DNA of 64,000 nucleotides, taken from NCBI RefSeq assembly GCF_943192905.1, contig NZ_CALPCC010000008.1:1-64000 (forward strand), in the 5' to 3' direction. Position numbers and translations under genes: made by a program. The DNA comes from Adlercreutzia murintestinalis. GTDB lineage: Bacteria; Actinomycetota; Coriobacteriia; Coriobacteriales; Eggerthellaceae. Shown here in pieces: positions 1 through 64,000 of the stretch. The first letter of the stretch is position 1; every line of letters begins with the position of its first letter. The notes under the pieces were generated by a model. The model was not told where the DNA came from. It saw only the letters and a program-made list of their open reading frames with translations, and did not search any database.

Positions 1-214
1 TATTCAATCACCATCGCGTTGCCACCTGCAACCCCTCCGACACAATCTCCATATTTGATTTTGCGAGAGCGCGGCCGAAAACCATTAGGTCCAGCCACTT
101 TGTTTTACCCGATCACCGTGGCTTTTTGCTCCATAAAAGTGACACACGTGCAAAAGCAACGTGCGTCAATGAAGAGGTGCTTATTCACAAGCAAAACGAT
201 CCGCGAGCGACTCC

Positions 215-2851
215 CTACAGTACCATGTTGCGCGCGATCTCCAAGGCATCTTCAATGCCAGCCGGGTTCTTACCGCCAGCCTGCGCCATGGTGGGTTTGC
301 CACCACCACCGCCACCAATGGCTGGCCCCATGGCCTTGATGATCTGCCCAGCATCAAAGCCCTTCGCCACCGCTTCGTCGGTAGCCGCTGCCATCAGCAC
401 CGCCTTGCCGTCATTCTCGCCCGCAATGACCAGTGCTCCTGGCGCAGCCATGCGCGCCCGCACCACATCCCACAGATGACGCTGCCCACCGGCTTCTTGC
501 GCTGGCGTCTTCGCAATAATGACCGGATAGCCCGCAGGCGCCTGCTGCGCCATCGACAACAGCTCGTTAATGCCATCATCCGAGACGGCCTCTTTGCCGC
601 GTTTGGCTGCCTGTTGAAGCTCTTTCATGCTCTTGAGGTTCGAAGCGGTGCGCTCGGAGACGTCGAACAGCGGCACCTTCAACATGCTGGCCGTTTCGCG
701 CAGTTCAGCTTCCATCTTGTCCACATACGCCAAAGCCCCGTAGCTGGTTACCGCCTCGATGCGCCGCGTATTTGAACCCACGCTACTCTCGCTCGTTATC
801 TTCAGGAAGCCGATCTCAGCGGTATTGTTCACGTGGCAGCCACCGCACAGTTCTCGGCTGAACTCGCCTGCCTCCACCACGCGCACGTCGGTATCGTACT
901 TCTCGCCGAACAGCGCCGTCACGCCGTTGGCGCGGGCCTCGTCGAGCGTGGTCTCGTAGATGGTGGTGGGCACAGCCTCCATGATACGGTCATTGGCAAC
1001 GCGCTCCACCTCGGCTATTTGCTCGGGCATCATGGCCTCGAAATGCGTGTAGTCGAAGCGCAAACGATCAGGGCCTACATAGCTGCCAGCTTGGCGCACG
1101 TGATCGCCCAGCACCTGACGCAGCGCCGCATGCAGAATATGAGTTGCCGTATGGTTGCGCTCGATGGACGCGCGCCGCCGCGCATCCACGATGGCCTCCA
1201 CCGTATCATCCGTGGCAATGCGACCGCCCTCCACCTTCACGCTATGGCGCACCAGACCCTTCTCGGGCGCGGTGGTATCTTCCACGTAGGCATGGACCTG
1301 CCCGTCAACGATGCGGCCGGTATCTCCCACCTCACCGCCCATCTCGGCGTAGAACGGCGTCGTGTCCAGGAAGATATCGCCCTTCTCGCCCGCTTCCAGC
1401 ACATCAACGCGCTGCCCATCGCGCACCAGCGCAACTACCGTGGCGGGCGCTTCGGTGTGTTGGTACCCCACAAATGCGGTGGGTCCCACCTCGTTCAGAA
1501 TATCGGCGTACACGCCGCCGTAGGTGCTCCATGCGGCCTCGGCATCTTTGGCGCCAGCGCTGCGAGCTCGCTCGCGCTGCGCCTCCATTTCGCGCTCGAA
1601 GGCGTCCATGTCTACCTGAATGCCGCGCTCGCCCACGATCTCGGAGGTGATCTCGACCGGGAAGCCATAGGTGTCGTGCAGCGTGAATGCCGTGGTGCCT
1701 GAAAGCGTCGTGCCCGAAAGCGTGGCGAGCTCCTGCTCTAGGTATGCCTGCCCGTGGGCCAGGGTGGCGCCGAACCGGTCCTCTTCGGCCATGATCAGCT
1801 TGCGCTCAAGTTCGCGGTTCTCCACGATCTCCGGGTACACGTCTCCCATCAGACGAACGATCTCGTCCACGTACTCGTTGAGGAAGTGACCTTCCACGCC
1901 GATCAGATGCGCTTTCATGATGGCGCGACGCAGCAGACGGCGCAGCACGTAACCGCGGCCCTCATTGCCGGGCAAGATGCCATCGGCGATCATGAAGGTG
2001 ACCGCGCGACTGTGATCGGCCATGATGCGCAAGCTGAGATCCACCGTCGCGTCCTCGCCATAGGTGGCGCCCGCCAGGCGCTCGCCCACCGCGATCAAGC
2101 TACGCAGCACGTCGGTTTCGTAATTGGTCTGCACCCCTTGCAAGATGGCCGCAATGCGCTCCAAGCCCATGCCGGTATCAATGTTCTTCTTGGGAAGCTC
2201 CACCAAAGAGCCGTCTTCCTGGCCGTCGAACTGAGTGAACACGCAGTTCCAGTATTCAAGGAAGCGGTCGCAATCGCAGCCGGGCGCACAGTCGGGGCTG
2301 CCGCAGCCGAACTCGGGGCCCTGATCGTAATACAGCTCTGAGCATGGCCCGCACGGCCCCGTAGGACCTGCGCGCCAGAAGTTGTCGTCTTCGCCCAGGC
2401 GCGAGATATGGTCGTCAGGTACACCCAGATCCTTCCAGATCTGGATGGTTTCATCGTCGTCCTCGAACACGGTGAAGTACAGCTTCTCAAGCGGCAAGCC
2501 CAGCACGTTCACACTGAAATCAAGCGCCATGGTGCACATCTCGCGCTTGAAGTACTTGCCGAAGCTGAAATTGCCCAGCATCTCGAAGAAGCTGAGATGG
2601 CGACCGGTCGTGCCGATGATGTCAATGTCGTTGGTGCGCACGCACTTCTGCACGGTAGTGGTGCCCACGTAGGGCTCTTCCAGCTGCTTTTGCTGCAAGA
2701 AGTACGGCTTGAACTGCACCATGCCGGCACTGGTGAGCAACAGTGAGGGGTCGTCAGGAATCAGCGAGGACGAGGGCATGCGCTTGCAGCCCTTGCTCTC
2801 GAAATAGCTGAGGTACGCTTCGCGAATCTGCGCGGTTGTCATGTATTCCAT
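215..2851 (-). CDS. alaS: Alanyl-tRNA synthetase
   Basis: Attaches alanine to tRNA-Ala in the cytoplasm and edits mischarged Ser/Gly-tRNA. At 878 residues it has normal full length. The N-terminal class II catalytic domain begins MTTAQIREAYLSYFESKGC and carries the usual RTNDID and GMGLERIAA stretches. The editing domain shows the zinc-site pieces NHTATHILH and ELCGGCHV. The C-terminal C-Ala domain ends with a six-glycine run and the GKPTMAQAGG motif. The start at 2851 was kept because it opens the conserved N-terminus; an ATG three codons later is an alternative. It is the last complete gene of a minus-strand run with the AI-2E permease and DUF948-like gene upstream. The matching tRNA-Ala(CGC) gene lies at 16.5 kb. 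Confidence 0.97.
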   Translation of the reverse strand: MEYMTTAQIREAYLSYFESKGCKRMPSSSLIPDDPSLLLTSAGMVQFKPYFLQQKQLEEPYVGTTTVQKCVRTNDIDIIGTTGRHLSFFEMLGNFSFGKYFKREMCTMALDFSVNVLGLPLEKLYFTVFEDDDETIQIWKDLGVPDDHISRLGEDDNFWRAGPTGPCGPCSELYYDQGPEFGCGSPDCAPGCDCDRFLEYWNCVFTQFDGQEDGSLVELPKKNIDTGMGLERIAAILQGVQTNYETDVLRSLIAVGERLAGATYGEDATVDLSLRIMADHSRAVTFMIADGILPGNEGRGYVLRRLLRRAIMKAHLIGVEGHFLNEYVDEIVRLMGDVYPEIVENRELERKLIMAEEDRFGATLAHGQAYLEQELATLSGTTLSGTTAFTLHDTYGFPVEITSEIVGERGIQVDMDAFEREMEAQRERARSAGAKDAEAAWSTYGGVYADILNEVGPTAFVGYQHTEAPATVVALVRDGQRVDVLEAGEKGDIFLDTTPFYAEMGGEVGDTGRIVDGQVHAYVEDTTAPEKGLVRHSVKVEGGRIATDDTVEAIVDARRRASIERNHTATHILHAALRQVLGDHVRQAGSYVGPDRLRFDYTHFEAMMPEQIAEVERVANDRIMEAVPTTIYETTLDEARANGVTALFGEKYDTDVRVVEAGEFSRELCGGCHVNNTAEIGFLKITSESSVGSNTRRIEAVTSYGALAYVDKMEAELRETASMLKVPLFDVSERTASNLKSMKELQQAAKRGKEAVSDDGINELLSMAQQAPAGYPVIIAKTPAQEAGGQRHLWDVVRARMAAPGALVIAGENDGKAVLMAAATDEAVAKGFDAGQIIKAMGPAIGGGGGGKPTMAQAGGKNPAGIEDALEIARNMVL

Positions 2852-2886
2852 GGGCGATCTTTCAACGGTCCGATAGTCTCCGATGC

Positions 2887-2892
2887 ATTATA
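2887..2892 (-). promoter_or_regulatory. Candidate -10 box of alaS
   Basis: A perfect TATAAT on the minus strand lies 35 bases before the alaS start, predicting a leader of roughly 30 nt. No good -35 box is seen at 16-18 bp. An 8-bp inverted repeat (GGTCCCGA / TCGGGACC) lies just upstream of the box, around 2904-2935. Confidence 0.4.
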
Positions 2893-3145
2893 TAGCTAAG
2901 CATGCGGTCCCGACCGCCCACAAGCCGCTCGGGACCCACGAAACGGCAATGTTCCATTACGTCTGCACAGTGCGCGACGTTTCCAGTGCCGCAGGGAGTC
3001 TGGTCGTCGCGAGCACCCCTGCCCTCGCCCGAACCCTTGACGCGCTTTCGCCCGAGCCTTTGGTGCGCTCTTGCGTACGTTTACGTTTTCGCCCTTGATC
3101 CGCTCCTGGTCGTGCTCTTGCTCGCGCCTTTGGTGATATTCACCT

Positions 3146-4522
3146 TTAGTGACGCTTTTGCCCTTTGCCCTTGTGGCTCTTCACCTTGCGGAACCGAGCG
3201 ATCAGGCCGCTCTCGCTTTTCACCGGCTCGAAGCTGGAAGTAGCATCCATGAGCGGATGCGCTGAGCCGTCCTGATGTTCTTGCGGGGTGCCCTTGAAGA
3301 ACACGCCATCCTCGCTGACCACCTGACGCCCGGTGCGCTTCTCGAAGTAATACACGAAGCACGACTTCATCACCGCAACCGCCGGAATGGCCAAGAGCAT
3401 GCCCACTAGCGACCCTAAGATGCCGCTCATGGCTCCGCCGATAGCCGTGCCGAACATCATGGCGATCAGCGTGAGCGCCGGATGCACATCAACCGAATTG
3501 GACATGATCTTCGGGCTGATGAAGGTGTAGACGAACTGCTGAATCACGATGGTTCCGATCAGTGCGATGATTGCCGTCAGTGGGCTGACGAACACCGCGG
3601 TAATGGCCGCCGCCGCACCACCCAACCACGGACCGATGATGGGAATGATGTTGAGCACACCGGTAATGACACCCAGCGCAGGCGCATTGGGAATGCCAAC
3701 CACCCCGAACAGAATGCCGCAAGCCACACCGATCAGCAGGCATTGCAAGATCATGCCTTTGATGTAGCCGCCCATGATGCGCGTGAAGGTGATATGCAGG
3801 AAATGCGCGTCGTCATAGTATTTGGGATCAAGAAGGCGCTTTATCTCGTTGCGCAAAGCGGGAAGCCCCATCAGGAACCAAAATGCGATGACCAACGCGA
3901 AGCCGATGGCCATAAACGCATTGGCCACGCCCGCGCTCATATCGACCATGGCGGTGGCAGCCCCCGAGGCCATGCCCGACGCCCAGCTCGACAACGAAGA
4001 TGCTGCGCTGTCGATGAAGTTTTTCATGGTGTCGTTCTCGAACCACTGCGCATACTTTCCGTATTCGGTGTTGAACCAGTGGGTGATGTTATCCACGTAG
4101 GTAGGAATGCCAGACAGCAGATTGCGAAATTGCTCGGGCAAGCCGAACATGGGCGAGAACATCAGGAAGCACACTGCGGCGAGCACCACGAACATGATGA
4201 GGTAAGCGAGCGTGGTGGCCAGCATGCGATTCATGCCGCGATCAGCCATGCCATTGACAAGCGGACGCAACATGAAGATGAACAGCAGCGTCCAAATGAT
4301 CATGCTGACGGGCAGCGCCAGCACGTTCAGGAGGTAGATGGTAACGCCGATCAGGATAATGGCGCCCACGGCGGCCCAGATGCGCATGAACCACCGTTTC
4401 AGCCTCTCGTCACCCGAGACGGTGGAGGGCAGAGCCGCCACGCGCTTCAAAGCCTGAGGGCGCGTGGCGGTATTCGATGCGTTTGTTGAGGATGCGCTAT
4501 TCGGCTGCTTGTGCTGCGCCAT
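3146..4522 (-). CDS. AI-2E family transporter (PF01594-type permease)
   Basis: Polytopic inner-membrane protein of 458 residues from the AI-2E/YhhQ-PerM family, whose members export autoinducer-2 or act as Na+/H+ antiporters; the substrate here is unknown. A basic cytosolic N-terminus (about 45 residues) precedes paired hydrophobic helices. An extracytoplasmic segment follows (about 110-170), then a helix-rich second half with the GVIGIPNAPALGVITGVLNIIPIIG-type region conserved in the family. The C-terminal tail is hydrophilic and ends with a Lys-rich stretch (SHKGKGQKRH). Its start overlaps the upstream DUF948-like gene by 26 bp, so the two are probably co-translated. Past the stop, a +1-shifted frame stays open and basic (see findings). 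Confidence 0.85.
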   Translation of the reverse strand: MAQHKQPNSASSTNASNTATRPQALKRVAALPSTVSGDERLKRWFMRIWAAVGAIILIGVTIYLLNVLALPVSMIIWTLLFIFMLRPLVNGMADRGMNRMLATTLAYLIMFVVLAAVCFLMFSPMFGLPEQFRNLLSGIPTYVDNITHWFNTEYGKYAQWFENDTMKNFIDSAASSLSSWASGMASGAATAMVDMSAGVANAFMAIGFALVIAFWFLMGLPALRNEIKRLLDPKYYDDAHFLHITFTRIMGGYIKGMILQCLLIGVACGILFGVVGIPNAPALGVITGVLNIIPIIGPWLGGAAAAITAVFVSPLTAIIALIGTIVIQQFVYTFISPKIMSNSVDVHPALTLIAMMFGTAIGGAMSGILGSLVGMLLAIPAVAVMKSCFVYYFEKRTGRQVVSEDGVFFKGTPQEHQDGSAHPLMDATSSFEPVKSESGLIARFRKVKSHKGKGQKRH

Positions 4523-5099
4523 TATGCGTCAGATCCTCATGTTGCGGTTCATCGTTGAGCGGTGCTGTGGTTTCAACTTTCACCGCGGTGTAGCCTTCGT
4601 TGACGCTTTCAGGCGCATCGCTGCCAGCCAAGTCGGCGTCAATGCCATCGAGCATAGCATCTTCCACGTGCTCAAGCCCTTCTGCCTTAGCCTTGCCCAT
4701 TTCCTTCGAGACATCTGATGCGTGCTTGCCGCCAAGCTTGTTGCGCACCTTGCGGGTCAAAGAGTTCACCAGGTCCATAGGAGCGTTCGCCACGTTATCG
4801 ACCGTATCGACCGCGCGAGTGACCGTGCCGGTTATCTGATTGACGTCTTGCAGGATCTCATCGACGCGCATGATCTCCAGATTCGCAGCATCCACCGTAA
4901 GCGATACGCGCTCGACCAGCGGTTTTGCGTCCTCGGTCAGCTGCTGCACATTGTCAAGCGTCGGCTCGATTTGCTTTTGCACGTCGTCTACCATGCTGCG
5001 CGTGCGACGGATGGTCAGAACCAGTTCAACGATGAACCACACGAGGGCCGCACCCACCACGATATACACGATCGGAAGGATCATATTGATGATATCCAT
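4497..5099 (-). CDS. DUF948-like membrane-anchored coiled-coil protein
   Basis: A 200-residue protein with one N-terminal transmembrane helix (about residues 5-27, MDIINMILPIVYIVVGAAL). A heptad-like amphipathic region follows (about 35-115; repeated V/I/L spacing around QKQIEPTLDNVQQLTEDAK), then a polar acidic tail. This architecture matches DUF948 proteins, which are linked to the cell envelope but lack a defined function. The start at 5099 has an AGGAGG Shine-Dalgarno 9 bases upstream, and a TAGAAT -10-like box sits at 5137-5142. It overlaps the AI-2E permease gene, which suggests the two products act together at the membrane (inference). Confidence 0.7.
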   Translation of the reverse strand: MDIINMILPIVYIVVGAALVWFIVELVLTIRRTRSMVDDVQKQIEPTLDNVQQLTEDAKPLVERVSLTVDAANLEIMRVDEILQDVNQITGTVTRAVDTVDNVANAPMDLVNSLTRKVRNKLGGKHASDVSKEMGKAKAEGLEHVEDAMLDGIDADLAGSDAPESVNEGYTAVKVETTAPLNDEPQHEDLTHNGAAQAAE

Positions 5100-5234
5100 G
5101 CTTCACGCCTCCTTCGCCAAGCTAACTTGAACAAGTATTCTATGACTTAGATTGCGATTTTGCGCGAGCATTCGTCAGCAGGTTGAAATGCCGTAAAGAA
5201 GATGCAGACAGACGGTCAGGCACGGGCACGGGCG

Positions 5235-6566
5235 CTACTCGCTCAAGTCGGCCCGATCGCGCGCGATGGCGTCGGTGCGATACGCCTCCCAACCGCGCTC
5301 GCCCGCCTGCCAGAAGGAACCACGGCTCACCCCGTCGGGCAGATACTGCTGATCGACCCAACCGCCCGGGTAGTTATGAGGATATTTGTATTCGCCGTAG
5401 TCATCCGAGCCAGGGCGATGTCGGTCGCGCAGATTGTCCGGCACTTGCCGCAGCGGGCCTTGCCGCACTTCTTGCAGTGCCTTGAAGATGCCGCACGCCG
5501 CATTCGACTTCGGTGCCAACGCCATATAGGTAGCCGCTTGAGCCAAGATGAGCTGGCATTCTGGATAACCGATGACCTCCGCCGACCTAAAGGCCGCCTC
5601 GGCCACCAAGAGCGCTTGCGGATCCGCATTGCCGATATCTTCCGCCGCCAGAATGAAGATGCGCCGCGCGATGAACTTCGGGTCTTCTCCCCCGTCGATC
5701 ATGCGCGCCAGCCAGTAGAGCGCCGCATCAGGGTCGCTCCCGCGCATGCTCTTGATGAACGCGGATATGATGTCGTAGTGCATATCCTTATTCTTGTCGT
5801 AGGGCAGAGCGCGATGCGGTGTTGCCGTGCGCACCATATCCTCGGTGATAGCGAAAGGCCCCGCCGCTGACGCATCGTCGGTGGGACGGGCCAACTGCGC
5901 CGCCAGCTCCAACGTGGAGAGGGCACTGCGACCGTCACCCCCTGCTAGCAACACGATGGCTGCGCGCGCATCGTCCTCGAGCGTGAACGCGCCAGCAAGA
6001 CCACGCTCTTCGGTGAGCGCGCGATCGAGCAGCTGGCCGATCTCAGCGTCAGAGAGCGCGTGGAGCTCCACGATGCGGCTGCGGCTCAGCAGCGCCGAAT
6101 TGACTTCAAAGAAGGGGTTTTCCGTGGTAGCGCCCACCAGCACCACCACCCGGTCTTCCACCGCATGCAGCAACGCATCTTGCTGGCTGCGATTGAAGCG
6201 GTGTATCTCGTCTACGAACAGGATGGTCCGCATGCCGCCCGCAGATAGGCGCTTCTCAGCTGCGGCAATCTCACGGCGCAGATCGCTCACGGTGCCGCCC
6301 ACGGCCGAAACTTCCACGAAAGAAGCCCGCGTGTTTTCCGCGATCACCTGCGCGATGGACGTTTTGCCCGTGCCTGCGGGACCGAAGAGGATGACGCTAC
6401 TCAAGGTATCGGCCTCGATGGAGGCGCGCAACCAGCTGCCTTCGCCCACAGCGTCGGCCTGCCCAACCACCTCTGCTAGCGTACGAGGGCGCATGCGCAC
6501 CGCGAGCGGCGCCACCGCTCTACGATGGGCGTCTTCTATATCGCTGAACAGGCTCACGGTATCCAT
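5235..6566 (-). CDS. rarA: Replication-associated recombination protein A (RarA/MgsA AAA+ ATPase)
   Basis: A AAA+ ATPase of 443 residues related to clamp-loader subunits and RuvB. It acts at stalled replication forks. Walker A is GPAGTGKTS (about residues 59-67), Walker B is ILFVDEIHRF, and sensor-1 is GATTENPFF. The C-terminal half carries the family's tetramerisation region (MRGSDPDAALYWLARMI, then DNLRDRHRPGSDDYGEYKYPHN broken across the end). The start at 6566 opens with the usual region before RMRPRTLAEVVGQ and has no Shine-Dalgarno. A well-spaced promoter immediately upstream suggests the mRNA begins at or next to the ATG. Confidence 0.95.
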   Translation of the reverse strand: MDTVSLFSDIEDAHRRAVAPLAVRMRPRTLAEVVGQADAVGEGSWLRASIEADTLSSVILFGPAGTGKTSIAQVIAENTRASFVEVSAVGGTVSDLRREIAAAEKRLSAGGMRTILFVDEIHRFNRSQQDALLHAVEDRVVVLVGATTENPFFEVNSALLSRSRIVELHALSDAEIGQLLDRALTEERGLAGAFTLEDDARAAIVLLAGGDGRSALSTLELAAQLARPTDDASAAGPFAITEDMVRTATPHRALPYDKNKDMHYDIISAFIKSMRGSDPDAALYWLARMIDGGEDPKFIARRIFILAAEDIGNADPQALLVAEAAFRSAEVIGYPECQLILAQAATYMALAPKSNAACGIFKALQEVRQGPLRQVPDNLRDRHRPGSDDYGEYKYPHNYPGGWVDQQYLPDGVSRGSFWQAGERGWEAYRTDAIARDRADLSE

Positions 6567-6572
6567 GAGTTC

Positions 6573-6601
6573 ATAGTATCACGGGTTGCGTAATCGTACA
6601 A
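6573..6601 (-). promoter_or_regulatory. Promoter of rarA (predicted leaderless)
   Basis: On the minus strand a -35 TTGTAC (6601-6596) and a -10 TACTAT (6578-6573) are separated by 17 bp. Initiation seven bases after the -10 falls on base 6566, the A of the rarA ATG. Confidence 0.5.
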
Positions 6602-6713
6602 ATGTTTTATAACTCCCGATGCGTGCTAGACGTTAACGCGCCGTAACGCAGAATTCATAATCTGTCCAAAACTGCATCATAAGGGCTTCAAATGCATTTC
6701 CTATACTGAACGC

Positions 6714-6861
6714 GCCGACATGAGGCGAGCTGCCTGTTTGGATCATCCACTCAGCTGGTGCGCCTGATTGAAGGCCTGCTTACCCTTTTGAAGCAGCGCG
6801 GCTCACGCCGCATCATCCCCTCTTTTCTGACGCCCCCGGTCCTCGGGGGCGTCGCCTTTTT
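6714..6861 (+). ncRNA. Unassigned structured small RNA or galU leader
   Basis: The 368-bp gap between rarA and galU holds a run of compact hairpins on the plus strand. Hairpin 1 spans 6723-6765 (AGGCG/CGCCT and AGCTG/CAGCT, with an inner TGGA/TCCA). Hairpin 2 is 6776-6796 (CTGCTT/AAGCAG). Hairpin 3 is 6798-6811 (GCGGC/GCCGC). A classical terminator follows at 6829-6861. A TATACT box at 6702-6707 would start transcription near 6714; a second candidate (TTAACG, 17 bp, CATAAT at 6656-6661) lies further up. No long reading frame fits. It does not show the conserved cores of 4.5S RNA, tmRNA, RNase P RNA or common riboswitches. It could be a free sRNA or an attenuator leader for galU, 74 bases downstream. 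The 5' end is a guess. Confidence 0.4.
6829..6861 (+). terminator. Rho-independent terminator upstream of galU
   Basis: A 10-bp perfect stem, GACGCCCCCG / CGGGGGCGTC, with a 5-base loop is followed by GCC and five T residues. It ends a plus-strand transcript that starts upstream of galU, not galU itself. Confidence 0.8.
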
Positions 6862-6934
6862 CTCCGCTGTGCGACAGCCCATACGCCATGCAAGATTGGT
6901 AAGATAGTGCCACCGTGTCGAAGAAAGGAACCTC

Positions 6935-7741
6935 ATGAAGGCTATCATCCCCGCTGCTGGTCTTGGAACCCGCTTCTTACCTGCCACCAAGGCGGTCCCC
7001 AAGGAGATGCTCTTGGTCGTTGACCGTCCCGCCATCCAATACGTGGTTGAAGAGGGTCTTGCCAGCGCCGCCGATGAGGTCATCATCGTCAATTCCCGCG
7101 AAAAGCATGCGATCGAAGAGCATTTCTCTCCCAACCCCGATCTGGTTAGCCTGCTGCGCGAGCGCGGCAAGAACGCGTATGCGGACGCGGTGGAGTACGT
7201 GGGCAACCTGAACGTAGGATATGTGTATCAAGATGAAGCGCTGGGGCTCGGTCATGCGGTGCTCTGCGCAGCTGAGGCAGCGGCTGGCGAGCCGTTCTAC
7301 GTGCTTCTTGGGGACGTGCTCGTGCCAGGCAACCAGATGCTGCCTGCCATGCAGGCCGTCTCTGATGCCCACGGTGGCGCCAGCGTCATCGCCGTCATGC
7401 CCGTACCAGACGAAGAGGTCAGCCGTTTCGGCGTCATCGCCGGTAGCGAGGTCTCAGAGGGCGTTTGGAAGGTGGATGCGCTGGTGGAAAAACCTGCCCT
7501 CGAAGATGCGCCGAGCAACTTGGCGGTATTCGGGCGCTACCTGCTCACTCCGCGGGTTATGGAACTGCTTGCCCAGGTCCAGCCGGGCGTTGGTGGCGAG
7601 ATACAGCTGACCGACGCGCTGGATGCGTTGCTTGTCGAAGAGGAAATGTATGCGCTTGTGGTTGACCCGGCCGACGGCTTTGACACCGGTACGGTGCCCA
7701 GCTGGCTGGAAACGAACAACACGCTCTTCGCGCAGCGATAG
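6935..7741 (+). CDS. galU: UTP--glucose-1-phosphate uridylyltransferase
   Basis: Makes UDP-glucose from UTP and glucose-1-phosphate for cell-envelope glycans. The 268 residues are slightly short of the usual 280-300 but carry the whole fold. The nucleotide-binding N-terminus is IIPAAGLGTRFLPATKAVPKEML. PAIQYVVEEG, LGLGHAV, the LLGDVLVP metal site and the VEKP motif follow in order, and GGEIQLTDAL lies near the C-terminus. The start has a GAAAGGAA Shine-Dalgarno 6 bases upstream. The gene ends 2 bp from the convergent end of ackA. Upstream lies the unassigned RNA with its terminator, which could control it by attenuation. Confidence 0.96.
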   Translation: MKAIIPAAGLGTRFLPATKAVPKEMLLVVDRPAIQYVVEEGLASAADEVIIVNSREKHAIEEHFSPNPDLVSLLRERGKNAYADAVEYVGNLNVGYVYQDEALGLGHAVLCAAEAAAGEPFYVLLGDVLVPGNQMLPAMQAVSDAHGGASVIAVMPVPDEEVSRFGVIAGSEVSEGVWKVDALVEKPALEDAPSNLAVFGRYLLTPRVMELLAQVQPGVGGEIQLTDALDALLVEEEMYALVVDPADGFDTGTVPSWLETNNTLFAQR

Positions 7742-7743
7742 GC

Positions 7744-8949
7744 TCAGTCGACGAGCGCGCTGGTCTCGCGGGCGATGCGCATCTCTTCATCGGTGGTTAC
7801 CACGCATATCTTGATGGGGCTATCGTCGATGGAGATGATGCGATTGACGCCGATCTGGCCTGTGACATCGTTCTTCTCTAAATCCAAGATCATGCCCATA
7901 TGGGCGAGACCGGCGAAGACGCGTGCGCGCAGTTCGGCTGAGTTTTCGCCGATGCCCGCGGTCATGACCACCGCATCGGTGCGCGTCATGGCCGCATAGA
8001 AGCTACCGATGGCTTTTTGCACCCGGTATACATACATATCCACCGCCAGTGCTGCATGCTCGTTGCCCGCATCCGCCGCCGCCAGCACATCACGCATATC
8101 GGCCGACAGACCGCTCACGCCCAGAATGCCCGACTCCTTGTTCAGGATGCGGTCCATCTCTTCAAAGCTGATGCTATCGCGACGCATGATGTACGTCACG
8201 ATAGCCGGGTCGATGGAGCCGGACCGCGTGCCCATCATGAGCCCTTCAAGGGGCGTGAACCCCATGGTGGTATCAATGGATTCCCCGTGATTCACGGCCG
8301 TGATGGAGCCACCGTTGCCCAGGTGGCACGTGATCAGGCCCACATCCTTCAGTGGGCGCCCCAACAGATTGGCCGCCTGCTGGGCCGCATAGCGATGCGA
8401 CGTGCCATGCGCACCATAGCGGCGGATCCCGTAGTCTTGATAGTAGCGCTGCGGCAACGGATACAGGTATGCCTTCGGCGGCATGGTGGTATGAAACGCC
8501 GTGTCGAACACCGCAGCTTCAGGTGTGTGCGGCAGGCGCTCGCGCAGCAAGCGAATGCACGCGTCGGCAGGCGGATTATGCAGCGGCGCAAGCTCTTCGC
8601 AGCGCGTGAGCTTCTCGAACGCTTCGTCGTCTATCAACGTTGATTCGCTGAAATACTCACCGCCCGCAACGATGCGGTTGCCGACCGCCTGAATATCATC
8701 CAAAGAGGCAATGGGCGAGTCGGGGTCCCTCTCAAGCATGTCCAACAAGATACTCAGGCACTCCGGCACCGTGCAGCCTTCCACCGGAACCGTCTGCTCA
8801 CGAAAGTCAGGAGCGAAGGCGACCTCCATGCACGCCCCCGCCGCCCCAATGCGCTCTGCGAGCGCCTTCATCAGGCGTATCTTCCCATCGGTCTGTATCA
8901 ACTGGCACTTCAACGTTGAACTGCCAGCGTTCACCACGAGCACTATCAT
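7744..8949 (-). CDS. ackA: Acetate kinase
   Basis: Interconverts acetyl phosphate + ADP and acetate + ATP, the substrate-level phosphorylation step of acetate fermentation. Starting at MIVLVVNAGSSTLKCQ gives 401 residues, the usual length. This ATG (8949) has AGGAGG 6 bases upstream, so the 37 extra in-frame codons further up are not used. Visible family motifs are the N-terminal NAGSS phosphate-binding loop, FDTAFH, RYGAHGTSH (around the catalytic Arg/His) and LGNGGS. A later TAGIGENS motif also belongs to the ASKHA fold. No pta lies next to it, so the phosphotransacetylase partner must be elsewhere. Confidence 0.97.
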   Translation of the reverse strand: MIVLVVNAGSSTLKCQLIQTDGKIRLMKALAERIGAAGACMEVAFAPDFREQTVPVEGCTVPECLSILLDMLERDPDSPIASLDDIQAVGNRIVAGGEYFSESTLIDDEAFEKLTRCEELAPLHNPPADACIRLLRERLPHTPEAAVFDTAFHTTMPPKAYLYPLPQRYYQDYGIRRYGAHGTSHRYAAQQAANLLGRPLKDVGLITCHLGNGGSITAVNHGESIDTTMGFTPLEGLMMGTRSGSIDPAIVTYIMRRDSISFEEMDRILNKESGILGVSGLSADMRDVLAAADAGNEHAALAVDMYVYRVQKAIGSFYAAMTRTDAVVMTAGIGENSAELRARVFAGLAHMGMILDLEKNDVTGQIGVNRIISIDDSPIKICVVTTDEEMRIARETSALVD

Positions 8950-9108
8950 GCGCGCCTCCTGCCGATGCGTATGTTTCCACTTGCTCACAGATCGGGTTCG
9001 GTTCAAAAACCCCTGGTACCCAATATAGGCGAAGTAGCGTAAGCTGTGGCATACCGTCATTGAACGGAAAGGACAGGGGAATACCGATCAACGAGAGAAG
9101 GGCAAAGC

Positions 9109-9666
9109 ATGAAGAAGATCATCTCCATTATGACCGCGGTAGCGTTGGTGGCAGGCGCGCTATGCTTGGTAGGCTGTGGCCAGAACAACGAGCAGCTGAT
9201 CCGCGAGAAGCTGACCGAGGAACTGGATACGTTCAAGAACCAGGACGACTCCGCTTTGAGCAGCATCGCCACCGCCATGGAAAACGAAGGGCTCGATGAG
9301 ATGGGGATCGACTCGCAGGAGTTCGCCGCGGCTGTGCTGGATGGCTTCGATTACACCATTGATGACGTGCAGGTCAACGGCGATACCGCTAACGCAACGG
9401 TGACCATCGTCTCCAAGAGCAGCTCTGATTTCACTCAGCGCATCACCGAGGTCGCGCAGACGCTCGTTGACGATCCGGCCATTGCCGAGCTGACCTCGGA
9501 AGAGAAGATGAGCAAGTTGGGCGAGGCCGTCATGCAGGCGTTCGATGAGACCGAAGTGGTTACCGAGACCGCCACCATCGAATACAAGCTGAACAACAAC
9601 ACCTGGGAGCCGGTGGACGGCAGCAACTCCCTGGCTTCGCTGGACAGCATCGTCTTCGCTCGGTAA
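9109..9666 (+). CDS. Secreted lipoprotein of unknown function (DUF4878/DUF5105-like)
   Basis: A 185-residue protein with a lipoprotein signal peptide: basic MKK, a hydrophobic core, then a lipobox LVGC with the lipidated Cys at 23. The mature part is acidic and alpha/beta in pattern. An N-terminal helical stretch (IREKLTEELDTFKNQ) is followed by a strand-rich segment (YTIDDVQVNGDTANATVTIV) and a C-terminal strand containing NNNTWEPVDG. This resembles the small NTF2-like lipoproteins common in gut Actinobacteria and Firmicutes, but no precise family is certain. The start has AGAAGGG at good spacing. The DUF308 membrane protein follows 60 bp downstream on the same strand, likely in one transcript. 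Confidence 0.75.
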   Translation: MKKIISIMTAVALVAGALCLVGCGQNNEQLIREKLTEELDTFKNQDDSALSSIATAMENEGLDEMGIDSQEFAAAVLDGFDYTIDDVQVNGDTANATVTIVSKSSSDFTQRITEVAQTLVDDPAIAELTSEEKMSKLGEAVMQAFDETEVVTETATIEYKLNNNTWEPVDGSNSLASLDSIVFAR

Positions 9667-9726
9667 GTCAGCGCAAAGCTGGTAAGAACGTAACGCACGC
9701 GCCGACCGGGAAGAAAGGAGCGCATC

Positions 9727-10296
9727 ATGGAAACCCTCTTCAAGGCCATCAGATCGAACATGTTCGTGCAGGCCATCTTGTTCATCTTGCTGGGACTCTT
9801 CTTGATCCTGTGGCCCGGCGTTACCGTGATGACGGTCATTTACCTGTTCGGCGCCCTGTTCGCCCTGTCGGGTGCGGCATCGCTCATTGCGTATGCCCGC
9901 CCGAACGGGGCCGACCGCCACTCCCCCAGCGTGCTGACAACCGGTGTGCTGTGCCTGCTCATCGCGCTGGTCGCCTTCGTCTTCCCGGAAGCTGTTGCTG
10001 GGTTCTTCTCCATCATCGCAGGCATCATCATCGCGCTGTGCGGCATCGTGTGCGCCATCCGCTCTATCGAGTTGCGCCGCTTCAACGACAACTCCTGGAT
10101 AGCGCCGCTGATCATTGGCCTTCTTGTGGCCGCAGGCGGTATCGTCATCATCGTGAACCCGTTCGAGTCGGCCGCCACCTTCATCTTGGTGCTGGGCGTC
10201 ATCATGCTCGTGAACGGCGCATGCGAGCTGTTCATGGAATACCAGCTGAAGCGCCTTCAGAAAGCAGACATCCAGAACGCAAACGACGCATTGTAG
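9727..10296 (+). CDS. HdeD/DUF308 family membrane protein
   Basis: A 189-residue integral membrane protein with six predicted transmembrane helices in three hairpins. Each hairpin has the family signature of a helix, a short proline/glycine turn and a small-residue helix (for example ILLGLFLILWPG, LIALVAFVFPEAVAG, GGIVIIVNPFESAATF). DUF308 includes E. coli HdeD, an acid-stress membrane protein; biochemical function is unknown. The ATG at 9727 follows AAAGGAG by 7 bases. It sits behind the lipoprotein gene. Its stop codon lies inside a degenerate 21-bp tandem repeat that fills the gap to convergent corA. Confidence 0.8.
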   Translation: METLFKAIRSNMFVQAILFILLGLFLILWPGVTVMTVIYLFGALFALSGAASLIAYARPNGADRHSPSVLTTGVLCLLIALVAFVFPEAVAGFFSIIAGIIIALCGIVCAIRSIELRRFNDNSWIAPLIIGLLVAAGGIVIIVNPFESAATFILVLGVIMLVNGACELFMEYQLKRLQKADIQNANDAL

Positions 10297-10380
10297 CCGG
10301 GCGTCCCACCATCGTAGCTGGACGACCCGCCATCATGGCTGAGCGTTCCTGCGTCCCCCTACCATCGTAGCGGGCGTTCC
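10293..10380. repeat. Degenerate 21-bp tandem repeat between convergent genes
   Basis: Two clear 21-bp copies (10293-10313 and 10314-10334) both run GTAGC(C/T)GG(A/G)CG ... CCATC and differ at four positions. A longer, diverged third copy (10335-10366) also ends in CCATC. A partial fourth, GTAGCGGGCGTTCC, closes at 10380. The array fills the space between the DUF308 stop and the corA stop, overlapping the DUF308 stop codon and the last base of corA. It has no visible hairpin terminator of its own. Confidence 0.6.
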
Positions 10381-11336
10381 TATAGCCACCGCTTCCGATA
10401 GAACAGCACCAAAAGTGCGACGATGCAGACGGCGAACACTCCTAGCATCACCGCCCACATCGCAGGAACATCCGCGCCGGGCAGGGTCACCAGATTCATG
10501 CCGAACCATCCTGTGACCAACGTCATGGGGGCCAGTATCACCGTCACGATGGTGAGCAGCTGCATGATGGAATTCTGACGCAGATCGATATGGGTCTGAT
10601 GCAGCTCATGAAGCTGTAAGCTGTATTCGCGCAGTGTGTCCGCTCGATTGCTCAGGCGATCGGCCAGGTTCTCGATATGATCGAACTGACGCGCTTCCTC
10701 GTGCGACATCATCTTATTCTCGTTGTCGGAGAGCATGGCGCCCATCGTGGCAAGCTGCTGATAGAACGCCGCGAACCGCATGGAGAGCCGTCGGTATCCC
10801 ATGATCTGGGAGGTGCGCACCTCGGTATTGAGGTCCATCATGGCCTCTTCCAGATCTTCCATGTTATCTTCTATGGTGCCCATGTAATCCAGATCGTCCA
10901 GCATCAGATACTTCATGAACACATAGAGACAATGAGCCACCGAGGTGCTGCGCAGCACGCCGGCTTGCACGATCTGCGCGAGCACGTGCTTCGCCGCTGC
11001 GCCATCGTCCACGAAGACCAGCTTGCGCTTGTCCAAAAAGAAAGCGAACGTATCTGGATCCGCCGCTTCAAGAGAGCGTGCAGGAACGGAGAACGAGCCC
11101 ATCACATGGTCAGGATAGATATCCACATAGTTGCTCTCAGCATCAGCCAGTGTCTGAGAGGTGGCAAGATCGGTGCAATCCTCAAGGCCAAGCTGGCAGA
11201 ACTGAGCGGGGGTGAGTACTTCAACAACGGGCAGCGCGCTGGTCGCAGCCTCGTCTGCCGATACCTCGACCAGATTCGAGGCGAGCGTGCTCGCTTGAAG
11301 CGCCCCGACCGAGCGCAGCTCGTAGTAGATGGACAT
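10380..11336 (-). CDS. corA: CorA-family divalent cation (Mg2+/Co2+) transporter
   Basis: Membrane channel protein of 318 residues, the usual CorA size. The long N-terminal cytosolic domain is mostly acidic and helical. The conserved stalk helix precedes two C-terminal transmembrane helices. The diagnostic GMN motif is present in GWFGMNLV between the helices. The protein ends with a short basic tail (YRKRWL), as in the family. It lies 29 bp downstream of ribH on the same strand, so it may be the last gene of the riboflavin operon; why a metal channel would be there is not clear. The start has a weak GGAAG Shine-Dalgarno. Confidence 0.88.
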   Translation of the reverse strand: MSIYYELRSVGALQASTLASNLVEVSADEAATSALPVVEVLTPAQFCQLGLEDCTDLATSQTLADAESNYVDIYPDHVMGSFSVPARSLEAADPDTFAFFLDKRKLVFVDDGAAAKHVLAQIVQAGVLRSTSVAHCLYVFMKYLMLDDLDYMGTIEDNMEDLEEAMMDLNTEVRTSQIMGYRRLSMRFAAFYQQLATMGAMLSDNENKMMSHEEARQFDHIENLADRLSNRADTLREYSLQLHELHQTHIDLRQNSIMQLLTIVTVILAPMTLVTGWFGMNLVTLPGADVPAMWAVMLGVFAVCIVALLVLFYRKRWL

Positions 11337-11365
11337 GAGCGCGTCTTCCGCTGCGCGTCGCCGCG

Positions 11366-11830
11366 TCAGGCCATGGCGCGCATCAGGTTCACCATCTCAA
11401 TGGCACCTTCGGCGCATTCGCTTCCCTTGTTGCCCGCCTTGCTCCCCGCACGCTCAATGGCCTGCTCGATGGTATCGGTGGTGATAACGCCGAACATCAC
11501 CGGCACACCAGCCTGCAAGGATACCTGGGCAATGCCCTTGCTCACCTCGGCGCACACGTAGTCGTAGTGCGTGGTGGCGCCACGAATGACCGCACCCAGG
11601 CAGATGACCGCATCATAGCGGCCGCTCTGTGCCATCTTCTGCGCTGCAAGGGGTATTTCAAAAGCGCCAGGCACCCAGGCAACGTCAATATCCTCCGCTG
11701 CAACCTGATGGCGCATGAGCGCATCTTGAGCTCCACTGAGCAGTCGCGCGGTGATGAAATCATTGAAACGGCTGGCAACGATACCGAAACGCGCACCCTT
11801 CGCAACCAGCTCACCTTGGAACACCGTCAT
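11366..11830 (-). CDS. ribH: 6,7-dimethyl-8-ribityllumazine synthase
   Basis: Condenses 5-amino-6-ribitylamino-uracil with 3,4-dihydroxy-2-butanone 4-phosphate to give the riboflavin precursor lumazine. The 154 residues are typical for the capsid-forming enzyme. Visible motifs are RFNDFI near the N-terminus, [25 protein letters not shown] (substrate loop with the catalytic His) and [16 protein letters not shown]. It follows ribE by 15 bp with an AAAGGCGG Shine-Dalgarno. No ribBA is present in the window, so the butanone phosphate must come from a gene elsewhere. Confidence 0.97.
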
Positions 11831-11845
11831 GTTCGCCGCCTTTCG

Positions 11846-12481
11846 TTAGAAACCGTTTTGGACCAAAAAATCCATCGTGATGCCTGAGGATTCTTGTGCG
11901 CCCATCAACTTCTCGATGTATTTTCCTATGATATCGCACTCCACGTTGAGCGCGTCACCAACCCGCTTATCGCACAGGTTCGTATGCGCGAAGGTGTGCG
12001 GGATGACCGAGACCTCGAACGTGGCGGCATCGACCGCGGTCACGGTCAAACTGATGCCGTCAAGAGCCACCGACCCTTTTTCCACGATCAGCGGCGTGAG
12101 ATGCGCAGCATCGGCGATGCGAATGCGCACCGCGTTGTCGTCGTGCGCAAACGATGCGATGCGCGCGGTGCCGTCAATGTGACCCGAAACCAAATGCCCG
12201 CCAAGCCGGTCGGACAGGCGCAGCGCCCGTTCCAGATTCACGGGGCTGCCCGGACGCAGCTGCCCCAGATCGGTGCGGGTCAACGTTTCGGGCATGGCGT
12301 CGGCCATAAATCCGCTCGCTGACAGATCGGTCACCGTGAGGCAGACGCCGTTCACGCTGATGCTGTCGCCCAGCTTCGTGCCCTCGACCACCGTGGATGC
12401 CTTGAGCGCGATCGTAGCTGAGCGCGCGCCGGGCGTGATGCGCTCAACGCTGCCGACCTCTTCTACGATACCGGTGAACAT
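11846..12481 (-). CDS. ribE: Riboflavin synthase, alpha chain
   Basis: Dismutates two lumazine molecules to riboflavin plus a pyrimidine that is recycled. The 211 residues hold two repeated lumazine-binding barrels. Each opens with a matching motif: MFTGIVEEVG at the N-terminus and HLVSGHIDGTA at about residue 100. GDSISVNGVCLTV and KGSVALDGISLTV are the duplicated strand pairs. Its start lies 19 bp inside the end of ribD, pointing to translational coupling. It is the middle gene of ribD-ribE-ribH. Confidence 0.96.
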   Translation of the reverse strand: MFTGIVEEVGSVERITPGARSATIALKASTVVEGTKLGDSISVNGVCLTVTDLSASGFMADAMPETLTRTDLGQLRPGSPVNLERALRLSDRLGGHLVSGHIDGTARIASFAHDDNAVRIRIADAAHLTPLIVEKGSVALDGISLTVTAVDAATFEVSVIPHTFAHTNLCDKRVGDALNVECDIIGKYIEKLMGAQESSGITMDFLVQNGF

Positions 12482-13608
12482 GGCTCATCCTCGTTTCCTG
12501 ACGTATACCGCACATCGCCCTCGATCAGGATATCATCCCCTAAGGCCGTCGTCTGCGCGTTGACAAGCGACGCGCATGCCGATGGCTCAGCCACGCCGCG
12601 GCCCGCAAGAGGACCAGGGGCCGAAGCGCCGCCGAACAGCTTAGGCGCAAGGTATGCCTGCACCCGATCGATCAAGTGCGCATCGAAGAGAGCACCCAAA
12701 AGCACCGGTCCACCCTCTACGATCACGCTGGAAATACCACGCTTTCCCAATGCGTCCACCAACTGCGGCAGCGGCACATGATCATCAGGAGTTACCGGCA
12801 ATGCAAGCACCTCGCAACCCGCCTGTTCATAAGGCGCCAAGCGCGTCGTGTCGCTCGCGCCTCCCACGATGAGCGTGGGGTGCTCGTGCGCGGTTCGCAC
12901 GAGCTGGCTTGTGAGCGGCGTGCGCATGTGCGTGTCGCAGACGATGCGCATCGGCTGATGAGCGCCTTCCACCCCGCGCACGGTCAGCGCAGGGTCATCG
13001 GCGAGCACCGTGCCCACTCCAACCAGAATGGCGGCGGCGCGGGCACGATCCTCATGCACGCGCCCGCGCGCGTCCGCGCCCGTGATCCACCGGGATGCGC
13101 CCGTGCGCGTAGCCACCTTGCCATCCAACGTCATGGCATATTTCGCAACAACCAACGGGCGTCCCGTTGTGATGAAGTGGAAGAAGGCGCGGTTCAGTGC
13201 ATCACATTCCGCGCGCATCACGCCTTCGTCCACCCGAATGTCAGCGTGCCGCAATCGCGCGATGCCTTTGCCAGCCACCAAGGGGTTTGGGTCGGCCGAC
13301 CCGACCACCACGCGCGCCACGCCCGCCTCGATGAGCGCATCACAGCACGGCGGCTGCTTACCGGTGTGCGCACAGGGCTCAAGCGTGACGTACGCAGTGG
13401 CGCCAGCCGGATCAATACCGGCACGCTCGCAGGCGACCAGCGCCTCGCGCTCGGCATGGGGCGCACCATAGCAGGTGTGCCACCCTTCGCCGAGCACCTG
13501 ACCATCGCGCACGATAACGCAGCCGACCTGCGGGTTCGGCGCGACCCATCCACCTCCGCGCGCCGCGAGTTCAAGCGCGCGAGCCATATAGTCGGCATCC
13601 GAGAACAC
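12463..13608 (-). CDS. ribD: Bifunctional riboflavin deaminase/reductase RibD
   Basis: Carries out the deamination and NADPH-dependent side-chain reduction steps of riboflavin synthesis in one 381-residue chain. The N-terminal zinc deaminase shows HAEREAL and PCAHTGKQPPCCDAL, with metal-binding His and Cys residues. The C-terminal reductase begins near RPLVVAKYAMTLDGK and contains TGADARGRVHEDRA. The start is GTG at 13608, one base after the DUF362 stop (TAGcGTG); it gives the usual DADYMARALELA opening. No FMN riboswitch can fit upstream because the DUF362 gene abuts it, so control must come from the DUF362 promoter or an internal one. Confidence 0.96.
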   Translation of the reverse strand: MFSDADYMARALELAARGGGWVAPNPQVGCVIVRDGQVLGEGWHTCYGAPHAEREALVACERAGIDPAGATAYVTLEPCAHTGKQPPCCDALIEAGVARVVVGSADPNPLVAGKGIARLRHADIRVDEGVMRAECDALNRAFFHFITTGRPLVVAKYAMTLDGKVATRTGASRWITGADARGRVHEDRARAAAILVGVGTVLADDPALTVRGVEGAHQPMRIVCDTHMRTPLTSQLVRTAHEHPTLIVGGASDTTRLAPYEQAGCEVLALPVTPDDHVPLPQLVDALGKRGISSVIVEGGPVLLGALFDAHLIDRVQAYLAPKLFGGASAPGPLAGRGVAEPSACASLVNAQTTALGDDILIEGDVRYTSGNEDEPCSPVS

Positions 13609-13609
13609 G

Positions 13610-14491
13610 CTATACCTCGATCAGTTCGTAATCCTTGCTGCCATATCCCAAGCGCGCCGCATGGTCGATGATCTTCGTGCCTTGCTTCGACTCGATGCGC
13701 TCGACCAAATGATCGCGTCCCGGATCGCTTGAGCCATAGACCGCATCGATACACGCCTGATCGATGGCAACCGGATCGGTGGAGGCGAAGATGCCGATAT
13801 CTGCCATGCAGGGGTCTTCTGCCACCGCGCAGCAGTCACAGTCGACTGAGAGGTTCACCGCGATGTTCACGAACGCCAGATTGCTGCCGAAGTGATTCAC
13901 CACCGTCTCGGCAGCCTCAGCCATAGCCTCCAGGAAATCTTCCTGCGTGGCATGCTTATCCCAGAAATCACCCTGCACGGTGCTCGCGGCACCGGTATGG
14001 ATGAGCACCTTGCCCGCATTGGAAGCGCACCCGATGGAGAGCTGCTTGAGCGCGCCGCCGAAACCGCCCATAGGGTGCCCCTTGAAGTGGCTGAGCACCA
14101 GCATGGACTGATAGTCCATCAGATGCTTGCCCACCAAGTTCTCATGCAGCACCCGCCCGTTCTCAATGGGAAACGACACGTCGGGGCCATCGGCATCCAT
14201 GATGTCCACCTCGAAGAACTCGGTCCACCCATGCGCCGCCATCAGCTTCTCGTGCTTCTCGGTGGCGTCGCGCGCACCCTCGTAGGCGGTGTTGCACTCC
14301 ACGATGGTGCCATCCACCTCTTCCACTATGGGGCGCATGAACTCAGGGTGTAGGTAGTTCTGATTGCCCTGTTCACCTGAGTGCACCTTCACCGCCACCT
14401 TCCCCGGCAGCTTGACGCCTAACTTCTCGTAAAGGCGCACCACGCTCTGTGGGCTGATGTCCGTTGTGAAATAGACCTTCGATCTCGCCAT
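13610..14491 (-). CDS. DUF362 domain-containing protein
   Basis: A 293-residue DUF362 protein; some members of the family carry iron-sulfur clusters, but the function is unknown. The core motif region is ISPQSVVRLYEKLGVKLPG, then SMLVLSHFKGHPMGGFGGALKQLSIG. A Cys cluster CDCCAVAEDPC (about residues 226-236) precedes the DIGIFASTDPVAIDQA motif, which is diagnostic. No separate C-terminal 2x[4Fe-4S] ferredoxin domain is visible, unlike many homologues. The start at 14491 has AAAGGAG 9 bases upstream; longer in-frame extensions lack one. It is the first gene of a compact run into ribD and lies divergently 112 bp from the ABC binding-protein gene. Confidence 0.85.
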   Translation of the reverse strand: MARSKVYFTTDISPQSVVRLYEKLGVKLPGKVAVKVHSGEQGNQNYLHPEFMRPIVEEVDGTIVECNTAYEGARDATEKHEKLMAAHGWTEFFEVDIMDADGPDVSFPIENGRVLHENLVGKHLMDYQSMLVLSHFKGHPMGGFGGALKQLSIGCASNAGKVLIHTGAASTVQGDFWDKHATQEDFLEAMAEAAETVVNHFGSNLAFVNIAVNLSVDCDCCAVAEDPCMADIGIFASTDPVAIDQACIDAVYGSSDPGRDHLVERIESKQGTKIIDHAARLGYGSKDYELIEV

Positions 14492-14603
14492 GACTGGGGG
14501 CTCCTTTCGGATAGAATCTGTTCTTTGCATGATACAACGCGCGCATGCGCGTAGGAAAGCAGGTGCGCCAACGCCTGCAAAGACAAAGAATAGGAGTCCC
14601 CTT

Positions 14604-15614
14604 GTGAGAATCAACGCTTTGAAGGCGATGGTCGTGAGCGCATGCGCTGCCCTCGCGCTCGCCAGTTGTGTAGGATGCTCGACCCCCGCATCGACACCGA
14701 GCGAAACCGAAGCCGCCGTCGTTCGCGTCGGCACCATGCCCACCGAAGATATCCTGCCTTTATGGGTGGCACAAGACAGTAACATGGCTGCCGCCGATGG
14801 CACCACTGTTGAGGTGGTTCCCTTCGATTCCGCCCAGGCGCTTTCCGCCGCCATCACCGCAGGCGAGGTGGATATGGCCATGACCGATATCATGCGCGCA
14901 GCCAAGCTGACCGAGAGCGGCACCGCCGTCGATCTGGAATGGGTGACGCTGGGCGAGATGGCGAGCCAGGGCGTGTTCGGCATCTTGGCGCCCGCCGATG
15001 CGCCATACAGCACGCTTCAAGAAATGGCCGCCTATGCTGCCGATTCCGCGAGCGCCGATCTGCACGGCGTTGGCGTGGGAGCGAACACGGTGCCCGAATA
15101 CGTGTTCAACATGCTCTGCGCCGAAGCGGACGTGACCATACCCTCGGAGGAAGTTGCCAGCCTGCCCGAGCGCTACGGCCTGGTCGCCTCCGGGCAGCTG
15201 ATGGGCGCGGCGCTTCCGGCCCCCCTGCTGGCCCTTGGTGAGGCGAACGGCATGAAGGTCATTGCTGACGATTCGCAAGGCAGCAACATCTCGCAATCGG
15301 TCATGGTGGCGCGCGCCGAGTGGGCCGCCGAAAACGAGCAGGCTGTGCTCGATGTGGCCGAGATCTGGGATGGCGCGGTGAAGCTTTTGACCGACGACCC
15401 TGAGGCGTATCACGATATCTTGGTGACCAACGCCAATCTGAACGAGACCATCGCGGAGAGCTATCCTATCAGCAGCTACCCCAACGCGCTGAGCAACGGA
15501 GCGCTGGTGCATCCGAGCGATACGATGGTGCAGCCCGTGCTCGATTGGATGAGGTCACGCGGGTATGGCGGCGCTGTCTCCTATGATGCAGCCACAGGAG
15601 CTATGAGCCTGTAG
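14604..15614 (+). CDS. ABC transporter substrate-binding lipoprotein (NMT1/THI5, SsuA/TauA-like)
   Basis: Extracytoplasmic solute-binding protein of 336 residues, first gene of the plus-strand hydrogenase/transport region. GTG at 14604 was chosen because TAGGAG lies 8 bases upstream and it opens a clean lipoprotein signal peptide with lipobox LASC. The mature part begins with the class's opening strand VVRVGTMPTEDILPLWVA. A helix-strand pattern follows, including AALSAAITAGEVDMAMTDI-type lobes and KVIADDSQGSN. NMT1-like proteins bind small anions or pyrimidines (sulfonates, nitrate, HMP); the ligand here cannot be read from the sequence. A permease follows 6 bp downstream, but no ATPase is adjacent. 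Confidence 0.85.
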   Translation: MRINALKAMVVSACAALALASCVGCSTPASTPSETEAAVVRVGTMPTEDILPLWVAQDSNMAAADGTTVEVVPFDSAQALSAAITAGEVDMAMTDIMRAAKLTESGTAVDLEWVTLGEMASQGVFGILAPADAPYSTLQEMAAYAADSASADLHGVGVGANTVPEYVFNMLCAEADVTIPSEEVASLPERYGLVASGQLMGAALPAPLLALGEANGMKVIADDSQGSNISQSVMVARAEWAAENEQAVLDVAEIWDGAVKLLTDDPEAYHDILVTNANLNETIAESYPISSYPNALSNGALVHPSDTMVQPVLDWMRSRGYGGAVSYDAATGAMSL

Positions 15615-15620
15615 GCGCAC

Positions 15621-16352
15621 ATGGGCAAGGCGGTCGGATACATCTGGGGAACCCTGCTGGTCATCGCCGTGTGGTGGACGCTCGCGGCGGCCATCGGTTC
15701 CCCTGCGCTGCCCACCCCGGCCGCTACCGTACCGGTGTTGATCGCTCAATGCGGAGCCATCATGCCGGAGTTTTTGCTGAGCTTAGAGCGCATTTTAGTG
15801 GCCATGCTGATCGGCACGCTCATTGGCGCTCCCCTTGGTCTGGCGCTTGGACGCTCGCGACGCGCCGACCTCATCTTGGGCCCTGCGCTCTACATTCTCT
15901 ACCCTCTGCCCAAGATCGTGCTTCTGCCCATCCTGTTCGTGCTGCTCGGCATTGGGGGCGAGGCGAAAGTGACCCTCATTGCCATTGCTGTGTTCTTCCA
16001 GATGGTGGTCACCATGCGCGATGCCGCCCGTGCCATCCCTGAAACAGCCGTGGAATCCATGCGCAGCTTGGGCGCGGGGCGGCTGAGCACCTTCGCGCAC
16101 TTGATCGTGCCCGCCTCGCTGCCGTCGCTGTTCACCGCGTTGCGCATCACCACCGGAACGGCCGTGGCCATCCTGTTCATCGCTGAATCTATGGCGGGCA
16201 GCACCGGGCTTGGCTACTTTATCATGCATTCATGGTCGCTTCTCGAATACGCGCGCATGTTCGCGGGCATCATCGCCTTCGCCGTGATGGGCGTGCTGAT
16301 CTATGAGGCCTTCGATGTAGCTGAGCGGCGTTTCAGCACGTGGCGCAGCTAG
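15621..16352 (+). CDS. ABC importer permease (NitT/TauT/SsuC-like)
   Basis: A 243-residue inner-membrane permease with about six transmembrane helices. The cytoplasmic EAA loop, ESMRSLGAGRLSTFAHLIVP, is where an ATPase docks. The conserved LPKIVLLPILFVLLGIGGEAKV stretch is typical of the SsuC/TauC group (PF00528). It partners the binding lipoprotein immediately upstream. No ATP-binding subunit follows, because the next features are a tRNA gene and the hydrogenase operon. The nearest candidate ATPase is the one fused to a second permease at 22.3-22.96 kb (inference). Confidence 0.88.
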   Translation: MGKAVGYIWGTLLVIAVWWTLAAAIGSPALPTPAATVPVLIAQCGAIMPEFLLSLERILVAMLIGTLIGAPLGLALGRSRRADLILGPALYILYPLPKIVLLPILFVLLGIGGEAKVTLIAIAVFFQMVVTMRDAARAIPETAVESMRSLGAGRLSTFAHLIVPASLPSLFTALRITTGTAVAILFIAESMAGSTGLGYFIMHSWSLLEYARMFAGIIAFAVMGVLIYEAFDVAERRFSTWRS

Positions 16353-16488
16353 ACGAGCGAAACGCAGCATCCGCGCGACCCGGCGCAACGACCCAACGTG
16401 CAACCTAACACCGCATTCCAGCACCGCGACCGATACGATCCTCCTCCCCTCTCTCAAACCCCATCTTGGGCCCAGCCTAAAACCTCGA

Positions 16489-16516
16489 TTGCAGCGCCGC
16501 GTCGTTGCGCTATAAT
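16489..16516 (+). promoter_or_regulatory. Promoter of tRNA-Ala
   Basis: A -35 TTGCAG (16489-16494) and a perfect -10 TATAAT (16511-16516) are separated by 16 bp. The -10 ends 28 bases before the mature tRNA. Confidence 0.75.
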
Positions 16517-16544
16517 AGTTCGGCGCGGCAACAGCCGCATCCAT

Positions 16545-16620
16545 GGGGCATTAGCTCAGCTGGGAGAGCGCGTGGTTCGCAATCACGAGGTCAGGGGTTC
16601 GATCCCCCTATGCTCCACCA
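16545..16620 (+). tRNA. tRNA-Ala(CGC)
   Basis: A 76-base cloverleaf with encoded CCA. The acceptor GGGGCAT pairs with ATGCTCC and includes the G3-U70 wobble that identifies alanine tRNAs. The D arm is GCTC...GAGC, the anticodon loop TTCGCAA gives CGC (reads GCG), and the T arm is AGGGG-TTCGATC-CCCCT. It stands between the first ABC module and the hydrogenase operon, with its own promoter and terminator. Confidence 0.97.
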
Positions 16621-16628
16621 TGAATTTG

Positions 16629-16653
16629 AGAGCCGGTACACTCGGCTCTTTTT
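16629..16653 (+). terminator. Terminator of tRNA-Ala
   Basis: A 7-bp perfect stem AGAGCCG / CGGCTCT with a 7-base loop runs straight into a T-tract, 9 bases after the tRNA CCA. Confidence 0.85.
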
Positions 16654-16875
16654 CATTCCTGCACGGTTTGCAGGGAATCGAACCACAAGGTGCTCTTTAC
16701 CCGCATACAACGCGCGGGGCACCCTGCGGGCACGGCTCGGAACTCATAAGATTTCTCCCTATCGCCTAATCGTTATCACATCCGAAACATTCCTCGCTCA
16801 TACTTGACGCATTCGTATTCGGAACTGCCGCGCGCGAACCTTTGCGGCATCGATGCTTTCCGATGAAGGAGAACC

Positions 16876-18708
16876 ATGCCACGTCTCGTACTAGAAAGCC
16901 CCACAGCTGCTGAGGCCGAACATGCCCGGCTGGCTAAGAAGGCAGCCGCCATGCTCGCCTCAACCCCCTGCGAGCAATGCCCTGTGGAATACACGGCCGC
17001 GCTGAGCCGTATGTTCTTGGCCGATTCCTGCGGGAAATGCACGCCCTGCCGTGTGGGCCTGCGTGCGTGCTGCGCGAAGCTTGACAGCATCCTCGACGGC
17101 ACGGGTAGCGCGGAGGTGCTGGACGAGCTCCGTGCGACCGCCGAGGTCATGCGCGCCGCATCCGACTGCGCCATCGGCTTCACCGCCGGACGCATGATCC
17201 TTGATGCGCTCGACGGTTTCGCGGAGGACTTCACCAGCCACATCGAAGACGATTCATGCAGCCATCGCGCGCGTGCTCAGGCAACCTGCACGACCACCTG
17301 CCCGGCCCACGTGGATGTGCCCGCCTATATCGCCTGCATCCGCGCTGGACGCTTAGACGATGCGCTGCGCGTCATACGCAACACCAATCCGCTTCCTACC
17401 GTGTGCGGGTACGTATGCGAGCATCCCTGCGAAGCTACCTGCCGACGTGCGCTTGAAGACGCACCGGTCAACATCTGCGGGCTCAAGCGCTATGCTGCCG
17501 ATAATGCCACGTGGAGCCCGGCGCCTGCGCCTCTTCCCGCTACCGGCAAGACCATCGGTATCGTTGGCGGCGGCCCCGCCGGTCTCACCGCTGCCTACTA
17601 TCTGCGTCTCATGGGACACGATGTCACCATCTACGATCAGCGAGAGAAGCTGGGGGGTATGGTGCGCTACGGCATTCCCGACTACCGGCTGCCGCAAGAC
17701 CACCTTGATGCTGATATCGACTTTATCCTGAGCACCGGAATCGCGGTTCGCACCGACTGTGCGGTCGGCACCGATGTTACCTTCGAAGAGCTCATGGATG
17801 CCCACGATGCCATGTTCGTCTCCATCGGCGCGCACGAGAGCAAGAAGCTCGGCTGCGCTGGAGAGGATGCCGTTGGGGTCATGTCAGCCGTTGAGTTCTT
17901 GCTCGCCGCCAGCAGTGGATGCGCGCCCGATTTCAACGGGAAGCGCGTCTGCGTGGTGGGAGGCGGTAACGTGGCCATGGACTGCACGCGCACCGCAAAG
18001 CGCTTGGGAGCGCGCTCGGTCGAGTGCGTCTACCGACGCCGACTCGCAGATATGACAGCCCTTCCCGAAGAGATCGACGAGGCGAAGGCGGAAGGCTGCC
18101 AGATCACGCAGCTCCAAGCGCCCATCGCCATCGAAGTTGACGACCAGGGCGCCGTGTGCGCGCTGATAGTGCAACCGCAGGTCATCGGTGCCATCGGGCG
18201 AGGCGGCCGACCGACTCCCTACGATGCCGACGTGGCGCAACGCACGATCCCCTGCGACGCCATCATCATCGCCATCGGTCAAGCTATTGATTCCGGCGCG
18301 TTCGCAAGCATCGTCCAGACCGAGCGCGGCTGCATCGTGGCGCAGGAGGACGGCGCCATCGCAGGTGCCCCCACCCCCTTGTATGCCGGAGGCGATGCAG
18401 TGAGCGGGCCTTCCACCGTCATCAAGGCGATCGCAGCCGGACGCGTGGCGGCAGCCAATATCGATAACGCGCTTGGCTATACGCACGACGTGTACGACCG
18501 CGTTGACATCCCGCCTGCGCGCTCTGCCGTGGGGCCCTGCGGACGCATCGAGCTCAAAGACGTCATCTCCGCCGATGCGGCGCAGACCTTCGAGATCGCA
18601 AAGCTGGGCATGAGCGCCCAAGAAGCACATCAAGAAGCAAGCCGTTGCCTGCGCTGCGACCATTACGGGTTCGGGGCAACGTGCACTCAGGAGGTAGCAT
18701 CATGGTGA
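16876..18708 (+). CDS. NAD(P)H-dependent flavoprotein: NuoF-type [4Fe-4S] domain fused to GltD-like oxidoreductase
   Basis: A 610-residue redox protein, probably the NAD(P)H-oxidising partner of the hydrogenase encoded just downstream. Residues 1-125 resemble the NuoF C-terminal cluster domain (CGKCTPCRVG, C52/C55/C58, fourth Cys C98). The NuoF FMN and NADH domains are absent. Next comes the GltD-type N-terminal iron-sulfur domain (TCTTTCPAHVDVPAYI, then NPLPTVCGYVCEHPCEATC). An FAD Rossmann loop (IGIVGGGPAGLTAAYYL, about 226-245) and a second dinucleotide loop (VCVVGGGNVAMDC, about 356-368) follow. A CLRCDHYG pair lies at the C-terminus. ATG 16876 has AAGGAG 6 bases upstream. It overlaps hydA by 7 bp, so co-translation is likely. 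Confidence 0.85.
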   Translation: MPRLVLESPTAAEAEHARLAKKAAAMLASTPCEQCPVEYTAALSRMFLADSCGKCTPCRVGLRACCAKLDSILDGTGSAEVLDELRATAEVMRAASDCAIGFTAGRMILDALDGFAEDFTSHIEDDSCSHRARAQATCTTTCPAHVDVPAYIACIRAGRLDDALRVIRNTNPLPTVCGYVCEHPCEATCRRALEDAPVNICGLKRYAADNATWSPAPAPLPATGKTIGIVGGGPAGLTAAYYLRLMGHDVTIYDQREKLGGMVRYGIPDYRLPQDHLDADIDFILSTGIAVRTDCAVGTDVTFEELMDAHDAMFVSIGAHESKKLGCAGEDAVGVMSAVEFLLAASSGCAPDFNGKRVCVVGGGNVAMDCTRTAKRLGARSVECVYRRRLADMTALPEEIDEAKAEGCQITQLQAPIAIEVDDQGAVCALIVQPQVIGAIGRGGRPTPYDADVAQRTIPCDAIIIAIGQAIDSGAFASIVQTERGCIVAQEDGAIAGAPTPLYAGGDAVSGPSTVIKAIAAGRVAAANIDNALGYTHDVYDRVDIPPARSAVGPCGRIELKDVISADAAQTFEIAKLGMSAQEAHQEASRCLRCDHYGFGATCTQEVASW

Positions 18709-20516
18709 ACGTGATCATCGACGGCATCGCGCTCGAGGCAGAGGAAGGCGCCACCATCCTTGAAGCCGCCCAGCGCGCAGGGGCGCAGATTCCCACCTTG
18801 TGCTTCCTCGCCCAACTCAACGACATCGGATCGTGCCGCGTTTGCGTGATTGAGGTGGAAGGCGAGGATCGCCTCGTTGCCTCCTGCAACACCGTGGTGC
18901 GCGAAGGCATGGTCGTGCACACCGACACCGATCAGGTGCGCACCGCACGCACGACCGCCCTTCAGCTGCTGCTCTCTCAACACGACTTGAACTGCGCGTA
19001 CTGCCCGCGCACCGGCACCTGCCGCTTCCAGAAGCTCCTGCTCGATGCGGGGCTCATCGCATGGGATCCATCCGGGCTGTTCGTGACCGAGACGCCATCG
19101 CCCTACGCCAAGCAACTCGTGCAAGGCAAGCGAGCGGCCTGGCCAGCAGAGCGCATCGTACAGCGCGACGAGAACCGATGCATCCACTGCGGTCGATGCA
19201 TCGCGGCGTGCGACCGTCTGGAAGACATCGGAGTCTGGGCGTTCAGAGGCACGGGCAGCCGCTCGACGGTTGGCGTTGCCGACGGCATGAGCATGCGTCA
19301 GGCGGGTTGCGTCTCGTGCGGCCAATGCATCACCCATTGCCCCACCGGTGCCCTCTCCGAGCGCGACGACACCAGCCTGCTGCTCGATGCCATCGCCGAC
19401 CCGGAGCAGACCACGGTCGTGCAGATCGCGCCCGCAACACGAACGTCGTGGGGCGTGGGCCTCGGCGCTGACGATGGAGCGCTTCCCGTTGAGCGCATGG
19501 TAGCCGCCTTAAAGCAGCTTGGCGTTGACTATGTGTTCGACACGTCCCTCGCCGCCGATCTGACCATCATGGAGGAAGGCACCGAACTGCTCGAGGGGCT
19601 CACTAATCGCACTGCATCCGACGATGGCATCACCTGGCCGCTCTTCACGAGCTGCTGCCCAGCATGGGTTCAGCATGCGAAGGATCACCATCCCGATGCG
19701 CTCGCGCACCTCTCCACCTCGAAAAGCCCCATGATGATGCTCGGCGCGGTGATAAAGACCTGGTTCGCTGAGAAGCAGGGGATCAAGCCCGATAACATCT
19801 TCTCGGTCGCGCTCATGCCCTGCACCGCCAAGAAGGCAGAGATCACGCTTCCGATGAACTCCCATCCCGATATCCCCGATATGGATGCAGCGCTCACCAC
19901 GCGCGAGCTCACGCGCATGATCAAGAACGCCGATATCGACGTTGACGGCCTTGAGGACATGCCCCTTGACGACCCGCTGGGCACCTTCACGGGCGCAGGC
20001 GTCATCTTCGGCACCACTGGTGGCGTCATGGAAGCCGCTCTGCGCACTGCGTATTACGTGGCCACCGGACAAACAGCGCCTCCCGACAGCTTCGCCTTCG
20101 CCGTCAGCGAGCATGGCGCTTGGACCGAGGGCACCTTCGATATGAACGGCACGTCAGTGCGCTGTGCGGTCGTGCATGGCCTCTCGAACGTGCATGCGCT
20201 GCTGGAAGCCCTTCGCGCGGGCGTTGTCACCTACGATTTCGTGGAAGTGATGGCGTGTCCTGGCGGATGCGCGGGCGGCGGCGGACAGCCTATCGACGGA
20301 TCGGATTGCGAGCGGGGCCTGCAGCGCGGTCAAACGCTACGCTCGATCGACAAGACCCAGATGCCGCTGCGCTATTCGCATGAGAACCCGCAGATCAAGA
20401 TGCTCTACGACGTATTCTTCGGCAAGCCCTGCTCGGAGCGCGCCCACCATCTGCTGCACACCATCCATCTTCCCCACGACGGCAAAGACGCCACGGCAAA
20501 GGAGGCAACCGCATGA
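18702..20516 (+). CDS. [FeFe]-hydrogenase catalytic subunit
   Basis: A 604-residue [FeFe]-hydrogenase interconverting protons and H2. It has no signal peptide, so it is cytoplasmic. N-terminal plant-type [2Fe-2S] domain (CFLAQLNDIGSCRVC), His/Cys3 cluster domain (HDLNCAYCPRTGTC) and a two-[4Fe-4S] ferredoxin domain (CIHCGRCIAAC; CVSCGQCITHC) precede the H-cluster domain. All three H-cluster motifs are intact: TSCCPAW (about 316), MPCTAKK (about 372) and MACPGGCAGGGGQP (from 517). A small-subunit-like end (SHENPQIKMLY) is fused on. ATG 18702 has AGGAGG 7 bases upstream. The adjacent GltD-like flavoprotein suggests the glutamate-synthase-linked class (HydDB A2, from memory). The maturases HydEFG are not in the window. 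Confidence 0.95.
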   Translation: MVNVIIDGIALEAEEGATILEAAQRAGAQIPTLCFLAQLNDIGSCRVCVIEVEGEDRLVASCNTVVREGMVVHTDTDQVRTARTTALQLLLSQHDLNCAYCPRTGTCRFQKLLLDAGLIAWDPSGLFVTETPSPYAKQLVQGKRAAWPAERIVQRDENRCIHCGRCIAACDRLEDIGVWAFRGTGSRSTVGVADGMSMRQAGCVSCGQCITHCPTGALSERDDTSLLLDAIADPEQTTVVQIAPATRTSWGVGLGADDGALPVERMVAALKQLGVDYVFDTSLAADLTIMEEGTELLEGLTNRTASDDGITWPLFTSCCPAWVQHAKDHHPDALAHLSTSKSPMMMLGAVIKTWFAEKQGIKPDNIFSVALMPCTAKKAEITLPMNSHPDIPDMDAALTTRELTRMIKNADIDVDGLEDMPLDDPLGTFTGAGVIFGTTGGVMEAALRTAYYVATGQTAPPDSFAFAVSEHGAWTEGTFDMNGTSVRCAVVHGLSNVHALLEALRAGVVTYDFVEVMACPGGCAGGGGQPIDGSDCERGLQRGQTLRSIDKTQMPLRYSHENPQIKMLYDVFFGKPCSERAHHLLHTIHLPHDGKDATAKEATA

Positions 20517-21529
20517 CCAGAACATCCATTACGCTTGGCGCCCGGGCGCTCGCGCTCATCCTTGCCGCGGCATGCCTTCTCACCGGGTGCGCATCCACGC
20601 CCGCAGCACCAGAACCCGACAGCACCGCTCCCGTATCCTCTGACGCAGCGGATACCGCCGCTAACGTGCTGCGCATCGGGTCGCTGAAAGGGCCCACCTC
20701 TATCGGGCTCGCCTCCATGATGGCGCAGGACCAAGGTCAGTTCACCATCGCGGCTTCGGCCGACGAGATAGCACCCCAACTCCTTCAAGGCCAGCTCGAT
20801 ATCGCGCTCGTGCCAGCGAATCTGGCCGCCACGCTCTACCAGCGCACGAGCGGCGCCATTCGCGTCATCGACGTCAACACTCTCGGCGTGCTGTATGCCG
20901 TGAGCGCCGCTGAGGTGACGGCGGTCGAGGACCTTCGTGGACGTACGGTATACCTGACCGGGAAAGGGACCGTTCCCGAATACACCGTGCTCGCCCTCTT
21001 GGAGGCCAGCGGTCTGACCACCGAGGACGTGGACCTGCAATTCCGTTCCGAGCCAGCCGAGGTTGCTGCGCTCATCGCTCAAGACCACGAGGCGGTGGGC
21101 ATTCTACCGCAACCCTATGCCACCTCAGCGAGCATGAAAGATGCCGCCCTTAGCGAAAGCATCGACCTGACCGCCGCTTGGGAAGCTGCCACCGGGGGTG
21201 CCCGCGGCAGCCTGATCACCGGCGTGACCATCACCAAAGCAGATACCGTAGAAGCGCAGCCCGAAGCGATCAATGCCTTCTTGAGCCGTCATGAAGCCTC
21301 TGCTGCCATCGCGCAGAACGACCCCGATGCCATCGTTGACCAGGTGGTTTCCCTTGGCATCATCGACAACGCAGAGGTCGCCCGAAAAGCGATCCCGCTC
21401 TGCAATGTTGTCTGCCTGACCGGTGATGAGATGAAGCAGGCCCTTTCGGGCTACCTTGAGACGCTCTACGCGCAGGCTCCCGATGCGGTGGGCGGCGCGC
21501 TGCCCGGGAATGATTTCTACCTTGCCTAA
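20513..21529 (+). CDS. ABC transporter substrate-binding lipoprotein (second, hydrogenase operon)
   Basis: A 338-residue lipoprotein with lipobox LTGC (Cys near residue 24) and a Thr/Ala/Pro linker. An NMT1/THI5-like binding fold follows. Its opening strand is LRIGSLKGPTSIGLASMM, and QLLQGQLDIALVPANLAATLY is the matching second motif. The C-terminal lobe starts near GVTITKADTVEAQPEAI. It overlaps hydA by four bases (ATGA) and is followed by the permease-ATPase fusion, forming a complete importer inside the hydrogenase operon. The binding-site motif differs from the first lipoprotein (GPTSIG against PTEDILPLW), so the ligands need not be the same. Confidence 0.85.
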   Translation: MTRTSITLGARALALILAAACLLTGCASTPAAPEPDSTAPVSSDAADTAANVLRIGSLKGPTSIGLASMMAQDQGQFTIAASADEIAPQLLQGQLDIALVPANLAATLYQRTSGAIRVIDVNTLGVLYAVSAAEVTAVEDLRGRTVYLTGKGTVPEYTVLALLEASGLTTEDVDLQFRSEPAEVAALIAQDHEAVGILPQPYATSASMKDAALSESIDLTAAWEAATGGARGSLITGVTITKADTVEAQPEAINAFLSRHEASAAIAQNDPDAIVDQVVSLGIIDNAEVARKAIPLCNVVCLTGDEMKQALSGYLETLYAQAPDAVGGALPGNDFYLA

Positions 21530-21536
21530 CGTCACC

Positions 21537-22964
21537 ATGCCCGATCATGGTGCACCGGAAGAGCACGCACGACCACGGTCTTCTCGCTCTGCGGGCGGAT
21601 TCGCCTTAGGCGCCCTCTTTTGGATAGCACTCTGGTGCGTCGTCGCCAGCATCATCGGCAACGACCTGCTTTTCGCGGATCCATGGGCCGTGCTCGCATC
21701 GCTTGGGGAAAGCGTCGCACAGCCATCGTTTTGGATAGCCATCGGGAACACGGCAGCGCGCATCATCGGCATTGGCGCGCTTTCGGGCCTTTGCGGTCTC
21801 ATCCTCGGATCGCTCGGACATCGCTTCATGCTCGTCCATCAACTCTTCGCGCCGCTGTTGCACGTGATGAAGAGCGCACCGGTCGCCTGCATCGTCGTGA
21901 TCGTGCTCGTCATGTGGGGAGCACAGGGGGCATTCGCCACCATCGTCGCCTTCGTCGCCTTCCCGCCGTTCTACGTTGCCATTCAACAGGCACTCGAAGC
22001 GCGTCCGCGGCGCACCGAAGAGGCGCTGAAGCTGCTCGGGGTAAGCCGCTGGAAGATATTCTGCGGCTGCATATGGCCCGCCGCGCTGCCTTTTTTCACC
22101 TCTGCGAGCAAGACCGCCGTTGCGCTCGCATGGCGGGCGGGCATCACCGCCGAGTTGCTTTGCCTGCCACTCGGCTCGATCGGTGCCGAGGTGTACACCT
22201 CGAAGCTGACGCTTGACAGCGCAGGACTGCTCGCATGGACCATCACCGTGATGCTTCTCAGCTGGCTCAATGAGCGGATCGTGCTCGCAGCGCTGCGCTG
22301 TTCAGAAGGGCTCGCAACATGGGCGCTCAACGGCACGCGCGCGCATCTGCCCACCTCCTCCCCCCGCTCCCTTCCCGCGCCAACGGGCGCGACCCCGGTA
22401 TCGCTCATCCTTGAAGATGTGCACAAGGCATACGGGGACACGAGCGTTCTTGCGGGCTTCTCTCTTGGCGTCTCCCTAGGCGAGCGGATTTGCCTGATGG
22501 CGCCCACCGGCGAGGGCAAGAGCACCGCGCTCGGCATGCTCGCGCGTCTGTGCACGCCCGATGCAGGACGCGCGCATGCGCCCGCGCGCATCGGCATCGT
22601 CATGCAGGACCCCACGCTTCTGGAAAACCTCAGCGCATTCCAAAACGTTGCTCTTGCCGCAGGAAAGCGCATGAGCGCTGATCGCATTCGCGCACAGCTC
22701 GCATCTCTGATCGGCGCTGATGCTCTTGACCGAGCAGCATCTGAGCTATCCGGCGGCACAAAGCGCCTGACCGAACTGGTGCGTGCGCTGCTCTCGGACG
22801 GACAAGCGATCGTGCTCGACGAGCCATTCACCGGTCTTGATCCCGCGCGTCGCGAAGCGGTCTGCGCTTTCATCAAGGACGCGCTCGATGGCAGGCCCCT
22901 CATCGTTGCCACGCATGACCCCACCGACGCCGCCTTGCTTGATGCCGCTATCGTGCGCCTCTGA
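21537..22964 (+). CDS. ABC importer permease-ATPase fusion
   Basis: One 475-residue chain joining a NitT/TauT-like permease (about residues 20-250) to an ABC ATPase (about 285-475). The permease part has about six helices and the docking loop EEALKLLGVSRWKIFCGCIWP. The ATPase part shows Walker A APTGEGKST (about 322, with Ala for the usual first Gly), Q-loop VMQDPTLLENLSAFQNV, signature LSGGTKRL (Thr for Gln), Walker B IVLDEP and switch His ATHDP. The start is uncertain. 21537 follows the lipoprotein stop by 7 bp, and in-frame ATGs at 21510 and 21483 overlap it; none has a strong Shine-Dalgarno. Import permeases are normally separate from their ATPases. Confidence 0.85.
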   Translation: MPDHGAPEEHARPRSSRSAGGFALGALFWIALWCVVASIIGNDLLFADPWAVLASLGESVAQPSFWIAIGNTAARIIGIGALSGLCGLILGSLGHRFMLVHQLFAPLLHVMKSAPVACIVVIVLVMWGAQGAFATIVAFVAFPPFYVAIQQALEARPRRTEEALKLLGVSRWKIFCGCIWPAALPFFTSASKTAVALAWRAGITAELLCLPLGSIGAEVYTSKLTLDSAGLLAWTITVMLLSWLNERIVLAALRCSEGLATWALNGTRAHLPTSSPRSLPAPTGATPVSLILEDVHKAYGDTSVLAGFSLGVSLGERICLMAPTGEGKSTALGMLARLCTPDAGRAHAPARIGIVMQDPTLLENLSAFQNVALAAGKRMSADRIRAQLASLIGADALDRAASELSGGTKRLTELVRALLSDGQAIVLDEPFTGLDPARREAVCAFIKDALDGRPLIVATHDPTDAALLDAAIVRL

Positions 22965-23041
22965 GCGCATCTTCTGCCACAGCCCCAGCGCATCGGATAT
23001 CATGAATGACCGCACCAGAGCCCTGACCTGACCGCTTGCAA

Positions 23042-23074
23042 CATGCTGGCGCCCCACCATGAAGCGCCAGCATG
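23042..23074. terminator. Hairpin between convergent transport genes
   Basis: An 11-bp perfect inverted repeat (CATGCTGGCGC / GCGCCAGCATG) with an 11-base loop sits between the ends of the permease-ATPase gene and the symporter gene. T-tracts on both sides are weak, so it is a likely but unproven bidirectional terminator. Confidence 0.55.
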
Positions 23075-23083
23075 CTCCTTCCG

Positions 23084-24604
23084 CTACCGCTCGCTTCGGT
23101 CAGATCCGCCGTGCGCAGCCTCATCCTCAGCGGTGCGCGCAAGCTCCTTCGCCACCTTAACCGCGGCTGCGCGCTCTTGATCCTCGAGCTTCTCTTCACC
23201 CACATCGCTTGCCCGCTTATCGTGGCGCGCATTCGCGATAGCCAAGATAGGCGCGCTCAGTGCGAACAGCGCAATGGCGTTGGGCAGCACCATGAGCTGG
23301 TTGAACATATCCGCCAACTCCCAAACGAGCTCGTTGGAGAGCAGCGAACCCAAGAAGATGAACGCCAGTGCCACGATCGTGAAAGGCAGCACCGCTTTCT
23401 TGCCGAACAGCCACTCCACATTGAGCTTCGCGAAGAGATTCCACGACAAGATGGTGGAAAAAGCGAAGAACAGCAAGCAGATGGCCACGAACCACGCACC
23501 CAAATCGGCACCGAAGAACTTCCCGAACGCCAACTGCGCGATGTTGGTCTTGGTGACCGTCTCGGCGGTCAGCGTCATATAGTCGCCTGTCGCCAGCGTG
23601 CCATCGCCCACATACATCGTGGAGAGCACCACCAGCGCGGTCATGGTAACCACCACGATGGTATCCACGAACACGCCGATCATAGCCACAACGCCCTGCT
23701 CGTGCGGCTCGCGAACCTCAGCGAGCGCATGCGCGTGCGGCGTTGAGCCCATGCCCGCTTCGTTGCTGAACAGGCCGCGCTTCGCCCCCTGACTGATAGC
23801 GGCGATGATGCCGAAGGTGGCGCCGCCAACGCTCGCCTGCGGGTTGAAGGCGCACTCGAAGATCAGCGCGAAGGTGGCGGGCAGCGCAGGCGCATTCATG
23901 ATGAGGATAACGAGGGAACCTATCACGTAGAGGATGGCCATCACGGGAACGATCTTTTCCGTGACCGCCGCCAGGCGCGACACGCCGCCCACGAACACGA
24001 AGCCAGCCAGCACCACCACGAGCAGACCGATGACCCAGGTGGGCACCCCGAATGCGTTGTTCATGGTTTCGGCGATGGAATTCGATTGCACCATGCACCC
24101 CATGAAACCCAGCGCCAAAATAATGGCAACAGCGAAGAATCCGGCCAGGAATTTGCCACCCTTGCCCTTGAAGGCGGTGGTGATGTAGTAGACCGGACCG
24201 CCATGGACCGTGCCGTCCGGGTCGGTGATGCGCGTTTTCTGCGCCATGACCGCCTCAGCGTAGTTGGTGGCCATTCCCAACAGCGCGATGATCCACATCC
24301 AGAAGATGGCTCCTGGGCCACCGATGATGATGGCGCCGCACGCGCCGACGATGTTGCCAGTGCCCACCTGCGCCGCCACGGCCGTCGACAGCGCCTGGAA
24401 CGACGTCATAGCACCGCCCTGGTCACCGCCACGCAACGAGAAGTCGCCGAACAGACGGCGCCATCCTTCGCCGAAGCAGCGGAATTGAACGAATCGCGTC
24501 CGAATGGAGAACCACAGCCCCATACCCAACAGCAGGATGATCAGGACGTAGTTCGACAGATAGTTGTTGATGGTGGTCACGATGCCAAGAAGTGCCTCTT
24601 CCAC
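23084..24604 (-). CDS. Sodium:alanine/glycine symporter (AGCS family)
   Basis: A 506-residue secondary transporter that imports alanine or glycine with Na+ (or H+). It has about eleven hydrophobic helices. AGCS landmarks are FQALSTAVAAQVGTGNIVG near residue 85, GGPGAIFWMW, and GAKRGLFSNEAGMGSTPHAHA. A hydrophilic acidic/basic tail follows the last helix. The start is GTG 24604, chosen because AAGGAAGAG lies just upstream and it begins the usual short segment before the first helix; longer frames run into the riboswitch. The glycine riboswitch in its leader makes glycine the likely substrate or signal. Confidence 0.92.
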   Translation of the reverse strand: MEEALLGIVTTINNYLSNYVLIILLLGMGLWFSIRTRFVQFRCFGEGWRRLFGDFSLRGGDQGGAMTSFQALSTAVAAQVGTGNIVGACGAIIIGGPGAIFWMWIIALLGMATNYAEAVMAQKTRITDPDGTVHGGPVYYITTAFKGKGGKFLAGFFAVAIILALGFMGCMVQSNSIAETMNNAFGVPTWVIGLLVVVLAGFVFVGGVSRLAAVTEKIVPVMAILYVIGSLVILIMNAPALPATFALIFECAFNPQASVGGATFGIIAAISQGAKRGLFSNEAGMGSTPHAHALAEVREPHEQGVVAMIGVFVDTIVVVTMTALVVLSTMYVGDGTLATGDYMTLTAETVTKTNIAQLAFGKFFGADLGAWFVAICLLFFAFSTILSWNLFAKLNVEWLFGKKAVLPFTIVALAFIFLGSLLSNELVWELADMFNQLMVLPNAIALFALSAPILAIANARHDKRASDVGEEKLEDQERAAAVKVAKELARTAEDEAAHGGSDRSER

Positions 24605-24654
24605 GCTCTTCCTTTCTCCTTGCGGTCGAAAACCTGAAGAGCGCCCCATATGAG

Positions 24655-24772
24655 GCAGCTTCGCTCTGTCCGTTTGCCTGAGAGATTCGGCACGCCGCCC
24701 TACGATCAGCGGCTGCCTTGCACCTTCGGCACTCACTTAAGAGTTCTCCAGAGTTTTCTCAGCTTCCGGTCT
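24655..24772 (-). promoter_or_regulatory. Glycine riboswitch, single aptamer
   Basis: The minus-strand leader of the symporter gene carries the conserved glycine aptamer core. CTCTGGAGAACTC, GTGCCGAAGGTGCAAGGC and AATCTCTCAGGCAAACGGAC occur in that order, with a variable GCCGC/GGCGGC stem between. Only one aptamer is visible; the 100 bases upstream do not repeat the motif. The 3' end of the aptamer (AGAGCG, 24667-24662) can also pair with CGCTCT (24643-24638), forming a competing hairpin followed by a short T-run (CAGGTTTT). This suggests a switch between aptamer closure and termination. Confidence 0.9.
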
Positions 24773-24895
24773 GCCGCAGCATTCCGGAAACGTCATCGAA
24801 ATAGTTGCGTCTGCGATTATGCGCGAAAGGGCGGCATGCGCGCAAGGGTTCCAAGATAAGATGGCCCTTCTTTCCGCGAAAGGCAACCGCGCGCG

Positions 24896-26233
24896 TCAAA
24901 GGCACGGCGCGGCTGCGTCCTCATCGCCGAAGAGCAGCGCGCGCTCGGCTCCCGGCAGCGCTGCACGCGCCTGCTCGCGCAGGTTGTTCATGCTGGCCAG
25001 AAACTGCCGGTACATCACCACTACCAGATAGCGTCCGCGCACCGTCAGCGTCAGCTCGTGCGCATCATCGGTGGCAAATGCCCGGTTCACGCGCAGAAAT
25101 GCCATCTCGATCGGCAACCCCGCATCCACGCTGCACCCGAAATCTTCCTTGAAGTGCTCCTTGTCCAAGCGCAGCTTGTACAGATCGAGCAGCAGTCGAT
25201 AGCGCATCAGGTCGTGCTTGCTCATGTCCGCACGACCCATGATGGACATACGGCCCGCCTCAATAGCAGCGTTGTAGTCGGAGATGCTGAACGTATTGAC
25301 GTAGAGCGCATCCCCCAAATGCGTGATGGAGCCACTCCCGATCGCTGGATAATCCACATAGTTCGTCTGGTATTCGTCAATATGATCCGGGTCATCATCG
25401 CATCCATGATCGTCCGTTCGCGTGAACGTCCACAACGTGGAACGCTCGAACAGGGCATCGTCTCCGTCGGCGAGCACGCCATCGACGATGCGATAGAAGC
25501 GCTCTTCACGGGTGCGATCGAGCTTGCCGAGCGCCGTCTGCATCTTCCGCATGGTCCCCTGCGAGGCATACAGCGGTGAGAACGTGACTTGACGCGCGCC
25601 GCACAACGCCACCTTCTCCAAGTCGGCGAAAAGGATGTCCTCGGTTTGCGAGGGGAAGTTGAAGATCATGTCCACGTTCAGCGAATCAATGTATCCGTGC
25701 GCTTCGGCGATGCGCTCAAGTATCTCCGCGCCCGATCCGTACTTCTTGTACCGATCCATCTGCTTGAGAAGCCCATCATCGAAGCTCTGCACGCCCACGC
25801 TCAGCCGCTGCACGCGCCCCGCCATCTTCTCCAGGTACGGTTTGATCAGGTGGTTCGGATTCGTCTCCACCGCCACCTCGGTCACCCCGAATGCATCGCG
25901 CGCCAGATCTATCGTCTCGCACAGCTCGTCGATCATGATGGTGGGCGTGCCGCCACCCACGTACACGCTCTCGATGCGATAGCCCAGATCAGCCAGCATC
26001 AGCATCTCCTTGCGCATGCTTGCGAAATAGGGCTTGGCTATCTCTTCGCGAAACGGGTAACGGTTGAAGCTGCAATACGGACAGAGCACCTGACAAAACG
26101 GCACGTGCATATACAACATATAGCGACGCTGAGGGTCGGCAACGGGAAACTGCGTCTCCTGCGTCGGCGCAAGCGCAAGTTCGCGCTTCGCGGCAGACTT
26201 CACCACTGCGGTGAGAATGCGCTCTGATAGCAT
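24896..26233 (-). CDS. Radical SAM protein, oxygen-independent coproporphyrinogen-oxidase family (HemN/HemW-like)
   Basis: A 445-residue radical SAM enzyme. The [4Fe-4S]-binding motif CQVLCPYC has cysteines at 47, 51 and 54 (CX3CX2C). It is followed by the SAM-binding VYVGGGTPTI motif, VETNPNHL and LSVGVQSFDDGLLKQMDRY, which are characteristic of the HemN/HemW family. Whether it decarboxylates coproporphyrinogen, carries heme or does something else cannot be decided here. The N-terminus lacks the extra residues of true HemN. ATG 26233 was preferred over one 8 codons upstream because it follows AAAGGGGGG. The gene is solitary and divergent from the UPF0210 gene. Confidence 0.85.
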   Translation of the reverse strand: MLSERILTAVVKSAAKRELALAPTQETQFPVADPQRRYMLYMHVPFCQVLCPYCSFNRYPFREEIAKPYFASMRKEMLMLADLGYRIESVYVGGGTPTIMIDELCETIDLARDAFGVTEVAVETNPNHLIKPYLEKMAGRVQRLSVGVQSFDDGLLKQMDRYKKYGSGAEILERIAEAHGYIDSLNVDMIFNFPSQTEDILFADLEKVALCGARQVTFSPLYASQGTMRKMQTALGKLDRTREERFYRIVDGVLADGDDALFERSTLWTFTRTDDHGCDDDPDHIDEYQTNYVDYPAIGSGSITHLGDALYVNTFSISDYNAAIEAGRMSIMGRADMSKHDLMRYRLLLDLYKLRLDKEHFKEDFGCSVDAGLPIEMAFLRVNRAFATDDAHELTLTVRGRYLVVVMYRQFLASMNNLREQARAALPGAERALLFGDEDAAAPCL

Positions 26234-26385
26234 GGTGCCCCCCTTTGAAAGCCGCACCTAGCACCTGCGGCCTACACACCTTTTTATCTCAACAGAAGAT
26301 TCTACTCAAGATGAGCCCGATGCGCGCGGCGTTTTTCGCGGCGGCAGACTGCGCGGGGTCACCATGCGCGCTGCACTGGTCGAAC

Positions 26386-26394
26386 TGGTAGAAT
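26386..26394 (+). promoter_or_regulatory. Extended -10 upstream of the UPF0210 gene
   Basis: TGG directly precedes TAGAAT, an extended -10 arrangement 45 bases before the start codon. No convincing -35 box is present. Confidence 0.35.
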
Positions 26395-26438
26395 CTGATG
26401 AACGCACCACGGCCGAAAGCCCCGACGGATGGAGAGCT

Positions 26439-27803
26439 ATGCAGCTGACACCTGCTGAGATACACGAAACGCTGGCGATGGTCAGCAAGCAGCACCTCGA
26501 TATCAGGACCATCACGCTGAGCCTGAACCTGCGCGGGTGCGCAGACGCCGATATCGATGCGGTCTCGCGCAAGGTATACGAGCGCATGGCACGCGCGGCC
26601 GAGCGGCTCGTTCCTACCGCCGACCAGCTAGAGCGCGAATTCGGCATCCCCATCGTGAACAAGCGCATCTCCGTGACACCCATCGCCGAGGTATGCGCCG
26701 CCACCGAAGCGCATGACCTCTCGCCGGTTGCGCGCGCCATGGACCATGCCGCCGCCGAGGTTGGGGTCGATTTCGTGGGCGGCTTCACGGCGCTCGTGCA
26801 AAAAGGCGCCAGTCGCGGTGACGAAAAGTTGATGGATTCCATTGCGAGCGCACTAGCGGACACCGAGCGTGTCTGCTCGTCGGTCAACATCGGTAGCACG
26901 CGGGCCGGTCTCAATATGGAGGCCATCTGGCGCATGACAGGCGTCATTATCGACACCGCGAATGCCACGGCCGATCGCGACTGCATCGGTGCAGGCAAGC
27001 TCGTGGTGTTCTGCAACGCGGTGGAGGACAACCCGTTCATGGCCGGCGCCTTCCACGGGTCGGGTGAGGCGGACGAGGTCATCAACGTGGGCGTGAGCGG
27101 CCCGGGCGTGGTGCGCGCCGTGCTGGCCGATCTGCCCGCCGATGCCGATATCACCGCTGTTGCCGAGGCCATCAAAGCGACCGCGTTCAAGATCACACGT
27201 GCAGGCGAGCTGATGGCGCGCGAAGCGGCGCGACGGCTCGGCTACTCCAAGGGCATCCTGGACCTGTCGCTTGCCCCCACACCTGCCGAGGGCGATTCGG
27301 TAGCCGAGATCTTGGAGGCCATCGGCGTGGGCACCTGCGGCGGTCCCGGCACCACCGCGGCGCTCGCCATGCTCAACGACGCTGTGAAGAAGGGTGGCGT
27401 GATGGCGTCATCGTCGGTCGGCGGCCTCTCGGGCGCGTTCATCCCGGTGTCTGAAGATGCGGGCATGATCCGCGCAGCCGAGGCGGGCGCGCTGACGCTT
27501 GAGAAGCTGGAGGCCATGACGTGCGTGTGCTCGGTGGGCCTCGACATGATCGCGGTGCCCGGCGACACGAGCCGTGAGACCATCTTCGGCATCATCGCGG
27601 ATGAGGCAGCCATCGGCATGATCAACAACAAGACCACCGCCGTACGCATCATCCCGGCCATCGGCAAGAGCGTGGGCGACACGCTCGACTTCGGCGGTCT
27701 GCTGGGGCGCGCACCGGTGATGCCCGTCAATCAGCATGCTGGCACCGTGTTCGCCCACCGCGGCGGTCGCATGCCCGCCCCGCTGAACTCCTTGAAGAAT
27801 TAG
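26439..27803 (+). CDS. UPF0210 (DUF711, 'PFL family') protein
   Basis: A 454-residue member of UPF0210, a well-conserved family whose structure resembles glycyl-radical enzymes' fold but whose activity is unproven. The N-terminal [18 protein letters not shown], then [24 protein letters not shown] and [30 protein letters not shown]-type segments are diagnostic. Length matches the family. ATG 26439 has GGAGAG 4-9 bases upstream; the in-frame ATG at 26364 has none. In many bacteria an ACT-domain UPF0237 gene precedes it; none is visible here, so the usual partner is missing or elsewhere. Confidence 0.9.
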
Positions 27804-27861
27804 CGTCCTTGAGGTGGCGGGCACACCCCGTCGTTCAGCGACGCACAAAGGCGCGTGACGC

Positions 27862-27905
27862 AAAAAGAGCGCTTGCGCCACCCGAAGGCGATGCGCAAGC
27901 GCTCT
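27862..27905 (-). terminator. Terminator of metNIQ
   Basis: A 13-bp perfect inverted repeat (AGAGCGCTTGCGC / GCGCAAGCGCTCT) lies with the T-run (CTTTTTG) on the minus-strand side, 30 bases after the metQ stop. It can also back up the UPF0210 gene on the other strand. Confidence 0.85.
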
Positions 27906-27935
27906 GGAGCGTTGCTCTTCTGTCAGCAGTGCAGC

Positions 27936-28787
27936 TTAGAACAGTGCGACCACCGAACCGTTGTAGTTATCCTCGATGAACTGCTTCACCGCATCGCTTT
28001 GCAGTGCGTTCACCAGCGCCTGGATCTTCTCAGCATCCTGGTTGCCATCCTTGACCGCGATAACGTTCACGTACGCCTCGGCTGCCTGACCCTGATCGGA
28101 CTCGGTCGCAAGGGCATCGGCCACCTGCAAACCAGCCTCGAGCGCATAATTGCCATTGATGACCGCCAGGTCAACATCGTTGAGCACGCGCGGCACCTGT
28201 GCAGCCTCCACTTCCTGAATATTCAGGTTCTTCGGATTCTCGGCAATATCCACCACGGTGGCAGACAGGCCCGCGTCGTCCTTCAGCTTGATCAGGCCCT
28301 CCTGCTCAAGCAGCAGCAGCGCACGCGCCTCGTTGGTGGCATCGTTGGGCACCGCGATGGTAGCGCCATCGGGCAGCGCCGTCAGATCGGTGGTCTTGCC
28401 CGTATAGATGCCCATCGGCTCGAAATGAATGCCCGCCGCATCAACCAACGTCGTACCGTTCTCGGCATTGAAGTCGTTCAGATACGTGATGTGCTGGAAG
28501 TAGTTCGCATCCAGCTCACCATCCTGAAGCGCGGTGTTGGGCAGCACATAATCGTTGTAAGGAACGATCTCAAGCGTGTAGCCTTCTTGAGCGAGCTGGT
28601 CGTTCACCACTTCCAGGATCTCAGCATGCGGCGTCGGGCTTGCGCCCACCTTGATGATCGTGTCGTCGCTGGTTGCGCTCGCTGCACTGCTCGCGCTCTC
28701 GTTCGACCCGCATCCGGCAAGGCCCGCCACGGCGAGCGCACCGACCACAGCAGCAGCGCCCAGTTTCTTCACGAGGGACAATTTCAT
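27936..28787 (-). CDS. metQ: Methionine ABC transporter substrate-binding lipoprotein
   Basis: A 283-residue NlpA/MetQ-family lipoprotein that captures methionine outside the membrane. The lipobox is LAGC. The mature opening IIKVGASPTPHAEILEVV, then DYVLPNTALQDGELDANYFQH and IAVPNDATNEARALLLL are the family's hallmark segments. It is the last gene of metN-metI-metQ, has an AAAGGAG Shine-Dalgarno and is followed by a strong terminator. Confidence 0.95.
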   Translation of the reverse strand: MKLSLVKKLGAAAVVGALAVAGLAGCGSNESASSAASATSDDTIIKVGASPTPHAEILEVVNDQLAQEGYTLEIVPYNDYVLPNTALQDGELDANYFQHITYLNDFNAENGTTLVDAAGIHFEPMGIYTGKTTDLTALPDGATIAVPNDATNEARALLLLEQEGLIKLKDDAGLSATVVDIAENPKNLNIQEVEAAQVPRVLNDVDLAVINGNYALEAGLQVADALATESDQGQAAEAYVNVIAVKDGNQDAEKIQALVNALQSDAVKQFIEDNYNGSVVALF

Positions 28788-28817
28788 AGTATGCTCTTCT
28801 CCTTTCGGACCGCGCGT

Positions 28818-29477
28818 CTAACGCAGTCGCTTATCTACCTTGCTCACCAGCTTCAATCCGCCTTCTTGGAAGATCTGCACGATCACCACGAGCAAAGCAA
28901 CCGTGATGAGCATGACATCGGATTGATACCGGTAATAGCCATAATTGATCGCGATGGCACCCAAGCCGCCACCGCCGACGAAACCCGCCATAGCCGAATA
29001 GCCCAGAATCGTGGCGAGCGATATGGTTGCGCCCACCAGAAGCGACGGCTTCGCCTCGGGCAAGAACACCTTCCAGATCATCTGCCAGGCTGACGATCCC
29101 ATCGCGCGCGCCGCTTCGATCACGCCGCCATCGATTTCCTTGAGCGACGACTCCACCATGCGCGCCACGTAGGGGGCCGCTGCCACCACAAGCGGCACGA
29201 TGGTGGCATTCGAGCCGATCGTGGTGCCCACGACCAGCCGTGTGAACGGCAGAATGGCTACCAGCAGGATAAGGAAGGGCACCGAGCGCAGCACGTTCAC
29301 GATGATGCCGACGATCAGGTTCACCGCCCGATTGCGTCGAATGCCGCCATCTCCGGTGATGTAGAGGATGACACCGAGCGGAATGCCGATGAGATAGCTG
29401 ATGACCGTTGAGACCACGGTCATATACAAGGTCTCCCATACGCCATTCGCGATCAGCGATACCAGTTCAGGTGACAT
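28818..29477 (-). CDS. metI: Methionine ABC transporter permease
   Basis: A 219-residue permease with about five transmembrane helices, the normal MetI size. The EAA docking loop is IEAARAMGSSAWQMIWKVFLP. Conserved PFLILLVAILPFTR and GYSAMAGFVGGGGLG segments are present. It starts one base after the metN stop (TAGcATG), so the two are translationally coupled. It pairs with MetN and MetQ for D/L-methionine uptake. Confidence 0.95.
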   Translation of the reverse strand: MSPELVSLIANGVWETLYMTVVSTVISYLIGIPLGVILYITGDGGIRRNRAVNLIVGIIVNVLRSVPFLILLVAILPFTRLVVGTTIGSNATIVPLVVAAAPYVARMVESSLKEIDGGVIEAARAMGSSAWQMIWKVFLPEAKPSLLVGATISLATILGYSAMAGFVGGGGLGAIAINYGYYRYQSDVMLITVALLVVIVQIFQEGGLKLVSKVDKRLR

Positions 29478-29478
29478 G

Positions 29479-30570
29479 CTAGAGCACGCTCCCTTCTCTT
29501 ACGGCCGCATCCTCAAGCTTCTCGCGCTCGGCGCGAACCTCACGCGGGCCCTCTTCCTGCACGGGTTCAGCAGGCGGCACTGCCGCACTTTCTTCGTAGA
29601 GAATGCCACGCGAATCAAGGTACGCGCGGATGCGCTGGCGGGCAGCCTCGTCGTCAGGCAGCTGGATGAGCATCTGGCCGAACGCCTTGCCGCCGATGTT
29701 CTCGGTGTTGGCGGACAAGATGTTCACCATGACGTCGCATTGCACGGTCATATCCGATATCACGGGCGCCCCCGACTCTTCGCCGGTGAACGCCAAACGG
29801 AGCGTGTTGGGGGTGTTGTCGATGGTGAGCGCCCCTTGCGACGGCTCGATCAGGCGCTTTGCGGTGTCAGAGGTAGGACGCAGGAACACATCGTGCACGC
29901 TTCCCTGCTCCACGATGCGCCCATCGCTCATGACGGCCACCCGATCGCAGATCTGCTCGACCACCTTCATCTCGTGGGTGATGACCACGATGGTAACGCC
30001 CAGCTGCTCGTTGAGCCGCTTCAAGAGGTCAAGAATGGATGCGGTCGTGATCGGGTCAAGAGCGCTGGTGGCCTCGTCGCACAGGATGATGCGCGGGTTT
30101 GACGCCAGCGCGCGCGCGATGGCCACCCGCTGCTTCTGACCGCCGGAAAGCTGCACCGGGTACGCGCGTGCCTTGTCAGCCAAATCCACCATCTCGAGCA
30201 ACTCAGCAGCGCGCTTGGACGCCTCGGCTTTGGGCGTGCCTGCGATCTCGAGCGGATAGCGGATATTCGCCTCAACCGTGCGCTGCGATAGCAAATTGAA
30301 CTGCTGGAAGATCATGCCGATGCCACGGCGCGCCTCGCGCAGCTGCTTGCGACCAAGGCCGCACAGATCGGTGCCATCGATGATCACCTGGCCGCTCGTC
30401 GGGCGCTCGAGCAGGTTCATGCAACGCACGAGCGTCGACTTGCCAGCCCCGGAAAAGCCGATGATGCCGAAAATATCGCCGTCGTCGATGCGCAGGTTCA
30501 CATCATGCACCGCATCCACCAGTCCAGCAGCCGTTCGGAAGCTCTTATTCAGGTCTTTCAGTTCGATCAA
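29479..30570 (-). CDS. metN: Methionine ABC transporter ATPase
   Basis: A 363-residue ATPase driving methionine import. Walker A is GFSGAGKST, the Q-loop is IGMIFQQFNLL, the signature is LSGGQKQR and Walker B is IILCDEATSALD. The C-terminal NIL/ACT-like domain (about 265-335) senses methionine in homologues. An acidic tail of about 35 residues follows it (VPPAEPVQEEGPREVRAER), somewhat longer than usual. The start codon is TTG at 30570 behind AAGGATC. No SAM riboswitch is seen upstream; a promoter with an internal palindrome is (30607-30634). Confidence 0.95.
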   Translation of the reverse strand: MIELKDLNKSFRTAAGLVDAVHDVNLRIDDGDIFGIIGFSGAGKSTLVRCMNLLERPTSGQVIIDGTDLCGLGRKQLREARRGIGMIFQQFNLLSQRTVEANIRYPLEIAGTPKAEASKRAAELLEMVDLADKARAYPVQLSGGQKQRVAIARALASNPRIILCDEATSALDPITTASILDLLKRLNEQLGVTIVVITHEMKVVEQICDRVAVMSDGRIVEQGSVHDVFLRPTSDTAKRLIEPSQGALTIDNTPNTLRLAFTGEESGAPVISDMTVQCDVMVNILSANTENIGGKAFGQMLIQLPDDEAARQRIRAYLDSRGILYEESAAVPPAEPVQEEGPREVRAEREKLEDAAVREGSVL

Positions 30571-30606
30571 GACAGATCCTTCGAGTCGTTTTTCGCACGG
30601 TGAATG

Positions 30607-30634
30607 ATTCTAGGGCATGCCCGGGTGTTCTCAA
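30607..30634 (-). promoter_or_regulatory. Promoter of metNIQ with palindromic spacer
   Basis: On the minus strand TTGAGA (-35, 30634-30629) and TAGAAT (-10, 30612-30607) are 16 bp apart. The spacer half next to the -10 is the 10-bp palindrome GGGCATGCCC (30613-30622). That is a natural place for a repressor to block RNA polymerase. Confidence 0.65.
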
Positions 30635-30697
30635 AATAGCGGTATCGGATAGACGGCCATCGGTTTTCACGATGGCGGTCGTGCTCCTTTGTGCGCG

Positions 30698-32047
30698 CTA
30701 GCGTACCTTCCACACCGCGCACGCCAGCACGGCGCACGAGAGAACCGCCGAGAATGCAAAAGCGAGGTCGAAGGCCACCGCCGCAGCTCCGGCCGATGAG
30801 ATGATGAGCATCATCAGCGCCGTGCCCAACGAAGCGCACGCCTGACGCACCGTGGTGAAGAAGGCGCTGCCGTCCACCATGTGCTGCGGCTCAAGCTCGC
30901 GCATGCCCCACGAGTTGAGCGGCCCGATGAGCGAACTCACGCCGATGCCGCGCACGGTCTGCATCACCATGAGCAGCCACAGCGGCGTGGACGCATCGAC
31001 AAAGATCATGCTGACCGCACCAACAGAGAGAAGCACAGCGCCGCCGATGACGACCGTGCGCGCCCCGATGCGATCAGAGAGCATCCCGGCAAGCGGGTTG
31101 AACACCACCGCCAGAATGGTTGCCGGAATGAACACCACGCCAGCATCAAGAGCCGAACCCCCGCACACGTTCGTTACGAACAGCGGAATGATCAGCGTGA
31201 TGCCCATAAACGATGCGAACAGGCAATTCTGCGCAAAGAAGCTCACGCGGTAACTCGCAGCATCGAAAATGTGCATGTTGATGAGCGGGTGCGCAATGCG
31301 CTGCTGTCGCGCAATGAAGGCGATGAGGAATGCCACGCCCAAAAGCCCGGGCGTCGCCACCTCTACCGACAGAAGGGGCACGCTGGCAGCATTCGTAAAG
31401 CACAGGAGCAGGCCTCCGAATCCCAGCGTTGACTGGATAAACGAGATAACGTCAAGATGCGCATCACGCGCCGCCACCTTTTCGCACGGAATGAGCGCAA
31501 CGGCACAGACGAGCAACACCACCAACGCTACGAGCAAGATGATGAAGAAGCTGCGCCAACCGAGCGTGTCAGCGAGCGCACCACCAATGAGCGGCCCGAT
31601 GTTCGGCGCGAAACCCATGGCGATACCGGCGATGCCCATGGCTGTTCCCGTGCGCTCTTTAGGAAAGCGCGTCATCGCGATGGTCTGGAGCACCGGCAAC
31701 GTGATGCCGGTTGCCACTGCTTGCGGAATGCGCCCTATGAGCAGCACGGTGAAGTCTGGTGCTACCCAATCAATGGTCACGCCTACTGCGAAGAGCACTA
31801 ATGCCACCAGCATAAGTTGACGGATGCTCAGGCGGCGGGACAGATGGGTCACGAGCGGGACCGTGATGCCGATGCACAGCATGAAGATGGTCGTGAGCCA
31901 TTGCCCTGTATAGTCGTCCGTGCCAAGATCGGTTTGCACTGCGCCCAGCATGGAGTTCATCACCGTTTGTGTGAGGGAGCCAAGCGCACAGGTGAGCACC
32001 ACGATAGCAAAGGTACGATACGTACTTCGCGTGGAATCTCTCTCCAT
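30698..32047 (-). CDS. MFS drug exporter, DHA2 (EmrB/QacA) type
   Basis: A 449-residue major-facilitator permease, likely a proton-driven efflux pump for drugs or metabolites. It has about fourteen hydrophobic helices. The motif-A-like loop THLSRRLSIRQLM and motif-C-like GIAGIAMGFAPNIGPLIGGALADTLGWR are clear. The real start is ATG 32047, with GGGAGG upstream; longer frames run back through the tRNA-Pro gene. The leader overlaps the tRNA-Pro terminator, so expression may depend on read-through. The substrate cannot be named. Confidence 0.88.
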   Translation of the reverse strand: MERDSTRSTYRTFAIVVLTCALGSLTQTVMNSMLGAVQTDLGTDDYTGQWLTTIFMLCIGITVPLVTHLSRRLSIRQLMLVALVLFAVGVTIDWVAPDFTVLLIGRIPQAVATGITLPVLQTIAMTRFPKERTGTAMGIAGIAMGFAPNIGPLIGGALADTLGWRSFFIILLVALVVLLVCAVALIPCEKVAARDAHLDVISFIQSTLGFGGLLLCFTNAASVPLLSVEVATPGLLGVAFLIAFIARQQRIAHPLINMHIFDAASYRVSFFAQNCLFASFMGITLIIPLFVTNVCGGSALDAGVVFIPATILAVVFNPLAGMLSDRIGARTVVIGGAVLLSVGAVSMIFVDASTPLWLLMVMQTVRGIGVSSLIGPLNSWGMRELEPQHMVDGSAFFTTVRQACASLGTALMMLIISSAGAAAVAFDLAFAFSAVLSCAVLACAVWKVR

Positions 32048-32064
32048 GTACCCTCCCGAAAGTG

Positions 32065-32089
32065 AAAAGGGCCGCCATCTGGCGACCCT
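32065..32089 (-). terminator. Terminator of tRNA-Pro
   Basis: On the minus strand AGGGTCGCC / GGCGGCCCT form a 9-bp stem with one G-T pair and a 4-base loop, then TTTT. It lies 8 bases after the tRNA and just upstream of the MFS start. Confidence 0.75.
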
Positions 32090-32096
32090 GAATTCC

Positions 32097-32173
32097 TGGT
32101 CGGGTCGACAGGATTTGAACCTGCGGCCTCTGCGTCCCGAACGCAGCGCTCTACCAAGCTGAGCCACGACCCG
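32097..32173 (-). tRNA. tRNA-Pro(CGG)
   Basis: A 77-base cloverleaf with encoded CCA. The acceptor CGGGTCG pairs with CGACCCG. The anticodon loop TTCGGGA gives CGG on a CTGCG/CGCAG stem, and the T arm is GCAGG-TTCAAAT-CCTGT. It lies downstream of purH on the same strand. Confidence 0.96.
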
Positions 32174-32191
32174 TTGAAAGCAGACGATATG

Positions 32192-32219
32192 GTACCACAG
32201 ATGAACGCATCTGTGGTAC
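32192..32219. terminator. Perfect hairpin between purH and tRNA-Pro
   Basis: A 12-bp perfect inverted repeat (GTACCACAGATG / CATCTGTGGTAC) with a 4-base loop lies 18 bases after the purH stop. No T-tract follows on the minus strand. It may be a factor-dependent terminator or an mRNA-stabilising or processing structure. Confidence 0.5.
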
Positions 32220-32237
32220 TTCGCTCACGATATCGGT

Positions 32238-33815
32238 CTAATGACGGAAGTGGCGGTGACCGGTGAACACCATGCACACGCCCTGCTCGTCAGCAGCCGC
32301 GATAACCTCTTCGTCGCGGATGGAACCGCCCGGCTGAATGACCGCAACCACCCCTGCCTGCGCAAGCGTGTCGAATCCGTCGCGGAACGGGAAGAAGGCA
32401 TCAGAGGCTGCAACCGCGCCGCGGGCCTTCTCGCCCGCCTGCTCTATAGCGATGCGCGCCGAGTTCACGCGGTTGGGCTGGCCGCCACCCACGCCCACGC
32501 TCGCATGGTCCTTCGCGATCAGAATGGCGTTGCTCTTCACCGACTTCACAGCGCGCCACGCGAACATGAGCTCGTCCATCATCTCGGGCGTAGGCTGCAC
32601 CTTGGTCGGGCACGTGAAGTCAGTCGGATCCTCAGCCACGCCATCGCTTTGCTGTGCGAGCAGACCACCTTCCACCGAGCGGAACTCGATACCTTGGCCC
32701 GCCGGATTCACTCCACCGGTGGCGATCAGCCGACAGTTGGGCTTGCTCGCATACATCTCACAGGCATCACCGGAGAATGCGGGAGCCACGATGACCTCCA
32801 CGAACTGCTTGTTCTCGAAAATAGCCGCTACCGTCTCGCCTGTCACGTCGCGATTGAACGCCATCACGCCACCGTAGGCGCTCACCGGGTCGCACTCGTG
32901 TGCGCGCTTGTATGCTGTGGTCACGTCCGCATCCTCGCATACGCCGCACGGCGTCAGGTGCTTCACGATCACACAGGCTGGCTCGGTGTACTCACGCACC
33001 GCCGCCCACGCCGCATCCATATCAAGGTAGTTGTTATAGGAAAGCTCCTTCCCCTGCAGCTGCATACCGCACGCCAGGCTCTGCTCAGCGCCGGGGAAAT
33101 CATCGCGCACATAAAACGCAGCTGCCTGATGCGGGTTCTCTCCATAGCGCAATGCCTGCTTCTTCGTAAGCCCCAGCTGCATCTGCTCAGGGAACGCCAG
33201 CTGATTGTCTGCCGCATCCATCTGCGCGCCCATCCATGACGCGATGGCGCCATCGTAGGCGCTCGTCGTGCGAAACACATCCAGCGCCAGCCGTTGACGC
33301 GTGGCGAGCGTCGTCGCGCCGCCTGACCTGCGCATCTCGTCCAGGATCCCCTCATAGCTAGCTGGATCGGTCACCACGGTAACACTGGCGAAGTTCTTCG
33401 CAGCGCTGCGCAGCATGCTCGGGCCCCCAATGTCAATGTTCTCGATGCACGTTGCGAAATCAGCACCGCCCGCTACCGTCTTCTCAAACGCATAGAGATT
33501 GACCACCACCATATCGATCATCTCGATGTCGTGCTCTGCTGCCTGCGCCATATGATCGGCGTTATCGCGCTTGGCCAGCAAGCCGCCATGCACACGGGGA
33601 TGCAGCGTCTTCACGCGGCCATCCATCATCTCGGGGAACTCGGTCACCTCATCGATGGGCGTCACCGGAATGCCCGCCTCGGCAATCGCCTTCGCCGTGC
33701 CGCCCGTGGATATGATCTGCGCACCGAACTCATCTGAGAGCGCCCGCGCGAAATCGACAATACCCGTCTTATCCGTGACCGACATCAGTACGCGCTTCAC
33801 TTTTGGATCTGCCAT
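32238..33815 (-). CDS. purH: Bifunctional AICAR transformylase / IMP cyclohydrolase
   Basis: Performs the last two steps of IMP synthesis. The 525 residues are typical. The N-terminal cyclohydrolase domain has RVLMSVTDKTGIVDFAR, IISTGGTAKAI and RVKTLHPRVHGGLLA. The C-terminal transformylase has LRYGENPHQAAAFY, VIVKHLTPCGVC and the catalytic-site KSVKSNAILIAKD. ATG 33815 has GGGGAGA upstream and begins at the conserved domain, so the 42 extra codons of the open frame were dropped. About 120 bp separates it from xdhC. That gap holds a long-range 8-bp inverted repeat (GGAGCACG / CGTGCTCC) that may end the purM-purN-xdhC transcript. Confidence 0.97.
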   Translation of the reverse strand: MADPKVKRVLMSVTDKTGIVDFARALSDEFGAQIISTGGTAKAIAEAGIPVTPIDEVTEFPEMMDGRVKTLHPRVHGGLLAKRDNADHMAQAAEHDIEMIDMVVVNLYAFEKTVAGGADFATCIENIDIGGPSMLRSAAKNFASVTVVTDPASYEGILDEMRRSGGATTLATRQRLALDVFRTTSAYDGAIASWMGAQMDAADNQLAFPEQMQLGLTKKQALRYGENPHQAAAFYVRDDFPGAEQSLACGMQLQGKELSYNNYLDMDAAWAAVREYTEPACVIVKHLTPCGVCEDADVTTAYKRAHECDPVSAYGGVMAFNRDVTGETVAAIFENKQFVEVIVAPAFSGDACEMYASKPNCRLIATGGVNPAGQGIEFRSVEGGLLAQQSDGVAEDPTDFTCPTKVQPTPEMMDELMFAWRAVKSVKSNAILIAKDHASVGVGGGQPNRVNSARIAIEQAGEKARGAVAASDAFFPFRDGFDTLAQAGVVAVIQPGGSIRDEEVIAAADEQGVCMVFTGHRHFRH

Positions 33816-33937
33816 GGTCTCCCCTTGTCTTCTCGTTTTGACTTCTACTCTCTCGGTTCCCGTATGAAAGCGCTGACGTGGAGCACGCGAAGTTCTTCGG
33901 AGCTTGTTTCGCAGCGCACCGTGCTCCAAGCGCCTGG

Positions 33938-34927
33938 TCATCTTCCCAAACTCGCCTCATGGCGTCTGCGCGCCTCTTCGCTGTAGCGCCCCCGATAGCG
34001 CACATCGATCAGCTCGGCAACGATAGCGATCGCCAGCTCAGCTGGCGTCTTCGCGCCGAACTTCAAGCCGATGGGCCGTTTTACCCGCTCCCAATCCTCT
34101 TGCGTGATGCCAGCCGCCAGCACCAGATCACGCACCGTCTCGTTCTTGCCCGCGCATCCCATCATGCCCACGTAGTGCACGCTGTTCTCCAACGCCCAGA
34201 TGCAGCTTTGCGGGTCGAACATATGCCCGCGCGTGAGCACGCACACGTAGTCTTCCGGTCGCGCTGGCATGTTCTGCAATTCATGGAAGTCGCCCCCGTG
34301 CAACAAGATGCGCTCTGCAGTGGGAAAGCGCTCGTCGTTGAGAAATGCCGGGTCGTAGTCAACCGCAACCACCCGAAAGCCCACATGATCGGCCAGGCGC
34401 GCCAGCTCGACCGCCACATCGCTCGCACCGAGCAACCAGACGCGCACCTTGCCGAAGAGCGGCTCGCTCGCCCAGGTCAAGCCGTCGAATTGATCGTTGT
34501 GCATAGACGGTCCGCGCGTGACGTCCTTCATCTGGAAGATATCGCGCGGGCTCGGCTCGCGCGGGCTCACGATCTCCTTCGCATCGTTGCAGAAGAAGAC
34601 CATGTCCTGTCCATCGGCCGACCCTTGTTCGCCATACTTCTTCGTCACTTCATTGTCCACATTGGCCTGCGCCGCCTCGGCATCGTAGACCACCTTGAAC
34701 CCGATCCAGGCCAGATCGCCCTCGTCCATGGCGGCCAGCGCGCGCTCGAACGTGGGCAGGTCCGCCGCGGTCAGGCTGGCTGCGATGCGCGCGAGCGCCT
34801 CGGGCCCGATGTGCGGGTCGCCTTCGCTGGCCTCTTCTGAGAACGCCGGGAACTCCTCCACCGAGAGCTGCACCGGGCGCCCGGCCCGCAGATCCTCGAT
34901 GATGCCCTCGATCGCCTCACGCTTCAT
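33938..34927 (-). CDS. XdhC/CoxI family molybdoenzyme maturation protein
   Basis: A 329-residue XdhC-family protein. These proteins bind molybdenum cofactor, help sulfurate it and insert it into xanthine dehydrogenase-type hydroxylases. The N-terminal XdhC/CoxI domain is followed by a C-terminal Rossmann domain with VWLLGASDVAVELARLADHVGF, VVAVDYDPAFLNDERFP and DYVCVLTRGHMFD, then YVGMMGCAGKNETVRDLV and RPIGLKFGAKTPAELAIAI, which is diagnostic. It overlaps purN by 11 bp (ATGAAGCGTGA), placing it inside a purine-synthesis unit. No xanthine dehydrogenase subunit lies nearby, so its client is elsewhere. Confidence 0.85.
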   Translation of the reverse strand: MKREAIEGIIEDLRAGRPVQLSVEEFPAFSEEASEGDPHIGPEALARIAASLTAADLPTFERALAAMDEGDLAWIGFKVVYDAEAAQANVDNEVTKKYGEQGSADGQDMVFFCNDAKEIVSPREPSPRDIFQMKDVTRGPSMHNDQFDGLTWASEPLFGKVRVWLLGASDVAVELARLADHVGFRVVAVDYDPAFLNDERFPTAERILLHGGDFHELQNMPARPEDYVCVLTRGHMFDPQSCIWALENSVHYVGMMGCAGKNETVRDLVLAAGITQEDWERVKRPIGLKFGAKTPAELAIAIVAELIDVRYRGRYSEEARRRHEASLGR

Positions 34928-35531
34928 CTATATGCACCTTCCTCTCGGCATCCAGCCGCATGCGCCCCTCGGCGATGGCGCGCAGCACCTGTGGGTACAG
35001 TTCGTGCTCCACCGCATGGATGCGCGCTTCGAGCGCATCGCGCGTATCATGCTCCAAAACAGGCACCGCACGCTGCGCCACGATGGGGCCCTTATCGTAT
35101 TCCTCGTTCGCCAGATGCACCGTGACTCCCGTCACCTTCACGCCCGCATCCCATGCGTCCTGTATGGCATGCGCACCCGGAAACGACGGCAACAGCGCCG
35201 GATGCAGATTCAGCACGCGGTCGGGAAAGGCATTCAGCATCACCGGCGTTACCTTGCGCATGTACCCTGCCATGACCACCCATTCAGCACCTGCCTCATG
35301 CAAAGCGTCCACGATGGTCTCATCAACCGCATGCGCATCTTCGTACGCGCTGCGCTCAAGCACCAGCGTAGGAATGCCCGTCTTGCGCGCCCGTTCGATA
35401 CCGAACGCATCCGGATTCGATGCTACGACGAGCACCACCTGCACCGGAAGACCGCGCTGCGCTTCATCAAGGATCGCTTGGAAGTTGGTGCCGCTCCCTG
35501 AGAGCAGCACCCCGCATTTAAGCATGCTCAT
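34917..35531 (-). CDS. purN: Phosphoribosylglycinamide formyltransferase (folate-dependent)
   Basis: Transfers a formyl group from 10-formyl-THF to GAR in purine synthesis. With ATG 35531 it has 204 residues. The opening CGVLLSGSGTNFQAI, VVLVVASNPDAFGIERAR and the active-site stretch AGYMRKVTPV...VLNLHPALLPSFPG are clear. Downstream DAGVKVTGVTVHLANEEYDKGPIVAQ holds the catalytic His and Asp neighbours. The start overlaps the purM end by 14 bases, and a second ATG two codons later is possible; an AGGTG Shine-Dalgarno favours the first. Confidence 0.95.
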   Translation of the reverse strand: MSMLKCGVLLSGSGTNFQAILDEAQRGLPVQVVLVVASNPDAFGIERARKTGIPTLVLERSAYEDAHAVDETIVDALHEAGAEWVVMAGYMRKVTPVMLNAFPDRVLNLHPALLPSFPGAHAIQDAWDAGVKVTGVTVHLANEEYDKGPIVAQRAVPVLEHDTRDALEARIHAVEHELYPQVLRAIAEGRMRLDAERKVHIDEA

Positions 35532-36573
35532 AGCGCACCTGACCGCTTCCCGCCGCGACGCGTCCGATGGTGCATACCGTCTCTCCGGCAGCCTCAAGCG
35601 CCGCCTTCACGTCGTACTCGTCAGCGGCATCCACCATGAGAACCATGCCGATGCCCATATTGAACGTCTTGAGCGCCTCGGTTTGATCAAGGGTCGCCGC
35701 CGCGCACGCGCGCGCAACGATGGGCGGCACCTCCCACGTACCGAGCTGCACCACGGCATCCATCGTCTTCGGCAGCGCGCGATCGACGTTCTCGGTAATG
35801 CCCCCGCCGGTAATGTGTGCAAGAGAATGCACCGCACCTGGCAAGCTGCGAAGCACCCCGAGCACCGGTTTCACGTAGATACGCGTAGGGGTGAGCAGCG
35901 CCTCGAGCAGGCTCGCACCACCCAGATCATCCGCTGGAGCACGAAGGGCCGATGCCTCCACCCCTTCCACCAACACCTTGCGCGCCAGGGAATACCCGTT
36001 AGAGTGAAGGCCGCTCGAGGCGAGCCCCAAGAGCACATCGCCCTCGCGCACGCGGTCGGGCCCGATCATGTGCGCACGATCCACCAGCCCTACGCAAAAA
36101 CCGGAAAGATCGTAGTCATCAGGATCCATCACACCAGGATGCTCGGCCATCTCGCCACCGATCAGCGCGCATCCTGCCTGTTGACAGCCGCGAGCGATAC
36201 CACCCACGATATCGGCCATGGCCTCAGCGGAAAGCTTGCCAACCGCCACGTAATCGAGGAAGAACAAAGGCTCAGCACCAGTTGCCAGAATATCGTTAGC
36301 GCACATGGCGACCAGATCGATGCCCACCGTATCGTGCTTGCCCAGCATCTGGGCTACCTTCAGCTTCGTACCCACACCGTCGGTGCCGCTCACCAAGATG
36401 GGGTCTTCCATCTCCTTGGCCGCCTTGATGGAGAATAGCCCGCCGAAACCACCGATATCCCCGATCACCTCCGGACGGTACGTGGTATTCACGATGCCCT
36501 TGATGGCGCCGACCGCGCGTGCCCCCTCGGCCGTGCTTACCCCTGCTTGCTCGTACGTTACCGATTCAGCCAT
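35518..36573 (-). CDS. purM: Phosphoribosylformylglycinamidine cyclo-ligase (AIR synthetase)
   Basis: Closes the imidazole ring in purine synthesis using ATP. The 351 residues match the family. Key stretches are VTYEQAGVSTAEGARAV, LVSGTDGVGTKLKVA, the DLVAMCANDILATGAEPLFFLDY metal/ATP region and ALIGGEMAEHPGVM. AHITGGGITENVDRALP lies in the second half. Start 36573 has GGAAGGCGG 4-12 bases upstream, and a TAGAAT -10-like box is at 36610-36615. It leads purM-purN-xdhC. Confidence 0.97.
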   Translation of the reverse strand: MAESVTYEQAGVSTAEGARAVGAIKGIVNTTYRPEVIGDIGGFGGLFSIKAAKEMEDPILVSGTDGVGTKLKVAQMLGKHDTVGIDLVAMCANDILATGAEPLFFLDYVAVGKLSAEAMADIVGGIARGCQQAGCALIGGEMAEHPGVMDPDDYDLSGFCVGLVDRAHMIGPDRVREGDVLLGLASSGLHSNGYSLARKVLVEGVEASALRAPADDLGGASLLEALLTPTRIYVKPVLGVLRSLPGAVHSLAHITGGGITENVDRALPKTMDAVVQLGTWEVPPIVARACAAATLDQTEALKTFNMGIGMVLMVDAADEYDVKAALEAAGETVCTIGRVAAGSGQVRYEHA

Positions 36574-36847
36574 CTTGCCGCCTTCCGGGAAGAAAATGAT
36601 GATGAACCCATTCTATCGGAATCGCGCGCAGGTTCACCCAAGGAAGTCAGCGCAGCGCGCCCAGATGTGCCACGTGCGAGCGCGCGGTGTCCGGCAGTCG
36701 CATTACCGAGAGCATCACCTGGATGAATGCCGATATGATGCGCGCATCGAAGAGGAGCATGGGCGCGCGAGCGAAGCGCACCGCACCGCCGCGGATCCGG
36801 CACCGTTCGGCAGTGCGATGGTCGCATGGTGTAGCCCCAAGAAAGGA
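36574..36847. other. Intergenic region between purM and the purF terminator
   Basis: This stretch holds the candidate purM -10 (TAGAAT at 36610-36615 on the minus strand) and no gene that can be supported. A 37-codon minus-strand frame opening MLLFDARIISAFIQVML has protein-like codon use but no Shine-Dalgarno. It is left as an unproven small ORF or decayed gene fragment. Confidence 0.4.
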
Positions 36848-36884
36848 AATCGCCCGGGTGCTTGGTTCAAGCACTCGGGCGATT
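36844..36884 (-). terminator. Terminator of the sortase-purF unit
   Basis: A 16-bp stem (AATCGCCCGAGTGCTT with AAGCACCCGGGCGATT, one mismatch, 5-base loop) is followed on the minus strand by TTTCCTTTCTT. It lies about 180 bases after the purF stop. Confidence 0.7.
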
Positions 36885-37060
36885 CCGCTGCATCATCCCC
36901 TCAAATGGTGCAGCCGTTGCCAGCGAAGATGTCCCGCGCCTCCGCCTTCCGCGGCGCATCCTTGACCGACGTTCGCGCTTCGCCGAAGCCCCCTTTAAAA
37001 CATCAGCGCGCGCCCACCGGCAGAATGGGTCATATCAGGCAACTCTGGAAGTATACAACA

Positions 37061-38539
37061 CTATCCGGCAGTCCCGGCGTAAACCTCATTGAAATCACGC
37101 TTTGTGAAGAAACTCATCTGCGCCACCTCATCAGAGATGGGCACCGGGTACTCCCCGGTGAAGCACGCCTCGCAAAACCCTTGGGTGCGAGCATGGCGCA
37201 CCGCTTCGCGCAAGCCGTCCAACGAGAGGAACGCCAACGAATCAGACCCGATCCATTCGTTCATCTCTTCAAGCGTCATGTTCGCAGCGATGAGCTGGTC
37301 GCGCGTGTCGGTGTCGATGCCGTAGAAGCACGGCCACATCACCTCAGGGCTCGTAATGCGCAGGTGCACCTCGGTAGCGCCCGCATCGCGCAGCATCTGC
37401 ACCAGCTTCTTGGACGTGTTGCCCCGCACGATGCTATCGTCGATGACCACAAGCCGCTTGCCTGCGATCACATCGGGGAGCGGATTCAGCTTCAACCGAA
37501 TGCCCAGCTGCCGCATCTCCTGAGTTGGCTGGATGAACGTACGCCCAACATAGCGATTCTTCACGATGCCGTCGGTGTACTCGATACCGCTCTCAGCTGA
37601 AAAGCCCAGGGCTGCCGGTACGCCGGAGTCGGGCACCCCAAGCACGAGATCGGCCTCAACGGGCGCCTCGCGCGCGAGGATGCGGCCGGTATCACGACGC
37701 GCCTGATACACGCTTTGTCCGTCGATCACGCTATCGGGCCGCGCGAAATACACGTACTCGAAGATGCACGCCGCCGGTTTGGCAGCGCGTACCGCCTGCT
37801 CGCCACTGAGCCCGTCTTCGGCGAAACGCACGATCTCGCCCGGATTGACATCGCGAACGTATTCGGCGCCCACGATATCGAGCCCGCACGTTTCCGAACT
37901 GACCACCCAGCCCCGCCGATCGGGCAACTGCCCGATGCATAACGGCCGAATGCCGTGCGGGTCGCGAAAAGCATAGAGCGCATCGGCAGTGGCGATCACC
38001 ATGGCGTAGGCCCCGCGCATCAGCTCCATGGCATGCGCGATGCCATCACGAAGATGATGTGTCTCACGCGTTACCACGCCGATGGCTTTAGCAGCCACTT
38101 CGCTATCGGTGCTCGAGCGCAGCTGCACGCCCTCGTCGATCAGTCGTGCCCGCATCTGATTGGTGTTGGTCAGCGTACCGTTGTGCGCCAGCGCGAACAG
38201 CACATCGTCTATTGCTGACATGTGGGGCTGCGCCGCTTCCCACACAGCCTTGCTGCCGCTGGTGGAATAGCGCACATGCCCAATGGCCACATTGCCCGTC
38301 AGGCTCGCAAGGCTCGCATCGTCGAACACCTGCGTGACAAGCCCCAGGTCCTTCGCCACCGTGACCGTGCTGCCATCTCCCACGGCAATGCCTGCGCTCT
38401 CCTGCCCGCGATGCTGGAGCGCCTGCAGGCCGAAGCCCGTCATGCGCGCTACGTCGCTACCGGGCGCATAGATGCCGAACACCCCGCATTCTTCCTCCGG
38501 ATGATCGGGGATCACCCGCTGGGCGCCTCTCTCGCTCAT
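37061..38539 (-). CDS. purF: Amidophosphoribosyltransferase
   Basis: First committed enzyme of purine synthesis: PRPP + glutamine to phosphoribosylamine. The 492 residues include a 17-residue propeptide before the catalytic Cys (EEECGVFGIY), the glutaminase motifs HRGQESAGIA and GHVRYSTSGS, and the PRTase PRPP loop VVIDDSIVRGNTSKK. The C-terminal part contains cysteines (CFYGID, FCEACFTGEYP), as in [4Fe-4S]-containing Bacillus-type enzymes. The ATG overlaps the sortase stop by four bases (ATGA), so purF is translationally coupled to a sortase gene, an unusual pairing. Confidence 0.97.
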   Translation of the reverse strand: MSERGAQRVIPDHPEEECGVFGIYAPGSDVARMTGFGLQALQHRGQESAGIAVGDGSTVTVAKDLGLVTQVFDDASLASLTGNVAIGHVRYSTSGSKAVWEAAQPHMSAIDDVLFALAHNGTLTNTNQMRARLIDEGVQLRSSTDSEVAAKAIGVVTRETHHLRDGIAHAMELMRGAYAMVIATADALYAFRDPHGIRPLCIGQLPDRRGWVVSSETCGLDIVGAEYVRDVNPGEIVRFAEDGLSGEQAVRAAKPAACIFEYVYFARPDSVIDGQSVYQARRDTGRILAREAPVEADLVLGVPDSGVPAALGFSAESGIEYTDGIVKNRYVGRTFIQPTQEMRQLGIRLKLNPLPDVIAGKRLVVIDDSIVRGNTSKKLVQMLRDAGATEVHLRITSPEVMWPCFYGIDTDTRDQLIAANMTLEEMNEWIGSDSLAFLSLDGLREAVRHARTQGFCEACFTGEYPVPISDEVAQMSFFTKRDFNEVYAGTAG

Positions 38540-39609
38540 AGCGTCCTTTCCGCCACGTCGCTCGCAACGTCGGCTACATGACCTTCGTCAATCAACGAAT
38601 TGCCCAGCGCCACATCGCTGCCCGCTGGCAGGAACTCGTCCACCGTGCAAAACGTAACGATGCGATACCGGTTATCAGGCTCGCTGCACGTGCTGAACGC
38701 GAATACCTGTCGCACCTCGGAGGCCTCAGGCGCAGGTGGATCGGTCGGCTCCACGATGTTGGCATCCAAGCGCGCTTGCACGTATTCTTCGAGCCCTTCT
38801 TCGGTGCTGAACATGGGGATCACGATATCGGTCGACGAACCCAACACTTTGTTCACCGCAAACGAGGTGGTTCGAAAATTGCCTTCGGGCGTGAGCACAT
38901 AGAACGTGCGGTGCTGATTGAACAGATCGCTGTTCCAGGCGAAATCGGCCAGCAGCGCGAACATGGAGCCATTGGCCATATGGTGCGCATAGATCACGTT
39001 AACCTGATCGGTCCAATCGCCGCTATTGACCCCCTCCAAGAACACGCAACCATATTCGGCGCCGAAATCCCCCACGGAGTTCTGTCCGAAATTATGCTTG
39101 AGATAGTAGGTGCTGTCGTCTTCGCGCCAGCAAATGGGGTAGCTGATGATGGTGCCGGGAACATACACCCAACCCACCACGTCAGGATTGACCGCGCGCA
39201 GCGCATCCCAATCAACGTTGAAGCTGGCAAGCGTCGTGATATCGCCATCCTCGTTCAAGCTGAACGCCTCATCGGCCAGCTTGTCGTATTCGCTCTGACC
39301 ATTCCAGTACGTGAAGAGCAGCCAACCCAGACCGCCAAGCGCGCATGCCAACACGATGATGGCGGCGATGAACACCACGCGCCAAGCGGCACCGCCCTTG
39401 TGCTTCTTCTTGCGGGAAGGCTGCTGGGGCGGCTGCGCAGAACCCTGCATCGGCACCTGCCGCACCGGAGCAGGTGGACGGGGTGGACGCGGAGGCTGAG
39501 GGATGGAGCGATACGACTGGGGATACCCGGAGTTTTGCTGCACGGATGGCTGGAGCGGATATCTATCCGCATCGCTTCTGCTCATGATCGGGCCATACGT
39601 ATTGGTCAT
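38536..39609 (-). CDS. Class B sortase
   Basis: Membrane-anchored transpeptidase that links proteins to peptidoglycan or builds pili. The 357 residues begin with a Pro/Gln-rich cytosolic region (1-70) and one transmembrane helix (about 78-100). The SrtB-type catalytic domain follows. YYLKHNFGQ and GCVFLEG are class B signatures. Catalytic residues are His209 (VIYAHHM), Cys308 (FAFSTCSE) and Arg314 (NRYRIVTF). The start has AAGGCAGGT directly upstream. No LPXTG/NPQTN substrate protein is encoded in the window, so this looks like a housekeeping or orphan enzyme. It lies between a 39-residue membrane peptide gene and purF. Confidence 0.9.
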   Translation of the reverse strand: MTNTYGPIMSRSDADRYPLQPSVQQNSGYPQSYRSIPQPPRPPRPPAPVRQVPMQGSAQPPQQPSRKKKHKGGAAWRVVFIAAIIVLACALGGLGWLLFTYWNGQSEYDKLADEAFSLNEDGDITTLASFNVDWDALRAVNPDVVGWVYVPGTIISYPICWREDDSTYYLKHNFGQNSVGDFGAEYGCVFLEGVNSGDWTDQVNVIYAHHMANGSMFALLADFAWNSDLFNQHRTFYVLTPEGNFRTTSFAVNKVLGSSTDIVIPMFSTEEGLEEYVQARLDANIVEPTDPPAPEASEVRQVFAFSTCSEPDNRYRIVTFCTVDEFLPAGSDVALGNSLIDEGHVADVASDVAERTL

Positions 39610-39626
39610 ACCTGCCTTTTCGGGCG

Positions 39627-39746
39627 CTACTTCTTCTTCATCTCGTCGAAGAAGCCTTTACCGACAAAGATTACGATGATCAGCACGATAACGGCGATGA
39701 TAACGCCGATGACCCACGGCTCAATGGTCATACCGAACAGTTCCAT
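39627..39746 (-). CDS. Small single-span membrane peptide (39 aa)
   Basis: A short gene encoding 39 residues: polar start [11 protein letters not shown], one hydrophobic helix (about 12-29, rich in Val/Ile), then a charged end [11 protein letters not shown]. The ATG at 39746 has GGAGCGAGGAG upstream, and a TAGAAT -10-like box lies at 39779-39784, giving a leader of about 25 nt. The stop is 17 bp before the sortase gene on the same strand. The position suggests one transcript with sortase and purF. Possible roles are partner or regulator of the sortase (inference). No family is recognised. Confidence 0.65.
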
Positions 39747-39816
39747 GGAAACTCCTCGCTCCTTGATACGTTATGCCCATTCTAAAGCAATGCGCGCCGC
39801 TTTCATAGCCACCGCA

Positions 39817-41478
39817 TCAACCCAACCGCGCTTCGAGCGCTTCCACGATGAGGCGCAGCGCCTTGCAGCGCGCGTAACGCTTGTCGTCGCTTTCCAACAC
39901 CAACCAGGGCGCATAGGTGGTCGAGGTGAGGCGGAACATATCATCGATAGCGCTCTTATACTGAGCGTACTTGTCACGATTGCGCCAATCGTCAGGCGTG
40001 ATCTTCCATTGCTTGTCCGGATCGGCCGCCCGCGCTTCAAAGCGAGCAAGCTGCTCTTCGGGGCTCACGTCCACCCAGAACTTGAGCAAGATGGCGCCCC
40101 AATCAACCAGATCGTGCTCGAATTCGTTGATCTCGTCATACCCGCGTGCCCACGCCTCGGGCGCTGTGATGTCCTCTACCCGCTCTACCAACACGCGCCC
40201 GTACCACGAGCGATCGAACAGCGTTACGTGTCCAGCCTTTGGCAGGCGCGTCCAATAGCGCCACAGATGGGGATGGGCCAGTTCGGGTTTGGTCGGCGCC
40301 GGACTCGGCACGATGGTATACGCACGAGCATCGAGGGCTTGGGCCACCCGCTTGATGTTGCCGCCCTTGCCTGCCGCATCCCACCCTTCATACATCAAGA
40401 TGAGCGGTATGCGCGCCTGGTACATGAGGTTTTCCAACGTGAAGAGCCGCTTCTGAAGGCTCTTCAGCTCCTTTTTGTACTCATCGCGCGGCAGCACCAG
40501 ATCGTGCGCGATGCCGTCCACCGTAGGATGGTCAGCCACGATCTCGAAGCGCGACTGCGCAGGTGCGAACGAGTGCTGCGCTTCGGCTTGCGCGCGTGCC
40601 CCGAGCAGCTGATCGCTTTCCGATGCGCCTTCCTCGCGCATGCGGGCAAGCGCGGCATCAGCCCGACGATCCTGCTCGACGCGCAACTCGGCTGCCTGCG
40701 CATCCCCTGCGCGTTTGCGCGTGAGCGCCTGTTCGAGCGCATGCACCAGCGTACGCGCGATCAACAGATTCGCACTGCGCTTATCCTCGCCGTTGACGAG
40801 CACCCACGGCGCGAACGCATAATCAGATCCCTCGAGCAGTCGATCGAACAGCTTGTAGGCCCGATCGTAATCGGCCGTGCTCGCCAGCTTGCCCTCAGGC
40901 ACCCGCCAACGCGTGGCCGCGTCGTCGCGCAGCGCTTGCAGGCGCTTCTTCTGCGCTTTCTTCGATACATGCACGAAAAACTTCACCACCGTGTAGCCAT
41001 CCTCGTGCAACTGCTCTTCAAAATCGCTGATGGATTCCAAATAGTGCCGCGTGCCGCCTGTGGGCAGCATGAGCTCCGCCTCATCGCGCGCCATCATCAG
41101 CTGAGTGGCCTTCGTATACCACCCGCGATCGTAGAAGGTGATATGCCCGCGCTCTCCAAGCGCCTGCCAGAACTCTTCCATCATGGGATAGAAGCTCTCC
41201 ACCCCTCTGCGATATCCAGCGAAATCGCGCAAGGCACCAGCGTCCACATCAGCTGGCACATAGACGCTGGTGGCACGCGCATCCAAGTGATACATCAGAT
41301 CCGAGATGCGCGAACCCTTACCAGCCCCGTTCCACCCCTCGAAGAGAACGACCAAGCCAGCGCTTTCGCTGACCGCGCGCTGCTGGAGAACGACCAGGCG
41401 TCTCATGAGGGCATCGTGTTCTTGCTTGTATGCCGCCTTATCGGGGCGCGACGCACCCCAGTCGATCGTTTCCAGCAT
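39817..41478 (-). CDS. pap: Polyphosphate:AMP phosphotransferase (two-domain PPK2)
   Basis: A 553-residue class II PPK2 enzyme that phosphorylates AMP to ADP with polyphosphate. It has two tandem PPK2 domains. The first Walker A is EGWNGAGKGS (47-56), with the lid DRGWYTKATQLM. The second is EGWDAAGKGGNIKR (about 365-378) with FDRSWYGRVLVERVE, the active copy in homologues. Both domains end in a TYAPWLV/DYAFAPWVLV-type strand. ATG 41478 follows AAGGAGG. It is divergent from ppk1 across a 102-bp gap, so the polyphosphate-making and polyphosphate-using enzymes share a control region. Confidence 0.92.
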   Translation of the reverse strand: MLETIDWGASRPDKAAYKQEHDALMRRLVVLQQRAVSESAGLVVLFEGWNGAGKGSRISDLMYHLDARATSVYVPADVDAGALRDFAGYRRGVESFYPMMEEFWQALGERGHITFYDRGWYTKATQLMMARDEAELMLPTGGTRHYLESISDFEEQLHEDGYTVVKFFVHVSKKAQKKRLQALRDDAATRWRVPEGKLASTADYDRAYKLFDRLLEGSDYAFAPWVLVNGEDKRSANLLIARTLVHALEQALTRKRAGDAQAAELRVEQDRRADAALARMREEGASESDQLLGARAQAEAQHSFAPAQSRFEIVADHPTVDGIAHDLVLPRDEYKKELKSLQKRLFTLENLMYQARIPLILMYEGWDAAGKGGNIKRVAQALDARAYTIVPSPAPTKPELAHPHLWRYWTRLPKAGHVTLFDRSWYGRVLVERVEDITAPEAWARGYDEINEFEHDLVDWGAILLKFWVDVSPEEQLARFEARAADPDKQWKITPDDWRNRDKYAQYKSAIDDMFRLTSTTYAPWLVLESDDKRYARCKALRLIVEALEARLG

Positions 41479-41580
41479 GACATCCTCCTTACCGCTGCGC
41501 CAATCTTAGCACCGCACGCGCGCCGAGGGGTATACTTTTGCATGATCAAGGGCATCACAGCATGAACGAGGGGGCTCTCC

Positions 41581-44472
41581 ATGGGCGAAGATGAGAACAT
41601 GCGTCGCAGCGCAGCGCCATATCTGCAAAATCGCGAACTCTCGTGGCTGGAGTTCAACAAACGCGTCCTTGACCAAGGCGCCGATGACACGGTACCGCTG
41701 TTGGAGCGGCTGAGCTTCATCAGCATCTTCTGGTCGAACCTGCAAGAGTTCTTCATGGTGCGCGTCGGCAGTCTCACCGACTTGGCGCTGCTGAAAAAAA
41801 CCATCATCGATGCCAAGAGCGGCATGACGCCCGCCGAGCAGCTGGAAGCCGTCTACAAGCGCTGCCATCAGCTCTACCCTTATTACGAGCAGTGCTTCAA
41901 AAAACTGCGAGAGCTTCTTGGTGTGGAGGGCATCCGCAATGTGGACCCACATGATAGCAACGAGGAACAACGCGCGGTGCTGACGCAGCACTTCCGCGCT
42001 AACGTGATGCCGTTTCTCTCGCCCCAGATCGTGAATGCGCACCACCCCTTCCCACATTTGGAAAACGGTGCGCTCTACGTGGTCGTGCGCCTTGACGAGC
42101 AGGGCAACAAGAAAAAGCACAAGACCGAGAAGGGTGGCGCCGAAGGCGTGACGCTCGGCATCGTGCCGCTGCCACGCCAGTGCGAGCGCATCGTCACGCT
42201 GCCGGGCAAGGGTTGCCAATTCATGCTCCTCGAGAAGCTCATCGAGATGAACGCTGCTGAAATATTCAGCATGTACAAGGTCAAGCACACCAATATCGTC
42301 TGCGTGACGCGCAACGCCGACCTAGATGCCGCTGAAGGTGAAGACGAACAGGGCGCCGATTACCGCGAGCAGATGAAGCGCATCCTCAAGCGGCGGGCAC
42401 GCCTGGCGCCCGTGCGCCTGGAGAGCCAGCGCGAGCTTTCCACCACCGTGAAGCGCGAACTGCTGGACCGCCTCCACCTCAAGAGCCACCAATGCTTCGT
42501 ATCGTCGGTTCCGCTTGATATGAGCTATGTATACGAACTCGCCGGACGAGTCAGCGCCGACCAACGCGCGCGCCTCACCTATCCCCCGTTCACACCCGCA
42601 TGGCCCGCATGCCTCGATCGCACGCGATCGGTCATCAACCAGGTGGTAGAGGGCGACAAGCTCATCAGCTATCCCTACGAGAGCATGGACAGCTTCGATA
42701 TGCTGCTGCGCGAGGCAGCCGTCGATCCGGCCGTGGTCTCCATCAAGATAACGCTGTATCGCCTGGCCAAGCAGTCGCGCATGGCCGAAGCGCTCATCGC
42801 CGCAGCTGAGGCTGGCAAAGACGTCACCGCCATCTTCGAGCTGCGCGCACGCTTCGACGAATCGAACAACATCGAATGGTCGCAGCGCTTCGAGCAGGCA
42901 GGATGCAAAGTGCTCTACGGATTCAGAAACCTGAAAGTGCACTCCAAGATATGCTGCATCACCCGCCAAACCCCTGACGGGCCGCAATACATCACGCAGA
43001 TGGGCACCGGCAACTACAACGAGAAGACCGCAGCGCTCTACACCGACTTCTCGTTCATGACCGCAGACCCCCAGATCGGCCGCGACGCCGATGCTTTCTT
43101 CCGAAACCTCGCACTTGAGAACCTCAGCGACGAATACCGCACGCTGTGGGTGGCTCCGCTCATGGTCAAGCAAAACATCCTCGCTGGCATCGACGAGCAG
43201 ATCGAGCGGCACCGGCGTGGGCTGCCCAGCGGACTCTTCTTCAAGACCAACTCCATCACCGATCGCGACATCATCGAAAAGATCGTCGAGGCATCGCGAG
43301 AGGGGGTACGCTGCACGCTGCTCGTCCGCGGCATCAGCTGCATTGTGCCCGGCCTTGCTGACTACACCGCCAACATCTGCGTGGTCAGCATCGTAGGGCG
43401 CCTGCTCGAGCACAGCCGCATCTATTGCTTCGGGCCGCTCGATGGCGATGTGCGCATCTATCTGTCGAGCGCCGACCTGATGACGCGCAACATGGACAAA
43501 CGCGTGGAAGTGGCTTGGCCCCTTCTTGATGCGCGACTGCGCAGCGAAGTGGTGGGATACATTGGCACCTGCATGTCAGATACGGCCAAACTGCGCGACC
43601 TGCTGCCGAACAAGGAATACACGCCCCTGCGCTTCTTCGCCACCGAAGACCCTGCCACCGGACGCATCATGCTGTTCGATTCGCAGGAATACTTGATCGG
43701 ACAAGCGCAGGAGAAGCGCTTGGAAGCCGCCGAGATGGAAGCGTTCCGGCATCAAACGCAGGCGGTGCCCACCATAGGCGCCTATGCTGAGACTCCCAAC
43801 GTTCAGGTTGAACCAACACCGCCGGTGCAAAGCGAGCAAAAACCCAGCACGCCTAAGGCCAAGAAAAAGAAGAAGAAAGCTTCCCCTGAGGTTCCCGTGG
43901 TCACCATACCTCCCACAGCAAGCACTGCGAGCAGTGGCGAAGCGACTGCGCACGGCGATACCACGCCTGCCAACATGCCCGCGTATGCTACTGAGAACAT
44001 GACGGCCACGGGCATGGCCAGCGCCTCAGCGGAAGGTATCTCAGCGGATGCGGCACATGGTCTCACAACGGATGCTCCGCAACACGATCCGCGCTGTGAT
44101 GTTATGGTTCCGGTTGTAGATATGCCCCTCGCACCTGCCGAGGCGCTTGCGCCCGATGCGGCGCCTGCCGTGCACATGGCTCCCGTGCACCATTTTGGCA
44201 TGAAGGTGCCACCGCGCTTCATCGGCACCATTCCCACCGGCACCACGGCACCCATCGATGTTGCGCGCGTGCACGCCGCGGTGGACGGGTCAGGGCCACT
44301 TCAGCCGGTGTCTCTGGCCATGCAACGCTACGCCAAGAACGCCCATGGACGCGACGAGGTGCAATACGACTCACCTGAGAGCTTCTTCGAGAAGCCCCCC
44401 GAGGACAACCAGATCGTCATCCCGCGGGAAAAGAAGACGGGGTTCTTCGAGAGACTATTCGGCGGCAACTGA
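41581..44472 (+). CDS. ppk1: Polyphosphate kinase 1 with long C-terminal extension
   Basis: Reversibly polymerises the gamma phosphate of ATP into polyphosphate. Residues 1-725 are a complete PPK1. They include YLQNRELSWLEFNKRVLDQ, the phospholipase-D-like domain with the autophosphorylated-His stretch NLKVHSKICC, MGTGNYNEKTA and LSSADLMTRNMDKRVEV. The chain then runs on to 963 residues, about 237 more than usual. This tail is Pro/Ala/Thr-rich and contains a six-lysine run (PKAKKKKKKASPEV, about 757-770). It ends in a short aromatic/basic element (EKKTGFFERLFGGN). The gene ends 18 bp inside the convergent glmM gene. Confidence 0.95.
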   Translation: MGEDENMRRSAAPYLQNRELSWLEFNKRVLDQGADDTVPLLERLSFISIFWSNLQEFFMVRVGSLTDLALLKKTIIDAKSGMTPAEQLEAVYKRCHQLYPYYEQCFKKLRELLGVEGIRNVDPHDSNEEQRAVLTQHFRANVMPFLSPQIVNAHHPFPHLENGALYVVVRLDEQGNKKKHKTEKGGAEGVTLGIVPLPRQCERIVTLPGKGCQFMLLEKLIEMNAAEIFSMYKVKHTNIVCVTRNADLDAAEGEDEQGADYREQMKRILKRRARLAPVRLESQRELSTTVKRELLDRLHLKSHQCFVSSVPLDMSYVYELAGRVSADQRARLTYPPFTPAWPACLDRTRSVINQVVEGDKLISYPYESMDSFDMLLREAAVDPAVVSIKITLYRLAKQSRMAEALIAAAEAGKDVTAIFELRARFDESNNIEWSQRFEQAGCKVLYGFRNLKVHSKICCITRQTPDGPQYITQMGTGNYNEKTAALYTDFSFMTADPQIGRDADAFFRNLALENLSDEYRTLWVAPLMVKQNILAGIDEQIERHRRGLPSGLFFKTNSITDRDIIEKIVEASREGVRCTLLVRGISCIVPGLADYTANICVVSIVGRLLEHSRIYCFGPLDGDVRIYLSSADLMTRNMDKRVEVAWPLLDARLRSEVVGYIGTCMSDTAKLRDLLPNKEYTPLRFFATEDPATGRIMLFDSQEYLIGQAQEKRLEAAEMEAFRHQTQAVPTIGAYAETPNVQVEPTPPVQSEQKPSTPKAKKKKKKASPEVPVVTIPPTASTASSGEATAHGDTTPANMPAYATENMTATGMASASAEGISADAAHGLTTDAPQHDPRCDVMVPVVDMPLAPAEALAPDAAPAVHMAPVHHFGMKVPPRFIGTIPTGTTAPIDVARVHAAVDGSGPLQPVSLAMQRYAKNAHGRDEVQYDSPESFFEKPPEDNQIVIPREKKTGFFERLFGGN

Positions 44473-45792
44473 GGCTGCTACGCGTTCGGCGATGCGCTGA
44501 GCCATATCGGCATCCTTCGCCTCGACCATGACGCGCACCACCGGTTCGGTGCCGCTCGGGCGCAGCAGCACGCGGCCATCATCGCCCAGCTCCGCCTCTG
44601 CCGCAGCAACAGCCGCAGCGACCGCTTCGCTCGTTGCTACCGCTTCTTTATCGGCAACGGGCACGTTGATCAGCTCTTGAGGGAACTTGCTCACCGTTGC
44701 TGCCGCCTCTTCAACGGTAATGCCGCTGCGCTTCACCGCCGCGAGAAACTGCACCGCTGTCATCAGGCCATCTCCGGTGGAGTTGTGCTCCAGTAAGATC
44801 ATATGCCCCGACTGCTCACCGCCAATAGCATATCCCTGCGCGCGCATCTCTTCGAGCACATACCGATCGCCCACTTTCGTCTGCACCACCTGAATGCCCG
44901 CATCGCGCATCGCGTGCACGAAGCCCAGATTGCACATGACCGTGCTGACCACCGTGTCTGCTGGCAAGATGCCGCGCCGCTTCATATCAAGAGCGATGAC
45001 CGCCTCTACGATATCGCCGTCGATCTCAACGCCTGCCGGTGTCACCATCATCACCCGGTCAGCATCACCATCGTGCGCGATGCCCACATCGGCATGCTTG
45101 TCCGACACGAGTTGCTTGACCGGCCCAAGATGCGTCGAGCCGCATTCCACGTTGATATCCATGCCGTCGAAATCATCATTGATGACATGGACCGCAGCGC
45201 CAAGTCGCTCAAGCGCCTCAGCGGTGGTCACCGAAGAGGCACCGTGCCCTGTATCGAGGGCCACCGTAAGCCCCTCGAACGTGACGTCCTGCCCGCGCAC
45301 GGCATCAACAGCATGCTGGATATAGATCTCGGCAGCATCGTTCAAGTCAACGCTGAAACCAACATCGGCCCCTTGCGGCATGTCATCTTCGACCCCTTCA
45401 AGGCCACCTGCATCGATGAATGCCTCTATAGCGTCCTCAGCATCGTCGGAGAGCTTGTAGCCCTTTGAGTCGAAGAGCTTGATCCCATTGTATTGGGGAG
45501 GATTGTGCGAAGCCGAGATGACCGCGCCACCCGCAGCGGAGAGCTTGCGCGTGAGCAGTGCTACCGCAGGTGTGGGAACGATGCCCGCCAGAAGCGCCGT
45601 GCCGCCCGCACTGGTGATGCCAGCCACCATGGCCGCTTCCAGCATGTCGCCCGACAGGCGCGTATCTTTGCCCACCACGATGGTCTTGCCCAAAAAACGC
45701 ACCGCGGCCTGCCCCAGACGGTATGCTATCTCGTTGGTCAACTCCACATTAGCGATACCCCGTACGCCATCGGTTCCGAACAGCCTCGCCAT
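44455..45792 (-). CDS. glmM: Phosphoglucosamine mutase
   Basis: Converts glucosamine-6-phosphate to glucosamine-1-phosphate for UDP-GlcNAc and peptidoglycan. The 445 residues are normal. The family landmarks are LFGTDGVRGIAN, the phosphoserine loop GGAVISASHNPPQYNG, the metal loop AHDGDADRVMMV, GGEQSGHMI and LLRPSGTEPVVRVMVEA. It follows hisE by 2 bp on the same strand. Its 3' end overlaps the end of ppk1 by 18 bp tail to tail. Confidence 0.97.
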   Translation of the reverse strand: MARLFGTDGVRGIANVELTNEIAYRLGQAAVRFLGKTIVVGKDTRLSGDMLEAAMVAGITSAGGTALLAGIVPTPAVALLTRKLSAAGGAVISASHNPPQYNGIKLFDSKGYKLSDDAEDAIEAFIDAGGLEGVEDDMPQGADVGFSVDLNDAAEIYIQHAVDAVRGQDVTFEGLTVALDTGHGASSVTTAEALERLGAAVHVINDDFDGMDINVECGSTHLGPVKQLVSDKHADVGIAHDGDADRVMMVTPAGVEIDGDIVEAVIALDMKRRGILPADTVVSTVMCNLGFVHAMRDAGIQVVQTKVGDRYVLEEMRAQGYAIGGEQSGHMILLEHNSTGDGLMTAVQFLAAVKRSGITVEEAAATVSKFPQELINVPVADKEAVATSEAVAAAVAAAEAELGDDGRVLLRPSGTEPVVRVMVEAKDADMAQRIAERVAASVAAE

Positions 45793-45794
45793 GA

Positions 45795-46217
45795 CTATTT
45801 CCCCCTCTTGATATGTTCCTGATCGAGCAATGCGACTCCGCCGCGGAGCGCAATGGCGTCCTCGGTCATGCGCGTGTTCATCTCTGCGGCCATTTCCTCG
45901 AGTGAAACCCCGTAGCGCGCGAGCACCACCATGAGATGGTAGATCACATCTCCTGCTTCGTAGCGCATATGGTCGATGTGAGCATCGCGCTCGGCCGCAT
46001 CGGCTGCCTCGACATCTTTGACCGCCAGCGCCACCTCGCCCGCCTCTTCCATGAGCTTCTTCAAGACCGTATCGGGCGAGCCGCTCAACAGTCGGTAGGT
46101 GTAGCTTTCCTCTCCAGCGCTTCTGCGCGCCTCGATCGTCTGCTGAAGGTGCTCAAGGGCAGCACCGATTTGCGATGCGGGCTGCTCACCCTCGGTGAAG
46201 TGGACTTTATTGGTCAT
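45795..46217 (-). CDS. hisE: Phosphoribosyl-ATP pyrophosphatase
   Basis: Removes pyrophosphate from phosphoribosyl-ATP in histidine synthesis. A 140-residue MazG-like all-helical protein. The motifs are SYTYRLL, VLKKLMEEAGEVALAVKD (the metal-binding EE..E) and YEAGDVIYHLMVVLARYG. An extra N-terminal 20 residues precede the fold. No other his gene is in the window; HisE has been separated from the pathway and joined to glmM. The start has AAGGGAGA at good spacing. Confidence 0.9.
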   Translation of the reverse strand: MTNKVHFTEGEQPASQIGAALEHLQQTIEARRSAGEESYTYRLLSGSPDTVLKKLMEEAGEVALAVKDVEAADAAERDAHIDHMRYEAGDVIYHLMVVLARYGVSLEEMAAEMNTRMTEDAIALRGGVALLDQEHIKRGK

Positions 46218-46243
46218 GGGCGTCTCCCTTATGCGAGATCATG

Positions 46244-46274
46244 CAAAAAGGCGGGGCCGCTCTCAGCCCCGCCT
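46244..46274 (-). terminator. Terminator of rpoBC
   Basis: On the minus strand AGGCGGGGC / GCCCCGCCT forms a 9-bp stem with an 8-base loop, followed by five T residues. It lies 15-45 bases after the rpoC stop. Confidence 0.9.
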
Positions 46275-46288
46275 CATCTTCGACCAGC

Positions 46289-49200
46289 CTATTGGGCGTC
46301 AGGAGTGCTTTCGCTCTCATCCTCCGCGGCAGCAGCCTCGGTCTCGGCGTCAGTGATGCCGAATCCAAGACCCTCAACAGCTCCCAGAAGCGCATCGAGC
46401 TCTTCAAGATTGCGCTGGTAGCTGCGCGGCGGCAACGCCTCGCCCAGCATTTCCTCGTCGTCGTTATTGAAGGTGGGCGGCTCGTCCCCACCGATCAGGA
46501 TGGTGTCATCGGGGCTGAACACCATATCGAGCAGCTGCGACATATCGTCGCTCGTTGCTGACAGATCGTCTTCGATCACATGCATCAGCCCGCGCTCTTC
46601 CAAGCCATCCTTCAACTCTTCGATGGCCTTCACGCCAATGCCCTCGATGCGCAGCAGGTCGTCCTCGGTGTGACCCAGCAGATCAGCCACCGTCTCGATG
46701 CCCGCCTCGCTGAACTTGTTCGCCCAACGCTGGCTCACGCCCAGATCATCGAAGATGTAGAGGCGTGCCTGCTCATCGGTGAGATTGTGGCCGCGTCGAC
46801 CCATGGTGAGCGCATTCAAATAGCTGCCGTAGCTGCCAGCAGCATTGAAGAATCCTTCGCCATCGAGCGACCAATCCTGCGGACGCGGCAGCAAGCTCTC
46901 TATCTCGCGCAGCGCCTCGGGCGCATAGTCGGGCAGCACTTCGCCCTCGGCACCCTCGATGGGCGCGCCCTTGTACGTGAGCGTCACGTCGCGGTACCGC
47001 TTGAGGCCAGTGCCTGCCGGGATGGGCTTGCCGATGATGACGTTCTCTTTGAGGCCCGCCAAGTGGTCGGTCTTACCCTCGATCGCGGCATCGGTCAGCA
47101 CCTTCGTCGTCTCCTGGAACGATGCTGCCGACAACCACGAGTCGGTTGCCAGCGATGCCTTGGTGATGCCGAGCAGCAGAGGCTGGCCTACCGGCGGCTC
47201 CTTGCCTTCGGCGATCAGGTCATTGGCGATATCCTCGAACTCGAAGCGATTCACCTGGCCACCCGGCAACAGGCTAGAATCACCCGCATCGAGCACGGCC
47301 ACCCGCCGCAGCATCTGACGGGCGATCACCTCGATGTGCTTATCGTTGATGTCTACGCCCTGGCTGACGTAAACGCCTTGCACCTGCCCCACGATATAGC
47401 GCAGGGTCGTATTCGGATCGGTCAAACGCAGCAGGTCGTGCGGGTTGATGGAGCCCTTGGTCAGCTGCTGGCCGATGCGCACCTCGCAGCCGTCCACCAC
47501 GCCGGGCATCATGGTCACGCGCGACGATACCACGTACTCGCGAACGTTGCCTTCCTGATCGTGGATGGTCAGCACCTTTGAAGACTTGTCTCCGCCGATC
47601 TGCAGCGTGCCGCTGATCTCAGCCAGCACCGCCTGACCCTTCGGCTTGCGCGCCTCGAAGAGCTCCTGCACACGGGGCAGACCATGCGTGATGTCCTCGC
47701 CCGCAACGCCGCCGGTGTGGAACGTGCGCATGGTGAGCTGGGTGCCCGGCTCGCCGATGGACTGGGCCGCGATGATACCCACTGCCGTGCCTATGTTGAC
47801 CGGACGGCCGGTGGCCAGATCCCATCCGTAGCACTTCTGGCACACGCCATGTTCGGCATGGCAGGTCATGATGGTGCGGATGATGACCTCTTCGATGCCC
47901 GCCTCGCGCATGTTGCGCAGCTGCTGCATGGATGAGATGTAGTCTCCTGCATCCAGCATGATCTCGCCGTTGGTGTCGCAGACCGGCTCCAACAGGCAGC
48001 GCCCGATCAGGTTCTCGTCCAGCTCGCCCTTCTCGTTTTCCAGCGGGTAGGGTACGCCATCGTGAGTGCCGCAATCGATCTCGCGGATGATGACGTCTTG
48101 AGCCACGTCCACCAGACGACGGGTCAGATATCCCGAGTCAGCGGTACGCAGCGCCGTGTCAGCCAAGCCCTTGCGAGCACCGTGCGTGGAGATGAAGTAC
48201 TCGAGCACCGAGAGGCCCTCGCGGAAGTTCGCCTTGATGGGACGGTCGATGATCTCACCCTTCGGGTCGGACATCAGGCCGCGCATGCCAGCGAGCTGAC
48301 GGATCTGCTTGATGTTACCGCGCGCGCCCGAGAACGCCATCATGTAGATAGGATTGAACTTATCGAAGTTCTCGGCCATCGCATCGCCAACCTCTTCGTT
48401 GGCTTCATTCCAGATATCGACCACTTGCTTGTGGCGCTCTTCGTCGCTGACCAGGCCCATCTCATAGTCCTCGTCAATGGCGGCAACCTTCGCGTCCGCC
48501 TTCTCCAAGATCTCGCCTTTGCTGGGCGGGATGGTAGCGTCATAGACCGAAACGGTCACGCCCGCACGCGTAGCGTAGTGGAAGCCCGCATCCTTCAGAC
48601 CATCCAGGATCGGCGGCAATTCGGAGAGCTCGTAGGTGTTGCACACATCCTCCACCAAACGGCTGATCTCCTTCTTGTTCATCTCGTAGTTCAAGAAGGT
48701 GTAGTCCGGCGGCAGCACATCGTTAAAGATGATGCGACCGACCGTCGTCTCGATGCGGTCGCCCGCCTTGTGCTCTTCGACCACGCCATAGCTCGTAGCC
48801 ACCTGGCACGGCACGCGCAGACGCACCCAGATCTTCGCCTGGAGGTCCAGATCGGCGCGCGCATCGTAGGCGCGCATGGCGTCGTCGATATCGGTGAACA
48901 CACGGCCTTCGCCCTGGAAACCATCACGCGCAGCGGTCAGATAGTACAAACCGATGATCATGTCCTGTGTGGGAACCGTGAGCGGCCGACCATGTGCTGG
49001 GCTCTTGATGTTGTTCGAGGACAGCATCAGCACACGCGCCTCGGCCTGAGCCTCAGCCCCCAGCGGCACATGCACGGCCATCTGGTCACCGTCGAAGTCG
49101 GCGTTGAACGCGGTGCAGACCAGTGGATGCAGACGGATGGCCTTGCCCTCTACCAGCACCGGCTCGAACGCCTGAATGCCCAAACGATGCAAGGTTGGTG

Positions 49201-50718
49201 CGCGGTTCAAGAGCACCGGATGGTCGGCGATGACCTCTTCGAGCACGTCCCACACACGGCTCGCCCCGCGGTCGACCTTGCGCTTGGCATCCTTGATATT
49301 GTTAGCGTATTCCAGCTCAACCAGACGCTTGATGACGAACGGCTTGAACAACTCGAGCGCCATCTGCGACGGCAGGCCGCACTGGTGCAGCTTCAGCTGC
49401 GGACCCACCACGATGACCGAACGGCCCGAGTAGTCCACGCGCTTGCCCAGCAGATTCTGGCGGAAGCGACCCTGCTTGCCCTTCAACATGTCGCTGATGG
49501 ACTTCAGGGGACGGTTGCCCGGACCAGTAACGGGGCGTCCGCGACGGCCGTTGTCGAACAGCGAGTCGACCGCCTCTTGCAGCATGCGCTTCTCGTTGTT
49601 CACGATGATCTCGGGAGCGCCTAGATCAAGCAGGCGCTTCAAGCGGTTATTGCGGTTGATGACGCGACGATACAGATCGTTCAGGTCAGAGGTGGCGAAG
49701 CGGCCGCCGTCCAGCTGCACCATCGGGCGCAGATCCGGCGGGATCACCGGCACCACGTCCAAGATCATGTCCGAAGGCTCGTTGTCGCTCTTCAAGAATG
49801 CGTCGACCACCTTCAAGCGCTTGGTAGCCTTGACGCGCTTTTGACCCTTGCCGGTGCTGATGATCTCGCGCAGCTCTTCGGCCGTGGTCTCAAGATCGAT
49901 CTGCTCAAGCAGGTCGCGCACCGCCTCGGCGCCCATGCCGCCACGGAAGTAATCCTTGTAATTGGCACGCATCTCGCGATAGAGCGCCTCATCGGGCACC
50001 AACTGCTTCGGCTCGATCTTGAGGAACTCATCGAGCGCGTCGGCACGCAGGGCCTTGCGCTCGTTGAACTCTTCGTAGATGTCGGCGATCTCGGCTTCCA
50101 CCTCTTCGGGCGTGAGACGGTCGTCATCATCAGCATAGTCGACAAAATCGTCATCTTCGGGCACATAGTCGGTGGATAGCTTGCGCGTAGCCTCGATCAA
50201 GCGGTCGCGCTCGGCGTCCAGCTCTTCCAGATCGGCTGCTAGCTCGTCGCGCAGCTCGTCAGCGTCTTCCTCGCGCGCCTCTTTATCCACGTAGGTGACA
50301 ATGGAGCTGGCGAAATAGAGCACCTTCTCCAGTTCCTTCGGCGGGATGTCCAACAGATACCCCAAGCGCGAGGGGCTGCCCTTGAAATACCAAATATGGC
50401 TCACCGGCGCTGCCAGTTCGATATGGCCCATGCGCTCGCGGCGCACCTTCGAGCGGGTGACCTCAACGCCGCAGCGCTCGCAGACGATGCCACGGAAGCG
50501 CACGCGCTTGTACTTGCCGCACGCGCACTCCCAGTCCTTCGTGGGGCCGAAGATCTTCTCGCAGTACAAGCCGTCCTTTTCCGGCTTGAGCGTACGATAG
50601 TTGATGGTCTCAGGCTTCTTTACCTCGCCGCGCGACCAGCTGCGCACATCCTCGGCGCTTGCCAAGCTGATGCGCAGCGCATCGAAATTGCGCACATCGT
50701 ATTCGGTGGTGTTCGCCA

Positions 50719-50719
<1 letters not shown>
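46289..50719 (-). CDS. rpoC: RNA polymerase beta' subunit with C-terminal alpha-CTD-like extension
   Basis: Catalytic half of the RNA polymerase core, 1476 residues. The N-terminal zinc ribbon is [19 protein letters not shown]. The catalytic loop NADFDGDQ is near residue 540, the second zinc site [11 protein letters not shown] near 955, and the trigger-loop stretch [13 protein letters not shown] is present. The family's usual C-terminal end ([18 protein letters not shown]) falls near residue 1245. A further 230 residues follow: a linker, a helix-hairpin-helix domain at 1324-1378 resembling the alpha-subunit CTD, and an acidic tail. Its ATG overlaps the rpoB stop by one base (TAATG). Confidence 0.98.
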
Positions 50720-54363
<3,644 letters not shown>

Positions 54364-54417
54364 GAAGCGTCTCCCCTTTCGATGCAAGCTTGAATCTGAA
54401 AATTGCAGCAACGCACT

Positions 54418-54470
54418 AAAATAAGTATGAAAACCACCTGTGTCAAGGATTTTTTTTACTAATTATGTAG
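54418..54470 (-). promoter_or_regulatory. Promoter of rpoBC with UP-like element
   Basis: On the minus strand a perfect TTGACA (54446-54441), a 17-bp spacer and TATTTT (54423-54418) form the core. Directly upstream (54447-54470) is an A/T-rich block with eight consecutive A residues, placed as an UP element that alpha-CTDs contact. The predicted start is near 54411, giving a leader of about 48 nt. Confidence 0.8.
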
Positions 54471-54530
54471 ATTTCATGTTGTTTAAGACGGTGCCGAAGG
54501 TGACGCTTTCGCGACCACTGGCACCTGCCG

Positions 54531-54559
54531 TTGAAGAGAGCGCGTGGGCTTGCTAGTCT
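54531..54559 (+). promoter_or_regulatory. Candidate promoter of the phosphofructokinase gene
   Basis: TTGAAG (54531-54536) and TAGTCT (54554-54559) are separated by 17 bp on the plus strand, about 36 bases before the chosen ATG at 54595. Confidence 0.5.
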
Positions 54560-54594
54560 TTCCCGAGAAGCATATGAAGATAAAGGAGCTTGAG

Positions 54595-55836
54595 ATGGGC
54601 AATTGTCTTGTGGCGCAATCCGGCGGTCCGACCGCGGTCATCAACGCATCGCTGGCGGGCGTGATCCGCGCGAACCAACTGAACCCCCTCTACGACCGCG
54701 TGCTGGGCGGCATCCATGGGATCGAGGGCGTGCTGACGGGTAAGCTGTACGACCTGACCGATCTGCCGAGCGCCGAGATCGAAGTGCTGCGCCAGACGCC
54801 GTCGAGCGCGCTGGGCACCTGCCGCTACAAGCTCAAGCGCGACAACCCGGCCGATTTCGAGCGATTGCTGGCCGTGATGGACGAGCACGATATCGACGTG
54901 ATGTTCTACATCGGCGGCAACGATTCCATGGACACCGTGGATGCGCTGTCGGAATACGCGGCGGCGCACGGCAGCGCCAAGCGGTTCGTCGGCATCCCGA
55001 AGACGGTGGACAACGACCTGGTACCGGTGGACCACTGCCCCGGCTTCCCGAGCGCGGCGAAACTGGCGTGCCTGGTGACGCATGCCACGCGGCTCGATTA
55101 CGACGCCTACACGCGTCCAGAGGTGTTCGTGCTGGAGACGATGGGGCGCGATGCGGGCTGGCTGGCGGCGAGCTGCTGCTTGACCGGCGACGTAGACCTA
55201 TTGGTGCTGCCCGAGGTCGATTTCGACCGCGAGGCGTTCCTGGCGCAGGTGCAGAAGAAGATGGACGAGACCGGAGCATGCTACATTGTGGTAAGCGAAG
55301 GCGCGCACTATGCGGATGGCACGTACCTTTCCGCGGGCGACTCGGCCAACGACGGCTTCGCGCATGCGGTGCTGGGTGGCGCGGCCGCAGCGCTCAAGCA
55401 GATGATCGTGGACGCGGGCATCGCACCGCGCGGCGTGGTTCAGGACCTCTCGCGCGCGGCCCGCAGCAGCAACTTCGCGCAGAGCAAAGTGGATGTGACC
55501 GAGGCCTACGAGTTGGGCATGAGCGCGCACATGCGCTCGGCTGACCCAGCCTTCACCGCACAGGTGGTGGGCGTACATCGCGGGAACGCGCAAACGATGA
55601 GATGCGACGGCGGCATCTGTCGCATGGAACACACCTACAATGCGGAGTTCTTCGCCGGACCCGCGAGCGAGTTCGCCAACTTCGTGAAGGCGTTCCCCAC
55701 CGATTGGATCCTGCCTGACTACCAAGGCGTGACCGAGGATGCGCTCGATTACTTCCGTCCGCTCGTGGAAGGCGAGCCAGCCATCATCTATGAGAACGGG
55801 CTGCCCGCCACCGTCGAGCCGTTCAACCGCCGTTAG
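54595..55836 (+). CDS. pfp: Pyrophosphate-dependent 6-phosphofructokinase
   Basis: Phosphorylates fructose-6-phosphate with PPi instead of ATP, reversibly. The 413 residues carry the fold motifs NCLVAQSGGPTAVINASLAG, FYIGGNDSMDTV, PKTVDNDL, FVLETMGRDAGWLAA and VSEGAHYADG. The phosphate-donor site reads GGNDS (about 107-111), with Asp where ATP-PFKs have Gly. The Lys in PKTVDND is also the PPi-type residue. ATG 54595 has AAGGAG 6 bases upstream; two in-frame ATGs further up lack one. It is divergent from rpoB. Confidence 0.92.
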   Translation: MGNCLVAQSGGPTAVINASLAGVIRANQLNPLYDRVLGGIHGIEGVLTGKLYDLTDLPSAEIEVLRQTPSSALGTCRYKLKRDNPADFERLLAVMDEHDIDVMFYIGGNDSMDTVDALSEYAAAHGSAKRFVGIPKTVDNDLVPVDHCPGFPSAAKLACLVTHATRLDYDAYTRPEVFVLETMGRDAGWLAASCCLTGDVDLLVLPEVDFDREAFLAQVQKKMDETGACYIVVSEGAHYADGTYLSAGDSANDGFAHAVLGGAAAALKQMIVDAGIAPRGVVQDLSRAARSSNFAQSKVDVTEAYELGMSAHMRSADPAFTAQVVGVHRGNAQTMRCDGGICRMEHTYNAEFFAGPASEFANFVKAFPTDWILPDYQGVTEDALDYFRPLVEGEPAIIYENGLPATVEPFNRR

Positions 55837-55858
55837 GCACGAACCGAGAGCGCACAGG

Positions 55859-55888
55859 AAAGCGGAGGGAGATGGCCCTCCGCTTTTT
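55859..55888 (+). terminator. Terminator of the phosphofructokinase gene
   Basis: An 11-bp perfect stem (AAAGCGGAGGG / CCCTCCGCTTT) with a 6-base loop and a run of T residues lies about 20 bases after the stop codon. Confidence 0.92.
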
Positions 55889-55925
55889 CATACCCAAAGA
55901 CTGCCACTGATTCGCCGATCAGACG

Positions 55926-56642
55926 CTAGAACTGCCGCCCTTCGTAGAGCTTCATAGCAATGCCTGCGCTGATGGCGTAGGGCACGAGCAGGCACGCGAA
56001 GACCAATGCGCTCAAGCCGAGGGAGGTCAGCGTCTCTTCCGGTGCGGGCAGGAAGAGCGTCTGGAGCACCGGAAGCATCTGTACGACCACGTCATCGAAA
56101 TCGCTGATCAGGTAGAGAGCGCCGACCATGATGAACACGAAGACCAAAGGGACGATCCGCGTCGCCTTCGTCATGCCGAACCGCATAAAGAGCGGCATCG
56201 AGAGCATCGCGGCTATGAGGAGCATCGCGGCTATGAGGAGCACATGCGCAGTCTCCACAACAGGATCGAACCCTTCTGCGAGCGATGCGACGAACGGTAT
56301 CTGCGGCAATGACGAGGCGATGAGGGAGCCGACCAGGGAGAACACCATACCGAACACAACGCTCGCTATGGTGACGATCAGGATGCTGGCATAGCGGCCA
56401 GCGATCACCTGGCGGCGGCTGATCGGCAACGTGAGCCGGAAGCGCTCCCACCCGTTCATCTCATCGTAGGCGACGATAGAGAATATGTACATGAAGGTAA
56501 ACGCAGCTGTGATGGCGGCCACCCCGGCGATCAGCGTTCCCGTGCCAAGGCTGACGAACACAGCGACGATCAGCATAATGCTGAGCAGCTGCAACGCGGA
56601 ATTCTTCATGGTGATGAAGTCAGATTTGATCATGACCAGCAT
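55926..56642 (-). CDS. ABC-2 type transporter permease
   Basis: A 238-residue membrane protein with about six helices, of the ABC-2 permease type seen beside YtrA-like regulators. It starts inside the end of the ATPase gene (23-bp overlap) with GGGGAGAAG just upstream, so the two are coupled. A charged loop YDEMNGWERFRLTLPISRRQVIAGRY after helix 2 is the family's recognisable segment. A six-codon duplication makes LLIAAM occur twice in a row in a helix (DNA 56203-56238). Export substrate is unknown; the group often handles peptides or antibiotics. Confidence 0.8.
   Translation of the reverse strand: MLVMIKSDFITMKNSALQLLSIMLIVAVFVSLGTGTLIAGVAAITAAFTFMYIFSIVAYDEMNGWERFRLTLPISRRQVIAGRYASILIVTIASVVFGMVFSLVGSLIASSLPQIPFVASLAEGFDPVVETAHVLLIAAMLLIAAMLSMPLFMRFGMTKATRIVPLVFVFIMVGALYLISDFDDVVVQMLPVLQTLFLPAPEETLTSLGLSALVFACLLVPYAISAGIAMKLYEGRQF
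56203..56238. repeat. Perfect 18-bp tandem duplication inside the permease gene
   Basis: Two identical 18-bp units (AGCATCGCGGCTATGAGG) lie head to tail, with four bases of a third. The duplication is in frame and adds six residues to a transmembrane helix. Confidence 0.85.
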
Positions 56643-57522
56643 GCTTCTCCCCCTTCAGGACGAGGTTCAGGTAATCGTCGATCGCGACCCGATCCACAGG
56701 GATATCCGGATGCGCCTTGCCGAACGCGAAGCGGTCAGGCACGAGGACATCCACACCGTATTCATGCTTCAGAACGAACAGCGGCGCTGTGGCTGCGTCA
56801 TGCTGCACCAACAGGTCAGCGAGCTGAGAGCTTCGCAGATGCGCGATGCCCGCCTCATCGCAGATCGCCTCCTTCTGCTCACAGAACAGCATGGCCCCCG
56901 CATCGATGCAAACCACCTTATCGGCGATCTTCTCCAGATCGGAGGTGATATGCGTGGCCATGAGGATGGCGTGGTGCTCATCCAGCATGAAGCTGCGCAA
57001 AAGGTCGAGCATCTCGTCGCGGGCGAGCGGGTCGAGGCCCGCCGTTGCCTCATCGAGCACCAACAGCTCAGGATGGTGCGCCAGCGCGAAGGCAAGCGAG
57101 AGCTTCATGCCCATGCCGCGCGAGAGCTTCGCGATCTGCTTCTTCGGATCGAGCCCGAAATCGACCAGGAAGCGGGTGAACAGTGGCGCGTCCCACTCCT
57201 GGTACGAAGCGCGCCCGAGCTGGGCGACATCCCGCACGCGCGATGCCTGCGTGAAGGCGCACGTGTCGAACACCACGCCGATGCGCGCTTTCAGGGCTGC
57301 GGGCATGTTCGCCGGGTCCGGCAGGGGCTGCCCAAGCAGCGCCAGCGAGCCAGCGTCGGGTGTTATCAAACCGAGCAACAGCTTTATGAGCGTCGTCTTT
57401 CCCACCCCATTGGGACCCACGAGTCCAACGATGCTTCCCCGCTCCACGTTCAGATCGAGGGGACCCAGCGCGAAACCGGGATAACTCTTCTCAAGCCCCC
57501 TGCATTCGATGGCATATTCCAT
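56620..57522 (-). CDS. ABC transporter ATPase (YtrB-like)
   Basis: A 300-residue ATPase partnering the ABC-2 permease. Walker A is GPNGVGKTT, the Q-loop region is IGVVFDTCAFTQ, the signature LSRGMGMKLSLA replaces LSGGQ, and Walker B is LLVLDEATAGLD. The final 80 residues form the C-terminal domain typical of ABC-2 ATPases. It lies 17 bp after the GntR regulator gene, so regulator, ATPase and permease form one unit. Confidence 0.88.
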   Translation of the reverse strand: MEYAIECRGLEKSYPGFALGPLDLNVERGSIVGLVGPNGVGKTTLIKLLLGLITPDAGSLALLGQPLPDPANMPAALKARIGVVFDTCAFTQASRVRDVAQLGRASYQEWDAPLFTRFLVDFGLDPKKQIAKLSRGMGMKLSLAFALAHHPELLVLDEATAGLDPLARDEMLDLLRSFMLDEHHAILMATHITSDLEKIADKVVCIDAGAMLFCEQKEAICDEAGIAHLRSSQLADLLVQHDAATAPLFVLKHEYGVDVLVPDRFAFGKAHPDIPVDRVAIDDYLNLVLKGEKHAGHDQI

Positions 57523-57539
57523 AGGTGCGAACCTTCTTG

Positions 57540-57932
57540 TCAGGCAAGCGATGCGCCCGCATCATCGTCCGAGATGAGGTCGAGCATCTCATGCAGCTCG
57601 GCGATACCGATCTCGGCGGTCGACGCCTCGCGCACGGCCTGCTCGAGCAGCTCTTCAACATGCTTGAGCCTGCCTTCGCGCAACAACTCGCGATTGCCGC
57701 CGCACACGAACGAGCCCTTCCCTTGCACGGTGTCGATGAAACCCGCCTCCTCAAGGTCGGCATAGGCGCGCTTGGTGGTGATGACGCTGATGTGCAGGTC
57801 ATTCGCCAAGGCCCTCATCGAGGGAAGCGGCGCGCCCGCCTCAAGCTCGCCGGACAGGATCGCATCTTGGATCTGCGAGGCTATCTGAGCGTAGATGGGC
57901 TTATCGCTTGCATTGGATACAATTATCTCCAA
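57540..57932 (-). CDS. GntR/YtrA family transcriptional regulator
   Basis: A 130-residue repressor of the short YtrA group. The winged helix-turn-helix is at about residues 15-75 (KPIYAQIASQIQDAILSGEL, then LPSMRALANDLHISVITTKRAY and GFIDTVQGKGSFV). Only a short dimerising helix region follows, as expected for YtrA proteins. TTG 57932 was chosen because MEIIVSNASDKPIY is the usual family N-terminus; an ATG 18 codons upstream overlaps the operator-like dyad. It probably represses its own operon with the ABC genes. Confidence 0.85.
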   Translation of the reverse strand: MEIIVSNASDKPIYAQIASQIQDAILSGELEAGAPLPSMRALANDLHISVITTKRAYADLEEAGFIDTVQGKGSFVCGGNRELLREGRLKHVEELLEQAVREASTAEIGIAELHEMLDLISDDDAGASLA

Positions 57933-57986
57933 GGTCGTCTCTTCTTCTTCGTCCCGAAGCGCGACGTCTCGCACCCCGGGCACCAT

Positions 57987-58037
57987 AGTGTATATACTCT
58001 ATATGCACACTATAATCAGTAGACATTTGCCTGTCAA
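57987..58037 (-). promoter_or_regulatory. Promoter and operator-like dyad of the GntR-ABC operon
   Basis: On the minus strand TTGACA (58037-58032), a 17-bp spacer and TATAGT (58014-58009) form a strong promoter. From the end of the -10 to about +15 (58011-57987) lies a 25-bp imperfect dyad with AGTGT/ACACT ends and ATA/TAT inner arms. That is the layout of a YtrA-type autorepressor site. Confidence 0.7.
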
Positions 58038-58214
58038 GACGGCGGCACAGAAAAACCGCGCCGCTCTCTGCGCGCCTCATCAGCCGCGAGAACCGCGCCA
58101 CGAGATGCGCATGCACTCGTCACTCGCCTCAACGACTCAAAGAGAGTCCTTGCACGCAATACGAGCGCTTCACACTCGCCGTACGAGCTATCGGCAGATG
58201 TGAGCGAATGTGGG

Positions 58215-59489
58215 TCAGCGGCGGGCGCGAATGAATGAACCGGGAGCCACAGCGAAGGGACACTCCGTGCGGTAGATGTTGCACGAGCGGTTAGCGATAG
58301 GCACCGCCTCTTCGGCACCAGCGAACGCTTCGTCGGGTTCGGGTATCCACGTAAGGTTGTGCACGTCGAAGGCGCGCACCGACTCGCCGGGCGAGACCAC
58401 CTCGAGCTGCTCGCGCTCTTCAAAACGATTGCGGCACCGAAGCGTGAGGCGGAAGCCCTCGCCATGCGGCTCGCAGACGAGCGCATCGGCCACGTGCACG
58501 GTGTCGTGGTCGTAGCCATCCTTATCATGCGCCTGTTGTGGGTTGCCGAAGTAAAAGCCGGTACTGAACGGGCGATGCGATACCGCTGTGAGCTCGCTCA
58601 TGAGGCCCTCGGGCGCCACACCATCGAGCGCACGCCGATAGGCCCCCACCACGCATGCCACGTAATACGCCTTCTTGTTGCGCCCCTCTATCTTGATGGA
58701 GTCCACGCCCGCCGCCGCCAATTCGCGCAGGTGCTCGATCATACAGAGGTCCTTCGCGTTCATCAGGTACGACCCACGCTCGTCCTCGTCAATGGGAAAG
58801 TACACGCCCGAGCGCTTCTCTTCCTCCAGCACGTAGTTCCACCGGCACGGCTGCGAACAGTTCCCGCGATTGCCCGAGCGGCCATTCAGGTAAGCGCTGA
58901 TCAGGCAACGCCCGGACACCGCCATGCACTGCGCCCCGTGCGCGAACGCCTCGATCTGTAGGTCAGCGGGGATCTGTTTGCGCATCTCAGCGATGTTCGC
59001 CAGCGTCATCTCGCGCGCGCAGACGATGCGCGCAGCACCCATGCTGTGCCAGAGCTTCGCCGTTTCTGCGTTGGCCACCGACGCCTGCGTGCTCACATGC
59101 AATTCACAGCGCGGAGCATACTGGCGCGCCAGCGCGAACGCACCCATGTCGCCGATAATGAGCGCGTCGACTCCCGCCGCAGCCACCGCTTCAAAGAATG
59201 TCGGCAGCTGCGGCAGGTCATCCTGCATCATGAGCACATTGCAGGTCAGATGCACTTTGACACCAGCATCGTGAGCCACGCCCACCGCACGCGGCAGCTC
59301 GTCCAGAGAGAAATTGGCAGCTCGCGCGCGCATGCCGAAGCGGTCAGCCGCCAGATAGACCGCATCAGCACCAAAGGCGATGGCGGCCTGCAACTGCTCG
59401 AAACCACCGGCAGGGGCGAGCAGCTCCAGGGGAATCGACGAGCCACCCCGCTCATCACCGATGCGCACCTGCTGTTCAGTACCCATCAT
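58215..59489 (-). CDS. U32 family peptidase-like protein (TrhP-type)
   Basis: A 424-residue U32 protein. In studied bacteria the TrhP group uses prephenate to hydroxylate tRNA uridine-34, and others are collagenase-like peptidases. The N-terminal LELLAPAGGFEQLQAAIAFGADAVYL, the mid HVSTQASVANAETAKLWHSMGA and the Cys cluster GRCLISAYLNGRSGNRGNCSQPCRW are family hallmarks. DSIKIEGRNKKAYYVACVV and the C-terminal U32_C-like region follow. It starts one base into the yigZ stop (TGATG), the last gene of the nfo-uup-yigZ-U32 run. A tRNA-modification role fits better than secretion, since no signal peptide is seen. Confidence 0.85.
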   Translation of the reverse strand: MMGTEQQVRIGDERGGSSIPLELLAPAGGFEQLQAAIAFGADAVYLAADRFGMRARAANFSLDELPRAVGVAHDAGVKVHLTCNVLMMQDDLPQLPTFFEAVAAAGVDALIIGDMGAFALARQYAPRCELHVSTQASVANAETAKLWHSMGAARIVCAREMTLANIAEMRKQIPADLQIEAFAHGAQCMAVSGRCLISAYLNGRSGNRGNCSQPCRWNYVLEEEKRSGVYFPIDEDERGSYLMNAKDLCMIEHLRELAAAGVDSIKIEGRNKKAYYVACVVGAYRRALDGVAPEGLMSELTAVSHRPFSTGFYFGNPQQAHDKDGYDHDTVHVADALVCEPHGEGFRLTLRCRNRFEEREQLEVVSPGESVRAFDVHNLTWIPEPDEAFAGAEEAVPIANRSCNIYRTECPFAVAPGSFIRARR

Positions 59490-60124
59490 CAGCTAAACAC
59501 CGCCTCAAACGGCTCGGATACTTCAATGGCGGCTTGCCCACGCGTCAGTTCGCGCAGCTTCTCCACGAGCGGGCCTTCGCTTCCCGCGAGCATGCGGAGC
59601 GCCAGCGTCACCTCTTCGGCAAAATCAGAACTGCGCACCGAAGCACCCGCATCCTCAGCCGCGCGCACGATCTGCTCATAGGCGGCATACGGCACATGCA
59701 GGGTGATATCCACGCACGCCGACACGGTGACCACCTGCGCCGCTTCGATGGCCGCTTGCGCTGCTGCCGAATACGCGCGCACCAGACCGCCCGTGCCGAG
59801 CAGCGTGCCGCCGAAATAGCGCGTGGTCACGCAGATGATGTCGGTCAGACCCGCATGCTGCAGCGTTTGCAGCGTGGGCATGCCGGAGGTACCGCTCGGC
59901 TCACCGTCATCGGAATAGCGCACGCGCTCAGCCGCACCGCCCACGCCGCGCACGATATAGGCGTATACGTTGTGGCGCGCCTGGGCGTGCTCGGTGCGCA
60001 CCGCTTCCAAGAACGCGAGCGCCTTTTCCTCAGTATCAGCGGGGGAAAGTTGTGCGATGAAGCGCGACTTCTTCTCCACAACCTCAGCCTGTACGCAGGC
60101 CGCTACGGTCTTGTATCCGTCCAC
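59489..60124 (-). CDS. yigZ: YigZ/IMPACT (UPF0029) family protein
   Basis: A 211-residue protein of the IMPACT family, conserved but of uncertain role (ribosome- or stress-linked in some species). The N-terminal domain has VVEKKSRFIAQLSP, HNVYAYIVRGVGG and the signature YSDDGEPSGTSGMP, then TRYFGGTLLGTGGLVRAYSAAAQAA. A C-terminal DUF1949-like ferredoxin fold completes it. The start is GTG 60124, overlapping the upstream ABC-F stop by one base (TAGTG). Confidence 0.9.
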   Translation of the reverse strand: MDGYKTVAACVQAEVVEKKSRFIAQLSPADTEEKALAFLEAVRTEHAQARHNVYAYIVRGVGGAAERVRYSDDGEPSGTSGMPTLQTLQHAGLTDIICVTTRYFGGTLLGTGGLVRAYSAAAQAAIEAAQVVTVSACVDITLHVPYAAYEQIVRAAEDAGASVRSSDFAEEVTLALRMLAGSEGPLVEKLRELTRGQAAIEVSEPFEAVFS

Positions 60125-62031
60125 TACTGCCCCAACTTCTCTGCTGCATCAAACCATTCCAGCTCAAGCTGTGCGATAGCCTCTTCAAAGTCGGCTATCT
60201 CTTCTTGGATGGCGGTCAACAATTGGTAATCCGTCGGGTCGGCCTCGGCCAGCTCTTGGTGCTTCGCGTCGATCTTGCTCCGCAGCGTCTCCATCTTCCC
60301 CTCATTGGAGGCCATCAGCTTGCGCAGCCGCCGCTGCTCTCCCCCCGAAAGCTTGGAAGTCCCATTTTGAGCAGAGGTGGTTCCTGAAGAGCTCAAAGAA
60401 GCGCCGATCCCTGAAGAGCTTCCGGGAGTTGCGCACAAAGCGAGTTCCCCATGCGCCGGAACATCCAATGGACGTTCCGTGCGCAGAGGACTGTCTGAGC
60501 GACTGCGCTGCTCCCGGGAGCTCTCCTGATCGCCTTCAACGAGTTTCAGATACTCATCAACACCACCGGGCAGATGCCGTAGCGCACCATCGATCAGCGC
60601 GAACTGGTGATCAGTCACGCGCTCCATCAGATAACGATCGTGCGTCACCAGCAAGAGCGTACCTGGCCAGCCATCAAGCAGCGATTCCACCGCTGCCATC
60701 ATATCGGTATCCAGATCGTTGCCCGGCTCGTCCAAAATGAGCACATTGGGCTGATCGAGCAGGATCAGCATGAGCGCCAGCCGGCGCCTTTGACCACCAG
60801 ACAGGTCACAGACCGGCTCATTCAAGTCGGCTTTGCTGAACCCGAGTTGCTCGAGCAGCTGCGACGGCGACTGCTCCTTACCGTCCAGCATGATGCGGCG
60901 CGAATAGCGCCCTATCACCTCACGCACGCGATCGTCACCAAGCGCGGTCAGCTCATCGAGGTGCTGCGAGAGCACCGCGAACCGCACGGTCTGCCCGATC
61001 TTCACGCGCCCCGCGCTCGGTGCGAGCCGTCCTTGGATCACCTTCAAGAGCGTGGTCTTGCCCGCGCCGTTCTCTCCAACGATGCCGTAACGGTCGCCCG
61101 GGCCGATCATCCACGTCAACTCCTTGAGCACGCGCCTGCCCTCGAAGCTGACGGTCACACCTTCAAGATCGACCACCTGCTTGCCCAACCGTGCCATCGC
61201 CATGCGCTTGAGCGCTATCTCGTCGCGCAAGGGCGGCACATCGGCGATGAGCGCCCGCGCCGCTGCCACATGGAATTTCGGCTTGGTCGCACGCGCCCGC
61301 GCCCCGCGCGAGAGCCACGCCAACTCACGCCGCAGCATGTTCTGCCGCTTCGCCTCTGCCACGGCCGCTAAACGATCGCGCTCGACGCGCTGCATGATAT
61401 ACGCGCTGAAACCACCTTCGAACGGCTCGATGCCGCCGCCATGCACCTCCCACATGGAAAGCGCCACCTCATCCAAGAACCAACGGTCGTGCGTGACCAC
61501 AAGAAGCGCCCCTTGCCCCGCGCGCCAGCGATGCTTGAGATGATCGGCCAACCATGCGATAGCGCGCATATCCAGGTGGTTCGTTGGTTCGTCCAGCATG
61601 AGCACATCCCACTCGCCCACGAGCAGCCGCGCCAGGTCGACGCGACGGCGCTGCCCACCCGAAAGCGTTCCCACGCGCGCCTCCCAATCGATGCCGCCGA
61701 GCAGCCCATCAATGGCCGCGCGCACGCGCGCGTCAGCGGCCCACTCGTATTCCGGCGCGTCACCCACCACCGCTTCTTTCACCATAGCCGCATCATCAAG
61801 CGCATCGGTTTGCCCGAGAACGCCGATGCTCACACCGCGCGTGCGCACCACACGGCCCGCATCCGGCTCAAGGGTGCCCGCCAACAGCCCGAGCAACGTC
61901 GACTTGCCATCGCCATTGCGGCCAACAATGCCGATGCGCGCACCTGCATCCACCCCGAGCGACACCTCGGAAAACACCCGCTTCGTCGGAAAATCGACCG
62001 TAGCCTTCTCGCAGCCCAGCAGAAACGCCAT
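60124..62031 (-). CDS. uup: ABC-F family ATPase (Uup-like)
   Basis: A soluble 635-residue twin-ATPase of the ABC-F group, whose members act on ribosomes or branched DNA. Two ABC modules: Walker A GRNGDGKST and GENGAGKTT, signatures LSGGQRRRVDLA and LSGGQRRRLALM, Walker B MLDEPTNHLD and LDEPGNDLD. Between them is the linker region. The C-terminal 80 residues form a charged coiled coil (EGKMETLRSKIDAKHQELAEADP), as in Uup. The real start is ATG 62031 with AGGAGGG upstream; the 31 earlier codons were dropped. No transmembrane segment is present. Confidence 0.92.
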   Translation of the reverse strand: MAFLLGCEKATVDFPTKRVFSEVSLGVDAGARIGIVGRNGDGKSTLLGLLAGTLEPDAGRVVRTRGVSIGVLGQTDALDDAAMVKEAVVGDAPEYEWAADARVRAAIDGLLGGIDWEARVGTLSGGQRRRVDLARLLVGEWDVLMLDEPTNHLDMRAIAWLADHLKHRWRAGQGALLVVTHDRWFLDEVALSMWEVHGGGIEPFEGGFSAYIMQRVERDRLAAVAEAKRQNMLRRELAWLSRGARARATKPKFHVAAARALIADVPPLRDEIALKRMAMARLGKQVVDLEGVTVSFEGRRVLKELTWMIGPGDRYGIVGENGAGKTTLLKVIQGRLAPSAGRVKIGQTVRFAVLSQHLDELTALGDDRVREVIGRYSRRIMLDGKEQSPSQLLEQLGFSKADLNEPVCDLSGGQRRRLALMLILLDQPNVLILDEPGNDLDTDMMAAVESLLDGWPGTLLLVTHDRYLMERVTDHQFALIDGALRHLPGGVDEYLKLVEGDQESSREQRSRSDSPLRTERPLDVPAHGELALCATPGSSSGIGASLSSSGTTSAQNGTSKLSGGEQRRLRKLMASNEGKMETLRSKIDAKHQELAEADPTDYQLLTAIQEEIADFEEAIAQLELEWFDAAEKLGQ

Positions 62032-62068
62032 CACCGCCCTCCTGCCCGCGCGCTGCCCACGCACGCCC

Positions 62069-62902
62069 TCATCGACGTGCCGCCTTGATCGCAGCGATCT
62101 CAGCTGCCCACCCCGAAAGATCATCCTGCGGCGTTTCCAAGAAGAACGGCAGGTCGCGCAACGCTGGATGCTCCGTCACCGCCACCAGCGCCTCGAAACC
62201 GATCTCTCCCTCGCCGATACGAGCATGGCGATCCTTATGAGCGCCGCAAGGATTCTTCGAATCGTTCAGGTGGATGGCGCGCAAACGATCGAGCCCAATA
62301 GTGTCCGCGAACTCATCGAGCACCTCATCTAAGCGGTTTGCTATATCGTATCCACCATCCCATACATGGCAGGTATCCAGGCATACGCCCACATGGTCTT
62401 GCACCTCTATCCGCTCGATAATGCGCGCGAGCTCGTCAAACGTGCCGCCGATCTCGGTACCCTTTCCAGCCATCGTCTCCAAAAGGAGCGTCGTGCTCTG
62501 CTCTTCTGACAGCACCTGGTTCAACGCATCAGCAATAAGGTCCACACCGACATCGGCCCCTTGCCTCACATGGCAGCCAGGATGCATGTTATACATTTGA
62601 CCTGAAGTCGCTTCCATGCGGGCAAGGTCGTCTGAGAGCACTTCCAAAGCGAACTGCCGCGTCTCCGGCTTCTTCGCCGCCGGGTTGAGCGTGTAGGGCG
62701 CATGTGCCAAAAAGCGTTCGATGCCCGCTTGGGCCGCTAACTCATGAAACGCGCACACATCGTCTGGATCGATGGCCTTCGCTTTGCCGCCTCGTGGATT
62801 GCGCGTGAAGAACTGGAACGTATTCGCCCCCATGGATGCCGCATCGGCCGCCATCTGACGATACCCCTTCGCACTTGAAAGATGCGATCCTATGGTGAAC
62901 AT
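62069..62902 (-). CDS. nfo: Deoxyribonuclease IV (AP endonuclease)
   Basis: Zinc-dependent endonuclease that nicks DNA at abasic sites in base-excision repair. The 277 residues are the family's normal length. The opening IGSHLSSAKGYRQMA, AHAPYTLNPA, MHPGCHV, LLETMAGKGTEIG, VCLDTCHVWDGGYD and AIHLNDSKNPCGAHKDRHARIGEGEIG carry the three-zinc ligands. It heads the nfo-uup-yigZ-U32 run, with GGAAGG as Shine-Dalgarno. Confidence 0.95.
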   Translation of the reverse strand: MFTIGSHLSSAKGYRQMAADAASMGANTFQFFTRNPRGGKAKAIDPDDVCAFHELAAQAGIERFLAHAPYTLNPAAKKPETRQFALEVLSDDLARMEATSGQMYNMHPGCHVRQGADVGVDLIADALNQVLSEEQSTTLLLETMAGKGTEIGGTFDELARIIERIEVQDHVGVCLDTCHVWDGGYDIANRLDEVLDEFADTIGLDRLRAIHLNDSKNPCGAHKDRHARIGEGEIGFEALVAVTEHPALRDLPFFLETPQDDLSGWAAEIAAIKAARR

Positions 62903-63007
62903 GCGCTACCTTCCAGACTTGGTTGTTCCGTTACACCTATTCTAGACGTAACGCAGCCCACAGAAGGCCGGATCGGCGCATCTCCTCAAGCTTCGCGAGG
63001 AGCTACG

Positions 63008-63652
63008 CTACCACGTGAACAACACCAGGTGGGTATATGAAATAATGCAGCACACAGCAAACGCGAGCACGAGAACCACAAACACCACGTTCGCCACCCG
63101 TGGGCGCAGACGATCGAACCCCTCGCAGACGAGCGGATAGAGCAACCACACGTAGAGCATGGCGGCAAACCCGATGAAGAAGTCGTTCACCAACCACGCC
63201 TGTCCGAACACATTGAGCGGCAACTGCGAGTTGTCCCAATACGGATACTCGCCAGACGCGTCGGGCTGGTTGATGATCCACCCGATAATGAGCTCCATCA
63301 GCATGGCCAGCACCACCACGAGCACGAACGACTCGAGCAGCGCGCCCCACAGCGTCTTACGACGCACGATGATATGCTCCTTAAGAGGTTCGACGATCAG
63401 CGTCATGATGACCGCACCGATACCATAGACCCAATACGGGTGATACCACGGATCGATCCAGATAGCATAGTCGGGCTCAACGATGCCGAACAGCGCATCC
63501 ATGATGATGCAATACAGTAGTTCCAGCCAATGCCCTACGATGCTGAACAAGCAAAAGCACACGATGAGACTGCGCCAGAACTCCCAGCGCTTCGGCGCGA
63601 AGAAACCGATCTCGTCCTTTTCGGTGATATTCCGTATTCGCAATCGTGCCAT
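63008..63652 (-). CDS. CmpB/DUF1113-like membrane protein ('putative ABC transporter permease')
   Basis: A 214-residue integral membrane protein with about five helices. A short polar N-terminus contains FFAPKRWEFWRSLIVCFCLF. The conserved segment WIDPWYHPYWVYGIGAVIM and a second half with WLVNDFFIGFAAMLYVWLLYPL match PF06541-type proteins. These are common in Firmicutes and Coriobacteriia and have no proven function despite the annotation. The start at 63652 has GAGG upstream. It stands alone between nfo and the truncated secreted protein gene. Confidence 0.7.
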   Translation of the reverse strand: MARLRIRNITEKDEIGFFAPKRWEFWRSLIVCFCLFSIVGHWLELLYCIIMDALFGIVEPDYAIWIDPWYHPYWVYGIGAVIMTLIVEPLKEHIIVRRKTLWGALLESFVLVVVLAMLMELIIGWIINQPDASGEYPYWDNSQLPLNVFGQAWLVNDFFIGFAAMLYVWLLYPLVCEGFDRLRPRVANVVFVVLVLAFAVCCIISYTHLVLFTW

Positions 63653-63919
63653 GCCGTGCCTCTAATCCATAACCTCATAGCCTCATTATCCGCACACGCC
63701 CCCTTCTTTCGGAGCACATGAGCACCTTGTTGGGAAGCTGATGCCCAAACGCTTCCTTTCGTGCACCAAGACGCTTCGTACGCCCTTTCATGTCTTGCGG
63801 GAAACGGTTCGCTGCACAATGCGTTTCATCTCTCCGACCCTGCCAGACTGCCCCGAGCGCGCTGCTACGATCGAAGCGTGCACAGGTATACAAGGAATGA
63901 ATCGGTCAGGAGGCCTCTC

Positions 63920-64000
63920 ATGAAGAGCAGAGCGAAAAAGTTCGGCTACGCGCTGTTCGCCGTTGCATTCGCCGTCTCGATGATGTTGCCAGCCGCGCTA
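63920..64000 (+). CDS. Secreted or membrane protein, N-terminus only (cut by window end)
   Basis: Only 27 codons are visible. ATG 63920 follows TCAGGAGGCCTCTC, a perfect AGGAGG. The residues form a signal peptide: basic MKSRAKK, then a hydrophobic stretch (GYALFAVAFAVSMMLPAA). The mature protein lies outside the window, so no function can be assigned. Confidence 0.7.
   Translation, partial: MKSRAKKFGYALFAVAFAVSMMLPAAL

Follow-up and report, generated by a model that had tools for sequence, protein, structure and literature searches.

The maturases HydE, HydF and HydG (HydEFG) are treated as a dedicated set that is needed for an active [FeFe]-hydrogenase. Giardia and Entamoeba have an [FeFe]-hydrogenase without maturases, and we know of no importer in these maturase-free protists. 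In living cells supplied with the synthetic complex [Fe2(adt)(CO)4(CN)2]2-, apo-hydrogenase becomes active with no need of HydEFG (PMC6984386). Here, we analysed a window of 64,000 nucleotides from the 2.04-Mb draft genome (G000:C8, 91% complete) of a gut-type bacterium, in which the gene of an [FeFe]-hydrogenase, HYD, is followed by genes of an ABC importer. Judged by these genes, the bacterium stands closest, among named genomes, to Eggerthellaceae such as Adlercreutzia.

An earlier note on this DNA had described a four-gene operon of a flavoprotein, a hydrogenase, a binding lipoprotein and a permease-ATPase fusion, and these genes are present on the sequence with the domains claimed (Table 1). 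The operon had also been called fully overlapping, which holds for two of its three junctions, a 7-bp overlap between NuoF/GltD and HYD and a 4-bp ATGA overlap between HYD and SBP2. The third junction depends on the start codon of the permease-ATPase gene, since ATG 21510 gives a 20-bp overlap with SBP2 and ATG 21537 a 7-bp gap. The order NuoF/GltD-HYD-SBP2-PERM2-ATP2 is found again in many genera of two phyla, and the arrangement is therefore not a matter of chance. The NuoF/GltD fusion, which also scores above the cut-off of NCBIfam PRK12771, is the predicted electron-transfer partner of HYD. Further upstream, the second binding protein, SBP1, and its own permease were confirmed, with no ATPase beside them. 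However, the upstream and downstream ABC modules do not form one unit, as a tRNA-Ala gene and a terminator-like hairpin lie between them. No match to SBP1 was found beside other hydrogenases among the hydrogenase loci examined. For these two reasons SBP1/PERM1 was rejected as a member of the system and is regarded as a separate unit.

Table 1 Features of the hydrogenase locus, numbered along the window.
Feature	Position	Strand	Evidence or remark
SBP1, binding protein	14604-15614		NMT1_2
PERM1, permease without adjoining ATPase	15621-16352
tRNA-Ala	16545-16620		between PERM1 and NuoF/GltD
Terminator-like hairpin 3' of tRNA-Ala; upstream operon border	16628..16650	+	pattern match only
NuoF/GltD, fusion of NuoF C-terminal [4Fe-4S] domain and GltD-like FAD/NAD(P) oxidoreductase	16876..18708	+	NADH_4Fe-4S, Fer4_20, Pyr_redox_2 (Pfam)
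HYD, group A [FeFe]-hydrogenase, 604 aa	18702..20516, ATG 18702	+	Fe_hyd_lg_C and Fe_hyd_SSU, TIGR02512
SBP2, NMT1-family substrate-binding lipoprotein	20513..21529	+	Pfam NMT1, 36 bits (cut-off 20.5)
PERM2-ATP2, permease-ATPase fusion	21510..22964, start ATG 21510 or ATG 21537	+	BPD_transp_1, ABC_tran (Pfam)

HYD is the sole [FeFe]-hydrogenase copy in the host genome. It passes the group A model TIGR02512 with 434 bits against a cut-off of 406, and stays under the cut-off of the NADH-dependent group A6 model NF040763 (673 bits, cut-off 765). It aligns end to end with the solved HydA subunits of electron-bifurcating hydrogenases and with iron hydrogenase 1 (PDB 8a6t, 7q4v and 9rj9), with E=8e-142 for 8a6t. 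The H-cluster motifs TSCCPAW, MPCTAKKAE and EVMACPGGCAGGGG are intact and HYD looks, from its sequence, able to hold an H-cluster. By HMM search of the 91% complete host genome, no HydE, no HydG and, above the cut-off, no HydF was found. The absence of HydE and HydG is shared by relatives of 99% completeness and by genomes assembled in one contig. Of the 41 genomes in a first panel, 18 have a hydrogenase. Four of these 18 have HydG and lack SBP2, while the other 14 lack HydG and all have an SBP2 match. Within this panel, HydF above the cut-off was confined to three of the four HydG-containing genomes.

Co-occurrence was then counted over 397 genomes of the host's order, some of them drafts, with SBP2 defined as the window's subfamily at E<=1e-100. 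In this sample a maturase means HydE or HydG, and HydF was scored in the 41-genome panel and in 35 probed genomes. SBP2 is found in 202 of the 397 genomes, 198 of which (98%) also have HYD. Conversely, it occurs in 198 of 271 genomes with HYD and in 4 of 126 without it (p=2e-44). Among the HYD-containing genomes, SBP2 is present in 166 of the 179 that lack both HydE and HydG, compared with 32 of the 92 that have a maturase (odds ratio 0.04, p=6e-24). Because the genomes are related, the exclusion was stratified by genus, and it persists over nine informative genera (odds ratio 0.10, p=2e-4). In genus g61, for example, eight genomes have only the importer, six have only the maturases, and none has both or neither. 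At the level of genera, 51 of the 82 with HYD have no sampled HYD-containing genome with HydE or HydG, and the importer is present in 47 of these 51. Eleven one-contig genomes (G098, G101, G103, G110, G126, G130, G133, G134, G161, G185 and G220) have the importer without HydE or HydG, so that assembly gaps do not account for the missing HydE and HydG. The combination of genes that marks cofactor salvage, an importer and a cofactor-using enzyme with the biosynthesis genes absent, is thus found here.

The pattern has exceptions. Importer and maturase occur together in 32 genomes of the order, and known salvage systems, too, can share a genome with the biosynthesis genes. Thirteen HYD-containing genomes have neither the importer at the threshold nor HydE or HydG; one of them, G016, has a divergent SBP2 (L039) and most of the others are incomplete. 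G191, G218 and G363 are nearly complete, have HYD, and do not fit the pattern, lacking both the importer at the threshold and HydE/HydG. Genus g8 (G009, G342) has the importer without a hydrogenase. The paralogous 'IMGPPSMGL' binding proteins, whose genes adjoin those of BcrA/BadF-DUF2229 activases, were separated from SBP2 by their scores, and they are not enriched with the hydrogenase.

The importer also takes the maturases' place within the operon. In two genomes of the window's family, G018 (L176) and G022 (L177), the order is NuoF/GltD-HYD-HydE-HydG-HydF, with NuoF/GltD again 5' of HYD; the position that HydE-HydG-HydF has in these two operons is taken by SBP2-PERM2-ATP2 in the window and in many relatives. 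The one-contig genome G330 has both kinds of operon, one with the importer (L203) and one with maturases 3' of the hydrogenase (L204). In a tree of 33 such hydrogenases the importer and maturase operons interleave, also within one strongly supported clade of seven, and therefore the exchange probably happened more than once. The earlier note had held that homologous hydrogenase operons without ABC genes would speak against a link between transport and hydrogenase. Such operons do occur in some relatives, but those of G018 and G022 carry hydE-hydG-hydF at that place, which explains them and leaves the link standing.

Outside the order, a scan of named genomes gave at least 574 confirmed SBP2 relatives, of which the best 80 were kept, mostly from Lachnospiraceae and Coriobacteriia. 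The wide alignment A1 was too diverged to be of use in a scan. Among the best 80 of the at least 574 relatives, the arrangements around the module are many, and at some loci it adjoins a group A hydrogenase with NuoF/GltD. In Lachnospiraceae, it also adjoins a monomeric hydrogenase of group B1 (L094, 598 bits with TIGR04105) and a hydrogenase of group C type, putatively sensory, that comes with an MCP domain or a SpoIIE phosphatase. Group B members are found elsewhere in G033 and G036 (612-613 bits, TIGR04105). The only evident feature that these importer-adjoining proteins of groups A, B and C have in common is the predicted H-cluster, and the flavoprotein is not shared. The ABC module is almost certainly linked to the H-cluster of [FeFe]-hydrogenases. 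A TM1266-like small protein adjoins the module at 12 loci among the best 80, and the importer-TM1266 link is found in Lachnospiraceae. The short TM1266-like protein of L111, which has no NCBIfam match at a strict E-value, was assigned by its similarity to TM1266-like genes beside hydE, without a curated cut-off. The tig-clpPX genes beside many Lachnospiraceae loci look like common chromosomal context and were rejected as a functional link. HydF was found alongside the importer in 16 of the 35 genomes probed, mostly Lachnospiraceae, and in none of G041-G047, the seven of the 35 in which NuoF/GltD, HYD and SBP2 are neighbours. In other genomes, the importer may be a supplement to the maturases and not a substitute.

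An NMT1-type lipoprotein, a BPD_transp_1 permease and an ABC ATPase are encoded together, which is the make-up of a NitT/TauT-type (NMT1) importer, and homologues of PERM2-ATP2 always adjoin SBP2 in the loci examined. SBP2, a member of the KGPT subfamily with its lipobox cysteine at Cys26, gave an AlphaFold2 model with a mean pLDDT of 91.8. In a fold comparison of this model, the nearest solved structure is 3hn0, followed by PqqT (PQQ), taurine/sulfonate binders and thiamine/FAMP binders. This fold group thus takes in binders of ready-made cofactors and of precursors (PqqT, thiamine, FAMP). Residues Gly60-Pro61-Thr62, Asn103, Asn122-Thr123, Pro155, Glu180, Glu183 and Gln200 are fully or nearly conserved in SBP2, and Lys59 and Lys151 are mostly conserved. 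We expect the conserved residues to lie in loops at the predicted ligand cleft, and SBP2 is proposed to bind the H-cluster cofactor or a precursor of it. An ordinary nitrate, taurine or sulfonate importer was rejected on the curated cut-offs. Against the aliphatic sulfonate model SsuA (TIGR01728, cut-off 163.5 bits), SBP2 scores 51 bits and SBP1 scores 35.

Taken together, the importer very probably substitutes for HydEFG. SBP2-PERM2-ATP2 appears, on balance, to be a cofactor-salvage ABC importer that stands in place of HydE, HydF and HydG. Since all three of these proteins are missing, the outside supply would have to be the [2Fe] subcluster itself or a compound that inserts directly, and we favour, with some reserve, one of these two as the ligand of SBP2. 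Neighbouring H2-metabolising microbes would release the subcluster or the late precursor, although we know of no pool of the [2Fe] cofactor that occurs naturally outside cells. The SBP2 lipoprotein would capture it and PERM2-ATP2 would bring it in, the direction being suggested by the presence of a binding protein. The [2Fe] unit would then insert, presumably without HydF, into an apo-hydrogenase that already has its [4Fe-4S] cluster, to give the active H-cluster, and the NuoF/GltD subunit would couple the hydrogenase to NAD(P)(H). We consider it marginally probable that many Coriobacteriia of the gut, together with some Lachnospiraceae, are [2Fe] auxotrophs. Having lost HydEFG, they would take up, through a dedicated ABC transporter, the finished cofactor of other microbes, and the H-cluster would be a community good in the manner of cobamides. 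Of three imports suggested earlier, an electron acceptor, a metabolite reduced by the flavoprotein and a precursor of the active site, the last alone fits, because the importer adjoins groups A, B and C, which share the H-cluster and not the flavoprotein, and replaces the maturases. Import of an electron acceptor explains neither the three groups nor the exclusion of maturases.

A divergent or unrecognised maturation route may be an alternative. It is unlikely, but conceivable, that the importer brings a simpler precursor, such as a mononuclear Fe-CO-CN unit, a source of CN or CO, or the dithiolate ligand, and that unknown enzymes other than HydE, HydF and HydG finish the H-cluster. The same co-occurrence data of importer and maturases fit this explanation, and the presence of HydE and HydF but not HydG in some relatives suggests that there are partial or alternative routes. 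However, the host has none of HydE, HydF and HydG, neighbour clustering revealed no other gene common to the importer operons, and the added assembly enzymes have to be postulated. HydE without detected HydG was found in 34 HYD-containing genomes, 12 of which also have the importer, and other maturation routes may exist in such genomes. There, hydF-hydE adjoins NifH-like, nitrogenase-component-1-like, HypF and HypE genes and, judged by translation, HypC and HypD genes. These loci, a gene pattern that is absent from the window, may represent another way to an Fe-CO-CN unit.

It is improbable that the HYD homologue no longer has a [2Fe] subcluster and has become an iron-sulfur redox protein, with the importer feeding a new substrate. 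The host genome without maturases would agree with such a loss. However, the importer-adjacent hydrogenases that were compared keep all H-cluster ligand motifs, their few substitutions all being at non-ligand positions, and the link to the importer holds across groups A, B and C. Equally doubtful is uptake of an ordinary nutrient, or of an electron acceptor, that is used with H2, the loss of maturases being coincidental: the substrates of NMT1-family relatives do include taurine, sulfonates, thiamine precursors and PQQ, and genes that look from their translations like C1-metabolism genes lie beside a few Coriobacteriia loci, but HYD accompanies SBP2 in nearly all genomes of the order that have it, the exclusion holds within genera, and the importer occupies the maturases' operon place.

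Full-text literature searches, which covered a minority of subscription papers, returned no importer for H-cluster parts and no account of maturase-free Coriobacteriia hydrogenases; what they did return dealt with maturation or with protists that have few or no maturases. H2 formed in pure culture is not decisive, since formate hydrogenlyase is also present in Coriobacteriaceae. Collinsella and Olsenella were tested for H2 in YCFA medium in a 2025 study of gut H2, in the main text of which the words maturase and HydE do not occur (PMC12578642). If a transporter does stand in for HydEFG, organometallic active sites would be tradable between microbes, and gut H2 metabolism would depend on partners. 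Moreover, hydA alone would be an unsafe predictor of H2 metabolism, and work on semi-synthetic hydrogenases would gain a genetically encoded route by which [2Fe] complexes are taken up. The proposal also offers a concrete candidate ligand for a large orphan family of binding proteins, with at least 574 confirmed loci.

Among known systems, the HydE/HydF/HydG machinery serves the same enzyme and has the same operon place in G018 and G022. However, it makes the [2Fe] subcluster within the cell and inserts it there, whereas the window has none of the three genes and a transporter instead. The maturase-free protists resemble the host in having a hydrogenase without HydEFG. The binders of PQQ (PqqT), thiamine and FAMP, of the NMT1/NitT-TauT fold group, are the closest ligand-bound folds and likewise offer a route to a ready-made cofactor or precursor, but they have at most 18% identity to SBP2, their known ligands are organic, and none is tied to a hydrogenase. 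BDI_1369 of Parabacteroides distasonis (3hn0, labelled a nitrate transport protein) is, in fold as well as in sequence, the closest solved structure (E=3.8e-26 against the profile of the family); it has 24% identity to SBP2 and differs at the positions of Lys59 and Lys151. Semi-synthetic maturation is artificial and has no named dedicated importer, unlike the proposed system; like it, a cofactor supplied from outside activates an apo-hydrogenase without HydEFG (PMC6984386).

The module composed of the NMT1-family binding lipoprotein SBP2 and its permease-ATPase fusion, our proposed H-cluster cofactor importer, lies at locus L111 directly downstream of a gene (L111:6991-8931) that fuses an [FeFe]-hydrogenase domain to a methyl-accepting chemotaxis signalling domain; similar fusion genes are found at L126 and L132. 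The hydrogenase-linked module is also carried by genus g8 (L030 and L214 in G009, L213 in G342), and no [FeFe]-hydrogenase was detectable in these two genomes. The g8 module could be either a relic or an importer whose ligand has been put to a second use.

A paralogous subfamily of binding proteins, marked by the motif IMGPPSMGL (L036, L037, L038, L041), is accompanied by a permease and an ATPase of its own. In L036-L038 it adjoins a 1400-1500-residue ATPase, which in L036 matches BcrA/BadF and DUF2229 in Pfam. The ligand of this subfamily is perhaps tied to another ATP-driven reductive activation.

In the window, the upstream pair SBP1/PERM1, which is divergent from a DUF362 gene, may borrow the ATPase of another importer; an SBP1 homologue (45% identity) stands on its own at L043. 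As judged from translations, the riboflavin cluster has no ribBA between ribE and ribH.

Features of the window
Feature	Position	Description
ribD, ribE, ribH	11366-13608	riboflavin cluster, from translations
SBP1 + PERM1	14604-16352	orphan binding lipoprotein and permease, without ATPase

In the Coriobacteriales genomes of L218-L226 and L228-L231, [FeFe]-hydrogenase, HydE and HydF are present and HydG was not detected. At these loci hydF-hydE adjoins genes for NifH-like and nitrogenase-component-1-like proteins, the latter often in two sets, together with hypF, hypC, hypD and hypE. This arrangement looks like a route to the Fe-CO-CN unit in place of HydG.
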